Assembly (NCBI RefSeq): GCF_900090195.1
Contig: NZ_LT607803.1
Span: forward strand, 7,032,229-7,096,228
Length of the DNA: 64,000 bases
Source of the DNA: Variovorax sp. HW608
GTDB lineage: Bacteria > Pseudomonadota > Gammaproteobacteria > Burkholderiales > Burkholderiaceae_C
Reading direction: 5' to 3'
Part shown: in pieces, positions 1 to 64,000 of the stretch
How the letters are laid out: every line of letters starts with the position of its first letter
How positions within the stretch are numbered: position 1 is the stretch's first letter
The notes under the pieces: generated by a model
What the model was told of the DNA's origin: nothing
The model's database searches: none
The model's input: the letters and a program-made list of their open reading frames with translations, nothing else
Program-made: the position numbers and the translations under genes

Positions 1-1201
1 GCTCCAGCCACTCCTGGGCCACGTCGCCGGGATACACGTCCTCGACGCCATCGCGCAGCGCCTTGACGATCGCATTCGCGAGCGCGCCCGGCGCCAGCTT
101 GGGCGGCGGCGTGTGCTGGTTCCATTCGTCGTCGATCGGGCCGGGGAACACGTTGATGACCCGAATGCCCGCCGGCCGCATCTCGGCGCGCAGGCATTGC
201 GCAAGCGAGTGCGCGGCCGCCTTCGATGCGCTGAACGTGCCATGCGGCGGGAAGTTGGTCAGCGCATAGATCGACAGCAGGTTGACCCACGCGGTCGCGC
301 CGGTCACACCATCGGCCGAGCGGCCCTTGAGCGCCGGGCCGAATTCCTGCGCCAATCGCAGCAGGCCGAAGTAGTTGATGTCCATCTCGGCCTTCGCCAC
401 GTCGGTGCCGCGACGTGCGCCAATGCCGAAGGTGCGATGCACTTCCGCGTTGTTGATGACGATATCGACCTTGCCGCCGATCTCGCCGGCCAGTTCGCTC
501 ACCGAGCGGCCGTTGGTCAGGTCCAGCGGCACCAGCGTGACCTGCGGCAGCGCGGTGATGTCGTCGAGGCCACCGCCCATCTTCTTCCACGGCTCGGCGT
601 GGCCGACCCAGACGATGTCGGCGCCGGCCTTGACCAGCGCGCGCACGATCGCCTGGCCCACTTCGGTCTTGCCGTCGGTGACCAGCACCTTGCGGAATTT
701 CGGGTCGCTCGTCATTTCACGGAGCATCTTGTCGTCAGCCATATGGGGGCTCCCTTCGTTCGGAAATCCAATGAGGACGGCTTGTCCGGCGCGGTCGAGC
801 CGGGCGCCGACACGCACGCGCCGCGGTGCATCGCCGACCTCGCCGTGGAGGTGGACCATCAAGGTCGGGCCGGCATCCAGATGCACGAGGCCCAGCCGCC
901 ATGGCAGCCGTTCACGGAAGAACAGGTCGTTGCTGTGGTGCAAGGTGGTGGCGCTCAGCAGCTCGCCTTCGCCGCTCTGTTCGCGCCAGTGAAGAAGGGG
1001 CGAAAGGCACTTGTGGCAGGCCTCGCGCGGCGGGTATTGCACGGTGCCGCAGGCTTCGCAGGTCTGCAATACGAAGCGGCCCTCGGCGGCACCGGCCGTG
1101 ATGCCGAGCGCGACGCGGCCGCGTGCCCACGGCGGCAGGTTCATCTGCCGCGTACGCAGGACGGGGTTCTTGCGCTTGGGGCGCATCAAGGGCATGGTCA
1201 T
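1..1201 (-). CDS. DUF35 zinc-ribbon/OB-fold protein fused to a degenerate short-chain dehydrogenase (3' end outside window)
   Basis: One reading frame runs without a stop from ATG at 1201 to the window edge. Residues 1-153 are a DUF35-type protein with a rubredoxin-like zinc ribbon (C48, C51, C62, C65) followed by an OB-fold. From Met154 on it is an SDR Rossmann domain. The SDR part is atypical: the glycine motif reads TDGKTEVGQ (175-183), so two of three glycines are lost, and the Y-x3-K pair is F323-x3-K327, with the catalytic Tyr replaced by Phe; the Ser 13 residues before it remains. DUF35 proteins normally pair with thiolase-fold enzymes, and the gene directly upstream is one, overlapping by 4 nt (ATGA). 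Met154 could also serve as a separate start, but no stop separates the domains. Likely role: CoA-ester-binding partner of the upstream enzyme. The SDR half may be structural rather than catalytic. Confidence 0.8.
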   Translation of the reverse strand, partial: MTMPLMRPKRKNPVLRTRQMNLPPWARGRVALGITAGAAEGRFVLQTCEACGTVQYPPREACHKCLSPLLHWREQSGEGELLSATTLHHSNDLFFRERLPWRLGLVHLDAGPTLMVHLHGEVGDAPRRVRVGARLDRAGQAVLIGFPNEGSPHMADDKMLREMTSDPKFRKVLVTDGKTEVGQAIVRALVKAGADIVWVGHAEPWKKMGGGLDDITALPQVTLVPLDLTNGRSVSELAGEIGGKVDIVINNAEVHRTFGIGARRGTDVAKAEMDINYFGLLRLAQEFGPALKGRSADGVTGATAWVNLLSIYALTNFPPHGTFSASKAAAHSLAQCLRAEMRPAGIRVINVFPGPIDDEWNQHTPPPKLAPGALANAIVKALRDGVEDVYPGDVAQEWLE

Positions 1202-2367
1202 GCCGGTCTCCCGAGAATGATGGCGCCGGTGCACAGGCACCGGTCGTAAGTCACCATGCCGAAGCCGGCGACGAGGCCGAGTTGCGCATCGGGCACCGTG
1301 CGCGCTCCGGCGGTATCGGTTAGTTGGCGGATGGCCTCGGTCATGCCCAGGAAGCCGCCCGCCGCGCCGGCCTGCCCCGCGGAAAGCTGCCCGCCGCTGG
1401 TGTTGTTGGGAAAGCTGCCATCGTTCGTCATCACATGCGACTGCACGAAGGCCGAGCCCTCGCCCTTCTCGCAGAAGCCGAGGTCCTCGAACTGCATCAT
1501 CACGATGACGGGATAGTCGTCGTAGGTCTGCACGAAGTCGATGTCGGCGGGCTTCACGCCGGCCTGCGCATAGAGGTCATCGCGATCCATGCGCCAGCCG
1601 CCGCGCACCATCACCGGGTCTTCCGAATAAGCGTTGTGCCGCTCGATCGCGCCGCGGATCACCGCATGCGGCAGGCCGAGATCGCGCGCGCGCTCCTCGC
1701 TCATCACGAGGAAGGCTTCGGCGCCGGCGCACGGCATCACGCAGTCGAACAGATGGATCGGATCGGAGATCGGCCGCGCGGCCATGTATTCGTCGAGCGT
1801 GAGCGGCTTCTTGAACATCGCGTGCGGGTTCTTCAGCGCGTTGCTGCGCTGGTCCACGCAGATGCGGCCGAAGTCCTCGCGCCTGGCACCGAAGGTGCGC
1901 ATGTAGTGCGAGGTGATCATCGCGAAGATCGAGTTCGGGCCGCCCGATCCGTACGGATAGGTCGCATCGCGCGCGAAGTTGCTGAAGCTGCCGAGCGTGA
2001 GGCGGAACGAATCGACATGGTTGGTGTCGGCGGCGACACAGGCAACCACGTCTGCATCGCCGGACTGCACTGCCCGCGCAGCGCGGCGCAGGCACATCAC
2101 GCCCGATGCGCCGCCGGTGGGCACATGGTCGAGCCAGCGCGGCGACAGGCCCAGGTGCTGCGTCACGCCGACCGCCGTGTCGGGCACGAGCGAGAAGCTG
2201 CTGACGCAAAGACCGTCGATCTGCTCTTTCTTCACGCCACTCGCCTTCACCAGCGAGTCGATCGCCTGGCCGAGGAACCAGTGGGCGCTGCGCGTGGAGT
2301 AGCGCACGTAGGGCACCGTCACCGGCACCGCGACGGCCACGCCTTCGTAGGAGAGCCGGCGCGTCAT
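1198..2367 (-). CDS. Thiolase-fold (SCP2/Ltp2-like) acyl-CoA enzyme, probably a retro-aldolase
   Basis: A 389-residue protein of the lipid-transfer/SCP2 thiolase family. At the position of the thiolase nucleophile motif (C-x-S-G) it reads TGGASG (84-89), so the catalytic Cys is absent. Where SCP2 thiolases have an H-D motif it has TYDDYP (281-286), and a second Tyr lies near 374. Loss of Cys with conserved Tyr is the signature of Ltp2-type steroid side-chain aldolases, which work with a DUF35 partner; here that partner is encoded immediately downstream with a 4-nt overlap. It also overlaps the upstream CoA-ligase gene by 4 nt, so the three are probably translationally coupled. Inferred role: cleavage of a beta-hydroxyacyl-CoA made by the ligase and oxygenase. 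Annotation pipelines would probably call it acetyl-CoA acetyltransferase. Confidence 0.8.
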   Translation of the reverse strand: MTRRLSYEGVAVAVPVTVPYVRYSTRSAHWFLGQAIDSLVKASGVKKEQIDGLCVSSFSLVPDTAVGVTQHLGLSPRWLDHVPTGGASGVMCLRRAARAVQSGDADVVACVAADTNHVDSFRLTLGSFSNFARDATYPYGSGGPNSIFAMITSHYMRTFGARREDFGRICVDQRSNALKNPHAMFKKPLTLDEYMAARPISDPIHLFDCVMPCAGAEAFLVMSEERARDLGLPHAVIRGAIERHNAYSEDPVMVRGGWRMDRDDLYAQAGVKPADIDFVQTYDDYPVIVMMQFEDLGFCEKGEGSAFVQSHVMTNDGSFPNNTSGGQLSAGQAGAAGGFLGMTEAIRQLTDTAGARTVPDAQLGLVAGFGMVTYDRCLCTGAIILGRPA

Positions 2368-3986
2368 GACTGCCTCTTCTTCATCGAACGCGTATCGACG
2401 CAGTTCGCGCGGCCCGGCAAGGATTGCGCGAGCTCGCGAAGCTGGCCGCGCTGGATCTTCTGCGACGCAGTGAGCGGCAGCGCATCGACGAAGGCGACAT
2501 AGCCCGGTGCCTTGTAGTACGCGAGTTGCGACAACGCATGGTCAACGATGCTGGACGCGAGCTTCGCGGGTTCATCCGAATCCGCATCCTCACGCAGCAC
2601 GATGCACGCGAGCACCTCATCGCCGCGCACGGCGTCAGGCGTCGCCGCCACCGCCGAGGTCTTCACCGCCGGATGCTGGTTGAGCACGCTTTCGACCTCG
2701 ACCGCCGAGATGTTCTCGCCGCTGCGGCGGATCACGTTCTTCTTGCGATCGACGAAATAGTAGTTGCCTTCGGCATCGCGGCGCACCATGTCGCCGGTGT
2801 GGAACCATCCTCCGACCCATGCCTCGCGCGTCGCTTCCTCATCCTTCAGGTAGCCGGAGAAGAAGTAGCGCTTCGGGTCATCGCCCGAGGAGCGCACCAG
2901 CAGTTCGCCCGGCGTGCCATCGGGCGCATCGCGACCGTCGTCGCCCTCGAGGCGGATCTCGACGAAGTCCTCGCGGCGGCCGAAGCAGTTGGTGCCGACA
3001 TGGCGCGGCGCGTGGTTCGCCATCACGCAGGCGGCGGCGCCGGTCTCGGTCATGGCCCAGGCCTCGACCAGCGGGAAGCCGAAGCGTTCTTCGAAAGGCG
3101 CGTGGTTCTTGCGATCCACGCCGGCGCCGAAGCCCCAGCGGATGTCGTGCTCGCGGTCCGCCGCGGCGGCGGGCGCTGACAGCAGCATTGCGGGCATCAC
3201 GCCGAGGTAATGCACGATGGTGGCGCGGCTTTCGCGCGCACTCTGCAGCCAGCTCTTCGGGTGAAAGCGGTCGAGCTGCACGAGGCAGCCGCCCTCGACG
3301 AGCACCACCATGGTCGAGAACGCCATCGCGTTCACATGGTTGAGCGGCAGCGGCGTGATGATGCGCTCGGCGTCGGGCCGCACCGGGCAGAGGTCGCCGA
3401 GTTCCGCGTACCACTGGCCGGCGCGCAGGAAGTACTCGTTGCTCAACATGCAGCCCTTGGGCCGGCCGGTGGTGCCGGACGTGTACAGAAGCGCGCATTC
3501 GGTGGAAAGGCCAACAGGCTCCGGTGCATGCGGCGCGGGCTTGGTCGCGGGCGGCACCGCATCGTCCGGCCCCATCGTCTCGAAGGGAATGCCGGCGATC
3601 TTCGCCGCCGCGCGCAGGTCGTCCGCACGCTGCGGCAGCGTCACGGCGAGGCCGATCTCGCTGTGGCCGATGAGATAGCTCAGTTCGGCCGAGCGCATCT
3701 CGGCATTGATCGGCACCACGCTCACGCCCAGTGCATTGAGCGCGAACCAGTGAAAGAGGAATGCCGGCCGGTTCTCCAGCAGCAGCCCGACGCGGTGGCC
3801 GTGGCCGTAGCCGGCCTTTGCATAGGCGGCACGCAGGCGCTCCACCTGCGCGGCGGCATCGCCCCACAGGATCGCGCCCGGCGCGATGTCGTAGGCCTGC
3901 GCGGTGACCGATTCGGTGAACAGGAACTCGGCCCCGGGCGTGCGCCGCGCGCTCGCGCTGAAGGCGTCGTGAACGGTGTGATGCAT
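2364..3986 (-). CDS. AMP-forming acyl-/aryl-CoA ligase
   Basis: A 540-residue ANL-superfamily adenylate-forming enzyme that should activate a carboxylic acid to its CoA thioester with ATP. Visible motifs are the P-loop-like LLYTSGTTGRPKG (around residues 165-178), the WAMTETG region near the middle, the GWFHTGDMVRRD motif, and the C-terminal SQKIQRGQLRE segment holding the catalytic lysine. The ATG at 3986 follows the dioxygenase beta stop by 7 nt, and the end overlaps the thiolase-fold gene by 4 nt. Position in a ring-hydroxylation cluster suggests an aromatic or indolic acid, or its hydroxylated product, as substrate. This cannot be fixed from sequence alone. Confidence 0.87.
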   Translation of the reverse strand: MHHTVHDAFSASARRTPGAEFLFTESVTAQAYDIAPGAILWGDAAAQVERLRAAYAKAGYGHGHRVGLLLENRPAFLFHWFALNALGVSVVPINAEMRSAELSYLIGHSEIGLAVTLPQRADDLRAAAKIAGIPFETMGPDDAVPPATKPAPHAPEPVGLSTECALLYTSGTTGRPKGCMLSNEYFLRAGQWYAELGDLCPVRPDAERIITPLPLNHVNAMAFSTMVVLVEGGCLVQLDRFHPKSWLQSARESRATIVHYLGVMPAMLLSAPAAAADREHDIRWGFGAGVDRKNHAPFEERFGFPLVEAWAMTETGAAACVMANHAPRHVGTNCFGRREDFVEIRLEGDDGRDAPDGTPGELLVRSSGDDPKRYFFSGYLKDEEATREAWVGGWFHTGDMVRRDAEGNYYFVDRKKNVIRRSGENISAVEVESVLNQHPAVKTSAVAATPDAVRGDEVLACIVLREDADSDEPAKLASSIVDHALSQLAYYKAPGYVAFVDALPLTASQKIQRGQLRELAQSLPGRANCVDTRSMKKRQS

Positions 3987-3993
3987 GGCGGCC

Positions 3994-4479
3994 CTAGATG
4001 AAAAGCTGCACCGCCGGCAGCGCCGCGTCGCAGTTGAGCAGGTTCACGCGCTTCAAGGTCATGCGCAGTGCGCCGTTCTGCACCGCGAGGTGGTGGAAGA
4101 AGGTGCCGACGTAGAACTGAAGCTCGTCGCCCTGCGACTCGGTGTAGTGGAACTCGGTGCGCACCACGAAGCGGTTCGCGGCCGCGTCGAATTCCTCGAC
4201 CGTTGGCGTCTGGAGCAGATGGTGGCAGCGGCTCGGCGGCTGCTGCGAGAAGGCCCGCGGACTCTTCAGGCGCTCGATGCGCAGGTCGCGCAAAAGCTTG
4301 TCTTCGTAGAGATGCGAGGTGTGGTTGATGCCGTCTTCCTGGTTGGGGATCAGCGGCACCCAGTAGAAAGCATCGTCGGTGAAGAGCGCGTTCCATTCGT
4401 CGAAGCGCTTGGCATCGAGCAGGCGCGATTCATGAACGACGAAATCGATGAGCTGCTGGCGGGTGACTTCGTTGTGCAT
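3994..4479 (-). CDS. Aromatic ring-hydroxylating dioxygenase, beta (small) subunit
   Basis: A 161-residue protein of the NTF2-like small-subunit family that packs with the Rieske alpha subunit. Conserved features include the N-terminal QLIDFVVHESRLLD helix, FTDDAFYWVPL, and the C-terminal FYVGTFFHHLAV and ALRMTLKRVNLL strands. The ATG at 4479 overlaps the alpha stop by one base (TGATG), which supports translational coupling. Because coupling depends on alpha being translated to its true stop, the frameshift in alpha could also reduce expression of this subunit. Confidence 0.88.
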   Translation of the reverse strand: MHNEVTRQQLIDFVVHESRLLDAKRFDEWNALFTDDAFYWVPLIPNQEDGINHTSHLYEDKLLRDLRIERLKSPRAFSQQPPSRCHHLLQTPTVEEFDAAANRFVVRTEFHYTESQGDELQFYVGTFFHHLAVQNGALRMTLKRVNLLNCDAALPAVQLFI

Positions 4480-5793
4480 CACATGGTCTCCGTCATGTAC
4501 TTGGCCCAGCTTCTGTATTGATTGCGCATCGGCAGTTCGTTGGTGCCGACGGTGGTGATCTCGCCGCCCTTCTTCTCCGCCGGGTCGTAGTTGCGATGCA
4601 GGCTGACCCACTCGTTGCCGCTCGCATGCAGCCCGGCCTGCATGCCGCGGTAGGCCTGCAGGTCGTCATGGCCCACGACCGAGAACGGCGAGTTGATGAG
4701 CCGGTTGTACATGGCGGTGCGCTGCAGCAGTTCCGGCGGCGCGCCCTTCAAGCGGAAGGTCCAGCTCTCGACCAGGCACTTGTCGGCGGCGATCGGCTTT
4801 GACCACGCGGATCGACTGGATCGCGCCCTTGATCGTGAGGTTCGGGTAGTAAACCGTGTTGTGCCGCGCCATGCCGAGGATCTGCGCGGTGCGTTCCTCG
4901 CCGTACCTGGCCTTCATCGCGTTGTCGTACTCGGGGATCGCCTTGTACTTGCTGTGGATGCTGAAGTGCACGCCGGTGAAGCTGTGGCCGTTGTCGTAGG
5001 TGCGAACGCCCATGTCCTCGAAGAACTTGTAGTCGGACATGAAGGGCACGAACTGCTCGATCGCCATCGGCTTCGGCTCGTCGGCCGGCTTGTCGGCCCA
5101 CATGGTCTTGGCGGTGCCGGCCGAAGATTCGTGCGCCACCATCGGATGCATGGTGTCGTTGAGGTTCTCGACGAACATCTTCCAGTTGCACTGGTGGATG
5201 AAGCGCAGGCACCCGCCGGCGATCTCCAGTTCGCCTTCGGGCGAGCGGTCGGCCATGTTGTCGATGGAGCTCAGCGAATCGCCGAAGTACGCCTCGAAGC
5301 CCGGGCCGGCGTCGTTGATCTTCACGAAGATGAAGCCGCGATGGCTGCGCACGTTCTTCACCGTGACGAGGCCCTTGGCCGATTCGCACTCGTGGAGCTG
5401 CGTGCCTTCGTAGCCGTTCTTCAGCGGGATCGACAGCAGCGAGCCGTCGGTCTTGAAGGTCCAGGCGTGGTAGGGGCAGCGGAAGAACTTGCCGGTGTTG
5501 CCGCAGGGCGAGCTCACGAGGCGCGAGCCCTTGTGCGCGCAGCGGTTCATCATCGCGCGCACCGAGCCGTCGGTGTGGCGCGTGATGATCAGCGGCCGGC
5601 CCGCGATCTCGTTGGTGATGTAGTCGCCGGGCTTCGGGATCTGGCTTTCGTGGCCGGCGTAGTTCCAGGTGTTGGCGAAGAAGTGCTCCTGCTCCAGCTC
5701 GAACAGTTCCTGGCTGATGTAGAGGTCGCGATGCACGCGGTCGTCCTGCACCAGCGCGCGCACGGCATCGGGGTTGCCTCGATATGAAGTCAC
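4479..5793 (-). pseudogene. Aromatic ring-hydroxylating dioxygenase, alpha subunit, interrupted by a +1 frameshift
   Basis: The 5' part (GTG at 5793, AGGAG Shine-Dalgarno 8 nt upstream) encodes a Rieske domain with C85-x-H87 and C106-x2-H109. The mononuclear iron site is D213-x2-H216-x4-H221. After SIRVVK the frame is lost at the T run 4798-4800 (AAA on the coding strand). Deleting one base there restores an uninterrupted protein to the stop at 4479, about 437 aa, the usual alpha length. The uncorrected product is 375 aa with a nonsensical Arg-rich tail. The 1315-nt span is exactly one base over a multiple of three. Either a real mutation that disables the oxygenase or a homopolymer assembly error; intact motifs on both sides favour a very recent or artefactual event. 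The enzyme would hydroxylate an aromatic or indolic ring with electrons from the reductase at 5974-6966. Confidence 0.85.
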
Positions 5794-5872
5794 TCTATCT
5801 CTCCTTCATGTTGTCATTGCACTTCGCACGACCACGCACCCCATGACAGAGGGCCGCGGAGCAGGCCATGCG

Positions 5873-5931
5873 CGGGCACCCGCGGAACCGGCTCCGCCGG
5901 GCCGCAAGGGTGCGCCCCCTTGAGGGGGTGC
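5873..5931. repeat. Dispersed intergenic GC-rich repeat, copy A
   Basis: The gap between the reductase stop and the dioxygenase alpha start contains an element with two short inverted repeats: CGGGCACCCG, and a C-run/G-run hairpin around GCCCCCTTGAGGGGG. Its reverse complement matches 40441-40497 nearly base for base with one small indel and a few substitutions. This resembles the REP-like intergenic elements common in Comamonadaceae. No coding potential. Confidence 0.75.
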
Positions 5932-5973
5932 AGAGCCACACGCAGTGGGCGAGGCTGGGGGTGGTCTTCATTT

Positions 5974-6966
5974 CTAGATGTCGAGCACCAAGCGCTGGCC
6001 CTTGGCGCGGGAGATGCAGATCTGCATCACATTGCCTTCGGCCTTCTCGCGCGCGGTGAGCACGTAGTCGCGATGGTCGATCTCGCCGTCGATCACCGGC
6101 GTCGCACAGACGCCGCATTCGCCGCGCTTGCAGTCGAACATCGGGTCGCAGCCGTGCTCGATCAGGCAGTCGAGGATGCTCTGATCGGCCGGCACTGTGT
6201 AGCGCTGGCCCGACTGCGCGAGCTCGACTTCGAAGGCGTGGTCGCCCTCTTCCACCGCCGGCGTGGTGAAGAGCTCGAAGTGCACGCGGTCGTGCGTCCA
6301 GCCGCGCGCCTGCGTCTGCGCGAGAACCGCGTCGAGCATGACCTTCGGGCCGCACACATAGAGGCGGTCGCCGGCCGGGAAGCCGTCGAGCAGCGCGCCG
6401 ATGTCGAAGGGACCGCCCTGCTCGACATCGGCATGCACGCGCAGGTCGTCGCCCAGCAGGCTTTGCAGCTCGGGCAGGAAGGCCATCAGGTCGCGGCTGC
6501 GGCCGGCGTAGTGCAGGCGCACCGGCAGGTTCTCCGCGCGGCGGCGCGTGGCCATGCTCGCGAGCGGCGTGATGCCGATGCCGCCGGCCAGCAGTACGGT
6601 GCCGCCGGGGCCGGTGTGGAGCGGGAAGTCGTTCTTCGGCGCTTCGATGGTGACCGTGTCGCCTTCGCTCAGGCGCTCGTGCATGAAGCGCGAGCCGCCG
6701 CGGCCTTCGTCCTCCTTGCGCACCGCGATCACGTACTCGATCGGCGCCTCGGTCGCATCGGCCTCGGCCGCGAAGTTGATCAGCGAGTAGTGGCGCCAGT
6801 CCTTCTTGCCGTCAGGGAGCGTGACTTCGATGCGGATGTGCGCACCGGCGGCATAGGCCGGCAGCACTGCGCCGTCGACGGCGCGCAGCCTGAACAGCTT
6901 GATCAGCGGATTGAGCGAACGCGCCTCGGCGACGCGCAGTTGCAGGGTGGCGGGTTGGGCGGACAT
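5974..6966 (-). CDS. Oxygenase reductase (PDR/VanB-type, flavin + NAD + C-terminal 2Fe-2S)
   Basis: A 330-residue electron-transfer reductase. Domain order is a flavin-binding beta barrel with RHYSLIN near residue 80, an NAD(P) domain with GGIGITPLASM and CGPKVMLD, and a plant-type 2Fe-2S domain at the C-terminus with cysteines spaced C-x4-C-x2-C-x29-C. This is the phthalate-dioxygenase-reductase layout. It most likely passes electrons from NAD(P)H to the Rieske oxygenase encoded just downstream. It could also reoxidise the iron-sulfur clusters of the 2-oxoacid oxidoreductase encoded upstream, which is a guess. The start is at MSAQPAT, 14 nt after the upstream stop. Confidence 0.88.
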   Translation of the reverse strand: MSAQPATLQLRVAEARSLNPLIKLFRLRAVDGAVLPAYAAGAHIRIEVTLPDGKKDWRHYSLINFAAEADATEAPIEYVIAVRKEDEGRGGSRFMHERLSEGDTVTIEAPKNDFPLHTGPGGTVLLAGGIGITPLASMATRRRAENLPVRLHYAGRSRDLMAFLPELQSLLGDDLRVHADVEQGGPFDIGALLDGFPAGDRLYVCGPKVMLDAVLAQTQARGWTHDRVHFELFTTPAVEEGDHAFEVELAQSGQRYTVPADQSILDCLIEHGCDPMFDCKRGECGVCATPVIDGEIDHRDYVLTAREKAEGNVMQICISRAKGQRLVLDI

Positions 6967-6980
6967 GGATTCGATCCGGT

Positions 6981-8474
6981 TCAGGCGAGCGCGTGTTGAA
7001 GGAGCGCGGCGCGCAGCTTGTCGCCGTGCTCGTCGGCCAGCGCCGCGTCGCGCAGTTCGCGCAGGGTGGCGGGCGCGATGGCGGCGCCTGCGCGCTGCAG
7101 CGCGGCCATCACGGTGTCGTAGTTGCGAAGGCCGCGCTCGTGCGTGTCGCTGTAGCCCTTGACCAGGCGCTGGCACTGGGCGACCTCGACGGCGAGCTCG
7201 GGGTTGCGCGCGGCGGCCTCGGCGATGCGGCCCAGCCATTCCTCGATGCGGCGGTTCTCGTCCGCAAAGCGGATGGTCGAGCGGCGCCAGCGCTTCATGC
7301 CGGCGACGGTGCGCAGCATCAGGTAGCCGCGCAGCGAGCTGGTCTGGATCACGCGGCCCTTCTGCGTCATGCGCTCGACGAGCTTGCGCGGTGCGGTCGA
7401 GTTCATGAGCCAGCGGCCGAAGCCGGCGGGCAGCGTCTCGCAGATTTCCTGCAGCCGCGGATGCATGTATTCGTTGATCGCGAGCACCTGGCCCTGCTGC
7501 ACGCGCGCCTCGCCACGCACGCGGTCGAAGCGTGTCGCGCGGGTCTTGAGCGCGGCGACCCGCGCGGTGTCTTCGTAGGACATCCACAGCGCAAGATGGC
7601 GCGCGGTCTCGCGCAACAGCCTGCCGCCGTCGTTGGCGGGCAATGCGGCGACGGCGGCCATGCGGTCGAGGTAGAGGCCCGCATAGGCGACATCCTGGTA
7701 GTCGATGAGGCGCCGCACGCCTTCGAGCAGCACGGGCTGCGCATCGGCAGGGAATTCGCCTTGCGCGCGCTCCACCAGCGCGCGCACGGCAGGGTGGCGT
7801 GGTTGCGGCGCTGGCGACTGCTGCAGCGCAGCGGCCGGCGTTTCCGCCTCGCCCTGCGCGCGTGCGAATGCGGCGCCGAAGGCCTTCAGGCTTGGCTTGA
7901 CGCCGACACCGCCGCGTTCGATCGTGGCCTCGAACTGCGCGCGGCTGAACGGCAGCACGCCCGCGCCACACAGCGCGCCGAACAGCACCGCGCTGATCAC
8001 GCTGCCCGAGGCTTCGGCGGCCTGCGCCATGTCGAAGCGGATGAAGCGCTTGGCCGCGCGTTCCGCGTGGCCCAGCAGTTCGTTGCTGTCGACGCGGCCG
8101 TCGCCCATCGCACTCTTCTCGGCGATGGAATAGACGCGGTGCGTGGAGGCGATCAGCGTGGTGCGGTCGTTGGTGACGAGCCCGCGCTGCACCGCGCGGC
8201 CGGCCTCCATCAGCTCGGAGGCCAGCACCACGTCGACGTCGCCCGGCAGCGGCATCAGCGCCAGCACCGGCTTGCCGCCATCCGCATCGGCCTGCGCCTG
8301 CGGAAACAGCTCGACGTAGTAGATGGTCGCGCCGGTGCGCTGAGCGACACCCGGCACCGAAGTGGTCTGGGCGACGTAGCCGTTGGTCTCGCCCATGTCG
8401 ACGATCCAGTCGGCGAGCACGCCGCCGCCTTCGCCCCCCATGGCAAGAATCGCAATCTTGATTGGTTGGGTCAT
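6981..8474 (-). CDS. Indolepyruvate:ferredoxin oxidoreductase beta-like subunit
   Basis: A 497-residue protein. The N-terminal ~200 residues form the gamma/beta (POR_g-like) domain of 2-oxoacid:acceptor oxidoreductases, with the AILAMGGEGGGVLADWI nucleotide-binding start and SVPGVAQRTGAT. The C-terminal ~270 residues are the helical extension found in proteobacterial IorB-like proteins. The start MTQPIKIA at 8474 lies 16 nt after the alpha stop; in-frame upstream starts at 8501 and 8522 would overlap alpha. Together the two subunits should oxidatively decarboxylate a 2-oxo acid to an acyl-CoA. An aryl or indolic 2-oxo acid fits the neighbourhood. Confidence 0.85.
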   Translation of the reverse strand: MTQPIKIAILAMGGEGGGVLADWIVDMGETNGYVAQTTSVPGVAQRTGATIYYVELFPQAQADADGGKPVLALMPLPGDVDVVLASELMEAGRAVQRGLVTNDRTTLIASTHRVYSIAEKSAMGDGRVDSNELLGHAERAAKRFIRFDMAQAAEASGSVISAVLFGALCGAGVLPFSRAQFEATIERGGVGVKPSLKAFGAAFARAQGEAETPAAALQQSPAPQPRHPAVRALVERAQGEFPADAQPVLLEGVRRLIDYQDVAYAGLYLDRMAAVAALPANDGGRLLRETARHLALWMSYEDTARVAALKTRATRFDRVRGEARVQQGQVLAINEYMHPRLQEICETLPAGFGRWLMNSTAPRKLVERMTQKGRVIQTSSLRGYLMLRTVAGMKRWRRSTIRFADENRRIEEWLGRIAEAAARNPELAVEVAQCQRLVKGYSDTHERGLRNYDTVMAALQRAGAAIAPATLRELRDAALADEHGDKLRAALLQHALA

Positions 8475-8490
8475 TGCTCGCTCTATCGAA

Positions 8491-10650
8491 TCAGAAGGCA
8501 TATTCGGCGCGCCGCTTGGCATCGCCCTTCTGCAGCCAGCCGATGACGCGCTGGCGCAGGGCGTCGCGCAGGCGGTCCCAGCGGCTGGGGTTGCTCACGA
8601 TCTGCGCCTTGTAGAACGAGGGACACAGCACCGCAGCGTGCGAGACCTCGCCGCAGACGCCGCAGCCCACGCAGCTGTCGAGCACATGCGCCACCGGGTC
8701 GGTGCGCAGCGGATCGGGATTCGGCTTGATCGACAGCGACGGGCAGCCCGAAAGCCGGATGCACGAGTGGTCGCCGGTGCAGGTGTCGGAATCGACGCCG
8801 AACTTCTCGCGCACCTGGCGCTTGCCCTCGGCGATCGCCTTGCGCACCAGCGGCTTCTCGCGGCGCTGGCGGTTCAGCATGCATTCGGATTGCGCGACCA
8901 GCACCTTCGGGCCCTTCTGCCTGGTGGTCAGCGCGTCCTTGAGCGCGTCGCGCATGCCCGCGACGTCGTAGGTGCGGCGCAGGGTCCTGACCCACTTCAC
9001 GCCGACGCCGCGCACCGCGCGCTCGATCTCGTGGCCGGTGCTGCGCGTGGCGTTGACCGCCTTCGACGACAGGATGTCCTGCCCGCCGGTCGCGGAGGTG
9101 TAGTTGTTGTCGACGACGATCGTGAGGTTGTCGCTCTCGTTGAAGACCGCGTTGGCGATGCCGCTGGTCAGGCCGTTGTGCCAGAAGCCGCCGTCGCCCA
9201 TGACCGAGATCGCGCGCTTGCCGGCCTGGGTGTTGAGCGCGGCCGCGCCGGCAGCACCGAGCCCGTAGCCCATCGTGGTGTTGCCGATGTTGAAGGGCGG
9301 CAGGATCGAGAACAGGTGGCAGCCGATGTCGGCGCTGACGTGGTGCGCGCCGAGCTCGCGTTCGACCAGCTTCATCGCGCTGAAGATCGGGCGCTCCGGG
9401 CAACCGGTGCAGAAGCCCGGCGGGCGCGCATGCACGCTTTCGGCGAGCGGCTTCGCGGGCTCGGCCACGGCCTTGAGCGGAATCACCTTGCGCACCGGTG
9501 CAGGCACCGGCAGCGCTTGCAGGCGGCCGTAGCGCTCGCCGAAGCTGCGCGCGCCCTTCAGCAGTTCGGCGGCGGTGTATTCGCCGGCCACGGGCAGCAT
9601 GTCCTTGCCATGCAGTGCGGTGCCCGATCCCGCCTGCCGCAGGATGGTCGCGAGGTTCTGTTCGATGAAGTTCGGCTGGCCTTCCTCGACCACCAGCACC
9701 GCGCGCTTGCCTTCGCAGAAGCGCAGCACTTCGCTTTCGATGACCGGATAGGCCACGTTCATCACGTAGAGCGGCACCTTGGTGTTGCCGTAGACGTCGG
9801 CCAGATCGAGCCGCTCGAGCGCACGCATCAACGTGTTGTAGCTGCCGCCCTGCACGATGATGCCGATATCGTCCGCGTCTTCGGAAAAGAACTCGTTGAG
9901 CTGGCGCTCCTCGATGAACTTCACCGCGGCGGGCCAGCGGTCCTTCACCTTTTCCTGCTCGTGCAGGAAGCTCGCGGGCGGCAGCACGATGCGGCTGACG
10001 TCGCGCTGCGGGTTCTCCAGCGCTTCCTTGAGCGTGAACTTCGCGCGGCGGTTGTCACCGGCGACGAACTGGCCGTGCACGTGGCAGGCGCGGATGCGCA
10101 GCTGCAGCATCACCGGCGTATGGCTCGCTTCCGAGAGATCGAAGCCCTGCTTGACCGCATCCACGATCGAGGGCAGGTTCGGGCGCGGATCGAGCAGCCA
10201 GATCTGCGACTTCATCGCGAAGGCGTGGCTGCGTTCCTGCATGATCGACGAGCCTTCGCCGTAGTCCTCGCCGACGATGACCAGCGCGCCACCGGTCACG
10301 CCGCCCGACGCGAGGTTGGCGAGCGCGTCGGACGCCACGTTGGTGCCCACGGTCGCCTTGAAGGTTACGGCGCCGCGCAGCGGGTAGTTGACCGAGGCCG
10401 CGAGCGTGGCGGCGGCGGTGGCCTCGCTCGCGCTGTTCTCGAAGCGGATGCCGTGCTCGGTCAGGATGTCCTGCGCATCGGCCAGCACGTCCATGAGATG
10501 CGAGATCGGCGCGCCCTGGTAGCCGGCGACATAGGAAACACCTGACTCCAGCAAGGCCTTGGTGACTGCCAGAATGCCTTCACCACGAAACACCTCGCCG
10601 CCCGAGAGCCGCAGCTTCTTTACTTCTTCGACGAACGATCGCTCAGCCAT
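8491..10650 (-). CDS. Indolepyruvate:ferredoxin oxidoreductase alpha-like subunit (ThDP, 4Fe-4S)
   Basis: A 719-residue IorA-like protein. The N-terminal transketolase-pyrimidine-like domain (GYQGAPISHLMDVL, FENSASEATAAA) is followed by a ThDP-pyrophosphate domain containing CTGCPER, GDGGFWHNGLTSG and VVDNNYTSATGGQD. The C-terminal ferredoxin-like region has two Cys sets (DTCTGDHSCIRLSGCP, and C-x2-C-x2-C with a later C-P). It is the first gene of the minus-strand operon. ATG at 10650 has AAAGGG about 7 nt upstream. Expected reaction: 2-oxo acid + CoA to acyl-CoA + CO2 with an electron carrier. The family is clear, the true substrate is not. Confidence 0.87.
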   Translation of the reverse strand: MAERSFVEEVKKLRLSGGEVFRGEGILAVTKALLESGVSYVAGYQGAPISHLMDVLADAQDILTEHGIRFENSASEATAAATLAASVNYPLRGAVTFKATVGTNVASDALANLASGGVTGGALVIVGEDYGEGSSIMQERSHAFAMKSQIWLLDPRPNLPSIVDAVKQGFDLSEASHTPVMLQLRIRACHVHGQFVAGDNRRAKFTLKEALENPQRDVSRIVLPPASFLHEQEKVKDRWPAAVKFIEERQLNEFFSEDADDIGIIVQGGSYNTLMRALERLDLADVYGNTKVPLYVMNVAYPVIESEVLRFCEGKRAVLVVEEGQPNFIEQNLATILRQAGSGTALHGKDMLPVAGEYTAAELLKGARSFGERYGRLQALPVPAPVRKVIPLKAVAEPAKPLAESVHARPPGFCTGCPERPIFSAMKLVERELGAHHVSADIGCHLFSILPPFNIGNTTMGYGLGAAGAAALNTQAGKRAISVMGDGGFWHNGLTSGIANAVFNESDNLTIVVDNNYTSATGGQDILSSKAVNATRSTGHEIERAVRGVGVKWVRTLRRTYDVAGMRDALKDALTTRQKGPKVLVAQSECMLNRQRREKPLVRKAIAEGKRQVREKFGVDSDTCTGDHSCIRLSGCPSLSIKPNPDPLRTDPVAHVLDSCVGCGVCGEVSHAAVLCPSFYKAQIVSNPSRWDRLRDALRQRVIGWLQKGDAKRRAEYAF

Positions 10651-10701
10651 GGCGCCCTTTCTTGTCCGGAATCGTGGGGTTCCAACAGAAACCTCGGTCT
10701 C

Positions 10702-10707
10702 TATAAT
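10702..10707 (+). promoter_or_regulatory. Putative -10 box of the marR promoter
   Basis: A perfect TATAAT lies 26 nt before the marR ATG. The -35 region (TTCCAA at 10680-10685, spacing 16) is weak. It overlaps the opposite promoter back to back, so one bound repressor could block both. Confidence 0.55.
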
Positions 10708-10708
10708 G

Positions 10709-10720
10709 TTTAGAACTGAA
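10709..10720. promoter_or_regulatory. Candidate MarR operator palindrome
   Basis: TTTAGAACTGAA has the imperfect dyad TT-n-AG-nn-CT-n-AA. It sits inside the spacer of the minus-strand promoter and just after the marR -10 box, where a MarR dimer would repress both directions. Assignment rests on position and symmetry only. Confidence 0.4.
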
Positions 10721-10733
10721 TGTATCCACAATC

Positions 10734-11273
10734 ATGAATAACCCTAAACATGCAAGCGGCGTGCCCACCGCGGACCAGGGGCCATTCACCGGGGAGGTGC
10801 CGGAACGCGAGCTCCGTTTCGTCGACGACTACCTGCCCGCACTGCTCGCGCAGGCCAGCCAGCTGATTTCCTCCGAGTTCCACGAAGTTGCGCGCAAACA
10901 CGGCTTTTCGGTGTCGGAATGGCGCGTGATGGCGTCGCTGGCGGGCGGGGAGGCGATCAGCATCGGGCAGCTGGCACAGGTCACGGTGACCAAGCAGCCC
11001 ACTGTCACGCGGCTCCTGGATCGCATGGAAGCGCGCGGTCAGGTCGAGCGCCTGCCCCATGACAGTGATCGTCGGATCACTTTGGTGCGGATCACGCGCA
11101 AGGGCTCCAAGGCCGTGGAACATCTGATGGAACTGGCGCGCGAGCACGAGATGCGCGTGCTCGAACCCTTCGGCCTGCAGCGCGCGGAGGAGCTCAAGCG
11201 CACGCTGCGGCAGCTCATCGAGCTGCATGCGCGCGCGCCGGGCGATGCGCCCGAGGGCGGCGACGAGGAGTGA
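10734..11273 (+). CDS. MarR-family transcriptional regulator
   Basis: A 179-residue winged-helix regulator. The HTH/wing region spans roughly residues 55-110 (ISIGQLAQVTVTKQPTVTRL, then DSDRRITLVRITRKG). The N-terminal ~35 residues and C-terminal tail are extensions to the MarR core. It is transcribed divergently from the ring-hydroxylase operon with only an 83-bp gap, so it most likely represses that operon and itself until an aromatic ligand binds. MarR proteins control indole-3-acetate degradation loci in Variovorax, which fits but does not prove the substrate. Confidence 0.9.
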   Translation: MNNPKHASGVPTADQGPFTGEVPERELRFVDDYLPALLAQASQLISSEFHEVARKHGFSVSEWRVMASLAGGEAISIGQLAQVTVTKQPTVTRLLDRMEARGQVERLPHDSDRRITLVRITRKGSKAVEHLMELAREHEMRVLEPFGLQRAEELKRTLRQLIELHARAPGDAPEGGDEE

Positions 11274-11310
11274 CAGGACGTTCGCTCTCTCGGACCAGCG
11301 CAGGATCATC

Positions 11311-11316
11311 TAAGAT
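11311..11316 (+). promoter_or_regulatory. Putative -10 box placed for a leaderless transcript
   Basis: TAAGAT ends 6 nt before the ATG at 11323, so transcription would start at or next to the start codon. No Shine-Dalgarno sequence precedes that ATG. No good -35 is visible. Confidence 0.35.
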
Positions 11317-11322
11317 CGACTC

Positions 11323-11658
11323 ATGCCCGCTCTTCTCCGTCGACCGATCGGTGACATCCTCCGAGATCGCAGCGATGCTCGGCGGGCATTCCTGCGCCCG
11401 CAAATCGAGCGCACGCTCGTCGAATTGAGACGAAACGGTGTGACCTGCGAAGTGATCGGCTCCTTCGCGCGCGTCAATGAAACGATCGATGCGGAAACGG
11501 ACCTGGACATCCTCGTGGAGCGAAAGGGTGCGCTGACCGAGGGCGAAATCTGGAACCTCGCGTGGTCCAACCTGACCGACGTCGATGTCGATCTGGTGTT
11601 CGCGGAGCATTTGCCGCCTCGCAAAGTGGCGCTCATGAAGGAGCATGCCCGTGGCTGA
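11323..11658 (+). CDS. MNT-type nucleotidyltransferase, probable antitoxin
   Basis: A 111-residue minimal nucleotidyltransferase. The motif GSFAR (46-50), nine residues, then D60-L61-D62 matches the family pattern G-S-x-A-R-n-D-x-D, and a third acidic strand VDVDLVF lies near 87-93. The usual Gly after AR is Val51. It overlaps the downstream HEPN-like gene by 14 nt, the typical MntA/HepT arrangement in which the nucleotidyltransferase neutralises the toxin by transferring AMP to its tyrosine. GSFAR and D-x-D being intact suggests an active enzyme. Confidence 0.78.
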   Translation: MPALLRRPIGDILRDRSDARRAFLRPQIERTLVELRRNGVTCEVIGSFARVNETIDAETDLDILVERKGALTEGEIWNLAWSNLTDVDVDLVFAEHLPPRKVALMKEHARG

Positions 11659-12163
11659 TCACATCCTTCAAACACTCCTGCTGTCGAAGGCACAGGACGT
11701 CGAACGAGCCCTGGAAGTCATGCTCGAGGCCGACGCCAAGCAGCGTAAGGTCAAGGCAAACCATCCCGACAGTTACGACGAGTCGTTCCACGCCGCGGGC
11801 ATCGCACAGCACATCCAAGGCATTTACACCCAGATCGAAAGCCTCATCAAGCAAGCGATCGAGCAGACCGACGGCAAGCTGCCCAAGAGCGAGACGTGGC
11901 ACCAGGACCTCATTCGTCTCGCCAGCACCGCTACCAGCGATCGGGGTCCTCTTCTCGATGCAGCTGGAACGAGGAGCTTGAAAGAGGTGCTTGGCTTTCG
12001 GCACATTGCGCGGTCCAACTATGCGGGCGAGCTGGATCCGCCCCGAGTCTTTGAGCACATCGCGAACACTGTCGCCGCCGTCGGCGCGGCAGTCACAGGT
12101 GTGAGGCGGATGTTCGATCCTTCGGACGCGCCCCCGGACAAGGCGAGCGAACGGGACGTCTGA
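11645..12163 (+). CDS. HEPN/HepT-like protein with altered RNase motif, probable toxin partner
   Basis: A 172-residue, mainly helical protein of the HepT-like HEPN class, recognised by the segment FRHIARSNYAGELDP (118-132). The HEPN RNase motif R-x4-H-x-Y appears as R119-x4-S124-x-Y126: the catalytic His is Ser (codon TCC), while Arg and the modifiable Tyr remain. In the MNT/HEPN system the Tyr is the AMPylation target. The protein may therefore be a detoxified remnant or act without RNA cleavage. It is translationally linked to the upstream nucleotidyltransferase and convergent with the next gene. Confidence 0.7.
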   Translation: MPVADHILQTLLLSKAQDVERALEVMLEADAKQRKVKANHPDSYDESFHAAGIAQHIQGIYTQIESLIKQAIEQTDGKLPKSETWHQDLIRLASTATSDRGPLLDAAGTRSLKEVLGFRHIARSNYAGELDPPRVFEHIANTVAAVGAAVTGVRRMFDPSDAPPDKASERDV

Positions 12164-12173
12164 TCGGCGCGGC

Positions 12174-13118
12174 TCAGCGCCCCGCCACCAGCACCGCGCG
12201 GCCGCGATGGCCGCGCTGGCCGATCCAGTTCATGGCCTTCGCGGCGTCTTCGAGTGCGAAGGGCTGGACATCCAGCTTCAGGCGCCCATCGGCCAGTCGC
12301 GCCAGCAATTCGGGGGCCGCAGCATGGCCGGCCGCTTCGCGGCGGAACATGTTCAGCGGCAGCAGCGAAACATCCCGTTGCAGGAAGTGCGCGATGTCGA
12401 GCGTCAGCGTGTTGCCGGCGGTGTAGCCGACTAGCACCGCGCGGCCGCCGGAGCGCACGCGCGGCAGCGCAGCAGCGAGTACCGGGCCGCCGACCGTGTC
12501 GACCAGCAGGTCGACCGAGACTGAATCCAGCGAAGATGCGAGATCGCTGCCCGGCACCAGCACCTTGGCGCCGGATGGCATCCTGGCCGCCTGCGCTGCG
12601 TCGGCCACGAGCGCCGTCACCTCGGCACCTGCATCGAGCGCCAGTTGCACCGCGAGCGATCCGACTGCGCCCGTCGCGCCGGTCAGGAGAACGCTTTCGC
12701 CGGCCGAGAGCCGCGCGACGTCATGCAGCGCGACCCACGCCGACGTGCTCGGCGAGAAGAACGCTGAGCCGATCATGGACGGCACGCCATCCGGCAACAC
12801 ACCCAGTGCTTCATCGGGCGCGTCGATGACCTCGCACCAGGTGCCGTCGAACAGCGTGCCCAATCCGCTGCCGCGCAGCCACACGCGCCGGCCTTCGGGA
12901 TGCACATGGCTCGCGACCACCACGCCCGCGGCCTCGACACCCGGCGTGTAGGGGAACGGCGGATGCTTCAGAAAGCTGCCACGCCACACCGTCCGGTCGA
13001 TGTGGCCGACCGTGGCCGCTTCCATGCGCACCAGCGTGCGTGCGGGACGCAAGGCCGGCTCCGGAAGGTCTTCGAGCACCGGCGGCGAGTCGAACGCATG
13101 TACGCGCACGGCCTTCAT
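12174..13118 (-). CDS. Zinc-independent quinone-oxidoreductase-like MDR dehydrogenase
   Basis: A 314-residue medium-chain dehydrogenase/reductase with an N-terminal GroES-like fold (PYTPGVEAAGVVVA) and the NAD(P)-binding motif LLTGATGAVGSLAVQLA near residues 145-161. No structural-zinc Cys cluster is seen, which points to the quinone-oxidoreductase/enoyl-reductase branch. It is the last gene of a four-gene minus-strand operon and overlaps the hydrolase gene by 4 nt. Substrate unknown; reduction of an enone or quinone intermediate of the same pathway is plausible. Confidence 0.85.
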   Translation of the reverse strand: MKAVRVHAFDSPPVLEDLPEPALRPARTLVRMEAATVGHIDRTVWRGSFLKHPPFPYTPGVEAAGVVVASHVHPEGRRVWLRGSGLGTLFDGTWCEVIDAPDEALGVLPDGVPSMIGSAFFSPSTSAWVALHDVARLSAGESVLLTGATGAVGSLAVQLALDAGAEVTALVADAAQAARMPSGAKVLVPGSDLASSLDSVSVDLLVDTVGGPVLAAALPRVRSGGRAVLVGYTAGNTLTLDIAHFLQRDVSLLPLNMFRREAAGHAAAPELLARLADGRLKLDVQPFALEDAAKAMNWIGQRGHRGRAVLVAGR

Positions 13119-13918
13119 CGCAGCGTCTCCAGGAAGTCGAGCACCGCGCGTGCGAAGGCCTCGGGCATTTGGTCCGGCAAGGGCACCATGCCGCCCTCGA
13201 TGTCGACGATGCGCGCGTTCGCGAGATGCTCGTGCAGTTCGGCGGCATGCGGCGATGCGAAGGGATCGTCGGTTGCGCGGATCAGCAGCGTGGGCTGCCT
13301 GACGAGACGGATGCGGTCTTCCATCCGGTAGGCCGCGACCGCGCGATGGCCATCTTCAGGGCTGCCACTGGCCTTCAGTGCGTCGCGCACAAAGGCTTCG
13401 AGCATTTCGGGCCGGCCCGGAGGATAGAAGCCTTGACGGCGCTGCCACAACGCGGCGAGATGGCTGCCGTCTTTGCTGGCCGCGACTTCGTCGATCGGCG
13501 GACTTCCGGTGCGAGCCTTGCGGAACGCGGCATTCGTATAGGGCGTCGACGAAAGCACGAGCCCGCGCACGCGCTGCGGAAAAGCTGCCGCGAGTTCGAC
13601 CGCGATCACACCGCCGGTGTGATGGCCCACGACGTCGACCTGCGCGATCTGCAGCGTATCGAGCAATTCGCAGGCAACCCGCGCCCACTGCTCGATGCTG
13701 GCCGGCGCATCGCCCGCGGCCGAATCGCCGAAGCCCACCGTGTCCATCGCGATCGCGCGGCGCTGCGCACCGATCAGCGGCAGCACCTCGCGGTACTCCA
13801 TCCAGCTTCGCGGCGACTGGTGCAGCAGCAGCACGGCGGGCGCTTCGCGATCGCCGCATTCGGCGTAGTGGATCTGCCCCGGCGAGAGGTCTGCGAAGGC
13901 GCGCCGGATCTTGTTCAT
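13115..13918 (-). CDS. Alpha/beta-hydrolase-fold protein with GHHTG elbow
   Basis: A 267-residue alpha/beta-hydrolase fold. Visible are the oxyanion strand LLLHQSPRSWMEYR, DTVGFGDS, the elbow VVGHHTGGVIAVEL (G98-H99-H100-T101-G102), and a C-terminal acid/His region (IRATDDPFASPH). The elbow consensus G-x-Nuc-x-G has His100 in place of Ser, Cys or Asp. It may therefore be a lyase- or isomerase-like member rather than an esterase. It overlaps both neighbours by 4 nt, so the genes are co-translated. Confidence 0.8.
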   Translation of the reverse strand: MNKIRRAFADLSPGQIHYAECGDREAPAVLLLHQSPRSWMEYREVLPLIGAQRRAIAMDTVGFGDSAAGDAPASIEQWARVACELLDTLQIAQVDVVGHHTGGVIAVELAAAFPQRVRGLVLSSTPYTNAAFRKARTGSPPIDEVAASKDGSHLAALWQRRQGFYPPGRPEMLEAFVRDALKASGSPEDGHRAVAAYRMEDRIRLVRQPTLLIRATDDPFASPHAAELHEHLANARIVDIEGGMVPLPDQMPEAFARAVLDFLETLR

Positions 13919-14916
13919 GACTGCGTTTCGCTCGCTGGCGGCTTCCACAAGCCCGCATGCTTGAGCATGCCGAGCGTGCGCGACAGCACATCGCGACGGT
14001 ACGCCCCCACGTCGCGCCCTTCGTAGTCGTAGAAGCCGCTGCCGCTCTTGAGGCCGAGCCGCCCTTCCTCGACCATGCGATCCACGATCGCCGGCGCGGT
14101 GTAGCGTGCGCGGTCGATCGAGCCCGACATCTCGCGGCTCGCGTGATGCAGGATGTCGCAGCCGCCGAAGTCGATGAACTCCACCACGCCGAGCGCCGCG
14201 AAGCGCAGTCCCAGGCCGTAGCGCGTGGCCTTGTCGATTTCTTCGCCCGTGGCGGCGCCTTCCTCGATCATGCGCGCGGCCTCGTTCATGACGAGCGCCT
14301 GCAGCCTCGGCACGATGTAGCCCGGCGTCGGGCCGCACACCACGGGCAGCTTGCCGATCGATTCCATCAGCGCCTTGGTGCGCGCGAGCACGGCGGCATC
14401 GGTGCCCGCGTGGCAGCTCAGTTCGACCACCGGAATCACATAGGCCGGGTTGAGCCAGTGCATGTTGAGGAAGCGCTCCGGCCGCCGCACCATCGCCGCC
14501 AGCTCGGTCACGAGGATGCTGCTGGTGGTGGAGGTGAGGATCGCGTCGTCGCTGCAATGGCGGTTGATGTGCAGGAAGGCCTCGTGCTTGGCGTCGAGCG
14601 TTTCCGGCACGCCTTCGAAGAGCAGTTCGGCTGCGGCCAAGGCGGCGGGCGCTTCATCGGCCTTCACGAGCTCGACGCGGGCCGCGATCGCGGGCACCTG
14701 CGCCGCATCGATGACGCCGAGTTGCGACAGGCCCGAGAGGCTGGCGATGATTTCGGCCTGCGCCTCGGCGCGCAGCTTCAGCCACGCTTCGTCGCTGCGC
14801 GGACGCAGGTCGATCAGCGAGATGCGATGGCCTGCATAGGCAAAGGCGATCGCGATGCCGCGCCCCATGCGGCCTGCGCCGACAGCGGCAAACCTCGGCA
14901 AGCCTTCATTCCCCAT
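13915..14916 (-). CDS. 3-hydroxyacyl-CoA dehydrogenase
   Basis: A 333-residue NAD-dependent enzyme of the 3-hydroxybutyryl-CoA dehydrogenase family. The N-terminal Rossmann motif is AVGAGRMGRGIAIAFAYAG. The catalytic region shows STTSSILVTEL and NMHWLNPAYVIPVVE with the conserved His before NP. The C-terminal 3HCDH helical domain contains GRLGLKSGSGFYDYEG. It would oxidise a beta-hydroxyacyl-CoA, or a related hydroxy acid as in gulonate or carnitine dehydrogenases. It overlaps the upstream opine-dehydrogenase-like gene by 11 nt. Confidence 0.86.
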   Translation of the reverse strand: MGNEGLPRFAAVGAGRMGRGIAIAFAYAGHRISLIDLRPRSDEAWLKLRAEAQAEIIASLSGLSQLGVIDAAQVPAIAARVELVKADEAPAALAAAELLFEGVPETLDAKHEAFLHINRHCSDDAILTSTTSSILVTELAAMVRRPERFLNMHWLNPAYVIPVVELSCHAGTDAAVLARTKALMESIGKLPVVCGPTPGYIVPRLQALVMNEAARMIEEGAATGEEIDKATRYGLGLRFAALGVVEFIDFGGCDILHHASREMSGSIDRARYTAPAIVDRMVEEGRLGLKSGSGFYDYEGRDVGAYRRDVLSRTLGMLKHAGLWKPPASETQS

Positions 14917-15979
14917 CGTGCAGCCTCTTGCGCAGTTCCGCCGGCGTCAGCGTGTCGAGGCCCAGCGTCTCGAACGTGCGCGGCCCCTTGCGCAGATCGC
15001 GGCCGAGGAAGCCGGCGACGATCGCCAGCAGGCCATGCGCGATCGGCGCATCGACGCCGGCATAGCGCGCGGCCGATGCGAGGAAGGCCAGGCCGAGCTC
15101 GGTATCTTCGGTGATGTAGCGGTGCGTGTGCAGGTCGATGTTCTCGCGCCAGTCTCCCGACTTCACGAGTTGCTTGTGCGCATCGCCGTACATCCACTGG
15201 TCGTTGTCGTAGTGGTCCGCGAGCGGATAGTGCGGCGCGCCGTGGCCGAATGCCTCGCGCACCGCCATGCGCTCCTGGTCGAGCCTGTCGGTCACGTCGC
15301 GCACGGCGCGCTGCGTGCCTTCGTTGTGGATGTCCCAGCGCTCGAAGTGCTGGAGCGGCGCGGCGTTCATCACCATCAGTGGCGGGTGGATGATCGGGCC
15401 GGCATTCATCAGCGCACCCGAGAGTGCATCGCCGCAGCCATGCACCGACGGATAGGCCTTGCGGATGACCGCGATCGCCATCTCCTGCTTGCGCGCGGGA
15501 TACACGCCGGTGGGCAGGCGGATCGCGCGGATGGTCACGTTCACTTCGCGCTCGCCGTGCTTGCGCGCGAGATAAGGGAGCGTGCCGGTCTCGGCCCAGG
15601 CCACGTCGGCATGGTTGCCCGATTCGGCCACGATGCGCGCCATCACGTAGCTGCCGAAGGTGCCGGGCGGCAGGAACACCACCTGCCCGTCAACCAGGTG
15701 CGGCGCCATCGCGCGTGCGATGTCCGCCTGCGCAATGGCGGGCGTGGGCAGCACGATGAGCTCGGCATCGTTCATGGCCGCCCCGATGTCGGGCGTGGCG
15801 AGCGCGATCTTGACGTCGCGCGCGCCCGCGGCGTCCTTCAGCGCGATGGAGCCGGTGCGGATGACGGGCTCCAGAGCGGCTGCATCACGACGCCAGAGGC
15901 GCACTTCGTGTCCGGCTTCGGACAGGTCGGCGGCGGCCGCATAGGCGCCGTGACCGCCACCAAGAATCGCGATTTTCAT
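14906..15979 (-). CDS. NAD/NADP octopine/nopaline-dehydrogenase-family protein
   Basis: A 357-residue protein. The Rossmann start AILGGGHGAYAAAADLSEAG (residues 3-22) is followed by the helical C-terminal domain typical of octopine/nopaline dehydrogenases (HNEGTQRAVRDVTDRLDQER). Family enzymes reductively join an amino acid and a 2-oxo acid, but many bacterial members have unknown substrates. The ATG at 15979 is chosen because the dinucleotide motif begins directly after it; an in-frame TTG 42 nt upstream would add a non-conserved tail. It heads the four-gene operon, downstream of a promoter with a palindrome. Confidence 0.82.
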   Translation of the reverse strand: MKIAILGGGHGAYAAAADLSEAGHEVRLWRRDAAALEPVIRTGSIALKDAAGARDVKIALATPDIGAAMNDAELIVLPTPAIAQADIARAMAPHLVDGQVVFLPPGTFGSYVMARIVAESGNHADVAWAETGTLPYLARKHGEREVNVTIRAIRLPTGVYPARKQEMAIAVIRKAYPSVHGCGDALSGALMNAGPIIHPPLMVMNAAPLQHFERWDIHNEGTQRAVRDVTDRLDQERMAVREAFGHGAPHYPLADHYDNDQWMYGDAHKQLVKSGDWRENIDLHTHRYITEDTELGLAFLASAARYAGVDAPIAHGLLAIVAGFLGRDLRKGPRTFETLGLDTLTPAELRKRLHDGE

Positions 15980-16072
15980 AGGGCAACAGAAGAAAGATGA
16001 GGTGGACGAACCGGCCGCCAAGGCGCTTCCGGATGACTCGATACCTCAATACATTACTTTTCAACTGTTCAG

Positions 16073-16092
16073 GAGTCAATCAATTTTGACTC
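16073..16092. promoter_or_regulatory. Operator-like palindrome and promoter of the 15979-12174 operon
   Basis: GAGTCAA and TTGACTC form a perfect 7-bp inverted repeat with a 6-nt spacer. On the minus strand TTGACT (16079-16074) is a good -35, followed after 17 nt by TAATGT (16056-16051), a weak -10. The palindrome overlaps the -35, as expected for a repressor site. No regulator gene adjoins it. Confidence 0.5.
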
Positions 16093-16120
16093 TCTGTTCG
16101 CGTTTCCGATAGGTCGGCGG

Positions 16121-16157
16121 CAACAAAAAAGCCCGCGCTTGCGGAGAAGCGCGGGCT
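16121..16157 (-). terminator. Rho-independent terminator of the DEAD-box helicase gene
   Basis: A 10-bp stem, GCCCGCGCTT (16131-16140) with AAGCGCGGGC (16147-16156), and a 6-nt loop. On the minus strand it is followed by a T tract (complement of 16125-16130). It lies 20-60 nt after the helicase stop. Confidence 0.9.
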
Positions 16158-16179
16158 TGTGGGTCGGGTGCGGGTCGCG

Positions 16180-17955
16180 TCAGCGGCTCGGCTTGAAGCC
16201 CCGCTTCTGCGCATCGCGCGGCACGAAGCCCTTGCCGGCGCCGGCATGGCCACGCGGCGCGAAGCCGTCGCGGCGGGGCGCGCCCGCGGCGCTGCCATTG
16301 CCATGGCTGCGCGGCGCGCTTTCGCCCCAACCCGCCTTGCGGCCGTAGCCGTCGTTGGCGCGTGCGCCGCCGAAGCCGGCGTTCGGGCCGCGCGCATTGC
16401 GGTCGTTGAAGCCGCTCGCATTGGCATAGCCATTGCCGCCGCGATGGCCGCCGCCGCCGAACTTGCGGTCACGCGAGTGGCCGTCGCCGCGGCCGCGACC
16501 ACCGAAGTCGCCCTGCGGGCGCGGCGGACGCTGCTGCGGCTCGAGCCCCGGAATCACTTCCGACTTGAACTGCTGGCGGCTGTACTGCTCGATGTCGAAG
16601 ATCCGGCGGCGATCGCGGAATTCGGCGAAGGTCACGGCCAGGCCGTCGCGCCCTGCCCGGCCGGTGCGGCCGATGCGGTGGGTGTAGTCCTCGGCCTTCA
16701 TCGGCAGGCCGAAGTTGAAGACGTGCGTGATGGTCGGCACGTCGATGCCGCGCGCCGCCACGTCGGTGGCAACGAGGATCTGCACCTGGCCGTTGCGCAG
16801 CGCCATCAGGCGCCGGTTGCGCAGGCCCTGGCTCAGGGCGCCGTGCAGCGCGACGGCGCTGAAGCCGTCCTGCTGCAGGTCGTTGGCCAGGCCGTCGCAC
16901 TCGATCTGGGTGCTGGCAAAAACGATCGCCTGGTTGATGCTGGTGTCGCGCAGCCAGTGGTCCAGCAGCTTGCGCTTGTGCTGGGTATTGTCGGCCCAGA
17001 ACAGCACCTGCTTGATGTTGGCGTGCTTTTCCTGCGGACTGTCGATGGTGACGCGCTGCGGCTCGCGCATCACGCGCGCGGCGAGTTGCTGGATGCGCGG
17101 CGCGAAGGTCGCGCTGAACATCATCGTCTGCTGGCGCTCGATGGTGAGCTGGTTGAGTTCGGCCAGGTCGTCGGCGAAGCCGAGGTCGAGCATGCGGTCC
17201 GCCTCGTCGACGACGAGGAACTTGACCTGCTCGAGCTTGATCTGCATCGAGCGCTGGAGATCGAGCAGGCGGCCGGGCGTCGCGACCACGAGGTCGGCGT
17301 TCTGCAGGCGCTGGATCTGCAACTGGTAAGGCATGCCGCCGACGACGTTGGCGATGCGCAGGCCGCGGCAGTGGCGGACCAGGTCGATCGCATCGTGCGC
17401 CACCTGCTGCGCGAGTTCGCGCGTCGGGCACAGCACCAGCGCGCCGGGCGTGGCGGGCTTGAAGTTGCGGCTGTTGGTGGGGTCCTTGCGCTTGGGCTTC
17501 TTCGGCGGCGCTTCGCCGCGTGCAGCCGCTTCGGCGGCGAGGCGCTGGAATTCGGCCTTGGCGGCCGCTTCGGCTTCGGCCTGGCGCTGCAGCAGCGTGT
17601 GCAGCACGGGCAGCAGGAAGGCCGCGGTCTTGCCGCTGCCGGTCTGGCTCGACACCATCAGGTCGACGAAGCGGGTCGTGCCTTCGCCGCTGCCGCTCAA
17701 GCCCATGGCGCGCGGGATGGCCTGTTCCTGCACGGCGGTCGGGCGGGTGAAGCCCAGGTCCTCGACCGCGGCGATGAGCTGGGGCGCGAGGCCCAGCTTG
17801 ATGAAGCCGTTGGGCTCCTTCGGCTCGTCCGCCGGGAGGGCGTCGAGCGCTTCGAACTCGGAAGCGGCGAAAGTGGATGCGGATTCGCCGGAAACGGCAA
17901 AGGCGTCGGATTGCGCAGGCGCGAAGTCGCGCTGCGCTTCAAAAGCGTCGGTCAT
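16180..17955 (-). CDS. DEAD-box ATP-dependent RNA helicase (RhlE-like)
   Basis: A 591-residue RNA helicase for ribosome assembly or RNA turnover. Motifs in order are the Q motif (GFTRPTAVQEQAIP), Walker A (SSQTGSGKTAAF), PTRELA, VATPGR, VVDEADRMLD, MFSATF, DVAARGID and HRIGRTGRAG. An insertion of about 60 residues rich in Ala, Glu and Lys separates motif I from motif Ia, and the C-terminal ~110 residues are a Gly/Arg/Asn-rich tail likely to bind RNA. The start MTDAFEAQ at 17955 is chosen over upstream starts that lack conservation. It is transcribed alone, with a structured leader and its own terminator. Confidence 0.92.
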   Translation of the reverse strand: MTDAFEAQRDFAPAQSDAFAVSGESASTFAASEFEALDALPADEPKEPNGFIKLGLAPQLIAAVEDLGFTRPTAVQEQAIPRAMGLSGSGEGTTRFVDLMVSSQTGSGKTAAFLLPVLHTLLQRQAEAEAAAKAEFQRLAAEAAARGEAPPKKPKRKDPTNSRNFKPATPGALVLCPTRELAQQVAHDAIDLVRHCRGLRIANVVGGMPYQLQIQRLQNADLVVATPGRLLDLQRSMQIKLEQVKFLVVDEADRMLDLGFADDLAELNQLTIERQQTMMFSATFAPRIQQLAARVMREPQRVTIDSPQEKHANIKQVLFWADNTQHKRKLLDHWLRDTSINQAIVFASTQIECDGLANDLQQDGFSAVALHGALSQGLRNRRLMALRNGQVQILVATDVAARGIDVPTITHVFNFGLPMKAEDYTHRIGRTGRAGRDGLAVTFAEFRDRRRIFDIEQYSRQQFKSEVIPGLEPQQRPPRPQGDFGGRGRGDGHSRDRKFGGGGHRGGNGYANASGFNDRNARGPNAGFGGARANDGYGRKAGWGESAPRSHGNGSAAGAPRRDGFAPRGHAGAGKGFVPRDAQKRGFKPSR

Positions 17956-18034
17956 CGAAAAGTCTCTTACGCCAGCGCTGCCGTGGGCAGCGCTGCGTCG
18001 GGTGGTCAAAAAAACATCAACCATCCAACGACTT

Positions 18035-18058
18035 CAACCTCGACGTTCATCGAGGTTG
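18035..18058. promoter_or_regulatory. Inverted repeat in the helicase leader
   Basis: CAACCTCGA (18035-18043) and TCGAGGTTG (18050-18058) form a perfect 9-bp hairpin with a 6-nt loop in the predicted 5' untranslated region of the helicase mRNA. A run of seven T follows about 20 nt later on the minus strand, too far away for a standard terminator. Confidence 0.45.
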
Positions 18059-18130
18059 CGGCCTTTTGTGCTGAAACTCATGCTGAGATTCAGCGGGCGC
18101 GATGTGCAAGATAGGGAGATGCGGGAAGGA

Positions 18131-18163
18131 TTCGCTAAATCGGTTTGCTGCCGAATTAGCGAA
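18131..18163. promoter_or_regulatory. 13-bp inverted repeat between orn and the helicase gene
   Basis: TTCGCTAAATCGG (18131-18143) pairs with CCGAATTAGCGAA (18151-18163), with one mismatch and a 7-nt loop. It could end orn transcription, though no T tract follows, or be an operator just downstream of a possible -10, GATAAT (18178-18173). Confidence 0.45.
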
Positions 18164-18196
18164 GCCTGCAATTATCGCACGGCCTCGGGTTTTTCC

Positions 18197-18787
18197 CTAA
18201 TCCTTGATGCGAAGGAAGGTCTCGCGGTAGTGCTCGAGTTCGTCGATCGACTCGTGGACGTCGGCCAGCGCAGTGTGCGCCTGCTGCTTCTTGAAGGCGT
18301 TGAAGGCCGCGGGCTTCCAGCGCTTGGCCAGCTCCTTGAGCGTGCTGACGTCGAGATTGCGGTAGTGGAAGTACGCCTCGAGCTTGGGCATGTACTTCAC
18401 GAGGAAGCGCCGGTCCTGGCCGATGGTGTTGCCGCACATGGGCGAGCCGCTCTTCGGGATGTAGCGCGCGATGAATTCGAGCAGTTGCCGCTCGGCCTCG
18501 GCCTCGTCGATGGTCGAGGCCTTGACCTTGTCGATCAGGCCGCTGCGGCCGTGCGTGCCCTTGTTCCATGCGTCCATGGCGTCGAGGACCGCATCGCTCT
18601 GGTGGATGACGAGCACGGGCCCTTCGACGCGGGGGGTGAGGTCGGGTCCGGTGACGACCACGGCGATTTCGAGCAGGCGTTCTTTTTCAGGGTCGAGGCC
18701 GCTCATTTCGCAGTCCAGCCAGACAAGGTTCTGGTCGCTCCTGCCGAGCGTGACCGCCACTGCGGTCGTTTCGATGGATTCGGGCAT
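18197..18787 (-). CDS. orn: Oligoribonuclease
   Basis: A 196-residue DEDDh 3'-5' exoribonuclease that degrades two- to five-nucleotide RNAs and pGpG. Exo motifs visible are [12 protein letters not shown] (D, E), the central [12 protein letters not shown] (D) and the C-terminal [15 protein letters not shown] (H, D). Length matches the family. The start MPESIETT at 18787 lies just before the conserved [10 protein letters not shown] block. The gap to the divergent M48 gene is 77 bp. Confidence 0.95.
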
Positions 18788-18864
18788 CCGGCGATTGTCG
18801 TCGATGGCCCTGTCGCCGGGCGGGCTGCCCACCGGGCGAAGGCCGCGGGCTAAACTCAGCCGCC

Positions 18865-20136
18865 ATGCCGACTTTCTTGCCTGCATCCCTCGCCCTCACC
18901 CTCGCATTCGCCCTCGCGCTGGTCGCCGGGCTGGTGGTGAAGTTCTGGCTCGCGACACGACAGGTGCGGCACGTGGCCCGGCACCGCCATGCGGTACCTG
19001 CGGCCTTCGAGCAGGCGATCACGCTCGACGCCCATCAGAAGGCGGCGGACTACACGATTGCCAAGACGCGGCTCGGCGTGATCGAGATGGCCTGGGCCGC
19101 CGCGGTCCTGCTCGGCTGGACGCTGCTGGGCGGACTGGACCTCCTCAACAGGCTGTTGCTGGGGGCCTTGGGCGGTGGGATGTGGCAACAGCTCGCCCTG
19201 TTCGCTGTGTTCGCGCTGATCGGCGGCCTCCTCGAACTGCCGTTCACGTTGTGGCAGACCTTCGTGCTCGAGGAGCGCTTCGGCTTCAACAAGATGACCT
19301 GGCGCCTGTGGGTCAAGGACACCGTCAAGGGCGTCCTGCTGGGCGCCGTGATCGGCATCCCGCTCGCGGCGCTGATCCTCTGGCTCATGCATGCCGCCGG
19401 CAGCCTCTGGTGGCTCTGGACCTGGGGGGTCTGGATGGCCTTCAACCTCCTCATGATGCTGGTCTATCCGACCTTCATCGCGCCGATCTTCAACAAGTTC
19501 AAGCCGCTGGACGACGCCGCCCTCAAGACCCGCGTCGATGCGCTCATGCAGCGCTGCGGCTTCTCGGCAAAGGGCCTCTTCGTGATGGACGGCAGCACGC
19601 GCAGCGCGCACGCCAACGCCTACTTCACCGGCTTCGGCGCCAGCAAGCGCGTGGTGTTCTACGACACGCTGCTGCGCCAGCTCGAGGCGCGCGAGGTCGA
19701 GGCGGTACTGGCCCACGAACTGGGCCACTTCAGGCACCGGCACGTGGCCAAGCGCATGGCCGCCATGTTCGCGCTGAGCCTGGCCGGCTTCGCGCTGCTG
19801 GGCTGGCTGTCCGGCCATACCTGGTTCTACACGGGGCTGGGCGTGCAGCCGAATCTTTCGGCGCCCAACGATGCGCTGGCGATCCTGCTGTTCATGCTGG
19901 CGGTGCCGGTGTTCGGCTTCTTCGTCGCGCCCCTGCCGGTGCTGATTTCGCGCAAGCACGAGTTCGAGGCAGACGCCTACGCCGTCGCGCAGACCAGCGG
20001 CAAGGACCTGTCCGCGGCGCTGCTCAAGCTCTACAAGGACAACGCATCGACGCTCACGCCCGATCCGGTGTTCGTCAAGTTCTACTACTCGCATCCGCCT
20101 GCGTCCGAGCGCCTCGCGCGCATGGCCGCGGCCTGA
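18865..20136 (+). CDS. M48-family integral-membrane zinc metallopeptidase (Ste24/CAAX protease-like)
   Basis: A 423-residue protein with several hydrophobic segments in the first ~220 residues and two more after the active site. The zinc motif HELGH is at 284-288 and the third ligand Glu lies in EFEADAYA near 368. The N-terminal region matches CAAX-prenyl-protease-1 type proteins ([20 protein letters not shown]). In bacteria these act in membrane protein quality control. It starts a plus-strand group with phhB and rsgA, 15 nt before phhB. Confidence 0.9.
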
Positions 20137-20151
20137 CCGGGAGCCGAAGCC

Positions 20152-20490
20152 ATGAGCAGCATGCTGAAGATCAAAGACTGGAAGTCCCACCCGCGCCGCG
20201 CCATGAGCGCGACGGAGATCGTCGCCAGCCTCGCGCGGCTCGAAGGCTGGCAGCTCGCGGGCGACGGCTCCGATGTCGCGATCGAGAAGACCTTCAAGTT
20301 CGCGAACTACTTCGAGACCATCGCCTTCGTGAACGCGCTGGCGTTGATCGCGCACCGGCAGGACCACCATCCGGACCTCTCGGTGCACTACAACCGCTGC
20401 GTGGTGCGCTTCAATACGCACGACGTGTCCGGCATCTCGGCGACCGACTTCGAGTGCGCGGCGCAGGTCGATGCCCTGCTGGCGGCTTGA
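20152..20490 (+). CDS. phhB: 4a-hydroxytetrahydrobiopterin dehydratase (pterin-4-alpha-carbinolamine dehydratase)
   Basis: A 112-residue protein of the PCD/DCoH family, which recycles the pterin cofactor of aromatic amino acid hydroxylases. Hallmarks are the conserved HRQDHHPDLSVHYN block (residues 66-79, two catalytic His) and the FVNALALIA helix. No phenylalanine hydroxylase gene is nearby, so it may have another role. Its stop is shared with a TTG start of rsgA in the overlap TTGA. Confidence 0.9.
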   Translation: MSSMLKIKDWKSHPRRAMSATEIVASLARLEGWQLAGDGSDVAIEKTFKFANYFETIAFVNALALIAHRQDHHPDLSVHYNRCVVRFNTHDVSGISATDFECAAQVDALLAA

Positions 20491-21437
20491 ACCGATGGAT
20501 CGCGCCCTTGGCTAAGCAGCGTGGCGGCGACGCTCATGAGGCCGCGCTGCGTAACGGACTCGTCGTCGCGAGTCACGGCCGCCACTGCATCGTCGAGACG
20601 CCGGAGGGCGAACGACTGATCTGCCACCCGCGCGGCAAGAAGAGCCAGGCGGTCGTCGGCGACCGCGTGCAATGGCAGGCGAGCCAGGACGAAGGCACGA
20701 TCGAAAAGGTCCTGCAGCGCAGCAACCTCTTCTACCGACAGGACGAGATCCGCACCAAGTCATTCGCGGCGAATCTCGATCAGGTGCTGATACTCATCGC
20801 GGCCGAGCCCGAGTTCTCCGAGAGCCAGCTCGCGCGCGCGCTGATCGCGGCGGAGGCGGCGCACATCACGCCCGTGATCGCGCTCAACAAGCGCGACCTG
20901 GCGACCGCTTTCGCGCGGGCGTGGGAGCGGCTTTCGCCCTATCGGCGGATGAACTACCAAGTGCTGCCGCTCGCGCTCAAGGCAGCAGATGGCTCGGACC
21001 GGGACGCGCTGACCGGGTTGCTCACCGGCAAGACCACGCTGGTGCTCGGCCCTTCCGGCGCCGGCAAGAGCACGCTCATCAACCTGCTGGTGCCGGGCGC
21101 CTCGGCGCAGACCGGCGAGATCTCGCAGGCGCTCAACTCCGGCAAGCACACGACTACGACCACCAGCTGGTACTGGATGGACAAGGCGAGCGGCACCGCG
21201 CTGATCGACTCGCCGGGCTTCCAGGAATTCGGCTTGCATCACATCGAGGCGATGCAGCTCGCGCGCCTGATGCCGGATATCGCCGCGCACGCGACCGAAT
21301 GCAGGTTCTACAACTGCACTCACCTCCACGAGCCCGGCTGCGGCGTGATCGCGCAGGTGGAGACTGGCGCGATCAGCCCTTCGCGCTACCGCATCTACGG
21401 CGAGCTGTTCGACGAGCTCAGCCAGCCACGCTACTAG
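20487..21437 (+). CDS. rsgA: Ribosome small-subunit-dependent GTPase RsgA
   Basis: A circularly permuted GTPase that acts late in 30S assembly. An N-terminal OB fold is followed by G4 (NKRD), G1 (GPSGAGKST, ~188-196), the G2 region with TTTTTSW, G3 (DSPG), and a C-terminal zinc-binding knuckle (CRFYNCTHLHEPGC). No ATG lies at the N-terminus. TTG at 20487 overlaps the phhB stop by 4 nt and gives 316 aa; the in-frame TTG at 20508 is the alternative. Neither has a strong Shine-Dalgarno sequence, which suggests translational coupling. Confidence 0.92.
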   Translation: MNRWIAPLAKQRGGDAHEAALRNGLVVASHGRHCIVETPEGERLICHPRGKKSQAVVGDRVQWQASQDEGTIEKVLQRSNLFYRQDEIRTKSFAANLDQVLILIAAEPEFSESQLARALIAAEAAHITPVIALNKRDLATAFARAWERLSPYRRMNYQVLPLALKAADGSDRDALTGLLTGKTTLVLGPSGAGKSTLINLLVPGASAQTGEISQALNSGKHTTTTTSWYWMDKASGTALIDSPGFQEFGLHHIEAMQLARLMPDIAAHATECRFYNCTHLHEPGCGVIAQVETGAISPSRYRIYGELFDELSQPRY

Positions 21438-21446
21438 CGCGTTCGC

Positions 21447-22532
21447 TCAAGCACCGAGGATGTCCGACAGCGCGGCCACAAGCGCCGCACATTGATCGCG
21501 CGTGCCGACCGTGATGCGCAGGTACTGCGCAATGCGCGGCTGCCGGAAATGCCTCACGAGAATGGCGCGCTCGCGCAGCGCCGCAGCCAGTTCGCCGGCA
21601 TCGCGATCCGGATGGCGGACGAACAGGAAGTTCGCCTGCGACGGCAGCACCTCGAAGCCGAGGTCTTCGAGTTGCAGCACGAGGCCCTCGCGGGTGTCGA
21701 TGACGTCGTTGCGCGTACGGGCGAACCAGCGCTCGTCCTGGATCGCCGCCACCGCGCCGGCGACCGCGAGCCGATCCAGCGGGTAGGAATTGAAGCTGTT
21801 CTTCACACGCTGCAGCGCATCGATGAGATGCGCCTGCCCGCAGGCGAAGCCCACCCGCAGGGCGGCCAGCGAGCGCGACTTCGAGAGGGTCTGCACGACC
21901 AGCAGGTTCGGATGGCAGGCGATCAGCGGGATCGCGCTCTCGCCGCCGAAGTCGACGTAGGCTTCATCCACGAGGACCACGCGGTCCGGGCAAGCCTTCA
22001 GCAACGCCTCGATGCGCGCCAGCGGCAACCCGATGCCGGTCGGCGCATTCGGGTTGGCGATGACGATGCCGGCGCATCCTTCGGACGCCCGCCTCGCGAG
22101 CGCGTGGTCGTCGATGCGAAGGCCCTCGTCGACCGGCTGCAGCTCGCACGCGATGCCGTAGAGCTGCGCATAGACGCGGTAGAAGCTGTAGGTGACGTCC
22201 GGAATCAAGAGCGGCTCGGCCTGCTGGAAGAAGGCGAAGAAGGCGTGTGCGAGCACTTCGTCCGAACCATTGCCAACGAAGACCTGCGCGGCTTCGAGGC
22301 CATGGCGCGCGGCTATGGCTTCGCGCAGCACCAGGGATTCGGGGTCGGGGTAGAGCTCGAGCCTGCTTTCGGCCGCGCGCTGGATGGCCTCGATGGCCTC
22401 CGGCGACGGCGGATACGGGCTCTCGTTGGTGTTGAGCTTGATCAGGTTCGCAATACGCGGCTGCTCGCCCGGCACGTAGGGTTCGAGCGCCGCGATGCGC
22501 GGGCTCCAGAAGGTCGGAATGTTCTTCGGCAA
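21447..22532 (-). CDS. hisC: Histidinol-phosphate aminotransferase
   Basis: A 361-residue fold-type I PLP enzyme of histidine synthesis. Evidence includes [40 protein letters not shown], the acidic PLP contact [11 protein letters not shown], and [15 protein letters not shown] holding the PLP lysine. No ATG is available. TTG at 22532 with GGAG six bases upstream gives a protein beginning [21 protein letters not shown], as expected. It is 17 nt from the upstream CobD-like gene. It stands apart from a his operon, so a second copy elsewhere is possible. Confidence 0.9.
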
Positions 22533-22549
22533 GGTGCGCTCCGCGCGAA

Positions 22550-23551
22550 TCAGCCCAGGAGCCGCGCGAGCGTCAGGAGCGCCAGCAGCACCATCCACAT
22601 GACGACGGACCGCCACACCAGGCCCACCACGCTGCGCAGATGCGCCGGTTCGGGTTCGCGCCCCGGCGTGCTGCCGCTGTCGGGTTCCTGTCCGTCCCCG
22701 AATGATTCGCCGGCTTGCGCGCGCGACAGCGGATCGGCCGCCGGAACCGCGCGCAAGGTGCCGCCGCCCAGCCGGACATTCACCGCACCGGAAGTCGCTG
22801 CGAGGATCACGCCATCGTTCGGGTTCGGGAAGCGCCGCGCATCGTTGCGCCAGCAGTCGATCGCCTCTTCGAAGCTGCCGACCACCGCGAAACCCAGCGC
22901 CGTGATGCGGGCCGGCAGCCAGTCGATCAACGCCCAGGCGCGTTCGGCGGCCTGCTGCACCCAGACGCTCGACGGCTGCGTCGATGCGCCGCTCTTGTGC
23001 ACCCAGTAGCGGTTGACGAATTCGCTCATCCGGTAGAACACCGCGCCGGCCGGGCCGAGGCCGACGGCCGCGAGGATGGAAAACCACGCCAGCACGCCGA
23101 AGACATGGCGATGCGCGGCGATCACCGAGTGCTCGATCACATGCCGCACGATCTCGCTGCGCGGGAGATTGACGGCATCGACATGCTGCCAGTGCGCGAG
23201 CAGCGAACGGGCGAGCGGCTCATCGCCTTCGTCCAGGGCATCGCGGATGCCCGTGAAGTGATGGCTGAACTGGCGAAAGCCGAGCGTGACGTACAGGATC
23301 GCGATGTTCCAGAGCACCGCAAAGGGCATGCCCAGCGTCAGGATGAGAAGCCAATGGACCGCCAGTGCCAGCACCGTCGGCACGAACACCGCGAGCGACC
23401 AGGCCACCCAGCCGTGGTGCGGCTTGCCGGCGTCGAAGTTGCGGCTGGTCCAGCGCGTCCAGGCGAGCACCCCGGCATAGACGGGGTTGCGCAAGGCCAG
23501 CGGGCGCACCTGCTCGATCAGCAATGCGCACAGGATCGCAAAGAAGCTCAT
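22550..23551 (-). CDS. CobD/CbiB-like (AmpE-type) membrane protein
   Basis: A 333-residue protein with membrane segments near residues 50-85, 155-175 and the extreme C-terminus. It matches the CobD/CbiB superfamily ([32 protein letters not shown]). No other cobalamin gene is nearby, so a role in B12 synthesis is unlikely; the Burkholderiales orthologue is usually called a CobD/CbiB family or regulatory signalling protein. It lies between NUDIX and hisC on the minus strand. Confidence 0.75.
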
Positions 23552-23590
23552 TGGTCGATGATAACGAGAGCCCCCTTCCCGACCGCCCCG

Positions 23591-24307
23591 TCAGGCCGAA
23601 AGGAACCGGTAGAGGTTGCGCAGCATGCCGGCGGTGGCGCCCCAGACGAAGCGCTCGCTGGCGCCGTCCTGGTAGGGCATCGACAGCCATTCGCGCGAGC
23701 GCTGGTCGTCGTCCGTCATGGTGTGGCGGCGGTGGTTGGCCGGGTCCATCAGGAAGGCGAGCGGCACCTCGAAGGCTTCGGCGACCTCGTGCGGATTGAT
23801 CGCCAGCTCGAAGTCGGGGCGGACCAGCGCCACCACCGGCGTCACGATGAACGAGGTAATGGTCGTGTAGGTCGGCAGCGTGCCGAGCACCTCGATGTAT
23901 TCCGCCGAGAGACCGACTTCCTCCCAGGCTTCGCGCAGCGCGGCCGCGGAGATGTTGGCGTCTTCCGGATCGACGCGACCGCCGGGGAATGCCACCTGCC
24001 CCGAGTGATGCGTCAGGTGCGCGGTGCGCTCGGTCAGGAGAACGGTGGGCTGCTCGCGCGTGACGATCGGCACCAGGACGGCAGCCTGTGCCGGCGGACG
24101 GTCGGTCATCCTCGGTTCGCGACGCAGCTCCGGCGTCCACACCGGCGGCGTGGCGAAGCGGGCGCGCAATGCGCGCACGGCCAGTTGATCGGGCTGCACG
24201 GCCGGCAGGGCGGTATCGACGGATGTCACCGGCACCTCGCGCGGATCGAATGACCGCAGCGGTGCAGGCGGCACGACATTGATCGCTTCGATGGAGGATT
24301 CGCTCAT
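23591..24307 (-). CDS. NUDIX hydrolase, CoA pyrophosphatase type
   Basis: A 238-residue protein. The Nudix box runs GRVDPEDANISAAA then LREAWEEVGL (G-x5-E-x7-R-E-x2-E-E-x-G-L pattern). It is preceded by the NuCoA signature region LTERTAHLTHHSGQVAFPGG, typical of CoA-cleaving Nudix enzymes. The first ~75 residues are a variable extension. The start MSESSIEA at 24307 is preferred over an upstream start with an Arg-rich leader. It probably cleaves CoA or oxidised CoA to phosphopantetheine and 3',5'-ADP. Confidence 0.87.
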   Translation of the reverse strand: MSESSIEAINVVPPAPLRSFDPREVPVTSVDTALPAVQPDQLAVRALRARFATPPVWTPELRREPRMTDRPPAQAAVLVPIVTREQPTVLLTERTAHLTHHSGQVAFPGGRVDPEDANISAAALREAWEEVGLSAEYIEVLGTLPTYTTITSFIVTPVVALVRPDFELAINPHEVAEAFEVPLAFLMDPANHRRHTMTDDDQRSREWLSMPYQDGASERFVWGATAGMLRNLYRFLSA

Positions 24308-24426
24308 GGCCGGTGGTTGATGGGTCAAGTGGATGGACGTTTCAGGTACAACGAAAAAACGGCGCCGGCGAGGGACACGGCACCACGACAAAGATCACGA
24401 TGGCCCCCGAATGGGGGCCCCAAAGC

Positions 24427-24454
24427 AAAAAGCCGCCTCGGATGGCGGCTTTTT
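24427..24454 (-). terminator. Terminator after rplS (bidirectional form)
   Basis: AGCCGCC (24431-24437) pairs with GGCGGCT (24444-24450) around a 6-nt loop, flanked by A4 and T4, which pair too. It ends the rpsP-rimM-trmD-rplS transcript, 20 nt after rplS. Confidence 0.9.
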
Positions 24455-24474
24455 GCATGGCAAGGAGAGGCCTC

Positions 24475-24852
24475 TTATTGAGCGGCCGCTTGGGACTTGC
24501 CCGGCAGCTTTTCCTTGATGCGAGCCGAACGGCCGCTGCGATCGCGCAGGTAGTACAGCTTGGCACGGCGGACGTCGCCGCGGCGCTTGACTTCGATGCC
24601 GGCGATCAGCGGGCTGTAGGTCTGGAACGTACGTTCCACGCCTTCGCCGCTGGAGATCTTGCGCACGGTGAAGCCGCTGTTGAGGCCGCGGTTGCGCTTG
24701 GCGATCACGACGCCTTCGTAGGCCTGCACGCGCTTGCGGTTGCCTTCGACGACGTTCACGCTGACGATGACCGTGTCGCCAGGCGCGAACGCGGGGATGT
24801 TCTTGCCGAGGCGGGCGATTTCTTCCTGCTCGAGGGTCTGGATGAGATTCAT
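24475..24852 (-). CDS. rplS: 50S ribosomal protein L19
   Basis: A 125-residue L19 at the 30S/50S interface. Conserved blocks are [49 protein letters not shown] and [15 protein letters not shown]. It is the last gene of the rpsP operon. A possible own promoter lies 100 nt upstream, at the trmD stop. Confidence 0.98.
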
Positions 24853-24951
24853 GATTTCCTGATGTCGATCGTGCCCACGCTACACAAAAGGCGTCCTTTG
24901 AAGCATCCGGGGATGCCGACGCGGCCGGGTAGAGGATCGAAGAACCGGCAA

Positions 24952-24957
24952 TTATAG
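24952..24957 (-). promoter_or_regulatory. Putative -10 box for rplS inside the trmD stop
   Basis: On the minus strand the trmD stop TAA is part of a perfect TATAAT (24957-24952), preceded by GGC and leaving a leader of about 95 nt before rplS. No convincing -35 is visible. Confidence 0.4.
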
Positions 24958-25698
24958 CCTTTTCTTGAGGGCTTTCTCATCGGCCGCGCTGAGGCGCCCC
25001 GCCCGCCGCGCGGCTTCGATGAGATCGGGCCGCCTTCGAAGCGTGATGGCGAGGCGCTGGTCCCGGCGCCAGCGCTCGATCTGGACATGATGGCCCGACA
25101 TCAGCACGGCCGGCACGCCCTCCCCGTTCCATTGCTCCGGCCGGGTGTAGTGAGGGCAGTCGAGCAGCCCGTCGAGCGCGGGATTGAAGCTGTCCTGCAC
25201 ATGGCTCGCTTCGTCGCCGAGCACCCCGGGCTGCAGCCGCGCAATCGCGTCGAGGAAAGCCATGGCGGCGATCTCGCCGCCGGACAGCACGAAGTCGCCC
25301 AGGCTGATCTGGTGCGTGACCCTGGCGTCGATGAAGCGCTGGTCGATGCCCTCGTAGCGGCCGCACACGAGGACCGCGCCGTCGCCGGCGGACCACTGTT
25401 CGACCGCTTCGTGGCGCAGCGTTTCTCCGATGGGCGAAAAAAGCACCACCGGCGCCGCGGAGCCCCGCGCCGCCAGCGCGGCGTCGAGGCACGCCGCGAG
25501 CGGCTGCGCCATCATGACCATCCCGGGACCGCCGCCGAACGGCCGATCGTCGATCCGCCGGTAGTTCCCTTCCGCATGGTCGCGCGGATTCCAAAACACC
25601 ACGTCGACCTGCTTCGACTCGAAAGCGCGACGCGTCACGCCGCTCGTGAGAAGCGGAGCGAACAGTTCGGGAAACAGGGTGATGACGTCGAAGCGCAT
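24952..25698 (-). CDS. trmD: tRNA (guanine-N1)-methyltransferase
   Basis: A 248-residue SPOUT-class methyltransferase making m1G37 in tRNA and preventing +1 frameshifting. Evidence includes the start [27 protein letters not shown], the trefoil-knot SAM region ([11 protein letters not shown] and [12 protein letters not shown]) and [13 protein letters not shown]. It follows rimM by 25 nt. Confidence 0.97.
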
Positions 25699-25723
25699 GA
25701 CGGCGCCGGGCCCGTAGCTGCGG

Positions 25724-26278
25724 TCAGTAGTCGGGCTGCCAGTCGACCGTGATCACGCGGCCGGCCAGGTCGACCTTGTCGATGAAGGCCGAAACGAACG
25801 GCACCATGCGCTCGACCGGCTTGCCGTCTTCCTCTGCATCCAGGACCAGCGTGGTCTGGGGACCGGACGCGAGCAGTTCGCGGACCGTGCCCAGCGCAAC
25901 GCCTTCGCGGTTCACGACGGCCAGGCCGATCAGGTCGACCCAGTAGTACTCGTCGTCGCCGGCGGTGGGGAAGCTCGATCGGGGGATGAAGACCCGCGCG
26001 CCCCGCAGGGCCTCGGCCGCATTGCGGTCAGGCACCTCTTCGGACGAGGCGACGATGCAGTCGGAATGTTCCTTGGCTTCGCGGATCGGAAGCCGGAACG
26101 CGCGGCCCGCGGGAGAGCCCGGAGGCTGCAGGAACCAGCGCTTGGAAGAAAAAAGCGCCTCGGGTTCGGCGCTGTGGGGCAGGACCTTGAACCAGCCCTT
26201 GATGCCCCAGGCGTCGGCGATGCGTGCCACTTCGATCGCATCCGCCGGCAATTCGGCGGTTTCGAGCGTGGGCAGCAT
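25724..26278 (-). CDS. rimM: 16S rRNA processing protein RimM
   Basis: A 184-residue RimM that assists maturation of the 30S head and binds S19. The N-terminal RimM domain shows [18 protein letters not shown], and the C-terminal PRC-barrel-like domain has [14 protein letters not shown] and [13 protein letters not shown]. The start [10 protein letters not shown] at 26278 is 14 nt after rpsP. Confidence 0.95.
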
Positions 26279-26292
26279 CACCTGGCAGCGGC

Positions 26293-26556
26293 TCAGGCAG
26301 CCGCCTTGGGGGCGGCTGCAGCCGCTTGCTTGATCAGGCGCAGGACGGTGAGCGAGGGTTGCGCGCCGACGCCCTTCCAGTAGGCCAGGCGATCCTGCGC
26401 GATGCGGATGCTTTCCTCGTTGTCCTTGGCGGTGGGGTTGTAGAAGCCCAGACGCTCGATGAAACGGCCATCGCGACGCTCGCGCTTGTCCGAGACGACG
26501 ATGTTGAAGAACGGACGGCCCTTGGAGCCGCCGCGGGAGAGTCGAATCACGACCAT
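26293..26556 (-). CDS. rpsP: 30S ribosomal protein S16
   Basis: An 87-residue S16 beginning [20 protein letters not shown] and ending in an Ala/Lys tail; family length. It is the first gene of the rpsP-rimM-trmD-rplS operon, with a long leader of about 150 nt. Confidence 0.97.
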
Positions 26557-26605
26557 GATTTATCCTTCGGGTGGTGCGGCAAACCCAAACCCCCAAAACC
26601 CCATC

Positions 26606-26635
26606 TCAAAAGGTCAAAAAGGTCAAAAAGGTCTA
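26606..26635. repeat. Short tandem repeat in the rpsP leader
   Basis: Three units of about 10 bp containing AAAAGGTC lie head to tail in the untranslated leader of the rpsP operon. Function unknown; possibly replication slippage. Confidence 0.6.
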
Positions 26636-26714
26636 AGGGCTCGCCCACGGAGTTCTTTCAGCGTCGAGACACGCGACATGGCCACCCGGCCAGCGACACG
26701 CTGAAAAGCCTGCG

Positions 26715-26743
26715 ATTATAGCCCGTACCCGCTTTTTTCTACA
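26715..26743 (-). promoter_or_regulatory. rpsP: Promoter of the rpsP operon
   Basis: On the minus strand a perfect TATAAT (26720-26715) lies 17 bp after TGTAGA (26743-26738), a weak -35. The leader to the rpsP ATG is about 150 nt. Confidence 0.6.
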
Positions 26744-26767
26744 CCTGGCAGCGCCAGGACGCGCCAA

Positions 26768-27289
26768 ATGACCCACATCCGACCCAGCCGCGACCAAGAC
26801 GTCGAGGCCATCACCGCCATCTACGCCCATCACGTGCTGCACGGGACCGGCACCTTCGAGACCGAGCCGCCCAGCGCCACGGACATGGCGGCACGGCGCG
26901 CCGACGTGCTCTCCAAGAAGCTGCCGTACCTCGTCGCGGAGTGCGACGGCGAGCTCCTCGGCTTCGCCTACTGCAACTGGTTCAAGCCGCGCCCGGCCTA
27001 TCGCTTCTCCGCCGAGGACTCGATCTACCTCGCCAACAGCGCGCGTGGCCAGGGGCTCGGCTCGAAGCTGCTCGACGCCCTGTCCCAGGCCGCGGAAGCG
27101 GTCGGCGTGCGCAAGCTCATCGCCGTCATCGGCGATTCCGCCAACGCCGGCTCGATCGGCGTGCACCGCGCACAGGGCTTCACCCACGTCGGCGTGCTCA
27201 AGGACTGCGGCTGGAAGTTCGGCGAGTGGCGCGACGTCGTCCTGATGGAGAAGGTCCTGGGCCAAGGCAGCTCGACCAAACCGGAATGA
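26768..27289 (+). CDS. GNAT N-acetyltransferase, phosphinothricin/methionine-sulfone acetyltransferase type
   Basis: A 173-residue GNAT protein. The N-terminal IRPSRDQDVEAITAIYAHHV and TGTFETEPPS, and the acetyl-CoA loop SARGQGLGSKLL, match the PAT/MnaT group, which acetylates phosphinothricin and methionine sulfoximine or sulfone. FKPRPAYRFSAEDSIYL is also typical. It overlaps the next gene by 4 nt (ATGA). Confidence 0.9.
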   Translation: MTHIRPSRDQDVEAITAIYAHHVLHGTGTFETEPPSATDMAARRADVLSKKLPYLVAECDGELLGFAYCNWFKPRPAYRFSAEDSIYLANSARGQGLGSKLLDALSQAAEAVGVRKLIAVIGDSANAGSIGVHRAQGFTHVGVLKDCGWKFGEWRDVVLMEKVLGQGSSTKPE

Positions 27290-27738
27290 AGAACAAGACC
27301 GTGGCCGCGTGGCTGGCCTTCCTCGGCGGCCCCTTCGGGCTGCATTGCTTCTACCTTCGCGGCCTTTCGAGCCCTCTCGGATGGCTGCTCCCGATCCTGA
27401 CGGCGCTCGGGCTCTACGGCATCGGGCGCGCCCGGATGTACGGACTGGACGACCCCTGGAGCTGGGTCTTGATCCCGTTCCTGGGATTCACCATCTCGGG
27501 TTGCGCGCTGACGGCCATCGTCTATGGCCTCATGACGCCCGAGAAATGGAACGCCCGCTACAACGCGGGCATCGCCTCGGCCGCCGAGTCCACGGCCGGA
27601 CGCACCAACTGGCTCACCATCGGCGCCCTCGTGCTTGCGCTCTCCTTCGGAACCATCGTGCTGATGGCGAGCCTCGCGTTCAGCTTCCAGCGCTATTTCG
27701 AACACGAGGTCGAAGAGGGCCGCAAGATCTCGCAGTAA
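27286..27738 (+). CDS. Small TM2-like integral membrane protein
   Basis: A 150-residue protein with four predicted hydrophobic segments (about residues 7-25, 30-45, 58-82 and 104-128). The start KNKTVAAWLAFLGGPFGLHCFYL resembles TM2-domain proteins, where a Gly-rich turn follows the first helix. It is translationally coupled to the GNAT gene. Function unknown. Confidence 0.7.
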   Translation: MKNKTVAAWLAFLGGPFGLHCFYLRGLSSPLGWLLPILTALGLYGIGRARMYGLDDPWSWVLIPFLGFTISGCALTAIVYGLMTPEKWNARYNAGIASAAESTAGRTNWLTIGALVLALSFGTIVLMASLAFSFQRYFEHEVEEGRKISQ

Positions 27739-27756
27739 GGCGCGGCGGGCGTAGCG

Positions 27757-28728
27757 CTAGTAAGAGCCAGGCGGCGGTGTCAGGCTGCGCTTGAAGCGAC
27801 GCGCCTTGGACGACATGCCGACGATCCGTGCGCGTGCGGCGCCGATGAGCCCGCCGACAGCGGCCTTGGAGGCATCCGCAAGCGCCGACTCCCCCGGGTA
27901 GGAGGGCGACAGCCCGCATTTGCGCAGCAGCCGGCTCGTCTGGTGGATGCGGGCCAGCCTGCGCGTGACCGAGGTGTAGAAGGTCACGCCGATCGAGATC
28001 GACAAGCGATTGCCAGGACCGACCCAGTCGGTCACGGAGCGCGTCATGTGCGGCGAGGTGCTCGGAAAATAGACCGCATCACCGGGCCCCGCGTTGAATT
28101 CGAGCGCGCGGGGCATGAATTCTTCCTTGAAGCGCACCTTCCGGAGGGACTGCGTGACGATGAAGTCTTCCACCCCATCGGCCGGCACGATGGAGCGGTC
28201 CCGATGGTCCCAGACGTCCAGGGTCTTTCGCCCGTGCAGTTGCAGCCAGAAGTTGTTCTCGCGATCGATGTGGAAAGGCGTCACCGAGGGCGGCGCGGAG
28301 AAGAACACGAAACCGTTGACCAGGAAAATGTCCGGCTGCTCGCGCTCGACCAAGGCGCGCATGGAGCCCACGATCAAATGGAGCAGGTCGTTGTAGCGCG
28401 GGATGACTTCGATGTTGTAGAGGGCGACTGACGAGCCCGGCTCCTCCATGCGCTGGAAGAACTCCTCGAGGCTGCGGCCGTCCGGGTGCCGGCTGTCGTG
28501 CGCGATGGCGGAAGCCACCGTCATGCCTTGCCTCATGAATCGGCATTGCTCCCGGGGAGCCAGCTCTATGGCGAGCTTCACCAGCTCCGGCACCTGGAAA
28601 AGCGGGTGCTCGTGAAGGTTGTGATGCAGCGCCGCGACCCTGTAGGTTGAAAAGCGCTCGGGATCGTCAGCCCACACCCGGTAGGTGGTAGCTGTAGGCC
28701 TGACCGCGTTGTCTCCGCTCGCATACAT
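27757..28728 (-). CDS. Cupin-like (JmjC-type) protein, possible 2-oxoglutarate/Fe(II) oxygenase
   Basis: A 323-residue protein with a central cupin_8/JmjC-like barrel. PFHIDRENNFWLQLHGRKTL gives the H-x-D metal pair, and SPHMTRSVTDW, about 65 residues later, the distal His. The C-terminal ~70 residues are basic and helical. Related proteins are often labelled transcriptional regulators without proof; peptidyl hydroxylation is another possibility. A palindrome upstream suggests regulation. Confidence 0.7.
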   Translation of the reverse strand: MYASGDNAVRPTATTYRVWADDPERFSTYRVAALHHNLHEHPLFQVPELVKLAIELAPREQCRFMRQGMTVASAIAHDSRHPDGRSLEEFFQRMEEPGSSVALYNIEVIPRYNDLLHLIVGSMRALVEREQPDIFLVNGFVFFSAPPSVTPFHIDRENNFWLQLHGRKTLDVWDHRDRSIVPADGVEDFIVTQSLRKVRFKEEFMPRALEFNAGPGDAVYFPSTSPHMTRSVTDWVGPGNRLSISIGVTFYTSVTRRLARIHQTSRLLRKCGLSPSYPGESALADASKAAVGGLIGAARARIVGMSSKARRFKRSLTPPPGSY

Positions 28729-28792
28729 CGCACACCTCCTCCATGGGCGGGGTCTGCCGAAAGAGGGATCCAGGCAGGCCTTCCAGCATGGA

Positions 28793-28811
28793 AATGCAAT
28801 ACTTTTGCATT
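28793..28811. promoter_or_regulatory. Inverted repeat upstream of the cupin-like gene
   Basis: AATGCAA (28793-28799) and TTGCATT (28805-28811) form a perfect 7-bp dyad with a 5-nt spacer, about 65 nt before the cupin-like ATG in the AT-richer part of the gap. Likely a regulator site. Confidence 0.4.
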
Positions 28812-28892
28812 AAGTGTGAGATTTTACTCCTGACTTGCAGCTGACCGGCGCGCCAGTCATACGAAAGAAGCAACTGGAGCGCCGGCAGCCTC

Positions 28893-29903
28893 TCAGAGGA
28901 CCTGCATACCGACCCAGTACGCGATCGCGGCCACGAAGGCCGAGGCGGGGATCGTCAGGATCCAGGCCCAGACGATGTTGCCGGCGACGCCCCAGCGCAC
29001 CGCGCTGGCGCGCTGCGTCGAACCCACGCCGACGATGGCGCCGGTGATCGTGTGCGTGGTCGAAACCGGAATGCCGAGCGCCGTCGCCAGGAACAGCGTC
29101 AGCGCGCCGCCGGTCTCGGCGCAGAAGCCGCCCACGGGCTTGAGCTTGGTGATCCTCTGGCCCATCGTCTTCACGATGCGCCATCCGCCGAACATCGTGC
29201 CGAGCGAAATGGCCGTGTAGCAGACCACGATCGTCCACGTCGGCGGGACGGGCGCGTCGGCCGCCGCGTAGCCGGTGGCGATCAGCAGCATCCAGATGAT
29301 GCCGATGGTCTTCTGCGCATCGTTGCCGCCATGGCCCAGGCTGTACGCACCTGCGGAGACCAGCTGCAGCCGCCGGAACCAGCTGTCGATGCGCGATGGC
29401 GTGGAATGCCTGAACAACCATGCGACCACGACCATCATGAGCGAACCCAGCATGAATCCCAGCAAGGGCGAGACGAAGATGAACGCGACCGTCTTCCAGA
29501 TGCCCCCGGCGATCAGCGCGCCGGCGCCCGCCTTGGCGATCACCGCGCCCACGATGCCGCCGATGAGCGCGTGCGAGGAGCTGCTCGGGATGCCGTAATA
29601 CCAGGTGACGAGGTTCCAGGTGATGGCACCCACCAGCGCGCCGAACACCACGTGGACGTCGACGACTTCCGGCTGCGCGATCCCCTTGCCGATCGTCGCC
29701 GCCACGCTCAGATGGAACACGAAGATCGCGACCAGGTTGAAGAAGGCCGCGAAGATCACCGCCTGACCGGGCCTGAGAACGCCGGTCGACACCACCGTGG
29801 CGATCGAGTTCGCCGCGTCGTGGAAGCCGTTCATGAAGTCGAACAGGATGGCCAGCACGACCAGCACCACGACCACCCAGAGGGCGACTTGAACCGATGC
29901 CAT
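28893..29903 (-). CDS. pit: Low-affinity inorganic phosphate transporter (PiT family)
   Basis: A 336-residue, roughly ten-helix membrane protein with both PiT signatures: the N-terminal DFMNGFHDAANSIATVV and the C-terminal repeat YSLGHGGNDAQKTIG, each with the G-x-x-D/N-A motif. It also has SSSSHALIGG and STTHTITGAI. It imports metal phosphate with protons. It is encoded 13 nt after the DUF47 gene, the common Pit/PhoU-like pairing. Confidence 0.94.
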   Translation of the reverse strand: MASVQVALWVVVVLVVLAILFDFMNGFHDAANSIATVVSTGVLRPGQAVIFAAFFNLVAIFVFHLSVAATIGKGIAQPEVVDVHVVFGALVGAITWNLVTWYYGIPSSSSHALIGGIVGAVIAKAGAGALIAGGIWKTVAFIFVSPLLGFMLGSLMMVVVAWLFRHSTPSRIDSWFRRLQLVSAGAYSLGHGGNDAQKTIGIIWMLLIATGYAAADAPVPPTWTIVVCYTAISLGTMFGGWRIVKTMGQRITKLKPVGGFCAETGGALTLFLATALGIPVSTTHTITGAIVGVGSTQRASAVRWGVAGNIVWAWILTIPASAFVAAIAYWVGMQVL

Positions 29904-29916
29904 TCGAAACCCGCGG

Positions 29917-30561
29917 TCAGGAATTCTCGAGGACGATGCCCTCGATCACGTTGGCGACGTCCTCGCACTTGTCGGTGATCGTCTCGAGCAGCTCGTAGAT
30001 CGCCTTGAGCTTGATGACCTCGCGAACATCGGGCTCCTCGCGGAAGAGCTTGCTCATCGCGCTGCGCATCACGCGGTCGGCGTCCGACTCGAGCCGGTCG
30101 ATCTCCTCGCAGGTCTTGAGGGTCGCCTCCGCCTTCACGGGGTCCGTGATCTTGCCGAGGAACTCGACCGCGTCCTTCACGCGCTCGCAGCACTTCACGC
30201 TGAGCGTGGTCAGGCGCGTGATTTCCTCGGTCATGTGACGCACGTCGTAGAGCGCCATGGTTTCGGCCGAGTCCTGGATCAGGTCGGCCACGTCGTCCAT
30301 GGTGTTGATCAGCTTGTGGATCTGCTCGCGGTCGATCGGCGTGATGAAGGTCTTGTGGATCAGGCGGTTGACGTCGTGCGTGACCCGGTCCGCGGCACGC
30401 TCGGCGTTGTCGACGTCGCGGTTGTACTGCTCGCGCAGGTGCAGGTCGTTGTAGTTCGCCACCAGGTGTTCGAACGCGCGCGCGGCTTCGACGATGCGGT
30501 CGGCATGCTGGTTGAACATCTCGAAAAAATTTCCCTCCCGGGGCAACAGCTTGCCGAACAT
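29917..30561 (-). CDS. DUF47/PhoU-like phosphate transport regulator
   Basis: A 214-residue all-helical protein of the DUF47 family (TIGR00153-like), with the start MFGKLLPREGNFFEMFNQHA and the PhoU-like repeats ERAADRVTHDVNRLIHKTF and CEEIDRLESDADRVMRSAM. It is always found next to Pit and is thought to modulate it. Confidence 0.92.
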   Translation of the reverse strand: MFGKLLPREGNFFEMFNQHADRIVEAARAFEHLVANYNDLHLREQYNRDVDNAERAADRVTHDVNRLIHKTFITPIDREQIHKLINTMDDVADLIQDSAETMALYDVRHMTEEITRLTTLSVKCCERVKDAVEFLGKITDPVKAEATLKTCEEIDRLESDADRVMRSAMSKLFREEPDVREVIKLKAIYELLETITDKCEDVANVIEGIVLENS

Positions 30562-30658
30562 GGCGCTCTCCTGAGTTCGCGGCGTTCACATCTCATTCTT
30601 TTGTGACGCCTTCGTGAAAAAACCGCGCAAGTGTAATGGGCAGGCCCGGAGGCCGCTC

Positions 30659-31117
30659 TCAGAGCCGTTCGATCCGCTGGTCGGTCACTTGCCGCAACTG
30701 CGCCGGCGTGACGCGGTCCGGGGCGATCTCGGCCAATGGAAGCAGGACGAAGGCGCGCTCTGCAATGCGGGGATGCGGGAGTGTCAAAGCTTCCGTTGCC
30801 ATCGCGACGTCACCGTGACACAGCAGGTCGAGGTCGAGGGTGCGCGGCGCATTCCGGTAGGGCCTCTCGCGGCCCGCACCGAGCTCCAGGCGCTGCAGCT
30901 CGCGCAGCAGCGGCTCCGGTTCCAGCCCCGTTTCGAGTTCGACCACGGCGTTGATGAAGTCCGGCCCGGTGGCGTCGACAGGCGCGCTGCGGTAGAGCGA
31001 CGAGCGCGCGACGACCCGCGTTGCGGGCAGGGTGTCGAGATCCGTCATCGCGCGCAGCACGGCGGCGCGCGCATCACCGAGGTTCGCGCCGATCGCGACG
31101 TAGGCGCGGACGGTCAT
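30659..31117 (-). CDS. folK: 2-amino-4-hydroxy-6-hydroxymethyldihydropteridine diphosphokinase
   Basis: A 152-residue HPPK of folate synthesis. AYVAIGANLGDARAAV, RSSLYRSAPVD, FINAVVELETGL, RNAPRTLDLDLL (Mg/ATP site) and LPHPRIAERAFVLLPLAEI cover the whole family. It overlaps pcnB by 4 nt. Confidence 0.96.
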   Translation of the reverse strand: MTVRAYVAIGANLGDARAAVLRAMTDLDTLPATRVVARSSLYRSAPVDATGPDFINAVVELETGLEPEPLLRELQRLELGAGRERPYRNAPRTLDLDLLCHGDVAMATEALTLPHPRIAERAFVLLPLAEIAPDRVTPAQLRQVTDQRIERL

Positions 31118-32697
31118 TCCGCCGCCGCGCTGCCCGCGGCATCGCCGCCGGCACCGCGCGGCTTGCGCCGGCGGCGGCGCTTGCGAGCCGGCGCCAAAGC
31201 GACTTCGCCGTCGGGCGGCAAGGCGGCGCTCGCCTCCGCAGCGGGCGAGGCCACCGGACGGGGCGCGGCCGTGCCGCCGGATCGCGGCACCCGCTGGCGG
31301 ACCTTCTTGTGCTGCTCGTCGCGGACCTGGTCCAACAGGTCCTGCCGGCGCACGTCGTCGGCGGTGCTGAATTCCTGCCACCACTCGGCGATCGCCTCGC
31401 CGATTTCGCCCACATCGGCGCGCAGGCGCATGAAATCGAAGGCGGCGCGGAAGCGGGCCTGCTCGACCAGGCTGTACGGCGTGGCGCCACTGCGCTTGTC
31501 GAAGCGCGGCTGCATCATCCAGATCTCGCGCATGTCGGCCCCGAGCTTGCCGCGGCCGGACACGTCGCCGATGCGGGCATTGAACACATCGTCGATCGCA
31601 TCCTGCAGCGCCGGGAACGGCGCCATCGGTCGTTCGTTGCCGCGCTGCTGCATGCGCTGCGCCCAGCCGTCGCGGACGTCGGCCCACAGCACGCACGCCA
31701 GCAGGAAGCTCGGCGCCACGGCCTTGCCCTCGCCCACCCGGCGATCGGTGTCCTGCAGCGCGGCCCGGACGAAAGGCTGATCGGCGCGCTCGACCACGAC
31801 GTCGAGCAGGGGATAGATCCCGGTCGACATGCCGAGCGCACGCAGCTGCTCGACGGTCGCGACCGCATGGCCGGTCTGAAGCAGCTTGAGCATCTCGTCG
31901 AACAGCCGGCTTTGCGGCACATCGGCGAGCAGCTTGCTCGACGCCAGCAGCGGCGCGGCCGTCTTGGGCTCCAGCTTGAAGCCGAGCGCGGCCAGCTTGG
32001 CCGAGAAGCGGATGGCGCGAATGATGCGGACCGGGTCCTCGCGATAGCGCGTCGCCGGGTCGCCGATCATGCGCAGGGTGAGCTTCTTGGCGTCCCGGAT
32101 GCCGTTGTGATAGTCGACCACGATCTGGCTGGCCGGGTCGTAGTACATCGCGTTCACCGTGAAGTCGCGCCGCGCGGCATCTTCTTCCTGGGGGCCCCAG
32201 ACGTTGTCGCGCAGCACGCGGCCGCTCGCGTCCACCGCGTGCTTCATGCCGGCGAGTTCGCCCTTGCTGGTGCGTTCGTTGCCCAGGACCTGTTCAGCAC
32301 CGTTGCTGTCCATGTAGGCGCGGAAGGTCGAGACCTCGATCACTTCATGCTCGCGTCCCCGGCCGTACACCACGTGCACGATGCGGAAGCGCCGGCCGAT
32401 GATGAAGGCACGCCGGAACAGGCCCTTGACCTGCTCCGGCGTCGCGTTGGTCGCGACGTCGAAATCCTTGGGGCGAAGGCCGAGCAGCAGGTCGCGCACC
32501 GCGCCGCCCACCACGTAGGCCTCGAAACCGGCGTCCTGGAGGGTGGTCACGACATTGCGGGCGCGCTCGTCCACCAGGGCTGGATTGATGCCGTGCACCG
32601 TTGCCGGCACTTCCTGGCGCTTGCCGAAACGGGTCTTGCCGCGCGTCGCGGCAGCGCCGGACTTGCCAAGGAGCTTGTCGATGAATTGCTTGATCAT
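31114..32697 (-). CDS. pcnB: Poly(A) polymerase I
   Basis: A 527-residue class II nucleotidyltransferase that polyadenylates RNA for decay. GGAVRDLLLGLRPKDFDVAT gives the G-G and D-x-D motifs, followed by FRIVHVVYGRGREHEVIEVS, RRDFTVNAMYYDP and the RNA-binding helical region. The C-terminal ~100 residues are basic (KRRRRRKPRG). The start MIKQFIDKLLG at 32697 is chosen by family resemblance; an ATG at 32733 overlapping the hda stop would add 12 residues. Confidence 0.93.
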   Translation of the reverse strand: MIKQFIDKLLGKSGAAATRGKTRFGKRQEVPATVHGINPALVDERARNVVTTLQDAGFEAYVVGGAVRDLLLGLRPKDFDVATNATPEQVKGLFRRAFIIGRRFRIVHVVYGRGREHEVIEVSTFRAYMDSNGAEQVLGNERTSKGELAGMKHAVDASGRVLRDNVWGPQEEDAARRDFTVNAMYYDPASQIVVDYHNGIRDAKKLTLRMIGDPATRYREDPVRIIRAIRFSAKLAALGFKLEPKTAAPLLASSKLLADVPQSRLFDEMLKLLQTGHAVATVEQLRALGMSTGIYPLLDVVVERADQPFVRAALQDTDRRVGEGKAVAPSFLLACVLWADVRDGWAQRMQQRGNERPMAPFPALQDAIDDVFNARIGDVSGRGKLGADMREIWMMQPRFDKRSGATPYSLVEQARFRAAFDFMRLRADVGEIGEAIAEWWQEFSTADDVRRQDLLDQVRDEQHKKVRQRVPRSGGTAAPRPVASPAAEASAALPPDGEVALAPARKRRRRRKPRGAGGDAAGSAAAE

Positions 32698-32725
32698 GGG
32701 ATGGAGGGATTCGGCGCCGGGCGCC

Positions 32726-33412
32726 TCATTCATTTTCGAGCATCGACCGGATCAGGGGGATCGTGATCGCGCGCTGGGTCTGCAGGGCATAGCCATCGAG
32801 CTGCGTGAGCAATTCCATGAGGCTTGCGAGGTCACGGCTGAATCGATGCAGCATGTAGTCGAGCACCTCGTCCGACAGCATCACGCCACGGCTGTCGGCC
32901 GCCTGGCGCAGCACCGCGCGGCGCTCGGCCTCGCTCAGCACCTGCAGGTGAAAGACATGGCCCCAGCCGAGGCGGGTGCGCAGGTCCTCGCGCAGCGGCA
33001 GGTCGGCCGGGGGCATCGCGCCGGCCGCGACGACACCGCGCTGCAGGCTCTGCGCATTGACGAACCAGTTGAACGCCGCGTGCTGCTGGACCGCCGTGTA
33101 GAGGTGGACGTCATCGAGCAGGATCGCGCCCCAGCGCTCGTCGAACTCGGGCGGATCGGCGATCCCCGGATGCAGCCAGCCGGCGCTCGCCCCCTGGTCC
33201 TTCAGCGCCGCCCGCACCCCTTCGAGCAGATGCGTCTTGCCGCTGCCGCCCTCGCCCCAGAGGTAGGTCGGCACCGGCGAATGGACCGTGGGCGCCCGCC
33301 CGTCGCCGACCCACAGCGTCAGGTGCCGCAGCGCCGGCTCGTTCGGCCCGGCGAAGAAGCCCGCCAAGGTCGGACCGCTCGCGAGGCCGATGTCGAGCGC
33401 GAGCTGCTTCAT
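32726..33412 (-). CDS. hda: DnaA regulatory inactivator Hda
   Basis: A 228-residue AAA+ protein related to DnaA but without its DNA-binding domain IV. Walker A is GEGGSGKTH (near residue 53), Walker B ILLDDVHLY, and the arginine-finger region is LREDLRTRLGWGH. The N-terminus MKQLALDIGL contains the short clamp-binding QLxLxI-like motif. It stimulates ATP hydrolysis by DnaA after initiation. It is first in hda-pcnB-folK. Confidence 0.92.
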   Translation of the reverse strand: MKQLALDIGLASGPTLAGFFAGPNEPALRHLTLWVGDGRAPTVHSPVPTYLWGEGGSGKTHLLEGVRAALKDQGASAGWLHPGIADPPEFDERWGAILLDDVHLYTAVQQHAAFNWFVNAQSLQRGVVAAGAMPPADLPLREDLRTRLGWGHVFHLQVLSEAERRAVLRQAADSRGVMLSDEVLDYMLHRFSRDLASLMELLTQLDGYALQTQRAITIPLIRSMLENE

Positions 33413-33585
33413 GCCCGGCCCGCCCGGGGCGGCTGAGGTGACGCGGATGACGCGAAATAAAGGTTCATAGGACAGTGCAGAACGCCGCGCGGCTGCCGGA
33501 AGGCGCGAGCCCCTTTCGAGGAGGGGGTGGCGCAAGTTCACGGCGTGACCCGCCTGGAGGCAGTCGATGGGTCGGTGAGCGCCCT

Positions 33586-33591
33586 TAAAAT
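33586..33591 (+). promoter_or_regulatory. Possible -10 box for purM
   Basis: TAAAAT followed by CG lies 92 nt before the purM ATG. The -35 region is poor. The rest of the hda/purM gap shows only a GC-rich stretch with C-run and G-run halves (33510-33530). Confidence 0.35.
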
Positions 33592-33682
33592 CGTGTGGAA
33601 TTCTATCGGCCCGACCGTCCTGGTTGCCGGCATCATTGTCCTCTTCCCCTCCGCCCCCCTCTTCTCCAGCCCCGGTCAGCCC

Positions 33683-34723
33683 ATGAACTCCAATTCCACC
33701 ACCCCGCTCAGCTACAAGGACGCAGGCGTCGACATCGATGCCGGCGATGCGCTGGTCGATCGCATCAAGCCGCTCGCCAGGAAGACGATGCGCGAAGGCG
33801 TGCTGGCCGGCATCGGCGGATTCGGCGCGCTCTTCGAGGTGCCCAAGCGCTACAAGGAGCCGGTGCTGGTGAGCGGCACCGACGGCGTCGGCACCAAGCT
33901 CAAGCTCGCCTTCGAATGGAACATGCACGACACCGTCGGCATCGACCTCGTCGCGATGAGCGTGAACGACGTCCTCGTCCAGGGCGCCGAGCCCCTGTTC
34001 TTCCTCGACTACTTCGCCTGCGGCAAGCTCGACGTCGATACGGCCGCAGCAGTCGTCGGCGGCATTGCACGCGGCTGCGAGTTGAGCGGCTGCGCCCTGA
34101 TCGGCGGTGAAACCGCCGAGATGCCCGGCATGTACCCGGCCGGCGAATACGACCTTGCGGGCTTCGCGGTCGGTGCCGTCGAGAAATCGAAGATCCTGAC
34201 CGGCCAGGACGTGAAGCCGGGCGACGTGGTCCTCGGCCTCGCCTCCGCCGGCGTGCATTCGAACGGCTTCAGCCTGGTGCGCAAGGTGATCGACCGTGCG
34301 GGCGCCGCGCTTCCGGCCATGCTCGACGGCAAGCCCTTCCGCGAGGCCGTGATGGCCCCGACGCGCCTGTACGTGAAGCCGGTGCTGGCGGCGCTCGAGA
34401 CGCACCCGATCAAGGCGCTGGCCCACATCACCGGCGGCGGCCTGCTGGAGAACATCCCGCGCGTGCTGCCCGATGGCACGGCCGCCCATCTGCGCAAGGG
34501 CAGCTGGCCGCAGAGCGAGCTGTTCGGCTGGCTCCAGAAAGTCGCCGGCATCGACGACATCGAGATGAACCGCACCTTCAACAACGGCATCGGGATGGTG
34601 GTCGTGATCGACGCCGCCCAAGCGGCCGCCTGCGCCGATACGCTGCGTGCCGCCGGAGAGACTGTGTATGAAATCGGCGCCATCGCCGAGCGCGGCGCCG
34701 GCGCCGCCGTCGTCGTCGCCTGA
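33683..34723 (+). CDS. purM: Phosphoribosylformylglycinamidine cyclo-ligase (AIR synthetase)
   Basis: A 346-residue PurM of purine synthesis. [65 protein letters not shown] and [10 protein letters not shown] are diagnostic. The start MNSNSTT at 33683 precedes the conserved YKDAGVDI; in-frame starts upstream add a hydrophobic non-conserved leader. Its last 56 nt overlap the permease gene. Confidence 0.97.
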
Positions 34724-35795
34724 GCAGCCGGCCCGCGTGAGCGCGCCCGTCGCCGCCGCGCCACGGTCCGTGGTCGCGGCCAGCTACCTGCTCATCGCCG
34801 GCACCTTGCTGCTCGTCATGTGGCAGGGGCTGCTGCCCGGCCTGCTCTGCGTCTGCATCGGTTTTCTCGGCACGCGCTGGATCGCCCGCGTGCTGGACGG
34901 GTCGCTTCGCGGTTCCGGCAAGCTCAGCGCCAATGACCCGGCCTGGGCCAGGACCCGGCCCTTCGCCCGCGTGGTGGCGGCCGCGGTGGTCATGCTGGCG
35001 CCGATCGGCCTCCTGACGCTGGGCTTTGCCGAGGCGCGAGACTTCGTGCTCGATGCGCCTGACCAGTACAAGGAACTGCTCGACTTCGTGGCCCGCACCG
35101 TGCTGGAGCTGCGCCTCAAGCTGCCGCCCGACATCGCAGCCTACCTGCCGGAAGGCGCCGCCGAAGTGCAGCGCACCGTCGCCAGCTATCTGCGCACCCA
35201 GGCGGGATCGCTGGCGCTGACCGGCCGGGCGTGGCTCGGCGGCCTGCTCTTCGCCTATGTCGGCCTGATCGTCGGCGCGCTTGCCGCGGTGGCCAACGAG
35301 GCGCCTTCGCGCCGGCCGCTGGCCCGGCAGCTGCGTGAACGCATCCTGCTTTTCGGCGAGGCCTTCGGACAGATCGTCGCCGCCCAGTTCTGGATCGCGG
35401 CCTTCAACACCCTGCTGACCGCCATCTTCCTGTTGTTCCTGCTTCCGATGTGGCAGATGGAACTGCCCTACACGCCGGCGCTGATCACGCTGACCTTCGT
35501 GGCCGGGCTCGTGCCGATCGTCGGCAACCTGGTCTGCAACACCGTCATCACGCTGGTGGGCCTGTCGGTCTCGCCGTTCGTCGCCTTGGCGTGCCTGGCG
35601 TTCCTGGTCCTGATCCACAAGGCCGAATACCTGATCAACGCCAAGGTGGTCGGCAGCCGCACCCAGATGGCCGTGTGGGAACTGCTCACGGTCATGTTCG
35701 TGGCCGAGGCGGTGTGGGGCCCGGCCGGGCTGGTGGCGGCGCCGCTCTTCTACGCCTACCTCAAGAAAGAGCTCAAGGCGGCCGAGCTGGTCTGA
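34668..35795 (+). CDS. AI-2E-family (PerM-like) transporter
   Basis: A 375-residue membrane protein with about seven hydrophobic segments. Its C-terminal half, from [20 protein letters not shown] through [16 protein letters not shown] to [20 protein letters not shown], is typical of the AI-2 exporter family. The start at 34668 has GGAG ten bases upstream and lies 56 nt inside purM, so its N-terminus is encoded in a second frame of purM. Substrate unknown. Confidence 0.85.
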
Positions 35796-35807
35796 GGCGC
35801 TCGATGT

Positions 35808-35827
35808 CCTGAATTGATCGATTCAGG
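35808..35827. promoter_or_regulatory. Inverted repeat CCTGAAT-n6-ATTCAGG
   Basis: A perfect 7-bp dyad 13 nt after the permease stop. No T tract follows, so it is not a standard terminator. It shares its half-site with the next repeat. Confidence 0.4.
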
Positions 35828-35866
35828 TCCTCGCGGGTGCGGACGAATGGCCTCCAGCCAATCGAA

Positions 35867-35891
35867 AATCAGGTGCATCATCCACCTGATT
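35867..35891. promoter_or_regulatory. Inverted repeat AATCAGGTG-n7-CACCTGATT
   Basis: A perfect 9-bp dyad 17 nt before the isochorismatase-like ATG. It could be an operator, possibly for the GlxA-type regulator of the same operon, or an mRNA hairpin close to the ribosome-binding site. Confidence 0.45.
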
Positions 35892-35908
35892 GCCGGAGTT
35901 TCCGCCCC

Positions 35909-36481
35909 ATGAAAACCTGTCTCATTGTGATCGATGTCCAGGAGTCGTTCCGTCATCGCCCGTTCTTCACCGAGCGCGATCTCGCGCCGTACCTGTCGGC
36001 CCAGAATGCCCTGATCGCCGGTTTCGCGAAGGCCGGCGCGCCGATCGTCCGGGTCTTTCACAGCGACGGCCCCAAGACGGCGGAAAACCCGTTCGCGATC
36101 GAATCGGGCCATGTCCGCCCGCTCGAGGGCCTCGCGGACTTCGGGGCCGCGGCCACCTTCACGAAGAGCCGCCACAGCGCGCTCGTCGGCACCGGGCTCG
36201 ATGTCTGGCTCACGCGCAATCACATCGACCGCATCGTCATCAGCGGCATCCGCACCGAGCAGTGCTGCGAGACCACCGCGCGCCATGCGTCGGACCTGGG
36301 CTGGGAGGTGGACTACGTGACCGACGCCACGCTGACCTTCGACATGGTCCAGCCGGACGGCCAGCGCCTTTCGGCGGCCGACGTCAAGGTGCGCACCGCG
36401 ACGGTGCTGCAGGGCCGCTTCGCGACGCTCTGTTCCGTCGACGAGGCGCTCGCCCGTGAGGGCGAGAAGATCGCGGCATGA
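35909..36481 (+). CDS. Isochorismatase-like cysteine hydrolase
   Basis: A 190-residue protein. The catalytic Asp lies in CLIVIDVQESF, the Lys in FTKSRHSA and the Cys in GIRTEQCCETTARHA, the triad of the nicotinamidase/isochorismatase fold. It likely hydrolyses an amide or related bond of a small molecule. It overlaps by 4 nt the downstream GlxA-family regulator, which probably controls it. Confidence 0.9.
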   Translation: MKTCLIVIDVQESFRHRPFFTERDLAPYLSAQNALIAGFAKAGAPIVRVFHSDGPKTAENPFAIESGHVRPLEGLADFGAAATFTKSRHSALVGTGLDVWLTRNHIDRIVISGIRTEQCCETTARHASDLGWEVDYVTDATLTFDMVQPDGQRLSAADVKVRTATVLQGRFATLCSVDEALAREGEKIAA

Positions 36482-37479
36482 ACGCGCCCCAGCGCCTGGA
36501 CGACACGCCGACCCGCGTCGTCTTCGCGCTGCTGCCGCACAGCCTCGTGCTCGACTGGGCGGGGCCGGCGGAGGCGCTTCGCATCGCCAACCAGTTGCTG
36601 GTCGCGAGCGGCCGGCCGCCGCGATTCGAGCTCGTGTTCGCGAGCCCCGAACCGAGCTCGGTCAGCTCGGTCGGCGTCACGCTCTCGGGCCTGCAGCCAC
36701 TGCCCTGCGACTGGACGTCGCCGTCCTGGGTCGTGCTGGTCGGCATGCCGGGCCGGACCATTTCCGTCGACAACCCGCCCGCACAGGCGCTGCTGCATTG
36801 GCTGCGCGGGCCGCGCCTCGAACAGGGCCGGCTCGAACTCGTGACCATCTGCGCCGGCACCCTGCTCGCGGCCCACGCCGGTCTCCTCGCGGGACACCGC
36901 GCCACCACGCACCACCATCATCTCGACGAGTTGCGGGAGATCGAAGCGCGGTGCGACGTGGTCTCGAACCGCGTGTTCGTCCTCGATCCGCCGCTCTTCA
37001 GCAGCGCCGGCGTGACGACCGGCATCGACCTGCTGCTGCACCGGATCGCAAAGACCTGCGGCGAATCGCTTGCCGCGCGCGTGGCGCAGACGATGGTGGT
37101 GGCGATGCGGCGCGGGCCGCAGGACCCCGAACTGTCGCCCTTCCTCGCCTACCGCAACCACCTGCATCCCGCGCTGCACAAGGTGCAGGACGCCGTCAGC
37201 GAAAAGCCGCAGGCCGACTGGACCGTGCCCCGGATGGCCGACGTCGCGCACACCTCGCCGCGCCACCTGACGCGCCTCTTCGTCGAGCATGCCGGCGTCG
37301 CGCCGCTCGCCTACCTGCGCCGCCTTCGGCTTGCAACGGCGCAGGCCGCGCTGCAATCGGGCGCGAACGTCACGCGCGCGGCGGAAATCTCGGGCTTCGG
37401 GTCCGACACGCAATTGCGCCGCGCCTGGCGGCAGTTCGGCTTGGGCGGGTCGCCATCGACCGCCAGCGCCATCCGCTAG
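36478..37479 (+). CDS. GlxA-family AraC-type transcriptional regulator
   Basis: A 333-residue regulator. The N-terminal DJ-1/PfpI-like domain has the nucleophile-elbow remnant TICAGTLLAAHAGLL. The C-terminal AraC domain has two HTHs (MADVAHTSPRHLTRLFVEHA and TRAAEISGFGSDTQLRRAWR). Such proteins sense small nitrogenous metabolites. It is translationally coupled to the hydrolase gene. Confidence 0.9.
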   Translation: MNAPQRLDDTPTRVVFALLPHSLVLDWAGPAEALRIANQLLVASGRPPRFELVFASPEPSSVSSVGVTLSGLQPLPCDWTSPSWVVLVGMPGRTISVDNPPAQALLHWLRGPRLEQGRLELVTICAGTLLAAHAGLLAGHRATTHHHHLDELREIEARCDVVSNRVFVLDPPLFSSAGVTTGIDLLLHRIAKTCGESLAARVAQTMVVAMRRGPQDPELSPFLAYRNHLHPALHKVQDAVSEKPQADWTVPRMADVAHTSPRHLTRLFVEHAGVAPLAYLRRLRLATAQAALQSGANVTRAAEISGFGSDTQLRRAWRQFGLGGSPSTASAIR

Positions 37480-37482
37480 AGG

Positions 37483-37932
37483 CTAGAGATATCCGCAGAA
37501 GCGCAGCACGTGCCCGTCGGGCTCGCGAATCGCGAATTCGCGCAGGCCCCAGGGTTGGGAAGTCGGTGGCTCGATCACGTTGACGCCGCGCTTCACGTAG
37601 GCGGCGTGCAGTCCATCCACATCGCGCCCGACATGGATCACGATCTCGCCGCGCCACGGTTGGGCGTCCCGCCGCCCGCATTGCCACAGGCGGATGTAGA
37701 CCGGATCGCCGTAGCTGCGATCGCCCTTCTTCACCCGCGCATAGCTCGGCGGCTCGCCGGCGATGAAGTCGATCTCGAAGCCGAGCACATCGCGGAAATA
37801 GCGCGCCGCGCGTGCGGCATCCGTCACCGGAAGCACCGGCTGGATGCCATGGAACTCGTGCAGCGTGCCGAGGTCGACCGCCGGGGCCGCGGTGGCGTCC
37901 CGATCCGGGTCGGGTGCCGGCGGCGAGGCCAT
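37483..37932 (-). CDS. VOC-family (glyoxalase/bleomycin-resistance-like) protein
   Basis: A 149-residue protein with one pair of beta-alpha-beta-beta-beta units. QPVLPVTDAARAARYFRDVLGFEID is the family start, and EFAIREPDGHVLRFC carries the distal metal-type Glu. The first ~25 residues are Pro/Ala/Asp rich. It begins on the last base of the SirB1 stop (TGATG). Metal and substrate unknown. Confidence 0.85.
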   Translation of the reverse strand: MASPPAPDPDRDATAAPAVDLGTLHEFHGIQPVLPVTDAARAARYFRDVLGFEIDFIAGEPPSYARVKKGDRSYGDPVYIRLWQCGRRDAQPWRGEIVIHVGRDVDGLHAAYVKRGVNVIEPPTSQPWGLREFAIREPDGHVLRFCGYL

Positions 37933-38783
37933 CAGCTCTCCGCGCGGCGCAGAGCGGCAACGCGCTCCGCGATGGTGTCGATGTCCAGCGCTTCCTCGGC
38001 GTGCGCGAGGTAGGTCTCCAGATCGCGGACCGCGAGCGTCGAATTGCCCTGCTCGGCATGCGCCAGGCCGCGATCCCGGTACTCGCCCCACGCTTCGGGA
38101 AAGAGGGCGACCAGGCGGTCCTGCACCGCGATCGCGCGTTGCCAGTCCTCCTGCGCGTGATGGATCTCCTTCAGGTTGCGCAGCATGCGCCCGATGATCT
38201 CGCGCGGCGTGGCCGGCTGCAGATACAGGCCGAGCGGCACGTCGAAGTCGCCCACGAGGCCGTTGCTGCGCTTGTAGGGTTCGAGCCGCTCGCTGAGCTC
38301 CTCGCGCGACAGCGACTTGCCGGTGAAGGGGTCGATGACCACCTGCCCCTTGGGCAGCGTGACCTTGAGCATGAAATGCCCCGGGAAACCCACGCCACGC
38401 GCCTGCAGGCCGAGGCCGTGCGCCAGTTCCATCCACAGCACGGCGAGCGAGATCGGAATGCCGCGACGCGTGCGCAACACGGCGTTCAGGTAGCTGTTGT
38501 CCGGGTCGTAGTAGTCGTTGACGTTGCCGCCGAAGCTCAGGTCGTGGAAGAAGAACTGGTTGAGCGCCCGCAGGCGTTGCAGCGGCGCCGCATCGGCGGG
38601 CAGGCGGCGCTTGAGGCGCGCGAGCAACTGGTCGACGTCGCCGAGCACCTGCTGGACATCGAGTTCAGGGTATTCGTCCTGCGCGATGCTCGCCGCCGCC
38701 TCGAGCAATGGAAACTCCTCGTCGCTCTTGACGAGCGAATCGAAATACTCGAGAGCGGTGGGCGCCTGAAAGCTGAACGTCAT
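37932..38783 (-). CDS. SirB1-family protein (transglutaminase-like plus TPR)
   Basis: A 283-residue protein. The N-terminal transglutaminase-like core contains LNQFFFHDLSFGGNVNDYYD, LRTRRGIPISLAVLWMELA and GFPGHFMLKV. The C-terminal third has TPR-like helices (WQRAIAVQDRLVALFPEAW). Often annotated as a tetratricopeptide or SirB1 protein; activity not established. Confidence 0.88.
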   Translation of the reverse strand: MTFSFQAPTALEYFDSLVKSDEEFPLLEAAASIAQDEYPELDVQQVLGDVDQLLARLKRRLPADAAPLQRLRALNQFFFHDLSFGGNVNDYYDPDNSYLNAVLRTRRGIPISLAVLWMELAHGLGLQARGVGFPGHFMLKVTLPKGQVVIDPFTGKSLSREELSERLEPYKRSNGLVGDFDVPLGLYLQPATPREIIGRMLRNLKEIHHAQEDWQRAIAVQDRLVALFPEAWGEYRDRGLAHAEQGNSTLAVRDLETYLAHAEEALDIDTIAERVAALRRAES

Positions 38784-38841
38784 GTGGCTTTGTAGAGGAG
38801 CGAAGGGGGAGCGTCAAGGCTGACGGCACCGAAGCGGGCGA

Positions 38842-40401
38842 TCAGTGACGCACGAAACGGCGCAGCTTCACGCCGACCACGGCCAGCACCGCGAAATAGA
38901 GCAGCGCGGCCCCCGCAATCAGTGCCGCGAGCAGGCCGATGCGAACGAGGCGCGCCTCGCGCAGGGCGATCCAGTCGAAATGCCGCGCGCCCCACAGCAA
39001 GAGCACCGCCAGCACCAGCGTGCCGATCGCCACCTGCAGCAGGAACTTGCCCCACCCCGGTTCGGGCTTGTAACTGCCGCGCCGGATCAGCCCGACCAGC
39101 AGCCAGGCGGCGTTGACCATCGCGCCGATGCCGATCGTGAGCGTGAGCGCGGCGTGCTGCAGCCACGGCACCAGGAGGAAGTTGAGCGCCTGCGTGAGCA
39201 CCAGGACACCGACCGCGATCAGCATGGGCGTGCGCATGTCGTGCTTGGCGTAGTAGCCGGGCGCGAGCACCTTGATCGCCACGAGGCCGACCAGCCCCAC
39301 GCCGTAGCCCATGAGCGCCGCGGTGGTGCGCCGCACGTCCGCCTCGCCGAACGCACCGTTGTGGAACAGCACCGCCACCAGCGGCTGCGAAAAGACCAGC
39401 AGCGCCAACGCGCAGGGCACGGACAGCAGCACCACGAGGCGCAGGCCCCAGTCCAGCATCGACGAATAGCGCGCGTCGTCCTTCGCCGCGCGCGCGCTGG
39501 CCAGTTGCGGCATCAGCACCACGCCCAGCGCCACGCCGAGCAGCGCGGTCGGGAATTCCATCAGGCGGTCGGCGTTGGTGATCCAGGTCACGCTGCCGGT
39601 GGCGAGGTGCGATGCGATCTGCGTGTTGATGAGCAGCGAGATCTGCGCCACGCTGACGCCGATCAACGCGGGAAGCATCAGGCCGACGATCTTGCGCGTC
39701 GTCGGGTCGGCCCATGCCGCGCGGATCGCGGCGGCGCTCACGCCGATCCTCGGCAGCATGCCGAGGCCGCGCAGGGCCGGGATCTGGATAGCGAGCTGGA
39801 GCATTCCGCCCACCATCACGCCCACGCACTGCGCATAGATCGGTTCGATCCCCATTCGGCGAAACCACGGCGCGCCGAGCACGATCGAGAGGATCAGCGC
39901 CACGTTGAGCAGAACCGGCGAAGCGGCCGGCACGGCGAACTTGCGCCAGGTGTTGAGCACGCCGCCGGCCAGCGCCACCAGGGACATGAAACCGATGTAA
40001 GGGAACATCCAGCGCGTCATGACGACGGCGGCATCGAAGCCGGCCGGCTTCAGCCCGCTCGCCATCGCCCAGACCATGACCGGCGCGCCGATCACGCCGA
40101 GCGCGCAAATGAACACCAGGGTCCAGGTCAGGAGCGTCGAGACGTGGTCGACCAGCTTTTTGGCTCCCTGGTCCCCCTCTTCCGTCTTGGTCGCCGCCAG
40201 CACCGGCACGAAGGCCTGGCTGAAGGCCCCCTCCCCGAAGACCCGGCGGAACAGATTCGGGATGCGAAATGCGACGTAGAAGGCGTCGGTCATCGCGCTG
40301 ACGCCGAAGACCGAGGTCATGAGGACGTCGCGGACGAGGCCCGTCACCCGGGAAGCGAGCGTCAGGATCGAGACGGTGGAGGCGGATTTGAAGAGGGACA
40401 C
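38842..40401 (-). CDS. murJ: Lipid II flippase MurJ
   Basis: A 519-residue MATE-like membrane protein with about 14 helices that flips lipid II across the inner membrane. [45 protein letters not shown] (in two parts) and YAKHDMRTP are characteristic. GTG at 40401 is chosen as start because family members begin with SLFKSAST; in-frame starts upstream add an unconserved tail. Confidence 0.95.
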
Positions 40402-40440
40402 GGCCCGCAGAAATTTAGAACACCCCCATGCGCCTTCGGC

Positions 40441-40497
40441 GCTCCCCCTCAAGGGGGCGCACCCAGCGGCCCGGCAAAGCCGGTTCCGCGGGTGCCC
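40441..40497. repeat. Dispersed intergenic GC-rich repeat, copy B
   Basis: Near-identical inverted copy of 5873-5931, containing the CCCCCTCAAGGGGG hairpin and AGCCGGTTCCGCGGGTGCCC. It lies in the divergent murJ/rpsT gap. Confidence 0.75.
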
Positions 40498-40533
40498 TGG
40501 CCTGGGATGGCGTTAGTTTTATTGGTAGTGCCC

Positions 40534-40539
40534 TATAAT
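40534..40539 (+). promoter_or_regulatory. rpsT: Promoter -10 box of rpsT
   Basis: A perfect TATAAT 45 nt before the rpsT start; the -35 region around 40511-40518 (GTTAGT/TTAGTT) is weak. Confidence 0.6.
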
Positions 40540-40584
40540 AGAAGGCTTTGCTGCAACATCCACAGACACTCAAGGAATATCACC

Positions 40585-40884
40585 GTGGCATCTACCAAGC
40601 CCAAGAAGAAGAACCCGCGCCTCGCGTCGGGCCGCAAGCGCGCCCGCCAGGACGTCAAGCTCAACGCTGCGAACACCTCGCTGCGCTCCAAATACCGCAC
40701 CGCCGTGAAGAACGTCGAGAAGGCCGTCCTGGCCGGCGACAAGACCAAGGCGGCTGAAAACTTCGCGAAGGCCCAAAGCGTCCTCGACACCGTCGCCGAC
40801 AAGGGCATCTTCCACAAGAACAAGGCGGCTCGCGACAAGAGCCGCCTGGCAGCCAAGGTCAAGTCCCTGGCCCTCGCCGCCTGA
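40585..40884 (+). CDS. rpsT: 30S ribosomal protein S20
   Basis: A 99-residue basic helical S20 ([37 protein letters not shown]). The start is GTG with AAGGA nine bases upstream. A non-ATG start is also known for E. coli rpsT, where it is part of autoregulation, so the GTG may be functional here. Single-gene unit with its own promoter and terminator. Confidence 0.97.
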
Positions 40885-40955
40885 CACTTTCAGGCAAACA
40901 GCCCGGACCGGTTCGCTGGTCCGCCGTTTGATCCGGGTGCGCTGCAGCAAAGAAG

Positions 40956-40980
40956 AAAAACCGCCTTCGGGCGGTTTTTT
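40956..40980 (+). terminator. Terminator of rpsT
   Basis: CCGCC (40961-40965), TTCG tetraloop, GGCGG (40970-40974), then six T. A5 upstream makes it usable from both sides, including by the converging DUF3579 gene. Confidence 0.93.
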
Positions 40981-41026
40981 CATGGGCGCTCCGTTTGCAG
41001 GGGCTCCGGGGAGGGTCGCCCTCCGG

Positions 41027-41386
41027 TTACTTTTCCGTCACGACCGCAGGCTTGGCAGGCGCCCTGGCCGGGGCTTCCGGCGCATCCGGAACCAGGCAGG
41101 CTTCCGCCACCTGCAGGTTGTTGTCCTTGGCGAAGTTGACGCAGAAATCCCAGGCCATCGGCTCCAGGTCGCGCAGCTGCCGGTTGACGACCACGCACTT
41201 GACGCCGTTGATGACCGTCGGGATGCACCACGGCGAATAACTCAGATGGCTGCCCGGCTGCGGTCCGCCCGGGCGAAACGAACACATCACGCCGGCCAGC
41301 CGTTCGGCCCAGTCGCTCGGGCGAAAGGTCCGGCCATCGTGGGTGATGCCCTGAATGAAGATTTCTTTGGCGTTGGGAGAGACCAT
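41027..41386 (-). CDS. DUF3579 domain protein
   Basis: A 119-residue protein of the betaproteobacterial DUF3579 family. EIFIQGITHDGRTFRPSDWA, RLAGVMCSF, VRNR-like VVNRQLRDLEPMAWDF and CVNFAKDNNLQ are visible. The Ala/Pro-rich tail is variable. The start MVSPNAKEIF at 41386 is chosen because upstream sequence is not conserved-looking. Divergent from argD, and in many relatives it sits beside argD/argF. Function unknown. Confidence 0.8.
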   Translation of the reverse strand: MVSPNAKEIFIQGITHDGRTFRPSDWAERLAGVMCSFRPGGPQPGSHLSYSPWCIPTVINGVKCVVVNRQLRDLEPMAWDFCVNFAKDNNLQVAEACLVPDAPEAPARAPAKPAVVTEK

Positions 41387-41552
41387 CGGTCGGTTGGCGG
41401 GATGAATGCACGGGCTCGTGCTGCGCCGCACAACCGATTCTATCCGGGGGTCCCGCGCGCGACATACGCAGGGGCATTGGTGTGATGCGCAATCCTCAAT
41501 GAAGGCTTCAAAACGGACGCCTAGAATCCGCGTTCCCTTTTCGGAGATACGC

Positions 41553-42758
41553 ATGAGCGCCACCGCCGCCCCCTCTTCGCCCCACGTCATGAACACCTAC
41601 GGCCGCCTGCCGATCGCGCTGTCGCACGGCCAGGGCTGCCGAGTCTGGGACACCGAAGGCCGTGCGTACCTCGACGGCCTGGGCGGCATCGCCGTCAACA
41701 CGCTGGGCCACAACCACCCGGAACTGGTGCCGGCGCTGCAGGACCAGATTTCCAAGCTGATCCACAGCTCCAACTACTACCACGTCACTGGCCAGGAGAA
41801 GCTCGCGGCCAAGCTGACCGAGCTGGCCGGCATGACCAACGTCTTCTTCTGTTCCACCGGCCTGGAAGCCAACGAGGCGGCGCTCAAGCTGGCGCGCAAG
41901 TTCGGCCATGAAAAGGGCATCGACCGGCCCGAGATCGTGGTCTACGAGGCGGCCTTCCACGGCCGCAGCATCGCCACGCTGTCGGCCACCGGCAACCCGA
42001 AGATCCAGAAGGGCTTCGAGCCGCTGGTCGAAGGCTTCATCCGGGTGCCGCTCAACGACTTCGACGCGCTCAAGAAGGCCACCGAAGGCAATCCGAACGT
42101 GGTCGCCGTGATGTTCGAGACCATCCAGGGCGAAGGTGGCATCCATCCGATGCGCTGGGAATACCTGCGCCAGGTGCGCCAGCTCTGCGACGAGCGCGAC
42201 TGGCTCATGGTGATCGACGAGGTGCAGTGCGGCATGGGCCGCACCGGCAAGTGGTTCGCGCACCAGTGGGCCGGCATCACGCCGGACGTGATGCCGCTGG
42301 CCAAGGGCCTCGGCTCGGGCGTGCCGGTCGGCGCGGTGGTCGCGGGTCCGCGCGCCGCAACCATCTTCGGGCCGGGCAACCACGGCACGACCTTCGGCGG
42401 CAACCCGCTCGCCATGCGCGCCGGCATCGAGACGATCCGGATCATGGAAGAGCAGAATCTGCTCGACAACGCCGCGAAGGTCGGCGCCCACCTGAAGGCC
42501 GCGCTGGAGCGCGAGCTCGGCGGCGTGGCCGGCGTGAAGGAAGTCCGGGGCCAGGGCCTGATGCTCGGCATCGAGCTCGAACGCACCTGCGGCGAGATCC
42601 TCAATCGCGCCTGCGAAGCCGGCCTGCTCTTGAGCGTGACCGCCGACAGCGTGATCCGACTCGTGCCACCATTGATCCTGAGCATCGCCGAAGCGGATGA
42701 GATCGTGGCGATCCTCGCCCCGATCGTGAAAGCCTTCCTCGCGGAACCTCAACCATGA
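41553..42758 (+). CDS. argD: Acetylornithine aminotransferase
   Basis: A 401-residue fold-type I class III PLP enzyme of arginine synthesis. HVMNTYGRLPIALSHGQGCR, FFCSTGLEANEAALKLAR, IDEVQCGMGRTGKWFA and MPLAKGLGSGVPVGA (PLP lysine) are diagnostic. ATG at 41553 has GGAG eight bases upstream, and a possible -10 TAGAAT lies at 41522-41527. It overlaps argF by 4 nt. Confidence 0.95.
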   Translation: MSATAAPSSPHVMNTYGRLPIALSHGQGCRVWDTEGRAYLDGLGGIAVNTLGHNHPELVPALQDQISKLIHSSNYYHVTGQEKLAAKLTELAGMTNVFFCSTGLEANEAALKLARKFGHEKGIDRPEIVVYEAAFHGRSIATLSATGNPKIQKGFEPLVEGFIRVPLNDFDALKKATEGNPNVVAVMFETIQGEGGIHPMRWEYLRQVRQLCDERDWLMVIDEVQCGMGRTGKWFAHQWAGITPDVMPLAKGLGSGVPVGAVVAGPRAATIFGPGNHGTTFGGNPLAMRAGIETIRIMEEQNLLDNAAKVGAHLKAALERELGGVAGVKEVRGQGLMLGIELERTCGEILNRACEAGLLLSVTADSVIRLVPPLILSIAEADEIVAILAPIVKAFLAEPQP

Positions 42759-43723
42759 GCCAGACGCCCGCCCTCAAGCATTACCTGCAGTTTTCGGATC
42801 TCACCGCGGACGACTACGCGTACCTGCTCGCGCGCGCCGCGCTGATCAAGAAGAAATTCAAGGCCTACGAAAAGCATCAGCCGCTGGTCGACCGGACGCT
42901 GGCGATGATCTTCGAGAAGGCCTCGACCCGCACGCGGGTGAGCTTCGAGGCGGGCATGTACCAGCTCGGGGGCAGCGTGGTGCACCTCACCACCGGCGAC
43001 AGCCAGCTCGGGCGTGCCGAGCCGATCGAGGACAGCGCCAAGGTCATCAGCCGCATGGTGGACCTCGTGATGATCCGGACCTTCGAGCAGACCAAGATCG
43101 AGGCCTTTGCCGCGCACTCGCGCGTGCCGGTGATCAACGGGCTGACCAACGAGTTCCACCCCTGCCAGATCCTCGCCGACATCTTCACCTACCTGGAGCA
43201 CCGCGGCACGAATTCGGAAGGAATGCCGGACCTGGCATTCCTGGCCGGCAAGACGGTGGCCTGGGTCGGCGACGGCAACAACATGGCCAACACCTGGCTG
43301 CAGGCGAGCGAGATCCTCGGCTTCACGGTGCACGTGAGCACGCCGAGCGGCTACGAGGTCGACCAGTCGATCGCCGGCATCCGCTCCAGCGACAGCTACA
43401 AGGTGTTCAAGGACCCGATGGAAGCCTGCCGCGGCGCCGACCTGGTCACCACCGACGTCTGGACCAGCATGGGCTACGAGGCCGAGAACGAGGCCCGCCG
43501 CGCCGCCTTCGCCGAGTGGTGCGTCGACACCGACATGATGCGCGTCGCGCAGCCGGACGCCCTCTTCATGCACTGCCTGCCGGCGCACCGCGGCGAGGAG
43601 GTCGAGGCCGAGGTCATCGATGGCCCGCAATCGGTGGTCTGGGACGAGGCCGAGAACCGGATGCACGTGCAGAAGGCGCTCATGGAGTACCTCCTGCTCG
43701 GCCGGCTGGCCCTCGGGGGCTGA
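42755..43723 (+). CDS. argF: Ornithine carbamoyltransferase
   Basis: A 322-residue OTCase that makes citrulline. Carbamoyl-phosphate sites FEKASTRTRVSFE (S-T-R-T) and EFHPCQILAD (H-P-C-Q), and the ornithine site MHCLPAHRGEEV, are present. It forms a translationally coupled pair with argD. Confidence 0.97.
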   Translation: MSQTPALKHYLQFSDLTADDYAYLLARAALIKKKFKAYEKHQPLVDRTLAMIFEKASTRTRVSFEAGMYQLGGSVVHLTTGDSQLGRAEPIEDSAKVISRMVDLVMIRTFEQTKIEAFAAHSRVPVINGLTNEFHPCQILADIFTYLEHRGTNSEGMPDLAFLAGKTVAWVGDGNNMANTWLQASEILGFTVHVSTPSGYEVDQSIAGIRSSDSYKVFKDPMEACRGADLVTTDVWTSMGYEAENEARRAAFAEWCVDTDMMRVAQPDALFMHCLPAHRGEEVEAEVIDGPQSVVWDEAENRMHVQKALMEYLLLGRLALGG

Positions 43724-43779
43724 TCCCTCCTCGAACGGCGATATTTGGAAACTCCCGCTCATGGCGTTAACGTCGCGCC

Positions 43780-44430
43780 ATGAGCGCGAGACTTTGGGAC
43801 ATCTCCCCGCCGGTGCACGAGGGCGCGCCGGTCTTTCCCGGCGACACGCCCTACCGGCAGCGCTGGGTCGCGACCATCGGGCCCGATTGCCCCGTGAACG
43901 TCAGCGAGATCACCTTGTCGCCGCACATCGGCGCGCACGCCGATGCGCCGGCGCACTACGACCCTGGGGGCGCAACCATCGGCCGGGTCGATCTCACGCC
44001 TTACCTGGGTCCGTGCCGCGTGATTCACGCGATCGGCTGCGGCCCGCCGATCGAATGGGCGCACGTCGCACATGCCATCGAGGCGCTTGCGCCGCGTGTT
44101 CTGGTGCGCACTTACGAATGCGCACCTGTGGATCGATGGGACGCCCAGCTCGCCGCCTTTGCCCCCGACACCATCGAACGCCTCGCGCGCCTCGGCGTGA
44201 CCCTGATCGGCATCGACACCGCGAGCATCGATCCGGCCGACAGCAAGACGCTCGACAGCCATCAGGCCATTCGCCGCCTCGGACTGCGCGTGCTCGAGAA
44301 CCTCGTGCTCGATGACGTGCCCGAAGGCGACTACGAGCTCATCGCGCTGCCGCTCAAGCTCGTGGATGCGGATGCGTCGCCGGTGCGGGCGGTGCTGCGC
44401 GAACTGGCGCGACCGGGAACGGGGGCGTAA
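43780..44430 (+). CDS. kynB: Arylformamidase (kynurenine formamidase), cyclase family
   Basis: A 216-residue metal hydrolase that converts N-formylkynurenine to kynurenine. The family core LWDISPPVHEGAPVFPGDTP, the zinc motif HIGAHADAPAHYDP (H-x3-H-x-D) and GIDTASIDPADSKTLDSH are present. No kynA or kynU is adjacent. Isatin hydrolases belong to the same superfamily, but this sequence looks like KynB. Confidence 0.9.
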   Translation: MSARLWDISPPVHEGAPVFPGDTPYRQRWVATIGPDCPVNVSEITLSPHIGAHADAPAHYDPGGATIGRVDLTPYLGPCRVIHAIGCGPPIEWAHVAHAIEALAPRVLVRTYECAPVDRWDAQLAAFAPDTIERLARLGVTLIGIDTASIDPADSKTLDSHQAIRRLGLRVLENLVLDDVPEGDYELIALPLKLVDADASPVRAVLRELARPGTGA

Positions 44431-44479
44431 GCTGTTCGCGAGAACGCCCGAGATCGAGGGTATGAAACGGAGGTGACTG

Positions 44480-45718
44480 ATGTTCAGTGACGACGAACTC
44501 GCCCAACTGCGCACGCACGGTGTCGTGCTCTTCGCCAAGCGCGTGATCTTCGGCGCGCAGCCGCCGATGTCCGCCGAGCAGATCGCTGCGGTGCAGGCGG
44601 TGTGCGCGGGACCGATTCCACCGGATCTTCTTTCGCTCTGGCGCGTCACGGCGGGCGGGCGGCTGGACTACGACCTGCACCTCCACATGAACGGCAACGA
44701 GGAGTCGTTCAGCTGGAACGAGCTGTTCTGGAACGGCAGCGACACCTACCACGACCTGCATGGGTGGATCGAGCATGAGCTCCAGGGCGCGAGGGACGCG
44801 GCCGCCGAGAGCGAAGAGGCCTGGGACGGCAAGCTCACGCTGCTGCCCTTCGGCGGCTTCGAGTATTGCGATCGCATCTACGCGGTGGTCGAGGCCGGCG
44901 CCGACTACGGCCACGTGCTCGCGTGGAAGCAGGGCCTGCCCCAGGCCTGGGCGCACGAGATGCACGAGGACGGCATGACGACCGTCGCACACGACCTCTA
45001 TGCCGCCTTCGACGCACTGCGCCTCGACGAAGACCCGCTCAAGCCCGCGGGCGAATACTTCACCGGCCAGTCGCTGCTCGAATACCTCGACGACCGTCAC
45101 CAGGAAGACGGACTGCCGATCGAGCTGATGGACAAGGTGATCGCCTTCTACCGGCAGGCGATGGTGGACTGGCACACGCCGCTCGCCGACGGCACGCTGG
45201 GCGAGAGCGGGCCGCTGTCGCGCATCGCGCTGCGCCACGCGGTCGCCACCGACGATGCGGAACTCGTCGCGAAGCTGCACGCCGCGGGCGTTTCGCTCGA
45301 CGGCCCCTTGAGCGGCAGCGCGATCGCGACCGATCTCGCGATCGGCCATGGCGCACACGCCGCCGCGGCCGCGCTGGTGCGTGCCGGTGCGCCGGTGGCC
45401 CCCGATGCGCTGGACGCCATCGACAGCGCGATCTCCCCCGAGCTCGCCGACCTGCTGCTCACGCACGGCGCGCAGGCGAGCCCCACCGCCATCGCCGAAT
45501 GCGTGGCCTGCGGCGCACCCGCCGCGGCGCGGGTCATCGCCAGCGCCTATGCCGAGGCGCACGACGACCTCGCCGCCGCCTACGCCACTGCGCGGGACGA
45601 GATGCTCGCCGACCTCGAATCCTCGCTGGTCGAAGTTCGCGAGGGCCGCCTGACGCACTACCTGGGACTGGCCGGCCTGACCCGGCGCGCGGATCACCTG
45701 CGCAGCTTCAGCCTCTGA
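44480..45718 (+). CDS. SMI1/KNR4-like protein with ankyrin-like C-terminus
   Basis: A 412-residue acidic protein. The first ~180 residues resemble the SMI1/KNR4 (SUKH) fold (PIPPDLLSLWRVTAGGRLDY; LLPFGGFEYCDRIYAVV). The C-terminal ~190 residues contain about four degenerate ankyrin-like helical repeats (LRHAVATDDAELVAKLHAAG; LAIGHGAHAAAAALVRAGA; ADLLLTHGAQA). SUKH proteins are often immunity proteins against secreted toxins, but no toxin gene is adjacent. The ATG follows a near-perfect GGAGGTGA ribosome-binding site. Confidence 0.65.
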   Translation: MFSDDELAQLRTHGVVLFAKRVIFGAQPPMSAEQIAAVQAVCAGPIPPDLLSLWRVTAGGRLDYDLHLHMNGNEESFSWNELFWNGSDTYHDLHGWIEHELQGARDAAAESEEAWDGKLTLLPFGGFEYCDRIYAVVEAGADYGHVLAWKQGLPQAWAHEMHEDGMTTVAHDLYAAFDALRLDEDPLKPAGEYFTGQSLLEYLDDRHQEDGLPIELMDKVIAFYRQAMVDWHTPLADGTLGESGPLSRIALRHAVATDDAELVAKLHAAGVSLDGPLSGSAIATDLAIGHGAHAAAAALVRAGAPVAPDALDAIDSAISPELADLLLTHGAQASPTAIAECVACGAPAAARVIASAYAEAHDDLAAAYATARDEMLADLESSLVEVREGRLTHYLGLAGLTRRADHLRSFSL

Positions 45719-45719
45719 T

Positions 45720-46898
45720 TCAGGCGTCGTAGAGCCAGGGCACGTCGAGCAGCTTGGCGCCAAGCACGCGCAGCGCCGCATCGCGGCCCAGGCGCACGAG
45801 GCCGGTCGCATGGAAGATCTCGCCATTGCGCCGTGCGCGCGCCTGCACGTTGGCGTTGCGTTCCCAGCGCTCGTCCGCATAGCGCGCGAAGGCCGCGGGC
45901 ACCTGTGCGGCGGAACCGCCATCGAGCGCATCGGCCAGCGCGACTGCATCCTCGATCGCCATGCCCGCACCCTGCGCGAGGTACGGCAGCATGGGGTGCG
46001 CCGCGTCGCCGGCGAGCGCGATGCGCTCGCCCGCCATCTGGTGCGGGCCCGTGAGCGGCGGCCGGTCGTTGAGCGTCCACGCCCGCCACGATGGCACGGC
46101 TTCGAGCAAGGCCTGCAGTTCGCCGCAGGTGCGGCCGGTGGCCTGCTGCAACGCGGCAAGGCTGGTCCGGCGGTCCCAGTCGCGCGCATCGCCTTCGGGC
46201 GCGGCCTCGGCCAGCACCACCACGTTGAGCGCGTCGCCGCGGCGCACCGGATAGGACACCGCATGCAGCCGCGGACCGAGCCAGACGTCGACGCGCGTGC
46301 TGCGCAGCGCCGCCGGCAGGGCCGACTGATCGACTGTCGCGCGCCATGCGGTGTGCCCGGTGGCACGGGGCGGCGACGCATCCTCGATGACGCTGGGACG
46401 CACCGTGCTCCAGAGGCCGTCGGCGCCGATCAGGGCGTCGGCTTCCCAGACGCGCGAGTCGGCGCTCGCCACGCAGACGGATTCGCCACGCGCGGTGACC
46501 TGCGTCACCCGCGCGCCGGTGGTCAGCGTGACCGCGCCGCTGCCGCGAACCGCCGCAAGCAGCAATGCGTGAAGATCGGCGCGGTGAACGCAAAGGTAGG
46601 GCGCGGCATAGCTGTGCAGCATCGCGTTGCCGAGCGGCAGGCGCGCGATCTCGTTGCCTGCGGTCGCGCTGCGGACCACCAGGGCTTCCGGACGCGCGGC
46701 GACGCGCATGAGGCCTTCGGAAACACCGAGCGCCTGCAATCGCCGGGTGACGTTCGGCCCCAGCTGGATGCCGGCGCCGACTTCGCCGAAAGCCACCGCC
46801 TGCTCCAGCAGGTCGATGCGGTGGCGCCGGCGCGCGAGCGCCAGCGCGCTCGCGAGGCCCGCGATGCCTCCTCCCGCGATCAGGACATGTGCCGCCAT
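45720..46898 (-). CDS. FAD-dependent aromatic monooxygenase (salicylate/3-hydroxybenzoate hydroxylase type)
   Basis: A 392-residue group A flavoprotein hydroxylase. It has the N-terminal GxGxxG (LIAGGGIAGLASALALAR), the ADP-binding acidic end DLLEQ, the middle GADGLWSTVR (DG motif) and AGDAAHPMLPYLAQGAGMAI (GD motif). It would hydroxylate a phenolic acid with NAD(P)H and O2. Nothing nearby fixes the substrate. It ends 1 nt from the convergent SMI1 gene; a GTG at 46910 is an alternative start. Confidence 0.85.
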   Translation of the reverse strand: MAAHVLIAGGGIAGLASALALARRRHRIDLLEQAVAFGEVGAGIQLGPNVTRRLQALGVSEGLMRVAARPEALVVRSATAGNEIARLPLGNAMLHSYAAPYLCVHRADLHALLLAAVRGSGAVTLTTGARVTQVTARGESVCVASADSRVWEADALIGADGLWSTVRPSVIEDASPPRATGHTAWRATVDQSALPAALRSTRVDVWLGPRLHAVSYPVRRGDALNVVVLAEAAPEGDARDWDRRTSLAALQQATGRTCGELQALLEAVPSWRAWTLNDRPPLTGPHQMAGERIALAGDAAHPMLPYLAQGAGMAIEDAVALADALDGGSAAQVPAAFARYADERWERNANVQARARRNGEIFHATGLVRLGRDAALRVLGAKLLDVPWLYDA

Positions 46899-46910
46899 CG
46901 ACCCGCGCAC

Positions 46911-47186
46911 TCAGTGGGAGTGCGGCACGGATGTCTTGCCGGCTTCGGCCGCCCGGGCGGCGGGGGTCGAACAACTGCCGCAGCTGTCGCACGAGCCGCA
47001 GCCCGAGGTCTTGCCCAGCGATTCGGCGAGCCGGCCGGCCCGTTCCTCATCGACCAGCCCGGCGCGTTGCGAGCCGGCGGCCACCCTGGCGGCCATGGCC
47101 CGGCGCCAGTTGCCGGGCATCCAGCGCCAGACCGCATAGACCGCGGCCAGCGCGACGATCAGCGCGACGACGATTTGTTGTGCCAT
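46911..47186 (-). CDS. Small Cys-rich membrane protein associated with FeoB
   Basis: A 91-residue protein with one N-terminal membrane helix (about 4-20, ending YAVWRWMPGNWRR) and a C-terminal cysteine cluster (GCGSCDSCGSCS). It occupies the position of FeoC-like or FeoB-associated Cys-rich proteins, 1 nt after feoB. A metal-binding or redox-sensing role is inferred. Confidence 0.75.
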   Translation of the reverse strand: MAQQIVVALIVALAAVYAVWRWMPGNWRRAMAARVAAGSQRAGLVDEERAGRLAESLGKTSGCGSCDSCGSCSTPAARAAEAGKTSVPHSH

Positions 47187-47187
47187 C

Positions 47188-49086
47188 TCATCCTCCTGTG
47201 AGAGCCAGGGCCACCCGGTAGGTGATCCAGCACGCCATGTAGGCGAGTCCGAACAGGTAGCCGGCCATGATCAGCACGTAGCGCCACGAGCCGGTCTCGC
47301 GCTTGACCGTGGCGAGCGTCGAGATGCACTGCGGCGCGAAGACGTACCACACCAGCAGCGAGAGTGCCGTCGGCAGCGACCAGCTCCCCGCGAGCAGGGG
47401 CGCCAGCTGGCCCGCGACGTCGTCACCGGTGGCCGAAAGCGCATAGACGGTGCCGAGCGCGCCCACCGCCACCTCGCGCGCGGCCATGCCGGGCACGAGC
47501 GCGATCGAGATCTGCCAGTTGAACCCGATGGGCGCGAAGATGTGTTCGAGCCCGCGGCCGATGATGCCGGCCAGGCTGTACTGGATCGCCGGTCCGGTCG
47601 CGCCTTCCGGCGGCGAAGGGAAGGTCGAGAGGAACCACAACAGGATCGTGAGCGTGAGAATGATCGTGCCCACGCGCTGCAGGAAGATCCAGGCGCGCTC
47701 GTAGAGCCCCAGCGCGAGATTGCGCGGATTGGGCCAGCGGTAGGCCGGCAGCTCCATCATCAAGGGCGAATGCGCCTTGCTGTCGCGGAAGCGCTTCATG
47801 ACCCATGCCACCGCCATCGCCGAGACGATGCCGAAGACGTACAGCGCGAACAGCACCACCCCCTGGAGATTGAACACGCCGCCCACGGTGCGCGACGGAA
47901 TGAAGGCAGCGATCAGCAGCGCATAGACCGGCAGGCGCGCCGAGCAGGTCATGAGCGGCGCGATCATGATCGTGGTGATCCGGTCGCGCCAGTTGGTGAT
48001 GGTGCGCGTCGCCATCACACCGGGGATGGCGCAGGCGAAGCTCGACAGCAGCGGAATGAAGGAACGGCCCGACAACCCCACCGTGCCCATGACGCGGTCG
48101 AGCAGGAAGGCCGCGCGCGGCAGGTAGCCCGAATCCTCCAGCGCCAGGATGAACAGGAACAGGATCAGGATCTGCGGCAGGAACACGATCACGCCGCCGG
48201 CCCCTGCGACGATGCCGTCGACCAGCAGGCTTTGCAGCATGCCTTCGGGCACCACGTGCTTCACGAGTTCGCCGAAGGCGGCGGTCGCGTCCTTGATGGC
48301 GTCCATCGGCACTTCGGCCCAGCTGAAGACGGCCTGGAACATCAGGAACATCGTGATCGCCAGCACCAGCATGCCCCACAGCGGATGCATCACGACGCGG
48401 TCGATGCGGTCGCTGGTCGCCAGGCTGCCGACGGGTTCCTTCACGGTCGCGGCCAGGATGCGGCGCACCTCGCGCTGGGTGTCGAGCACCTCGTCGAAGC
48501 CCGGCGAATGCCAGGCGCGCGGCGCGGCGGCGGCAACGGGGAGATCCAGGGTTTCGACCAAGGCGCGCGCGCCGTCGCTCTGGACGCCGACGGTCTCGAT
48601 CACCGGCACGCCGAGCTCGCGCGACAGCGCCGCGGTGTCGACCTGGATGCCCTGCTTGCGCGCCATGTCGGTCATGTTCAGCGCCACCACCATCGGCAGT
48701 CCGAGGCGCTTGGCGTCGAGCACGAGCCGCAGATTGAGGCGCAGGTTGGTGGCATCGGTGACGCACACCAGCAGATCGGGCGGCGCCTCGCTGCTCTTGC
48801 CGGTGACCACGTCGCGCGTGACCGCCTCGTCGGCCGACAGCGCATTGAGGCTGTAGGCGCCGGGCAGGTCGAGCACGAAGACGCGCCGGCCCGATGCGGT
48901 GCGCAAGGTGCCTTCCTTGCGCTCGACGGTCACGCCCGCGTAGTTCGCGACCTTCTGGCGGCTGCCGGTCAAGAGGTTGAACAGCGCGGTCTTGCCGCAG
49001 TTGGGATTGCCGAGCAGCGCGATGCGCTCCGGCGGACTCGACGACGACGCGGCGCCGGGCTTGAAGCTGAGCGTTGCCTCAACCAT
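47188..49086 (-). CDS. feoB: Ferrous iron transporter FeoB
   Basis: A 632-residue protein. The N-terminal G domain has GNPNCGKTALFN (26-37), DLPGAYSL and NMTDMARK. The membrane part has the two gate repeats (FIPLLSSFACAIPGVMATRT and the later APIGFNWQISIALVPGMAAREV region). It is shorter than E. coli FeoB (773 aa), mainly in the spacer region. It overlaps feoA by 8 nt. Confidence 0.95.
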   Translation of the reverse strand: MVEATLSFKPGAASSSSPPERIALLGNPNCGKTALFNLLTGSRQKVANYAGVTVERKEGTLRTASGRRVFVLDLPGAYSLNALSADEAVTRDVVTGKSSEAPPDLLVCVTDATNLRLNLRLVLDAKRLGLPMVVALNMTDMARKQGIQVDTAALSRELGVPVIETVGVQSDGARALVETLDLPVAAAAPRAWHSPGFDEVLDTQREVRRILAATVKEPVGSLATSDRIDRVVMHPLWGMLVLAITMFLMFQAVFSWAEVPMDAIKDATAAFGELVKHVVPEGMLQSLLVDGIVAGAGGVIVFLPQILILFLFILALEDSGYLPRAAFLLDRVMGTVGLSGRSFIPLLSSFACAIPGVMATRTITNWRDRITTIMIAPLMTCSARLPVYALLIAAFIPSRTVGGVFNLQGVVLFALYVFGIVSAMAVAWVMKRFRDSKAHSPLMMELPAYRWPNPRNLALGLYERAWIFLQRVGTIILTLTILLWFLSTFPSPPEGATGPAIQYSLAGIIGRGLEHIFAPIGFNWQISIALVPGMAAREVAVGALGTVYALSATGDDVAGQLAPLLAGSWSLPTALSLLVWYVFAPQCISTLATVKRETGSWRYVLIMAGYLFGLAYMACWITYRVALALTGG

Positions 49087-49369
49087 GGCCGGCCGCTCCC
49101 GGGGTGACGCGGATCAGCGCTGCCTCATGACGGCGCAGTGCGAAGGTCGTATGGCCCAGCCGCACCGCCAGCGGCTCGCGCCCCGGCACGCCGTTGGCGA
49201 CGATGCAGACCGCCTCGCCGGGGACGAATCCGATCTCGGTCAGCCTGAGGGCCAGGTCGCGGTCCTCGGGCGAATCCGGCCGCGCGACGTCGAGCACCGT
49301 CGCCCACTGACGGTTGGGGAGTTGATGGAGGCTGATGGCGGCCAGGGCCGTGCCGGTCGAATTCGTCAC
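49079..49369 (-). CDS. feoA: Ferrous iron transport protein A (SH3-like)
   Basis: A 96-residue FeoA with the core DLALRLTEIGFVPGEAVCIV and the LAVRLGHTTFALRRHEAALI strand. GTG at 49369 (VTNSTGTAL) is the best start, since sequence upstream contains the Fur box and a non-conserved leader. First gene of feoA-feoB-Cys-rich. Confidence 0.85.
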   Translation of the reverse strand: MTNSTGTALAAISLHQLPNRQWATVLDVARPDSPEDRDLALRLTEIGFVPGEAVCIVANGVPGREPLAVRLGHTTFALRRHEAALIRVTPGAAGHG

Positions 49370-49393
49370 CTGCGGAATCCAGGAGTCTTCAAA

Positions 49394-49412
49394 AATGAGA
49401 ATTATTCTCGAA
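49394..49412. promoter_or_regulatory. Fur box of the feo operon
   Basis: The palindrome GAGAATTATTCTC (6-1-6, 49397-49409) within an A-rich flank matches the Fur consensus of GATAAT-type hexamers and lies 25 nt before feoA. It predicts iron repression. Confidence 0.75.
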
Positions 49413-49508
49413 AACGGCGCGCTTGGAGCGCGGCGCTGAAGAATCCTTGCGGCAGAACAGTGAAACGGCGGCACAGGGGCCGCCGTTTGCCAGCGAGTCA
49501 GGCGCGAG

Positions 49509-52382
<2,874 letters not shown>

Positions 52383-52518
52383 TGGAAAACTCCTGTGATT
52401 CGTGGAAGCTCCGCAAAGATAGCAGGCTTCGGGGACGTCGGCAGCAGTCCGGCGCCGCGGGCACCCCATGACCTCCGAGGTCATGGCTTTCGCGCGCGCG
52501 ACCACTACGATGGCGCGC

Positions 52519-53346
52519 ATGAGCCTTCGCAGCACCCCGCCGACCGCGGCCGATCCGTTCGGCACTCACCTCCGGCACTGGCGCCAGCATCGCCGGCTGA
52601 GCCAGCTCGATCTGGCGCACGAGGCGCAGGTCTCGACGCGCCATCTGAGCTACGTCGAGACCGGCCGCGCCGAACCCAGCCGCGAGATGGTGCTGCGGCT
52701 GGCCGAGCGGCTGGAGGTGCCGCTGCGCGAGCGCAATGCCCTGCTGGTCGCGGCCGGCTACGCGCCCATGTACCGGCAGCGCTCGCTCGACGACCCGGCG
52801 CTCGCCTCGGCGCGGCGTGCGGTCGAGCTGGTGCTCAAGGGCCACGAACCCTTCCCGGCGCTCGCGGTCGACCGCCACTGGAACCTCGTCGCACACAACG
52901 CGCTCGTGCCGCTGCTGATGGCCGGCGCAGCGCCGGAACTGGTCAAGCCGCCGATCAACGTGCTCCGGCTCAGCCTGCATCCGGGCGGATTGGCGCCGAG
53001 GATCGCGAATCTGCAGCAATGGCGGGCGCATCTGCTGGAGCGGCTCCAGCAGCAGATCGCCGCGACGGGCGATGCGGCCCTTTCAGCGCTGCACGATGAG
53101 CTGGCTGCCTATCCGATGCCCAAGGTCGGACACGACGCGCCCGCGGCCGGCGCAGAACTCGCGAACGTGGTCGTGCCTTTCCAGCTCGTGACACCGAGCG
53201 GCATCCTGAGCTTCATCAGCACGACCACGATCTTCGGCACGCCGGTGGATGTGACCTTGCAGGAGCTTGCGGTGGAGTCGTTCTTCCCGGCGGACGCACA
53301 GACGGCGAAGGCGCTGGCGGCACTGGCCGCGCAAGCCGCCGCCTGA
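52519..53346 (+). CDS. XRE-family HTH regulator with MmyB-like C-terminal domain
   Basis: A 275-residue regulator. The N-terminal HTH ([36 protein letters not shown]) is followed by the MmyB ligand-binding domain ([37 protein letters not shown]). MmyB-like domains are PAS-like and may bind fatty-acyl or aromatic ligands. It lies between the two aconitase genes and is divergent from acnA. ATG at 52510 is an alternative start. Confidence 0.88.
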
Positions 53347-53357
53347 AGCGCTGCGGC

Positions 53358-53383
53358 ACAAAAAACCCCGCCGAAGCGGGGTT
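53358..53383 (-). terminator. Terminator of acnB
   Basis: AACCCCGC (53364-53371) pairs with GCGGGGTT (53376-53383) with a CGAA loop. On the minus strand a T tract (complement of the A run ending at 53365) follows. It lies 25-50 nt after the acnB stop and can also serve the converging regulator gene. Confidence 0.9.
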
Positions 53384-53408
53384 CCTCGAAAGGCACGCAA
53401 CGGATCGA

Positions 53409-56000
53409 TCAGGCTGCGACGCCGGCCGCCACTTCCTTGTATTCGTCGAGGCGGTCGAAGTTCAGGTACTGGTAGATCTGGCCGCTCGCGGCATCCAGCA
53501 CACCGGCGCTCGCCATGTACTCTTCCTTCGTCGGGATGCGGCCGAGGCGCGAGCAGATCGCGGCCAGCTCGGCGCTGCCGAGGTACACGTTGGTGTTCTT
53601 GCCCAGGCGGTTCGGGAAGTTCCGCGTGCTGGTCGACATCACCGTCGCGCCCTCGCGCACCTGCGCCTGGTTGCCCATGCACAGCGAGCAGCCGGGCATC
53701 TCGGTGCGCGCACCGGCGTTGCCGAACACGCCGTAGTGGCCTTCCTCGGTGAGCTGGTGGGCGTCCATCTTGGTCGGCGGCGCGATCCAGAGCTTGACCG
53801 GGATGTCGCGCTTGCCTTCGAGCAGCTTGGAAGCCGCGCGGAAGTGGCCGATGTTGGTCATGCACGAACCGATGAACACTTCGTCGATCTGCGCGCCGGC
53901 GACGTCGGACAGCGTCTTCACGTCGTCCGGATCGTTCGGGCAGGCCACGATCGGCTCGTGGATGTCGGCCAGGTCGATCTCGATCACGGCCGCGTATTCG
54001 GCGTCGGCGTCGCCCTTCAGGAGCTGCGGGTTCTTGAGCCAGGCTTCCTGCGCGGCGATGCGGCGGCCCAGCGTGCGCGCGTCGGCATAGCCCTCGGCGA
54101 TCATCCACTTCATCAGCGTGATGTTGCTGTTGATGTATTCGATGATCGGTTCCTTGTTCAGGTGAACCGTGCAGCCGGCGGCGGAGCGCTCGGCCGAAGC
54201 GTCGCTGAGCTCGAAGGCCTGTTCGACCTTCAGGTCCGGCAGGCCCTCGATCTCGAGGATGCGGCCCGAGAAGATGTTCTTCTTGCCCTTCTTCTCGACC
54301 GTCAGCAGGCCTTGCTTGATCGCGTACAGCGGGATCGCGTTGACGAGGTCGCGCAGGGTCACGCCCGGCTGCATCTTGCCCTTGAAGCGCACCAGCACCG
54401 ATTCGGGCATGTCCAGCGGCATCACGCCGGTCGCGGCCGCGAAAGCCACCAGGCCCGAGCCGGCCGGGAAGCTGATGCCGATCGGGAAACGCGTGTGGCT
54501 GTCGCCGCCGGTGCCCACGGTGTCGGGCGTCAGCAGGCGGTTGAGCCAGCTGTGGATCACGCCGTCGCCCGGACGCAGCGACACGCCGCCGCGGGTCGAG
54601 ATGAAGTCCGGCAGCTCGTGGTGCATCTTCACGTCGACCTTCTTCGGGTAGGCCGCGGTGTGGCAGAACGACTGCATCACCAGGTCGGCGCTGAAGCCGA
54701 GGCAGGCGAGGTCCTTGAGTTCGTCGCGGGTCATCGGGCCAGTGGTGTCCTGGCTGCCGACCGAGGTCATCTTGGGCTCGCAGTAGGTGCCGGGGCGCAC
54801 GCCTTGGCCTTCGGGCAGACCGCAGGCGCGGCCGACCATCTTCTGCGCCAGCGAGAAGCCCTTCCTGGTGTCGACCGGGCTCACCGGCAGGCGGAACAGC
54901 GTCGAGACCGGCAGGCCCAGCGCTTCACGTGCCTTGGCCGTCAGGCCGCGGCCGATGATCAGAGGAATGCGGCCGCCGGCGCGCACTTCGTCGAACAGCA
55001 CGTCGCTCTTGACCTTGAATTCGGCGATGACCTTGCCGTCCTTGAGCGCCTTGCCTTCGTAGGGACGCAGCTCGACCACGTCGCCCATTTCCATCTGGCT
55101 CACGTCGAGCTCGATCGGCAGCGCGCCCGCGTCTTCCATCGTGTTGTAGAAGATCGGCGCGATCTTGTTGCCGAGGCACACGCCGCCGAAGCGCTTGTTG
55201 GGGATGAAGGGGATGTCCTCGCCGGTGAACCACAGCACCGAATTGGTGGCCGACTTGCGGCTGGAGCCGGTGCCGACCACGTCGCCGACGTAGGCCACCT
55301 GGTGGCCCTTGGCCTTCAGCGATTCGATGAACTTGACCGGGCCGCGCTTGCCGTCTTCCTCGGGCTGGAACGGTGCGCCGTCGCGCTTGTTCTTGAGCAT
55401 CGCGAGCGCGTGCATCGGGATGTCGGGACGGGTCGTCGCATCGGGTGCGGGCGACAGGTCGTCGGTGTTGGTTTCGCCGGGCACCTTGAACACCGTGATG
55501 GTGAGGCTCTTGGGCACTTCGGGACGGCTGGTGAACCACTCGGCGTCGGCCCAGCTTTGCAGCACGGCCTTGGCGTTGGCGTTGCCCTTGTCGGCCTTTT
55601 CCTTGACGTCGTGGAACTGGTCGAACATCAGGAGCGTCTTCTTCAGGCCGTCCGCGGCGGCAGCACCGACTTCGGCGTCATCGAGCAGGTCGACCAGCGG
55701 TCCGATGTTGTAGCCGCCGAGCATGGTGCCGAGCAGTTGGGTGGCACGTGCGCGCGACAGCAGTGCGCTCTTCTCGGTGCCATGCGCCACGGCGGCCAGG
55801 TAGCTCGCCTTCACCTTGGCCGCGTCGTCCACGCCGGCGGGAACGCGATGCGTCAGCAGATCGAGCAGCTGCTCGGCGTTGGCCGGGGCCGGGGCCTTCA
55901 TGAGCTCGATCAATTCGGCGGTCTGCTTCGCGGTCAGCGGCAGGGGCGGGATACCGAGCGCGGCGCGCTCGGCAACGTGGTCAGCGTAGGCTTGCAACAT
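53409..56000 (-). CDS. acnB: Bifunctional aconitate hydratase 2 / 2-methylisocitrate dehydratase AcnB
   Basis: An 863-residue AcnB. The N-terminal HEAT-like domain ([20 protein letters not shown]) and swivel domain precede the cluster cysteines in [14 protein letters not shown] and [33 protein letters not shown] is conserved. The start at 56000 has a GGAGAAAAGAAG leader. Last gene of the mdh-tam-lyase-small protein-acnB string. Confidence 0.97.
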
Positions 56001-56070
56001 CTTCTTTTCTCCGGGAACACAAATTGGCGGCGGCTCCCGCAATGAAGCAAGAGCCGCGCCTCGGGGGGAC

Positions 56071-56604
56071 TTACTGCTTGGGCGTATCGGCGCCTTCGAA
56101 CAGGCTCTTGGGCGGGTTCTTCTTCATATCCTCGGCGACTTCGACCTGCTTGGCCGCCTGGCATTCGTCGGCCAGGCGCAGGCCCTGCTTCTGGCTCATC
56201 AGCATCGACTTGTTGCCGAGCTGCAGCCACATCGCGCCGGCGCTCGGGTCTTCGAGGCGGATCGCGCCAGTGCGGCTTTCCACCGGATGCAGGCGATAGT
56301 GCTTGCCCGCGTGCACCAAGGTGAAGAAGCCCGGCTTCTTCTCGTCGGCCTTGATCTCCACGCTGGCGCCGAGTTCGCACTTGATCACGCCGGTGTAGAC
56401 GCGCTCGGCGACCTTGATGTCGGCATCGGACAGCGTGGGGTCGACTTCCTCGCTGATGGGCTTCTTTTCTTCCAGCTTCTTGACGACGCCCTTGGGCACC
56501 ACCTTGTGGAGGACCTTGGTGCGCGGCTTGGGCGCATCCGTCTGGGCCGTTGCAGCCAGCGGCAGCGCGACGACGGCAGCGGCGATCAGCGCAATAGTCT
56601 TCAT
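56071..56604 (-). CDS. Secreted or periplasmic protein of unknown function
   Basis: A 177-residue protein. A signal peptide ([20 protein letters not shown]) with an AxA-like cleavage site is followed by a lysine-rich stretch and a domain with one Cys pair (IKCELGAS and LADECQAAK) that could form a disulfide. No enzyme motif. It sits between the CoA ester lyase and acnB genes, a conserved-looking but unexplained position. Confidence 0.8.
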
Positions 56605-56632
56605 GGTGTGATTCTTTCGAGAGTGATGTGTT

Positions 56633-57643
56633 TCAGGATGAGGGAGTCGCAAACCAGGCCGACGCCTCGGGGGGCAAGGCGCGGCCGGTGGCATGCGCCC
56701 GTTCCAGGACCTGCCAGAAATGGCGGTAACTGGCGCGGTCATGCAATGTGCCATCGATACTGACCGGCGCCCACGCGGCAGCAGCCGCGGCAGCAATTAT
56801 TTTTGTTGCGATTTGAATCTGGCCCTCTTCGGGCGCGAAGGCTTCGAGAATCGGTCGGATCTGGCTCGGATGAATGCTCCACATCCGCGTGTAGCCGAAT
56901 TCGTTCGCGGCCTTCCTCGCGGCGGCGCGCATGGCGTCGACGTCGCTGAATTCGGTGACCACGCAATGCGACGGCACCTTGCCGTGCGCATGGGCCGCGG
57001 AGGCGATCTCCAGCTTCGCGCGCACCACCAGCGGGTGCGTGAACTGCCCCTTCGCGCCCATGCCGTCGGCCGGGATCGCGCCGCCGTGCGCCGAGACGAA
57101 GTCCATCAGGCCGAAGCTCAGGGACTGCACGCGCGGATGCGCCGCGATCTCGAACGCTTGGTGAACCGCGAGCGGCGATTCGATCAGCACGTGCAGCGGC
57201 AGTGCTTCGGCACCGGCCGCCTCGAGGGCCTCGACGGCCACACCCACGTCCAGGGCGGATTCCACCTTGGGAACCATCAGATGGCTCAGGCGATGGCCGG
57301 CACGGCCCGCGATCGTGATCACGTCGCCGGCGAACGACGGATGGTCGACCGGATGCACCCGCACGCCGACCCGCATGTCGGGCGCGGCAGCCAGTGCGAG
57401 CTCGGTGACCAGCGCCGCATGCTCGGCCTCGCCGCCGACGGGCGCACCGTCTTCGCAATCGAGCGTGACGTCGAACACGCAGGCGCCGAACTCGTCGGCC
57501 ATCTCGGCCTGCAGCGCGAGGCTCTTGCGCATGCGCGCTTCGACGCCGCTGTAGTGGTCGCAGACAGGCAGCACCACGGCGCCCGCCTGGGCGCCCAGCA
57601 GCACCGTGCGCGGATGGACTGTGGAAGAAGATCCCGCGCTCAT
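56633..57643 (-). CDS. HpcH/HpaI (CitE-like) CoA ester lyase
   Basis: A 336-residue protein of the citrate-lyase-beta/malyl-CoA lyase family. VFDVTLDCEDGAPVGGEAEH carries the Mg-binding acidic residues, VGVRVHPVDHPSF the CoA-contact Arg, and HLMVPKVESALDVG the Lys/Glu strand. It probably cleaves or makes malyl-, citramalyl- or methylmalyl-CoA, or hydrolyses malyl-CoA. Its place among TCA-cycle genes fits C4/C5 acid metabolism. Confidence 0.85.
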   Translation of the reverse strand: MSAGSSSTVHPRTVLLGAQAGAVVLPVCDHYSGVEARMRKSLALQAEMADEFGACVFDVTLDCEDGAPVGGEAEHAALVTELALAAAPDMRVGVRVHPVDHPSFAGDVITIAGRAGHRLSHLMVPKVESALDVGVAVEALEAAGAEALPLHVLIESPLAVHQAFEIAAHPRVQSLSFGLMDFVSAHGGAIPADGMGAKGQFTHPLVVRAKLEIASAAHAHGKVPSHCVVTEFSDVDAMRAAARKAANEFGYTRMWSIHPSQIRPILEAFAPEEGQIQIATKIIAAAAAAAWAPVSIDGTLHDRASYRHFWQVLERAHATGRALPPEASAWFATPSS

Positions 57644-57653
57644 CGTGTGCTCC

Positions 57654-58430
57654 TCATGCCTTACGCCGTGCCACGATGAACATGCGCGGAAAAGCCAGCA
57701 AGCGGCGGCCGTCGGCGCGAGGCGGATAGGCGGCGTCGATGCGGCGCTCGTACTCGGCGAGATAGCTGGACTGCAGTTCCGGCGTCAGGCGGTCGACGAA
57801 GGGCTTCAGGCCCGTGCCGCGAACCCATTCGACGATCGCTGCGGCGGATGCCATGGGGTGCTGGTAGGCGGTGCGCCAGACATCGACCTGGGCGGCATCG
57901 GCCGCGAGCAGGTCGTAGTAGCCCTCGATGCCCAGCAGCTCGGTGCGCATCCGGTCGGCATCGCCGATGGCGTTGGCCCACGGCGCCTCGGACGCGAGCT
58001 CGCGCATGATGCGGTGGGTGGGCTCCTGCCGGTTGTCCGGCATCTGGATCGCCAGCACGCCACCAGGCGCCAGGGCCGCGAAGAGCCGCGGGATCAGTGC
58101 CTTGTGGTCGGGCACCCACTGGAGAGCGGCATTGGCGTAGATGAGGTCCGGCGGCGTCTCGGGCCGCCAGACGGAAATGTCGCTGAACTCGAAGCGGGCC
58201 TGGGGCAGGCGCTCGCGCGCACTGACCAGCATCGCTTCGGAGTTGTCGGTCCCGACGACCTGCGCGCCGGGGAACCGATGAGCCAGCAGCTCGGTGGAAT
58301 TGCCCGGCCCGCAACCGAGATCGAAGACGCGGGCAGCCTCCTTGAGAGGCACGCGCGCCAGCAATTCCTGCGCGGGACGGGTGCGCTCGTCCTCGTAGCG
58401 ACGGTAGAGCGCGGGATTCCAGTCGAGCAT
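57654..58430 (-). CDS. tam: Trans-aconitate 2-methyltransferase
   Basis: A 258-residue SAM-dependent methyltransferase. DWNPALYRRYEDERTRPAQE is the Tam start, VFDLGCGPGNSTELL is SAM motif I, and DLIYANAALQWVPDH is motif II. Tam methylates trans-aconitate, an aconitase inhibitor that forms from cis-aconitate, and the gene lies beside acnB and mdh, which supports this. Confidence 0.93.
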   Translation of the reverse strand: MLDWNPALYRRYEDERTRPAQELLARVPLKEAARVFDLGCGPGNSTELLAHRFPGAQVVGTDNSEAMLVSARERLPQARFEFSDISVWRPETPPDLIYANAALQWVPDHKALIPRLFAALAPGGVLAIQMPDNRQEPTHRIMRELASEAPWANAIGDADRMRTELLGIEGYYDLLAADAAQVDVWRTAYQHPMASAAAIVEWVRGTGLKPFVDRLTPELQSSYLAEYERRIDAAYPPRADGRRLLAFPRMFIVARRKA

Positions 58431-58446
58431 GTCTGGCGGTGCGGGC

Positions 58447-59433
58447 TCAGAGCAGGTGGGCGACGCCGGCTTGCTCGTCCTGAAGTTCCTTGAGCGTCTT
58501 GTTGATGCGCTCCTGGCTGAAGGCGTCGATCTCGAGGCCTTCGACGAGCTTGTACTCGCCGTTCTCGGTGGTGACCGGGAAACCGAAGATCACGTCCTTC
58601 GGAATGCCGTACTGGCCGTCCGACGGGATGCCCATCGTGACCCACTTGCCGTTCGAGCCGAGGGCCCAGTCGCGCATGTGGTCGATGGCGGCGTTGGCGG
58701 CCGAAGCGGCCGACGACAGGCCGCGTGCATCGATGATCGCGGCGCCGCGCTTGCCGACGGTCGGCAGGAACACGTCGGCGTTCCAGACCTGGTCGTTGAT
58801 CAGGTCCTTGACGCTCTTGCCGCCGACAGTGGCGAAGCGGTAGTCGGCGTACATCGTGGGCGAGTGGTTGCCCCAGACGGTGAGCTTCTCGATGTCGCCC
58901 ACGGCGGTGCCGGTCTTGGCGGCGATCTGGCTGGCGGCGCGGTTGTGGTCGAGGCGCAGCATGGCGGTGAAGTTCTTGCGTGGCAGGCTCGGCGCGCTCT
59001 TCATCGCGATGTAGGCGTTGGTGTTGGCAGGGTTGCCGACCACCAGCACCTTGACGTTGCGGCTCGCGACCTTGTCGAGCGCCTTGCCCTGGGCGGTGAA
59101 GATCTGGGCGTTGGCGGCCAGCAGGTCGGCACGCTCCATGCCGGGGCCGCGCGGGCGGGCACCGACGAGCAGCGCGTAGTCGGCGTCCTTGAAAGCCACC
59201 AGCGGGTCACCGGTCGGGATCACGCCGGCCAGCAGCGGGAACGCGCAGTCTTCGAGCTCCATGATCACGCCCTTGAGCGCCTTTTGCGCCTTCTCGTCGG
59301 GGATCTCGAGCAGTTGCAGGATGACCGGCTGGTCTTTGCCGAGCATTTCGCCGGAGGCGATTCGGAACAGCAGGGCGTAACCGATTTGGCCAGCGGCACC
59401 GGTGACGGCAACGCGAACGGGCTTTTTGCTCAT
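58447..59433 (-). CDS. mdh: Malate dehydrogenase (NAD)
   Basis: A 328-residue enzyme. NAD motif [20 protein letters not shown], substrate arginines in [25 protein letters not shown] and the catalytic His in [11 protein letters not shown] are present. It is of the cytosolic-type MDH used by Burkholderiales. First gene of the minus-strand TCA string, divergent from gntR. Confidence 0.97.
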
Positions 59434-59530
59434 GGGAAAACTCCAGGAAAAGATGAAAACGGTGCAAGGCCGCCAGGTGCGGCCGCGAGGGTCGGCGGGA
59501 GCGCGTCGCTGCGACTTCAGGCCGTCTGCG

Positions 59531-59536
59531 ATTCTA
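59531..59536 (-). promoter_or_regulatory. mdh: Putative -10 box of the mdh promoter
   Basis: TAGAAT on the minus strand (59536-59531) followed by CG, about 100 nt before mdh. The -35 region is weak. The GntR palindrome lies about 40 bp upstream of it. Confidence 0.4.
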
Positions 59537-59571
59537 TGCCGATTTGGTTTTTTGATGGCGCATGTCTTATG

Positions 59572-59583
59572 TCTTATATAAGA
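59572..59583. promoter_or_regulatory. Candidate GntR operator
   Basis: TCTTATATAAGA is a perfect 12-bp palindrome in the mdh/gntR divergent gap, preceded by a direct repeat of its left half (ATGTCTTAT at 59562-59570). Position and symmetry fit autoregulation by the adjacent GntR/HutC protein and possibly control of mdh. Confidence 0.5.
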
Positions 59584-59624
59584 TGTCGACCCGCAGGCGC
59601 CCGAATGGAGCGCCGAACGAACCC

Positions 59625-60386
59625 ATGAGCACCACCCCCACGCCCGCCGCAGAGCTGCCGACGCCATCGTTCAGCCCGCTCTATCAGCAGATCAAGTCGC
59701 TGATCCTGCAGAGCCTGCATGCCGGCGAATGGAAGCCGGGCGAGCCGATCCCGAGCGAGATCGACCTCGCGGCGCGCTTTCGCGTGAGCCAGGGAACGGT
59801 ACGCAAGGCGATCGACGAACTCGCCGCCGAGAACCTCGTGGTGCGGCGCCAGGGCAAGGGCACCTTCGTCGCGACGCACGCGGAACAGCACGTCCAGTAC
59901 CGCTTCCTCAAACTGGTGCCGGACACCGGCGACATCGACAGCGAAGGCCCCGCCGAGCGCCAGATCGTGGACTGCCGCCGCCTGCGCGCAACGGCAGACG
60001 TCTCGCGCGCATTGGCGCTGCGCACCGGCGACGCCGTGCTGCAGGTGCGGCGCGTGCTCTCCTATCGCGGCACGCCGACCATCCTCGAGGATCTCTGGCT
60101 GCCGGGCGCGCCGTTCAAGGGCCTGACCGCCGAGCGCCTCGCCGAGTGGCACGGCCCGATGTACGAGATGTTCGAAACCGAATTCGGCGTGCGCATGGTG
60201 CGCGCCGAGGAAAAGATCCGCGCCGTCCTGCCCGACGAAGCGCAGGCCGCCCTGCTCGGCGTCACCACCGCAACCCCGCTCCTGAGCGTCGAGCGCGTGG
60301 CCCACACCTACCACGACACCCCGATGGAGCTGCGCCGCGGCCTCTATCGCACAGACACCCACCACTACCGCAATGAACTCGGGTGA
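59625..60386 (+). CDS. GntR-family (HutC-type) transcriptional regulator
   Basis: A 253-residue regulator. The N-terminal winged HTH ([35 protein letters not shown]) is joined to a UTRA ligand domain (TRDTH-like C-terminus, [19 protein letters not shown]). It lies directly upstream of sdhCDAB and divergent from mdh, so it is a candidate regulator of TCA-cycle flux in response to an organic acid. ATG at 59625 is chosen; an ATG at 59583 would add 14 residues and start inside the palindrome. Confidence 0.9.
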
Positions 60387-60391
60387 ATCAA

Positions 60392-60418
60392 GCTCGCCCC
60401 CCAAGCCTGGGGGCGAGC
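60392..60418 (+). terminator. Strong hairpin after gntR without a T tract
   Basis: GCTCGCCCCC (60392-60401) pairs perfectly with GGGGGCGAGC (60409-60418) around a 7-nt loop, directly after the gntR stop. No T run follows, so termination may be partial and let gntR transcripts enter sdhC. Confidence 0.55.
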
Positions 60419-60507
60419 AACAGGTTGCTGCGTTGCAATAGAATTTTGAGTTGTTTGCATTTCTGCTACAGATCAAGCCGCCCATCTAAAAAATATCGAA
60501 AGCCCAC

Positions 60508-60954
60508 ATGACAGAGCTGGCCACACCCTCCCGACCGCCGCGACGCGAGTTCCGCAACATCAACGCAATCACCGATCTGACCACCTACCGGCTTCCTCCG
60601 GCGGGCATCGTGTCGATCCTCCACCGCGTGAGCGGTGTGCTGATGTTCCTGCTGCTGCCGTTCATCATCTGGATGTTCGACACCTCGGTCTCCTCCGAAA
60701 TCTCGTTTGCCCGTTTCAAGGCCGCCTTCAACAGCGGCCTTGGTTTCGTTCCGGGATGGTTCATCAAGCTCGTGGCCCTCGCATTGATCTGGGCCTACCT
60801 GCATCACATCACGGCCGGCCTGCGCCATCTGTGGATGGACGTGAGCCACGCCGCGGTGAGCAAGGAGTTCGGCAAGAGCTCGGCGATCGCAACCCTCGCC
60901 ATCAGCATCCTGCTGACCGTGATCCTCGGCGCCAAGCTGTTCGGCCTGTACTGA
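60508..60954 (+). CDS. sdhC: Succinate dehydrogenase cytochrome b556 subunit
   Basis: A 148-residue membrane anchor with three hydrophobic helices. LPPAGIVSILHRVSGVLMF carries the quinone/haem-site Ser and Arg, and LHHITAGLRHLWMD holds the haem-ligand His. First gene of sdhCDAB. Confidence 0.95.
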   Translation: MTELATPSRPPRREFRNINAITDLTTYRLPPAGIVSILHRVSGVLMFLLLPFIIWMFDTSVSSEISFARFKAAFNSGLGFVPGWFIKLVALALIWAYLHHITAGLRHLWMDVSHAAVSKEFGKSSAIATLAISILLTVILGAKLFGLY

Positions 60955-60967
60955 TTAGGAGCAATCG

Positions 60968-61333
60968 ATGTCTGTGAACTACGGCTCCAAGCGTACCGTC
61001 GTCGGCGCGCACTATGGTCTTCGCGACTGGCTCAGCCAGCGCATCACGGGCGCGCTCATGGCGCTCTTCACCGTGATCCTGCTGGTGCAGGTCATCTTCA
61101 CGCGCGGCCCGATCGGCTATGACCTCTGGGCCGGCATCTTCGCCGCGCAATGGATGAAGGTGCTGACCTTCGTCGTCATCGCCTCGCTGCTCTACCACGT
61201 CTGGGTCGGCATGCGCGACGTGTGGATGGACTACGTCCAGCCCGTCGCCATCCGCCTCGTACTGCAGGTTTTCACGATCGTCTGGCTTGTGGCATGCGCG
61301 GGTTGGGCCATTCAAGTGCTCTGGAGGCTGTGA
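60968..61333 (+). CDS. sdhD: Succinate dehydrogenase hydrophobic membrane anchor
   Basis: A 121-residue protein with three helices, the start RTVVGAHYGLRDWLSQRITG, and YHVWVGMRDVWMDYVQP containing the conserved His and the D-Y near the quinone site. It starts 13 nt after sdhC. Confidence 0.94.
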   Translation: MSVNYGSKRTVVGAHYGLRDWLSQRITGALMALFTVILLVQVIFTRGPIGYDLWAGIFAAQWMKVLTFVVIASLLYHVWVGMRDVWMDYVQPVAIRLVLQVFTIVWLVACAGWAIQVLWRL

Positions 61334-61365
61334 TGCCCCCACGCTTTTCGTTTCACGTAATCGCT

Positions 61366-61380
61366 GCCCCCCGGGGGGGC
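61366..61380 (+). repeat. GC-rich palindrome in the sdhD-sdhA gap
   Basis: GCCCCCC next to GGGGGGGC forms a near-perfect stem, followed by sequence similar to part of the dispersed repeat (CTTGGGGCGGCCCGGC). It lies between sdhD and sdhA and could pause or stabilise the operon mRNA. Confidence 0.55.
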
Positions 61381-61420
61381 GAGGCCTCCCTTGGGGCGGC
61401 CCGGCAGGAGTCCTGACCCA

Positions 61421-63229
61421 ATGACCTACACCAAAGAACAAATCACCAAGCGCAAGTTCGACGTCGTCATCATCGGCGCCGGCGGCTCCGGCATGCGCGC
61501 ATCGCTGCAACTCTCGCGCGCCGGCCTCAACGTGGCCGTGCTGTCGAAGGTGTTCCCGACCCGTTCGCACACGGTCGCTGCGCAAGGCGGCGTCGGTGCA
61601 TCGCTCGGCAACATGAGCGAGGACAACTGGCACTACCACTTCTACGACACCGTCAAGGGCTCCGACTGGCTCGGCGACCAGGACGCGATCGAATTCATGT
61701 GCCGCGAAGCGCCGAAGGTCGTCTACGAACTCGAGCACTTCGGCATGCCCTTCGACCGCAATCCGGACGGCACCATCTACCAGCGCCCCTTCGGCGGCCA
61801 CACCGCCAACTACGGCGAGAAGCCCGTGCAACGCGCCTGCGCCGCGGCCGACCGCACCGGCCACGCGATGCTGCACACGCTCTACCAGAAGAACGTCGAG
61901 GCGCGCACCCAGTTCTTCGTCGAGTGGATGGCGCTCGACCTGATCCGCGACGCCGACGGCGACGTGGTCGGCGTGACCGCCCTCGAAATGGAAACCGGCG
62001 ACCTGCACATCCTGCAGGCCAAGACCGTGCTGCTGGCCACCGGCGGCGCGGGCCGCATCTTCGCGGCGTCGACCAACGCCTTCATCAACACCGGTGACGG
62101 CCTCGGCATGGCCGCCCGCGCCGGCATCCCGCTGCAGGACATGGAGTTCTGGCAGTTCCACCCGACCGGCGTGGCCGGTGCCGGCGTGCTCTTGACCGAA
62201 GGCTGCCGCGGCGAAGGCGCGATCCTCCTGAACAGCAACGGCGAACGCTTCATGGAGCGCTACGCACCGACCTTGAAGGACCTCGCACCGCGCGACTTCG
62301 TCTCGCGCTCGATGGACCAGGAGATCAAGGAAGGCCGCGGCTGTGGTCCGAACAAGGACTACGTGCTGCTCAAGCTCGACCACCTGGGCGCCGACACCAT
62401 CCACAAGCGCCTGCCCTCGGTGTACGAGATCGGCGTCAACTTCGCGAACGTCGACATCACGAAGGAACCGATCCCGGTCGTGCCGACCATCCACTACCAG
62501 ATGGGCGGCATCCCCACCAACATCAACGGCCAGGTCGTCGTGCAGCAGGGCGACGAGCACAACGCGGTCGTGAACGGCCTCTACGCGGTCGGCGAATGCT
62601 CCTGCGTGAGCGTGCACGGCGCCAACCGCCTGGGCACCAACTCGCTGCTCGACCTGCTGGTGTTCGGCCGCGCGGCCGGCAACCACATCGTCGCCTTCAA
62701 CGACAAGCAGAAGGAGCACAAGCCGCTGCCGGCCGATGCCGCCGACCGCACGCTGGAGCGCCTCAATGCGCTCGAGAAGTCGACCGGTGGCGAATACGCG
62801 CAGGACGTGGCCAACGAGATCCGCTCGGTGATGCAGGCGCACGCCGCCGTGTTCCGCAAGCAGGCCACGATGGACGAAGGCGTGCGCAAGATCGCCGCCG
62901 TGCGCGAGCGCGTCGCCAACGTCACGCTCAAGGACAAGTCGCGCGTGTTCAACACCGCGCGCATCGAAGCGCTGGAAGTCGACAACCTGATCGAAGTCGC
63001 GCAGGCCACGATGGTCTCGGCCGCGGCGCGCAAGGAATGCCGCGGCGCCCACACGGTCGAGGACTACGAGCGTCCGGCGGACGACCCGGTCGCGCCGCTC
63101 GGCCGCGACGACGCCAACTGGATGAAGCACACCCTCTGGTACAGCGAAGGCAACCGCCTCTCGTACAAGCCCGTCCGCCTGAAGCCGCTGACGGTCGACA
63201 CCGTGCCGCCCAAGGTCCGCACGTTCTAG
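61421..63229 (+). CDS. sdhA: Succinate dehydrogenase flavoprotein subunit
   Basis: A 602-residue FAD subunit. VIIGAGGSGMRASLQLSRAG is the FAD motif, FPTRSHTVAAQGGVGAS holds the covalent-flavin His, and HGANRLGTNSLLDLLVFG and the active-site QFHPTG region are present. ATG at 61421 has AGGAG ten bases upstream; an in-frame start 30 nt earlier lies in the repeat and is rejected. Confidence 0.97.
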   Translation: MTYTKEQITKRKFDVVIIGAGGSGMRASLQLSRAGLNVAVLSKVFPTRSHTVAAQGGVGASLGNMSEDNWHYHFYDTVKGSDWLGDQDAIEFMCREAPKVVYELEHFGMPFDRNPDGTIYQRPFGGHTANYGEKPVQRACAAADRTGHAMLHTLYQKNVEARTQFFVEWMALDLIRDADGDVVGVTALEMETGDLHILQAKTVLLATGGAGRIFAASTNAFINTGDGLGMAARAGIPLQDMEFWQFHPTGVAGAGVLLTEGCRGEGAILLNSNGERFMERYAPTLKDLAPRDFVSRSMDQEIKEGRGCGPNKDYVLLKLDHLGADTIHKRLPSVYEIGVNFANVDITKEPIPVVPTIHYQMGGIPTNINGQVVVQQGDEHNAVVNGLYAVGECSCVSVHGANRLGTNSLLDLLVFGRAAGNHIVAFNDKQKEHKPLPADAADRTLERLNALEKSTGGEYAQDVANEIRSVMQAHAAVFRKQATMDEGVRKIAAVRERVANVTLKDKSRVFNTARIEALEVDNLIEVAQATMVSAAARKECRGAHTVEDYERPADDPVAPLGRDDANWMKHTLWYSEGNRLSYKPVRLKPLTVDTVPPKVRTF

Positions 63230-63236
63230 GCCCCCA

Positions 63237-63292
63237 GGGCCGGGCTTGCCCGGCCCGCCCCCCGAGGGGGGCAAGTAAAGTGGCAAAGCCAC
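63237..63292 (+). repeat. Three stacked hairpins in the sdhA-sdhB gap
   Basis: GGGCCGGGC-TT-GCCCGGCCC (63237-63256), GCCCCCC-GA-GGGGGGC (63257-63272) and GTGGC-AAA-GCCAC (63280-63292) follow each other. The element resembles Comamonadaceae intergenic repeats and fills most of the 97-nt gap inside the operon. Confidence 0.7.
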
Positions 63293-63326
63293 ATTCGCTT
63301 GAGAGCACACAACAAGGTTTTTCACG

Positions 63327-64000
63327 ATGAAGCGCACTTTCCAGATCTACCGCTACGACCCCGACAAGGACGCCAAGCCGTACATGCAGACCGTCGAGGT
63401 CGAGCTCGACGGCCACGAGCGCATGCTGCTCGACGCCCTGATCAAGCTCAAGGCGCAGGATCCCTCGATCTCGTTCCGCCGCTCCTGCCGCGAAGGCGTC
63501 TGCGGCTCGGACGCGATGAACATCAACGGCAAGAACGGCTTGGCGTGCCTGACGAACATGCGCACGCTCAAGGGCACGATCGTGCTCAAGCCGCTGCCGG
63601 GCCTGCCGGTGGTGCGCGACCTGATCGTGGACATGACGCAGTTCTTCAAGCAGTACCACTCGATCAAGCCGTATCTCCAGAACGACACGATCCCGCCGGA
63701 GAAGGAGCGCCTGCAGTCGCCGGAAGAGCGTGAAGAGCTCAACGGCCTGTACGAGTGCATCCTGTGCGCGAGCTGCTCGACGAGTTGCCCGAGTTTCTGG
63801 TGGAATCCCGACAAGTTCGTCGGCCCGGCCGGCCTGCTGCAGGCCTACCGCTTCATCGCCGACAGCCGCGACGACGCCACCGGCGAGCGCCTGGACAACC
63901 TCGAAGACCCGTACCGCCTGTTCCGCTGCCACACGATCATGAACTGCGTGGACGTGTGCCCGAAGGGCCTGAACCCGACCAAGGCGATCGGCAAGATCAA
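63327..64000 (+). CDS. sdhB: Succinate dehydrogenase iron-sulfur subunit (3' end outside window)
   Basis: Open to the window end (224 codons of about 234). The 2Fe-2S motif [21 protein letters not shown], the 4Fe-4[17 protein letters not shown] and the 3Fe-4S region [18 protein letters not shown] are all present. It passes electrons from SdhA to the membrane quinone site. Confidence 0.97.

Follow-up and report, generated by a model that had tools for sequence, protein, structure and literature searches.

A candidate DUF35-dependent retro-aldolase in the indole-3-acetate degradation locus of Variovorax sp. HW608, which carries an interrupted oxygenase gene

Introduction

An operon of Variovorax sp. 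HW608, divergent from a marR gene, raises the question of which aromatic acid it degrades and how its enzymes divide the steps among them. The genome is a single contig of 7.73 Mb, and the operon lies at the start of the window, by which we mean the whole stretch of 64,000 nt that was analyzed. The original prediction, made from this stretch alone, proposed a CoA-dependent route from indole-3-acetate through isatin to anthraniloyl-CoA.

Identity and layout of the operon

All the predicted parts were found: an IorAB-like pair, a reductase, Rieske alpha and beta subunits, a CoA ligase, a thiolase-fold protein, and a DUF35 domain, with the MarR gene opposite. Two of them need correction. The Rieske oxygenase is present, but a frameshift in its alpha gene had been overlooked, and the DUF35 partner of the thiolase-fold enzyme is present as one half of the open reading frame (ORF) of IadH rather than as a gene of its own. 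The features are as follows.

10734..11273, plus strand: MarR regulator, orthologue of MarR_73 (best PDB match 7kfo, E 3.2e-82)
8491..10731, minus strand: IadA, IorA-like subunit (TIGR03336 at 291 bits, cut-off 651; TPP_enzyme_C); true start codon uncertain
6981..8522, minus strand: IadB, IorB-like subunit with DUF6537 (NF006179 at 743 bits, cut-off 348; PF20169, PF01558)
5974..6957, minus strand: IadC, flavin/2Fe-2S reductase (PF00111, PF00970), upstream of D in related loci too
4479..5793, minus strand: iadD, Rieske oxygenase alpha subunit, frameshifted; the pieces match IadD (9o71, 7yls) in different frames
3994..4482, minus strand: IadE, Rieske oxygenase beta subunit (PDB 7yls_A, E 5.2e-95)
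2364..3986, minus strand: IadF, acyl-CoA ligase (PF00501, PF13193)
1198..2367, minus strand: IadG, thiolase-fold protein and proposed retro-aldolase, closest to the Sal aldolase 9myr
1..1201, minus strand, running on below the window start (L010:5174-6430): IadH, DUF35-SDR fusion of 418 aa (N half PF12172 and PF01796, C half SDR)
L009:19118-19930, just outside the window: IadI, isatin hydrolase by sequence (PDB 5nna, E 8e-112)
L009:7543-9264, minus strand: second CoA ligase (PRK06155 at 835 bits, cut-off 722)

Below the window start the operon goes on with the isatin hydrolase, a second SDR, solute-binding proteins, another Rieske pair, which is intact, a transporter of the Liv-type ABC kind, and the second CoA ligase. 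Past the MarR gene, ORFs at 12174-16021 of the window (minus strand) resemble, by eye, a quinone oxidoreductase, a 3-hydroxyacyl-CoA dehydrogenase, and an opine-type dehydrogenase.

In a search of PDB sequences, the alpha subunit matched IadD at 717 to 723 bits, with the next PDB protein at 152 bits. Comparison of the alpha subunit with characterized oxygenases had been proposed as a check on the original prediction, and the protein falls inside the iad clade and not outside it; its choice of indole-3-acetate as the substrate is likewise upheld, as the alpha, beta, and MarR proteins are closest to IadD, IadE, and MarR_73. A phthalate-, cinnamate-, or benzoate-type oxygenase was excluded by the difference in bit score, and a paralogous cluster for another substrate was excluded because alpha, beta, and MarR are all nearest to iad proteins. 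Judged by its sequence, the operon is the Variovorax locus named iad, for indole-3-acetate degradation, which is already known to serve the breakdown of this plant auxin. Such loci have been reported to take indole-3-acetate via isatin to anthranilate (PMC9613470).

Using the oxygenase of this operon as a query, 80 related loci were retrieved, mostly from Variovorax, the best at 97% identity. DNA of the alpha gene was matched in 93 of 101 Variovorax genomes, the HW608 genome included (E of 0.001 or better). The order E-F-G-H-I-J was intact in 69 of the 71 related loci with at least 8 kb downstream, and IorAB lay upstream in 67 of the 73 with at least 5.2 kb upstream; the gene order of the operon is not due to chance. 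Motif counts for G, H, I, and J, given below, took only loci with coverage above 0.85 and identity above 55%, which left 72 of the 80 for G and H and 71 for I and J.

The locus of Variovorax paradoxus CL14/CL014, as described in the main texts of three reports (PMC9613470, PMC10374108, PMC12633357), is alike in its MarR gene, IorAB, genes C to J, and solute-binding proteins, and its alpha, beta, and MarR proteins are close orthologues of those found here. It differs in that iadD is frameshifted in HW608, and the enzyme assignments proposed here for G, H, and I depart from the published ones.

In an alignment with 7krh, the structure of a mutant blind to indole-3-acetate, the MarR protein keeps the Ser and the Arg that are Ala in that mutant. 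The double mutant of MarR_73 at these two residues bound no ligand, according to the main text of PMC9613470. A repressor of the MarR_73 type, as others have shown, releases the operon on binding indole-3-acetate.

The interrupted oxygenase gene

The iadD gene is split over two frames, with the N part corresponding to residues 1 to 333 of IadD and the C part to residues 348 to 437, and it shows a one-base difference from its relatives near position 4,800. All 99 other copies checked (80 loci found by the oxygenase query plus 19 from Variovorax genomes, two sets that may share genomes) have the two pieces joined in a single open frame. An intact iadD is absent from this assembly, and the locus is iad by descent while its function in this strain is doubtful. 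CL14 lost degradation when iadDE was deleted (PMC9613470, main text). As sequenced, HW608 would not enter the pathway via IadD unless the shift is an error or a second Rieske pair substitutes. Such an alpha/beta pair, with open frames, is encoded in the same cluster (L009:14113-15905, minus strand), approximately 4.1 to 5.9 kb below the window start and 8.6 kb beyond iadD, and a second Rieske was found in 62 of the 80 loci, the 80 including some that are too short to reveal one. Three ABC solute-binding proteins lie around the pair, two of them next to each other (L009:12916-18232, minus strand).

If the shift were a sequencing or assembly error, the strain would degrade indole-3-acetate normally. 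Consistent with an error, and besides the open frames of all other copies, the shift is the sole frame-changing difference within operon genes relative to the five loci compared closely, the others lying at or between gene ends, and no decay is seen elsewhere in the operon. Against it, the assembly is not visibly error-rich: comparison of approximately 53 kb of the window with two relatives gave only seven frame-changing candidates inside predicted genes in each case. All of these candidates lay within 200 bases of a predicted gene end, and that of iadD was one of the seven in the first relative, the aligned stretch of the second stopping short of iadD. From the assembly alone, a natural mutation and a sequencing error look alike, and we consider the two equally probable.

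A thiolase fold with aldolase residues

By sequence, by Foldseek, and by VIA-align, the protein ranked first for IadG was 9myr (Sal); the runner-up was 6ok1 (Ltp2) by Foldseek but 4u4e by sequence and VIA-align, and SCP2 thiolases were near in Z. Gly86 of IadG stands where thiolases, including ketothiolases, carry their nucleophilic Cys, and the Tyr base of the YDxx motif is retained, a combination expected of the DUF35-dependent aldolases. Gly86, Tyr282, Asp284, Gln327, and Gln332 were invariant (22 of 22), and the GGASG motif was present in all 72 loci. Of the second catalytic residues known from such enzymes, IadG keeps neither Cys304 (Sal) nor Tyr344 (Ltp2) but has Asp284 and Gln332 in 22 of 22, and it is therefore at most aldolase-like, as a new variant. 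A gene for a DUF35 partner (PF12172, PF01796) adjoins iadG in 72 of 72 loci.

Sal-Shy(DUF35) of Comamonas testosteroni (PDB 9myr), as characterized in the main text of PMC12329534, shares with IadG and IadH a thiolase fold in which Gly substitutes for the nucleophilic Cys, the Tyr base, two glutamines, and a DUF35 partner. IadG differs from Sal in having Asp at the position of the catalytic Cys, and the proposed substrate is an oxindole rather than a steroid; DUF35 is fused here to an SDR rather than to a MaoC hydratase and carries an ordinary four-Cys zinc motif. The Ltp2-ChsH2(DUF35) aldolase (PDB 6ok1) is alike in the Tyr of its YDxF/Y motif, its DUF35 partner, and its tertiary beta-hydroxyacyl-CoA, whereas in IadG the second Tyr is Gln, as in Sal, and the His of YDHF is Asp. 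BbsAB/BbsCD of anaerobic toluene degradation also combines a thiolase fold and a zinc-finger subunit with SDR subunits, one of them a pseudoenzyme (works cited in PMC10818641). However, the aligned BbsB chain has Cys at the position of Gly86, BbsCD are separate SDR proteins, and the Bbs reaction is thiolysis rather than aldol cleavage.

Most likely, given these residues and the fold, IadG and IadH split dioxindole-3-acetyl-CoA into isatin and acetyl-CoA by a retro-aldol reaction. Tyr282 would serve as the base, and Asp284 would take the place of the Cys of Sal or the His of Ltp2.

The fused partner IadH

The DUF35 domain of IadH runs without a stop into the SDR domain, forming one ORF that reaches past the window start, and the fusion is a single ORF in 72 of 72 loci. 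This continuity rules out a free-standing DUF35 gene. All four zinc cysteines were invariant (22 of 22). In contrast to classical SDRs, IadH has an altered TGxxxGxG motif in 72 of 72 copies, and the Tyr of YxxxK is Phe in 70 of 72; six distant copies lack the Tyr, the Lys, or both. A Foldseek search with the IadH model returned SDRs in the 50 rows listed, with the DUF35 half assessed by sequence only, and a profile search gave solely SDRs among the best 60 matches listed. The SDR half is probably not a working dehydrogenase. The nearest solved SDR, 5u4s, also lacks the Tyr, yet was solved with NADP, and cofactor binding by IadH therefore remains conceivable. Together with the two loci of 72 in which Tyr and Lys are both present, and with the buildup of C8H7NO2 in published iadI mutants (PMC12633357, main text), this leaves some room for a working reductase that acts on isatin, giving dioxindole, or on another carbonyl, while the DUF35 half serves IadG. 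The glycine motif altered in every copy and the residues missing from the distant copies make such a role unlikely.

In CL14, genes 63 to 65 are IadH to IadJ and gene 66 is IadG in the numbering given in PMC10374108, and from the numbering order we read IadH as gene 65, adjoining IadG.

The published assignment of these proteins is different. The main text of the 2025 preprint (PMC12633357) assigns IadG as a ketothiolase and IadH as an alcohol dehydrogenase, which with IadF would reductively remove the acetyl chain to give dioxindole, and suggests IadI to be a broad-specificity amidase; this was based on annotation and on accumulation of C8H7NO2 when iadI is missing. The thiolase fold of IadG and its proximity to SCP2 thiolases are compatible with that scheme. 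The residues speak against it, as Gly replaces the thiolase Cys in every copy aligned, within an invariant GGASG motif, IadH lacks both TGxxxGxG and, in nearly all copies, the Tyr, and IadI is nearest to solved isatin hydrolases. Dioxindole-3-acetyl-CoA is, moreover, a tertiary alcohol with no route to a 3-oxoacyl-CoA without C-C cleavage, which counts against a ketothiolase. We regard the published scheme as quite improbable. In a retro-aldol route, accumulation of a compound with the formula of dioxindole in the absence of iadI would need a side reduction of isatin. The preprint also reports that C10H9NO4 accumulates on loss of iadF, iadG, iadH, or iadI (PMC12633357). The phenotype common to loss of G and of H fits two subunits of one enzyme and is not specific, since loss of iadI gives the same.

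Ring opening and the IorAB-like pair

All 71 loci counted encode an IadI with GLQC and HTGTHFDAP motifs, the former one of the GLQC/GLAS signatures of isatin hydrolases and the latter a metal motif. Isatin hydrolase A (PDB 5nna, 5nmp; PMC6117287, main text) has GLQC and the HTGTHFD metal motif in common with IadI, and no decisive difference was seen. In the preprint, C8H7NO3 was found not to be N-formylanthranilate (PMC12633357, main text), which agrees with isatinate.

IadA scores far below the equivalog cut-off of the indolepyruvate model TIGR03336, and IadB passes only the broad subfamily model NF006179. A PDB search with IadA returned nothing but oxalyl-CoA decarboxylase, at E 6.4e-4. At the thresholds applied, 90 of 101 Variovorax genomes carried iadD together with an iad-type IorB and the other 11 carried neither; this co-occurrence gives weak support, as linked genes are inherited together. 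The genomes of the six loci without adjacent IorAB have IorB copies of 40 to 59% identity. In a strain deleted for the locus, the iadC-K2 region without iadAB restored anthranilate (PMC12633357, main text), so IadAB is not strictly required. Strong accumulation of C8H7NO3 and C7H7NO occurred only with the whole of iadC-K2 (PMC12633357, main text); these may be isatinate and aminobenzaldehyde that build up in the absence of IadAB, with overexpression alone as the rival explanation.

Alternatively, the pair may handle another 2-oxo acid, for example indolepyruvate on its way to indole-3-acetate, with anthranilate arising by a different decarboxylation. Anthranilate formation without iadAB, the lack of IorAB beside the core in all 6 distant genomes and in 6 of 73 loci, and the possibility that overexpression alone explains the compounds piling up all favor such a role, while the shortfall of IadA against the indolepyruvate cut-off and, weakly, the joint presence and absence of iadD and IorB speak against it. 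We place its probability just under an even chance. Action of IadAB on isatinate has circumstantial support.

The proposed pathway

Conversion of indole-3-acetate to dioxindole-3-acetate by IadCDE with IadJ was shown by others in V. paradoxus CL014. The original prediction had the oxygenase make the 3-hydroxy-oxindole acetate unaided, which does not hold, as IadCDE is reported to work as a monooxygenase, with the second oxidation finished by IadJ (PMC12633357, main text). Its later steps fared better. IadF, annotated as an acyl-CoA ligase, would form the CoA ester of dioxindole-3-acetate; IadG, bound to the DUF35 half of IadH, would cleave this tertiary beta-hydroxyacyl-CoA to isatin and acetyl-CoA, as its residues and fold support; and IadI, by sequence an isatin hydrolase, would open the ring to isatinate. 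IadAB would then probably, though at close to even chances, convert isatinate to anthraniloyl-CoA by oxidative decarboxylation. Taken as a whole, an iad locus with IadG and IadH as the retro-aldolase, IadI as the isatin hydrolase, and IadAB as a possible decarboxylating pair is a likely explanation of the operon.

Within the HW608 genome, a member of the salicylyl-CoA 5-hydroxylase/oxidoreductase family scores above its cut-off at an unlinked site (G000:C1:3213330), and a similar protein lies beside the G-H-I core in one distant locus (L121:5962-8349, minus strand; 1054 bits, cut-off 1078). Proteins of this family are presumably acceptors of anthraniloyl-CoA. The anthranilate 1,2-dioxygenase model TIGR03228 had no match above cut-off in the genome. 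The second CoA ligase is perhaps an anthranilate-CoA ligase, and relatives of it occur near the core in three distant loci.

The core in distant genomes

Among 398 genomes searched across the phylum, the IadH fusion was identified in 6 further genomes of other families at 46 to 52% identity, lying between IadG and an isatin hydrolase in all six. All six surrounding stretches, of 13 to 20 kb, contained the G-H-I core; four of the six had an IadF-type ligase, in one case on the opposite strand, one had genes of the IadC-D-E type, and none had IorAB. In five of these loci (L121 to L125) the examined stretches show the G-H-isatin hydrolase core but no IadCDE, and some have a gene of the Asp/Glu/hydantoin racemase family nearby. 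A fair reading is that an isatin-forming core may be joined to varied first steps.

Discussion

The locus is known; as far as our searches of the literature reach, the proposed YDDY aldolase, which would work on an indole with a DUF35-pseudo-SDR partner, was unreported, and so was the reading of IadI as an isatin hydrolase. The main text of PMC12633357 has zero mentions of retro-aldol, DUF35, isatin hydrolase, IadA, IadB, or indolepyruvate; that of PMC9613470 has none of aldolase, thiolase, DUF35, or isatin hydrolase; and those of PMC10374108 and PMC11630574 have none of aldolase, thiolase, DUF35, or isatin.

Tentatively, and at a probability somewhat below one half, IadG and IadH may represent a non-steroid DUF35 retro-aldolase, with a YDDY site, an Asp acting as the acid, and a pseudo-SDR partner, that forms a portable module with the isatin hydrolase; of the six distant genomes with this module, five showed no IadCDE-type oxygenase in the examined stretch. 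In the Burkholderiales, a split enzyme of the IorAB type would turn isatinate directly into anthraniloyl-CoA and avoid the ATP cost of a ligase.

With the iad pathway, Variovorax can rescue plant roots from surplus auxin, and transfer of the pathway into other root bacteria is under way. The steps from dioxindole-3-acetate to anthranilate were assigned from annotation in the main text of the preprint (PMC12633357). If IadG and IadH form one aldolase, both would have to be transferred together, the true products would be isatin and acetyl-CoA, and the DUF35 aldolases would gain a new, usable branch that takes an indole as substrate.
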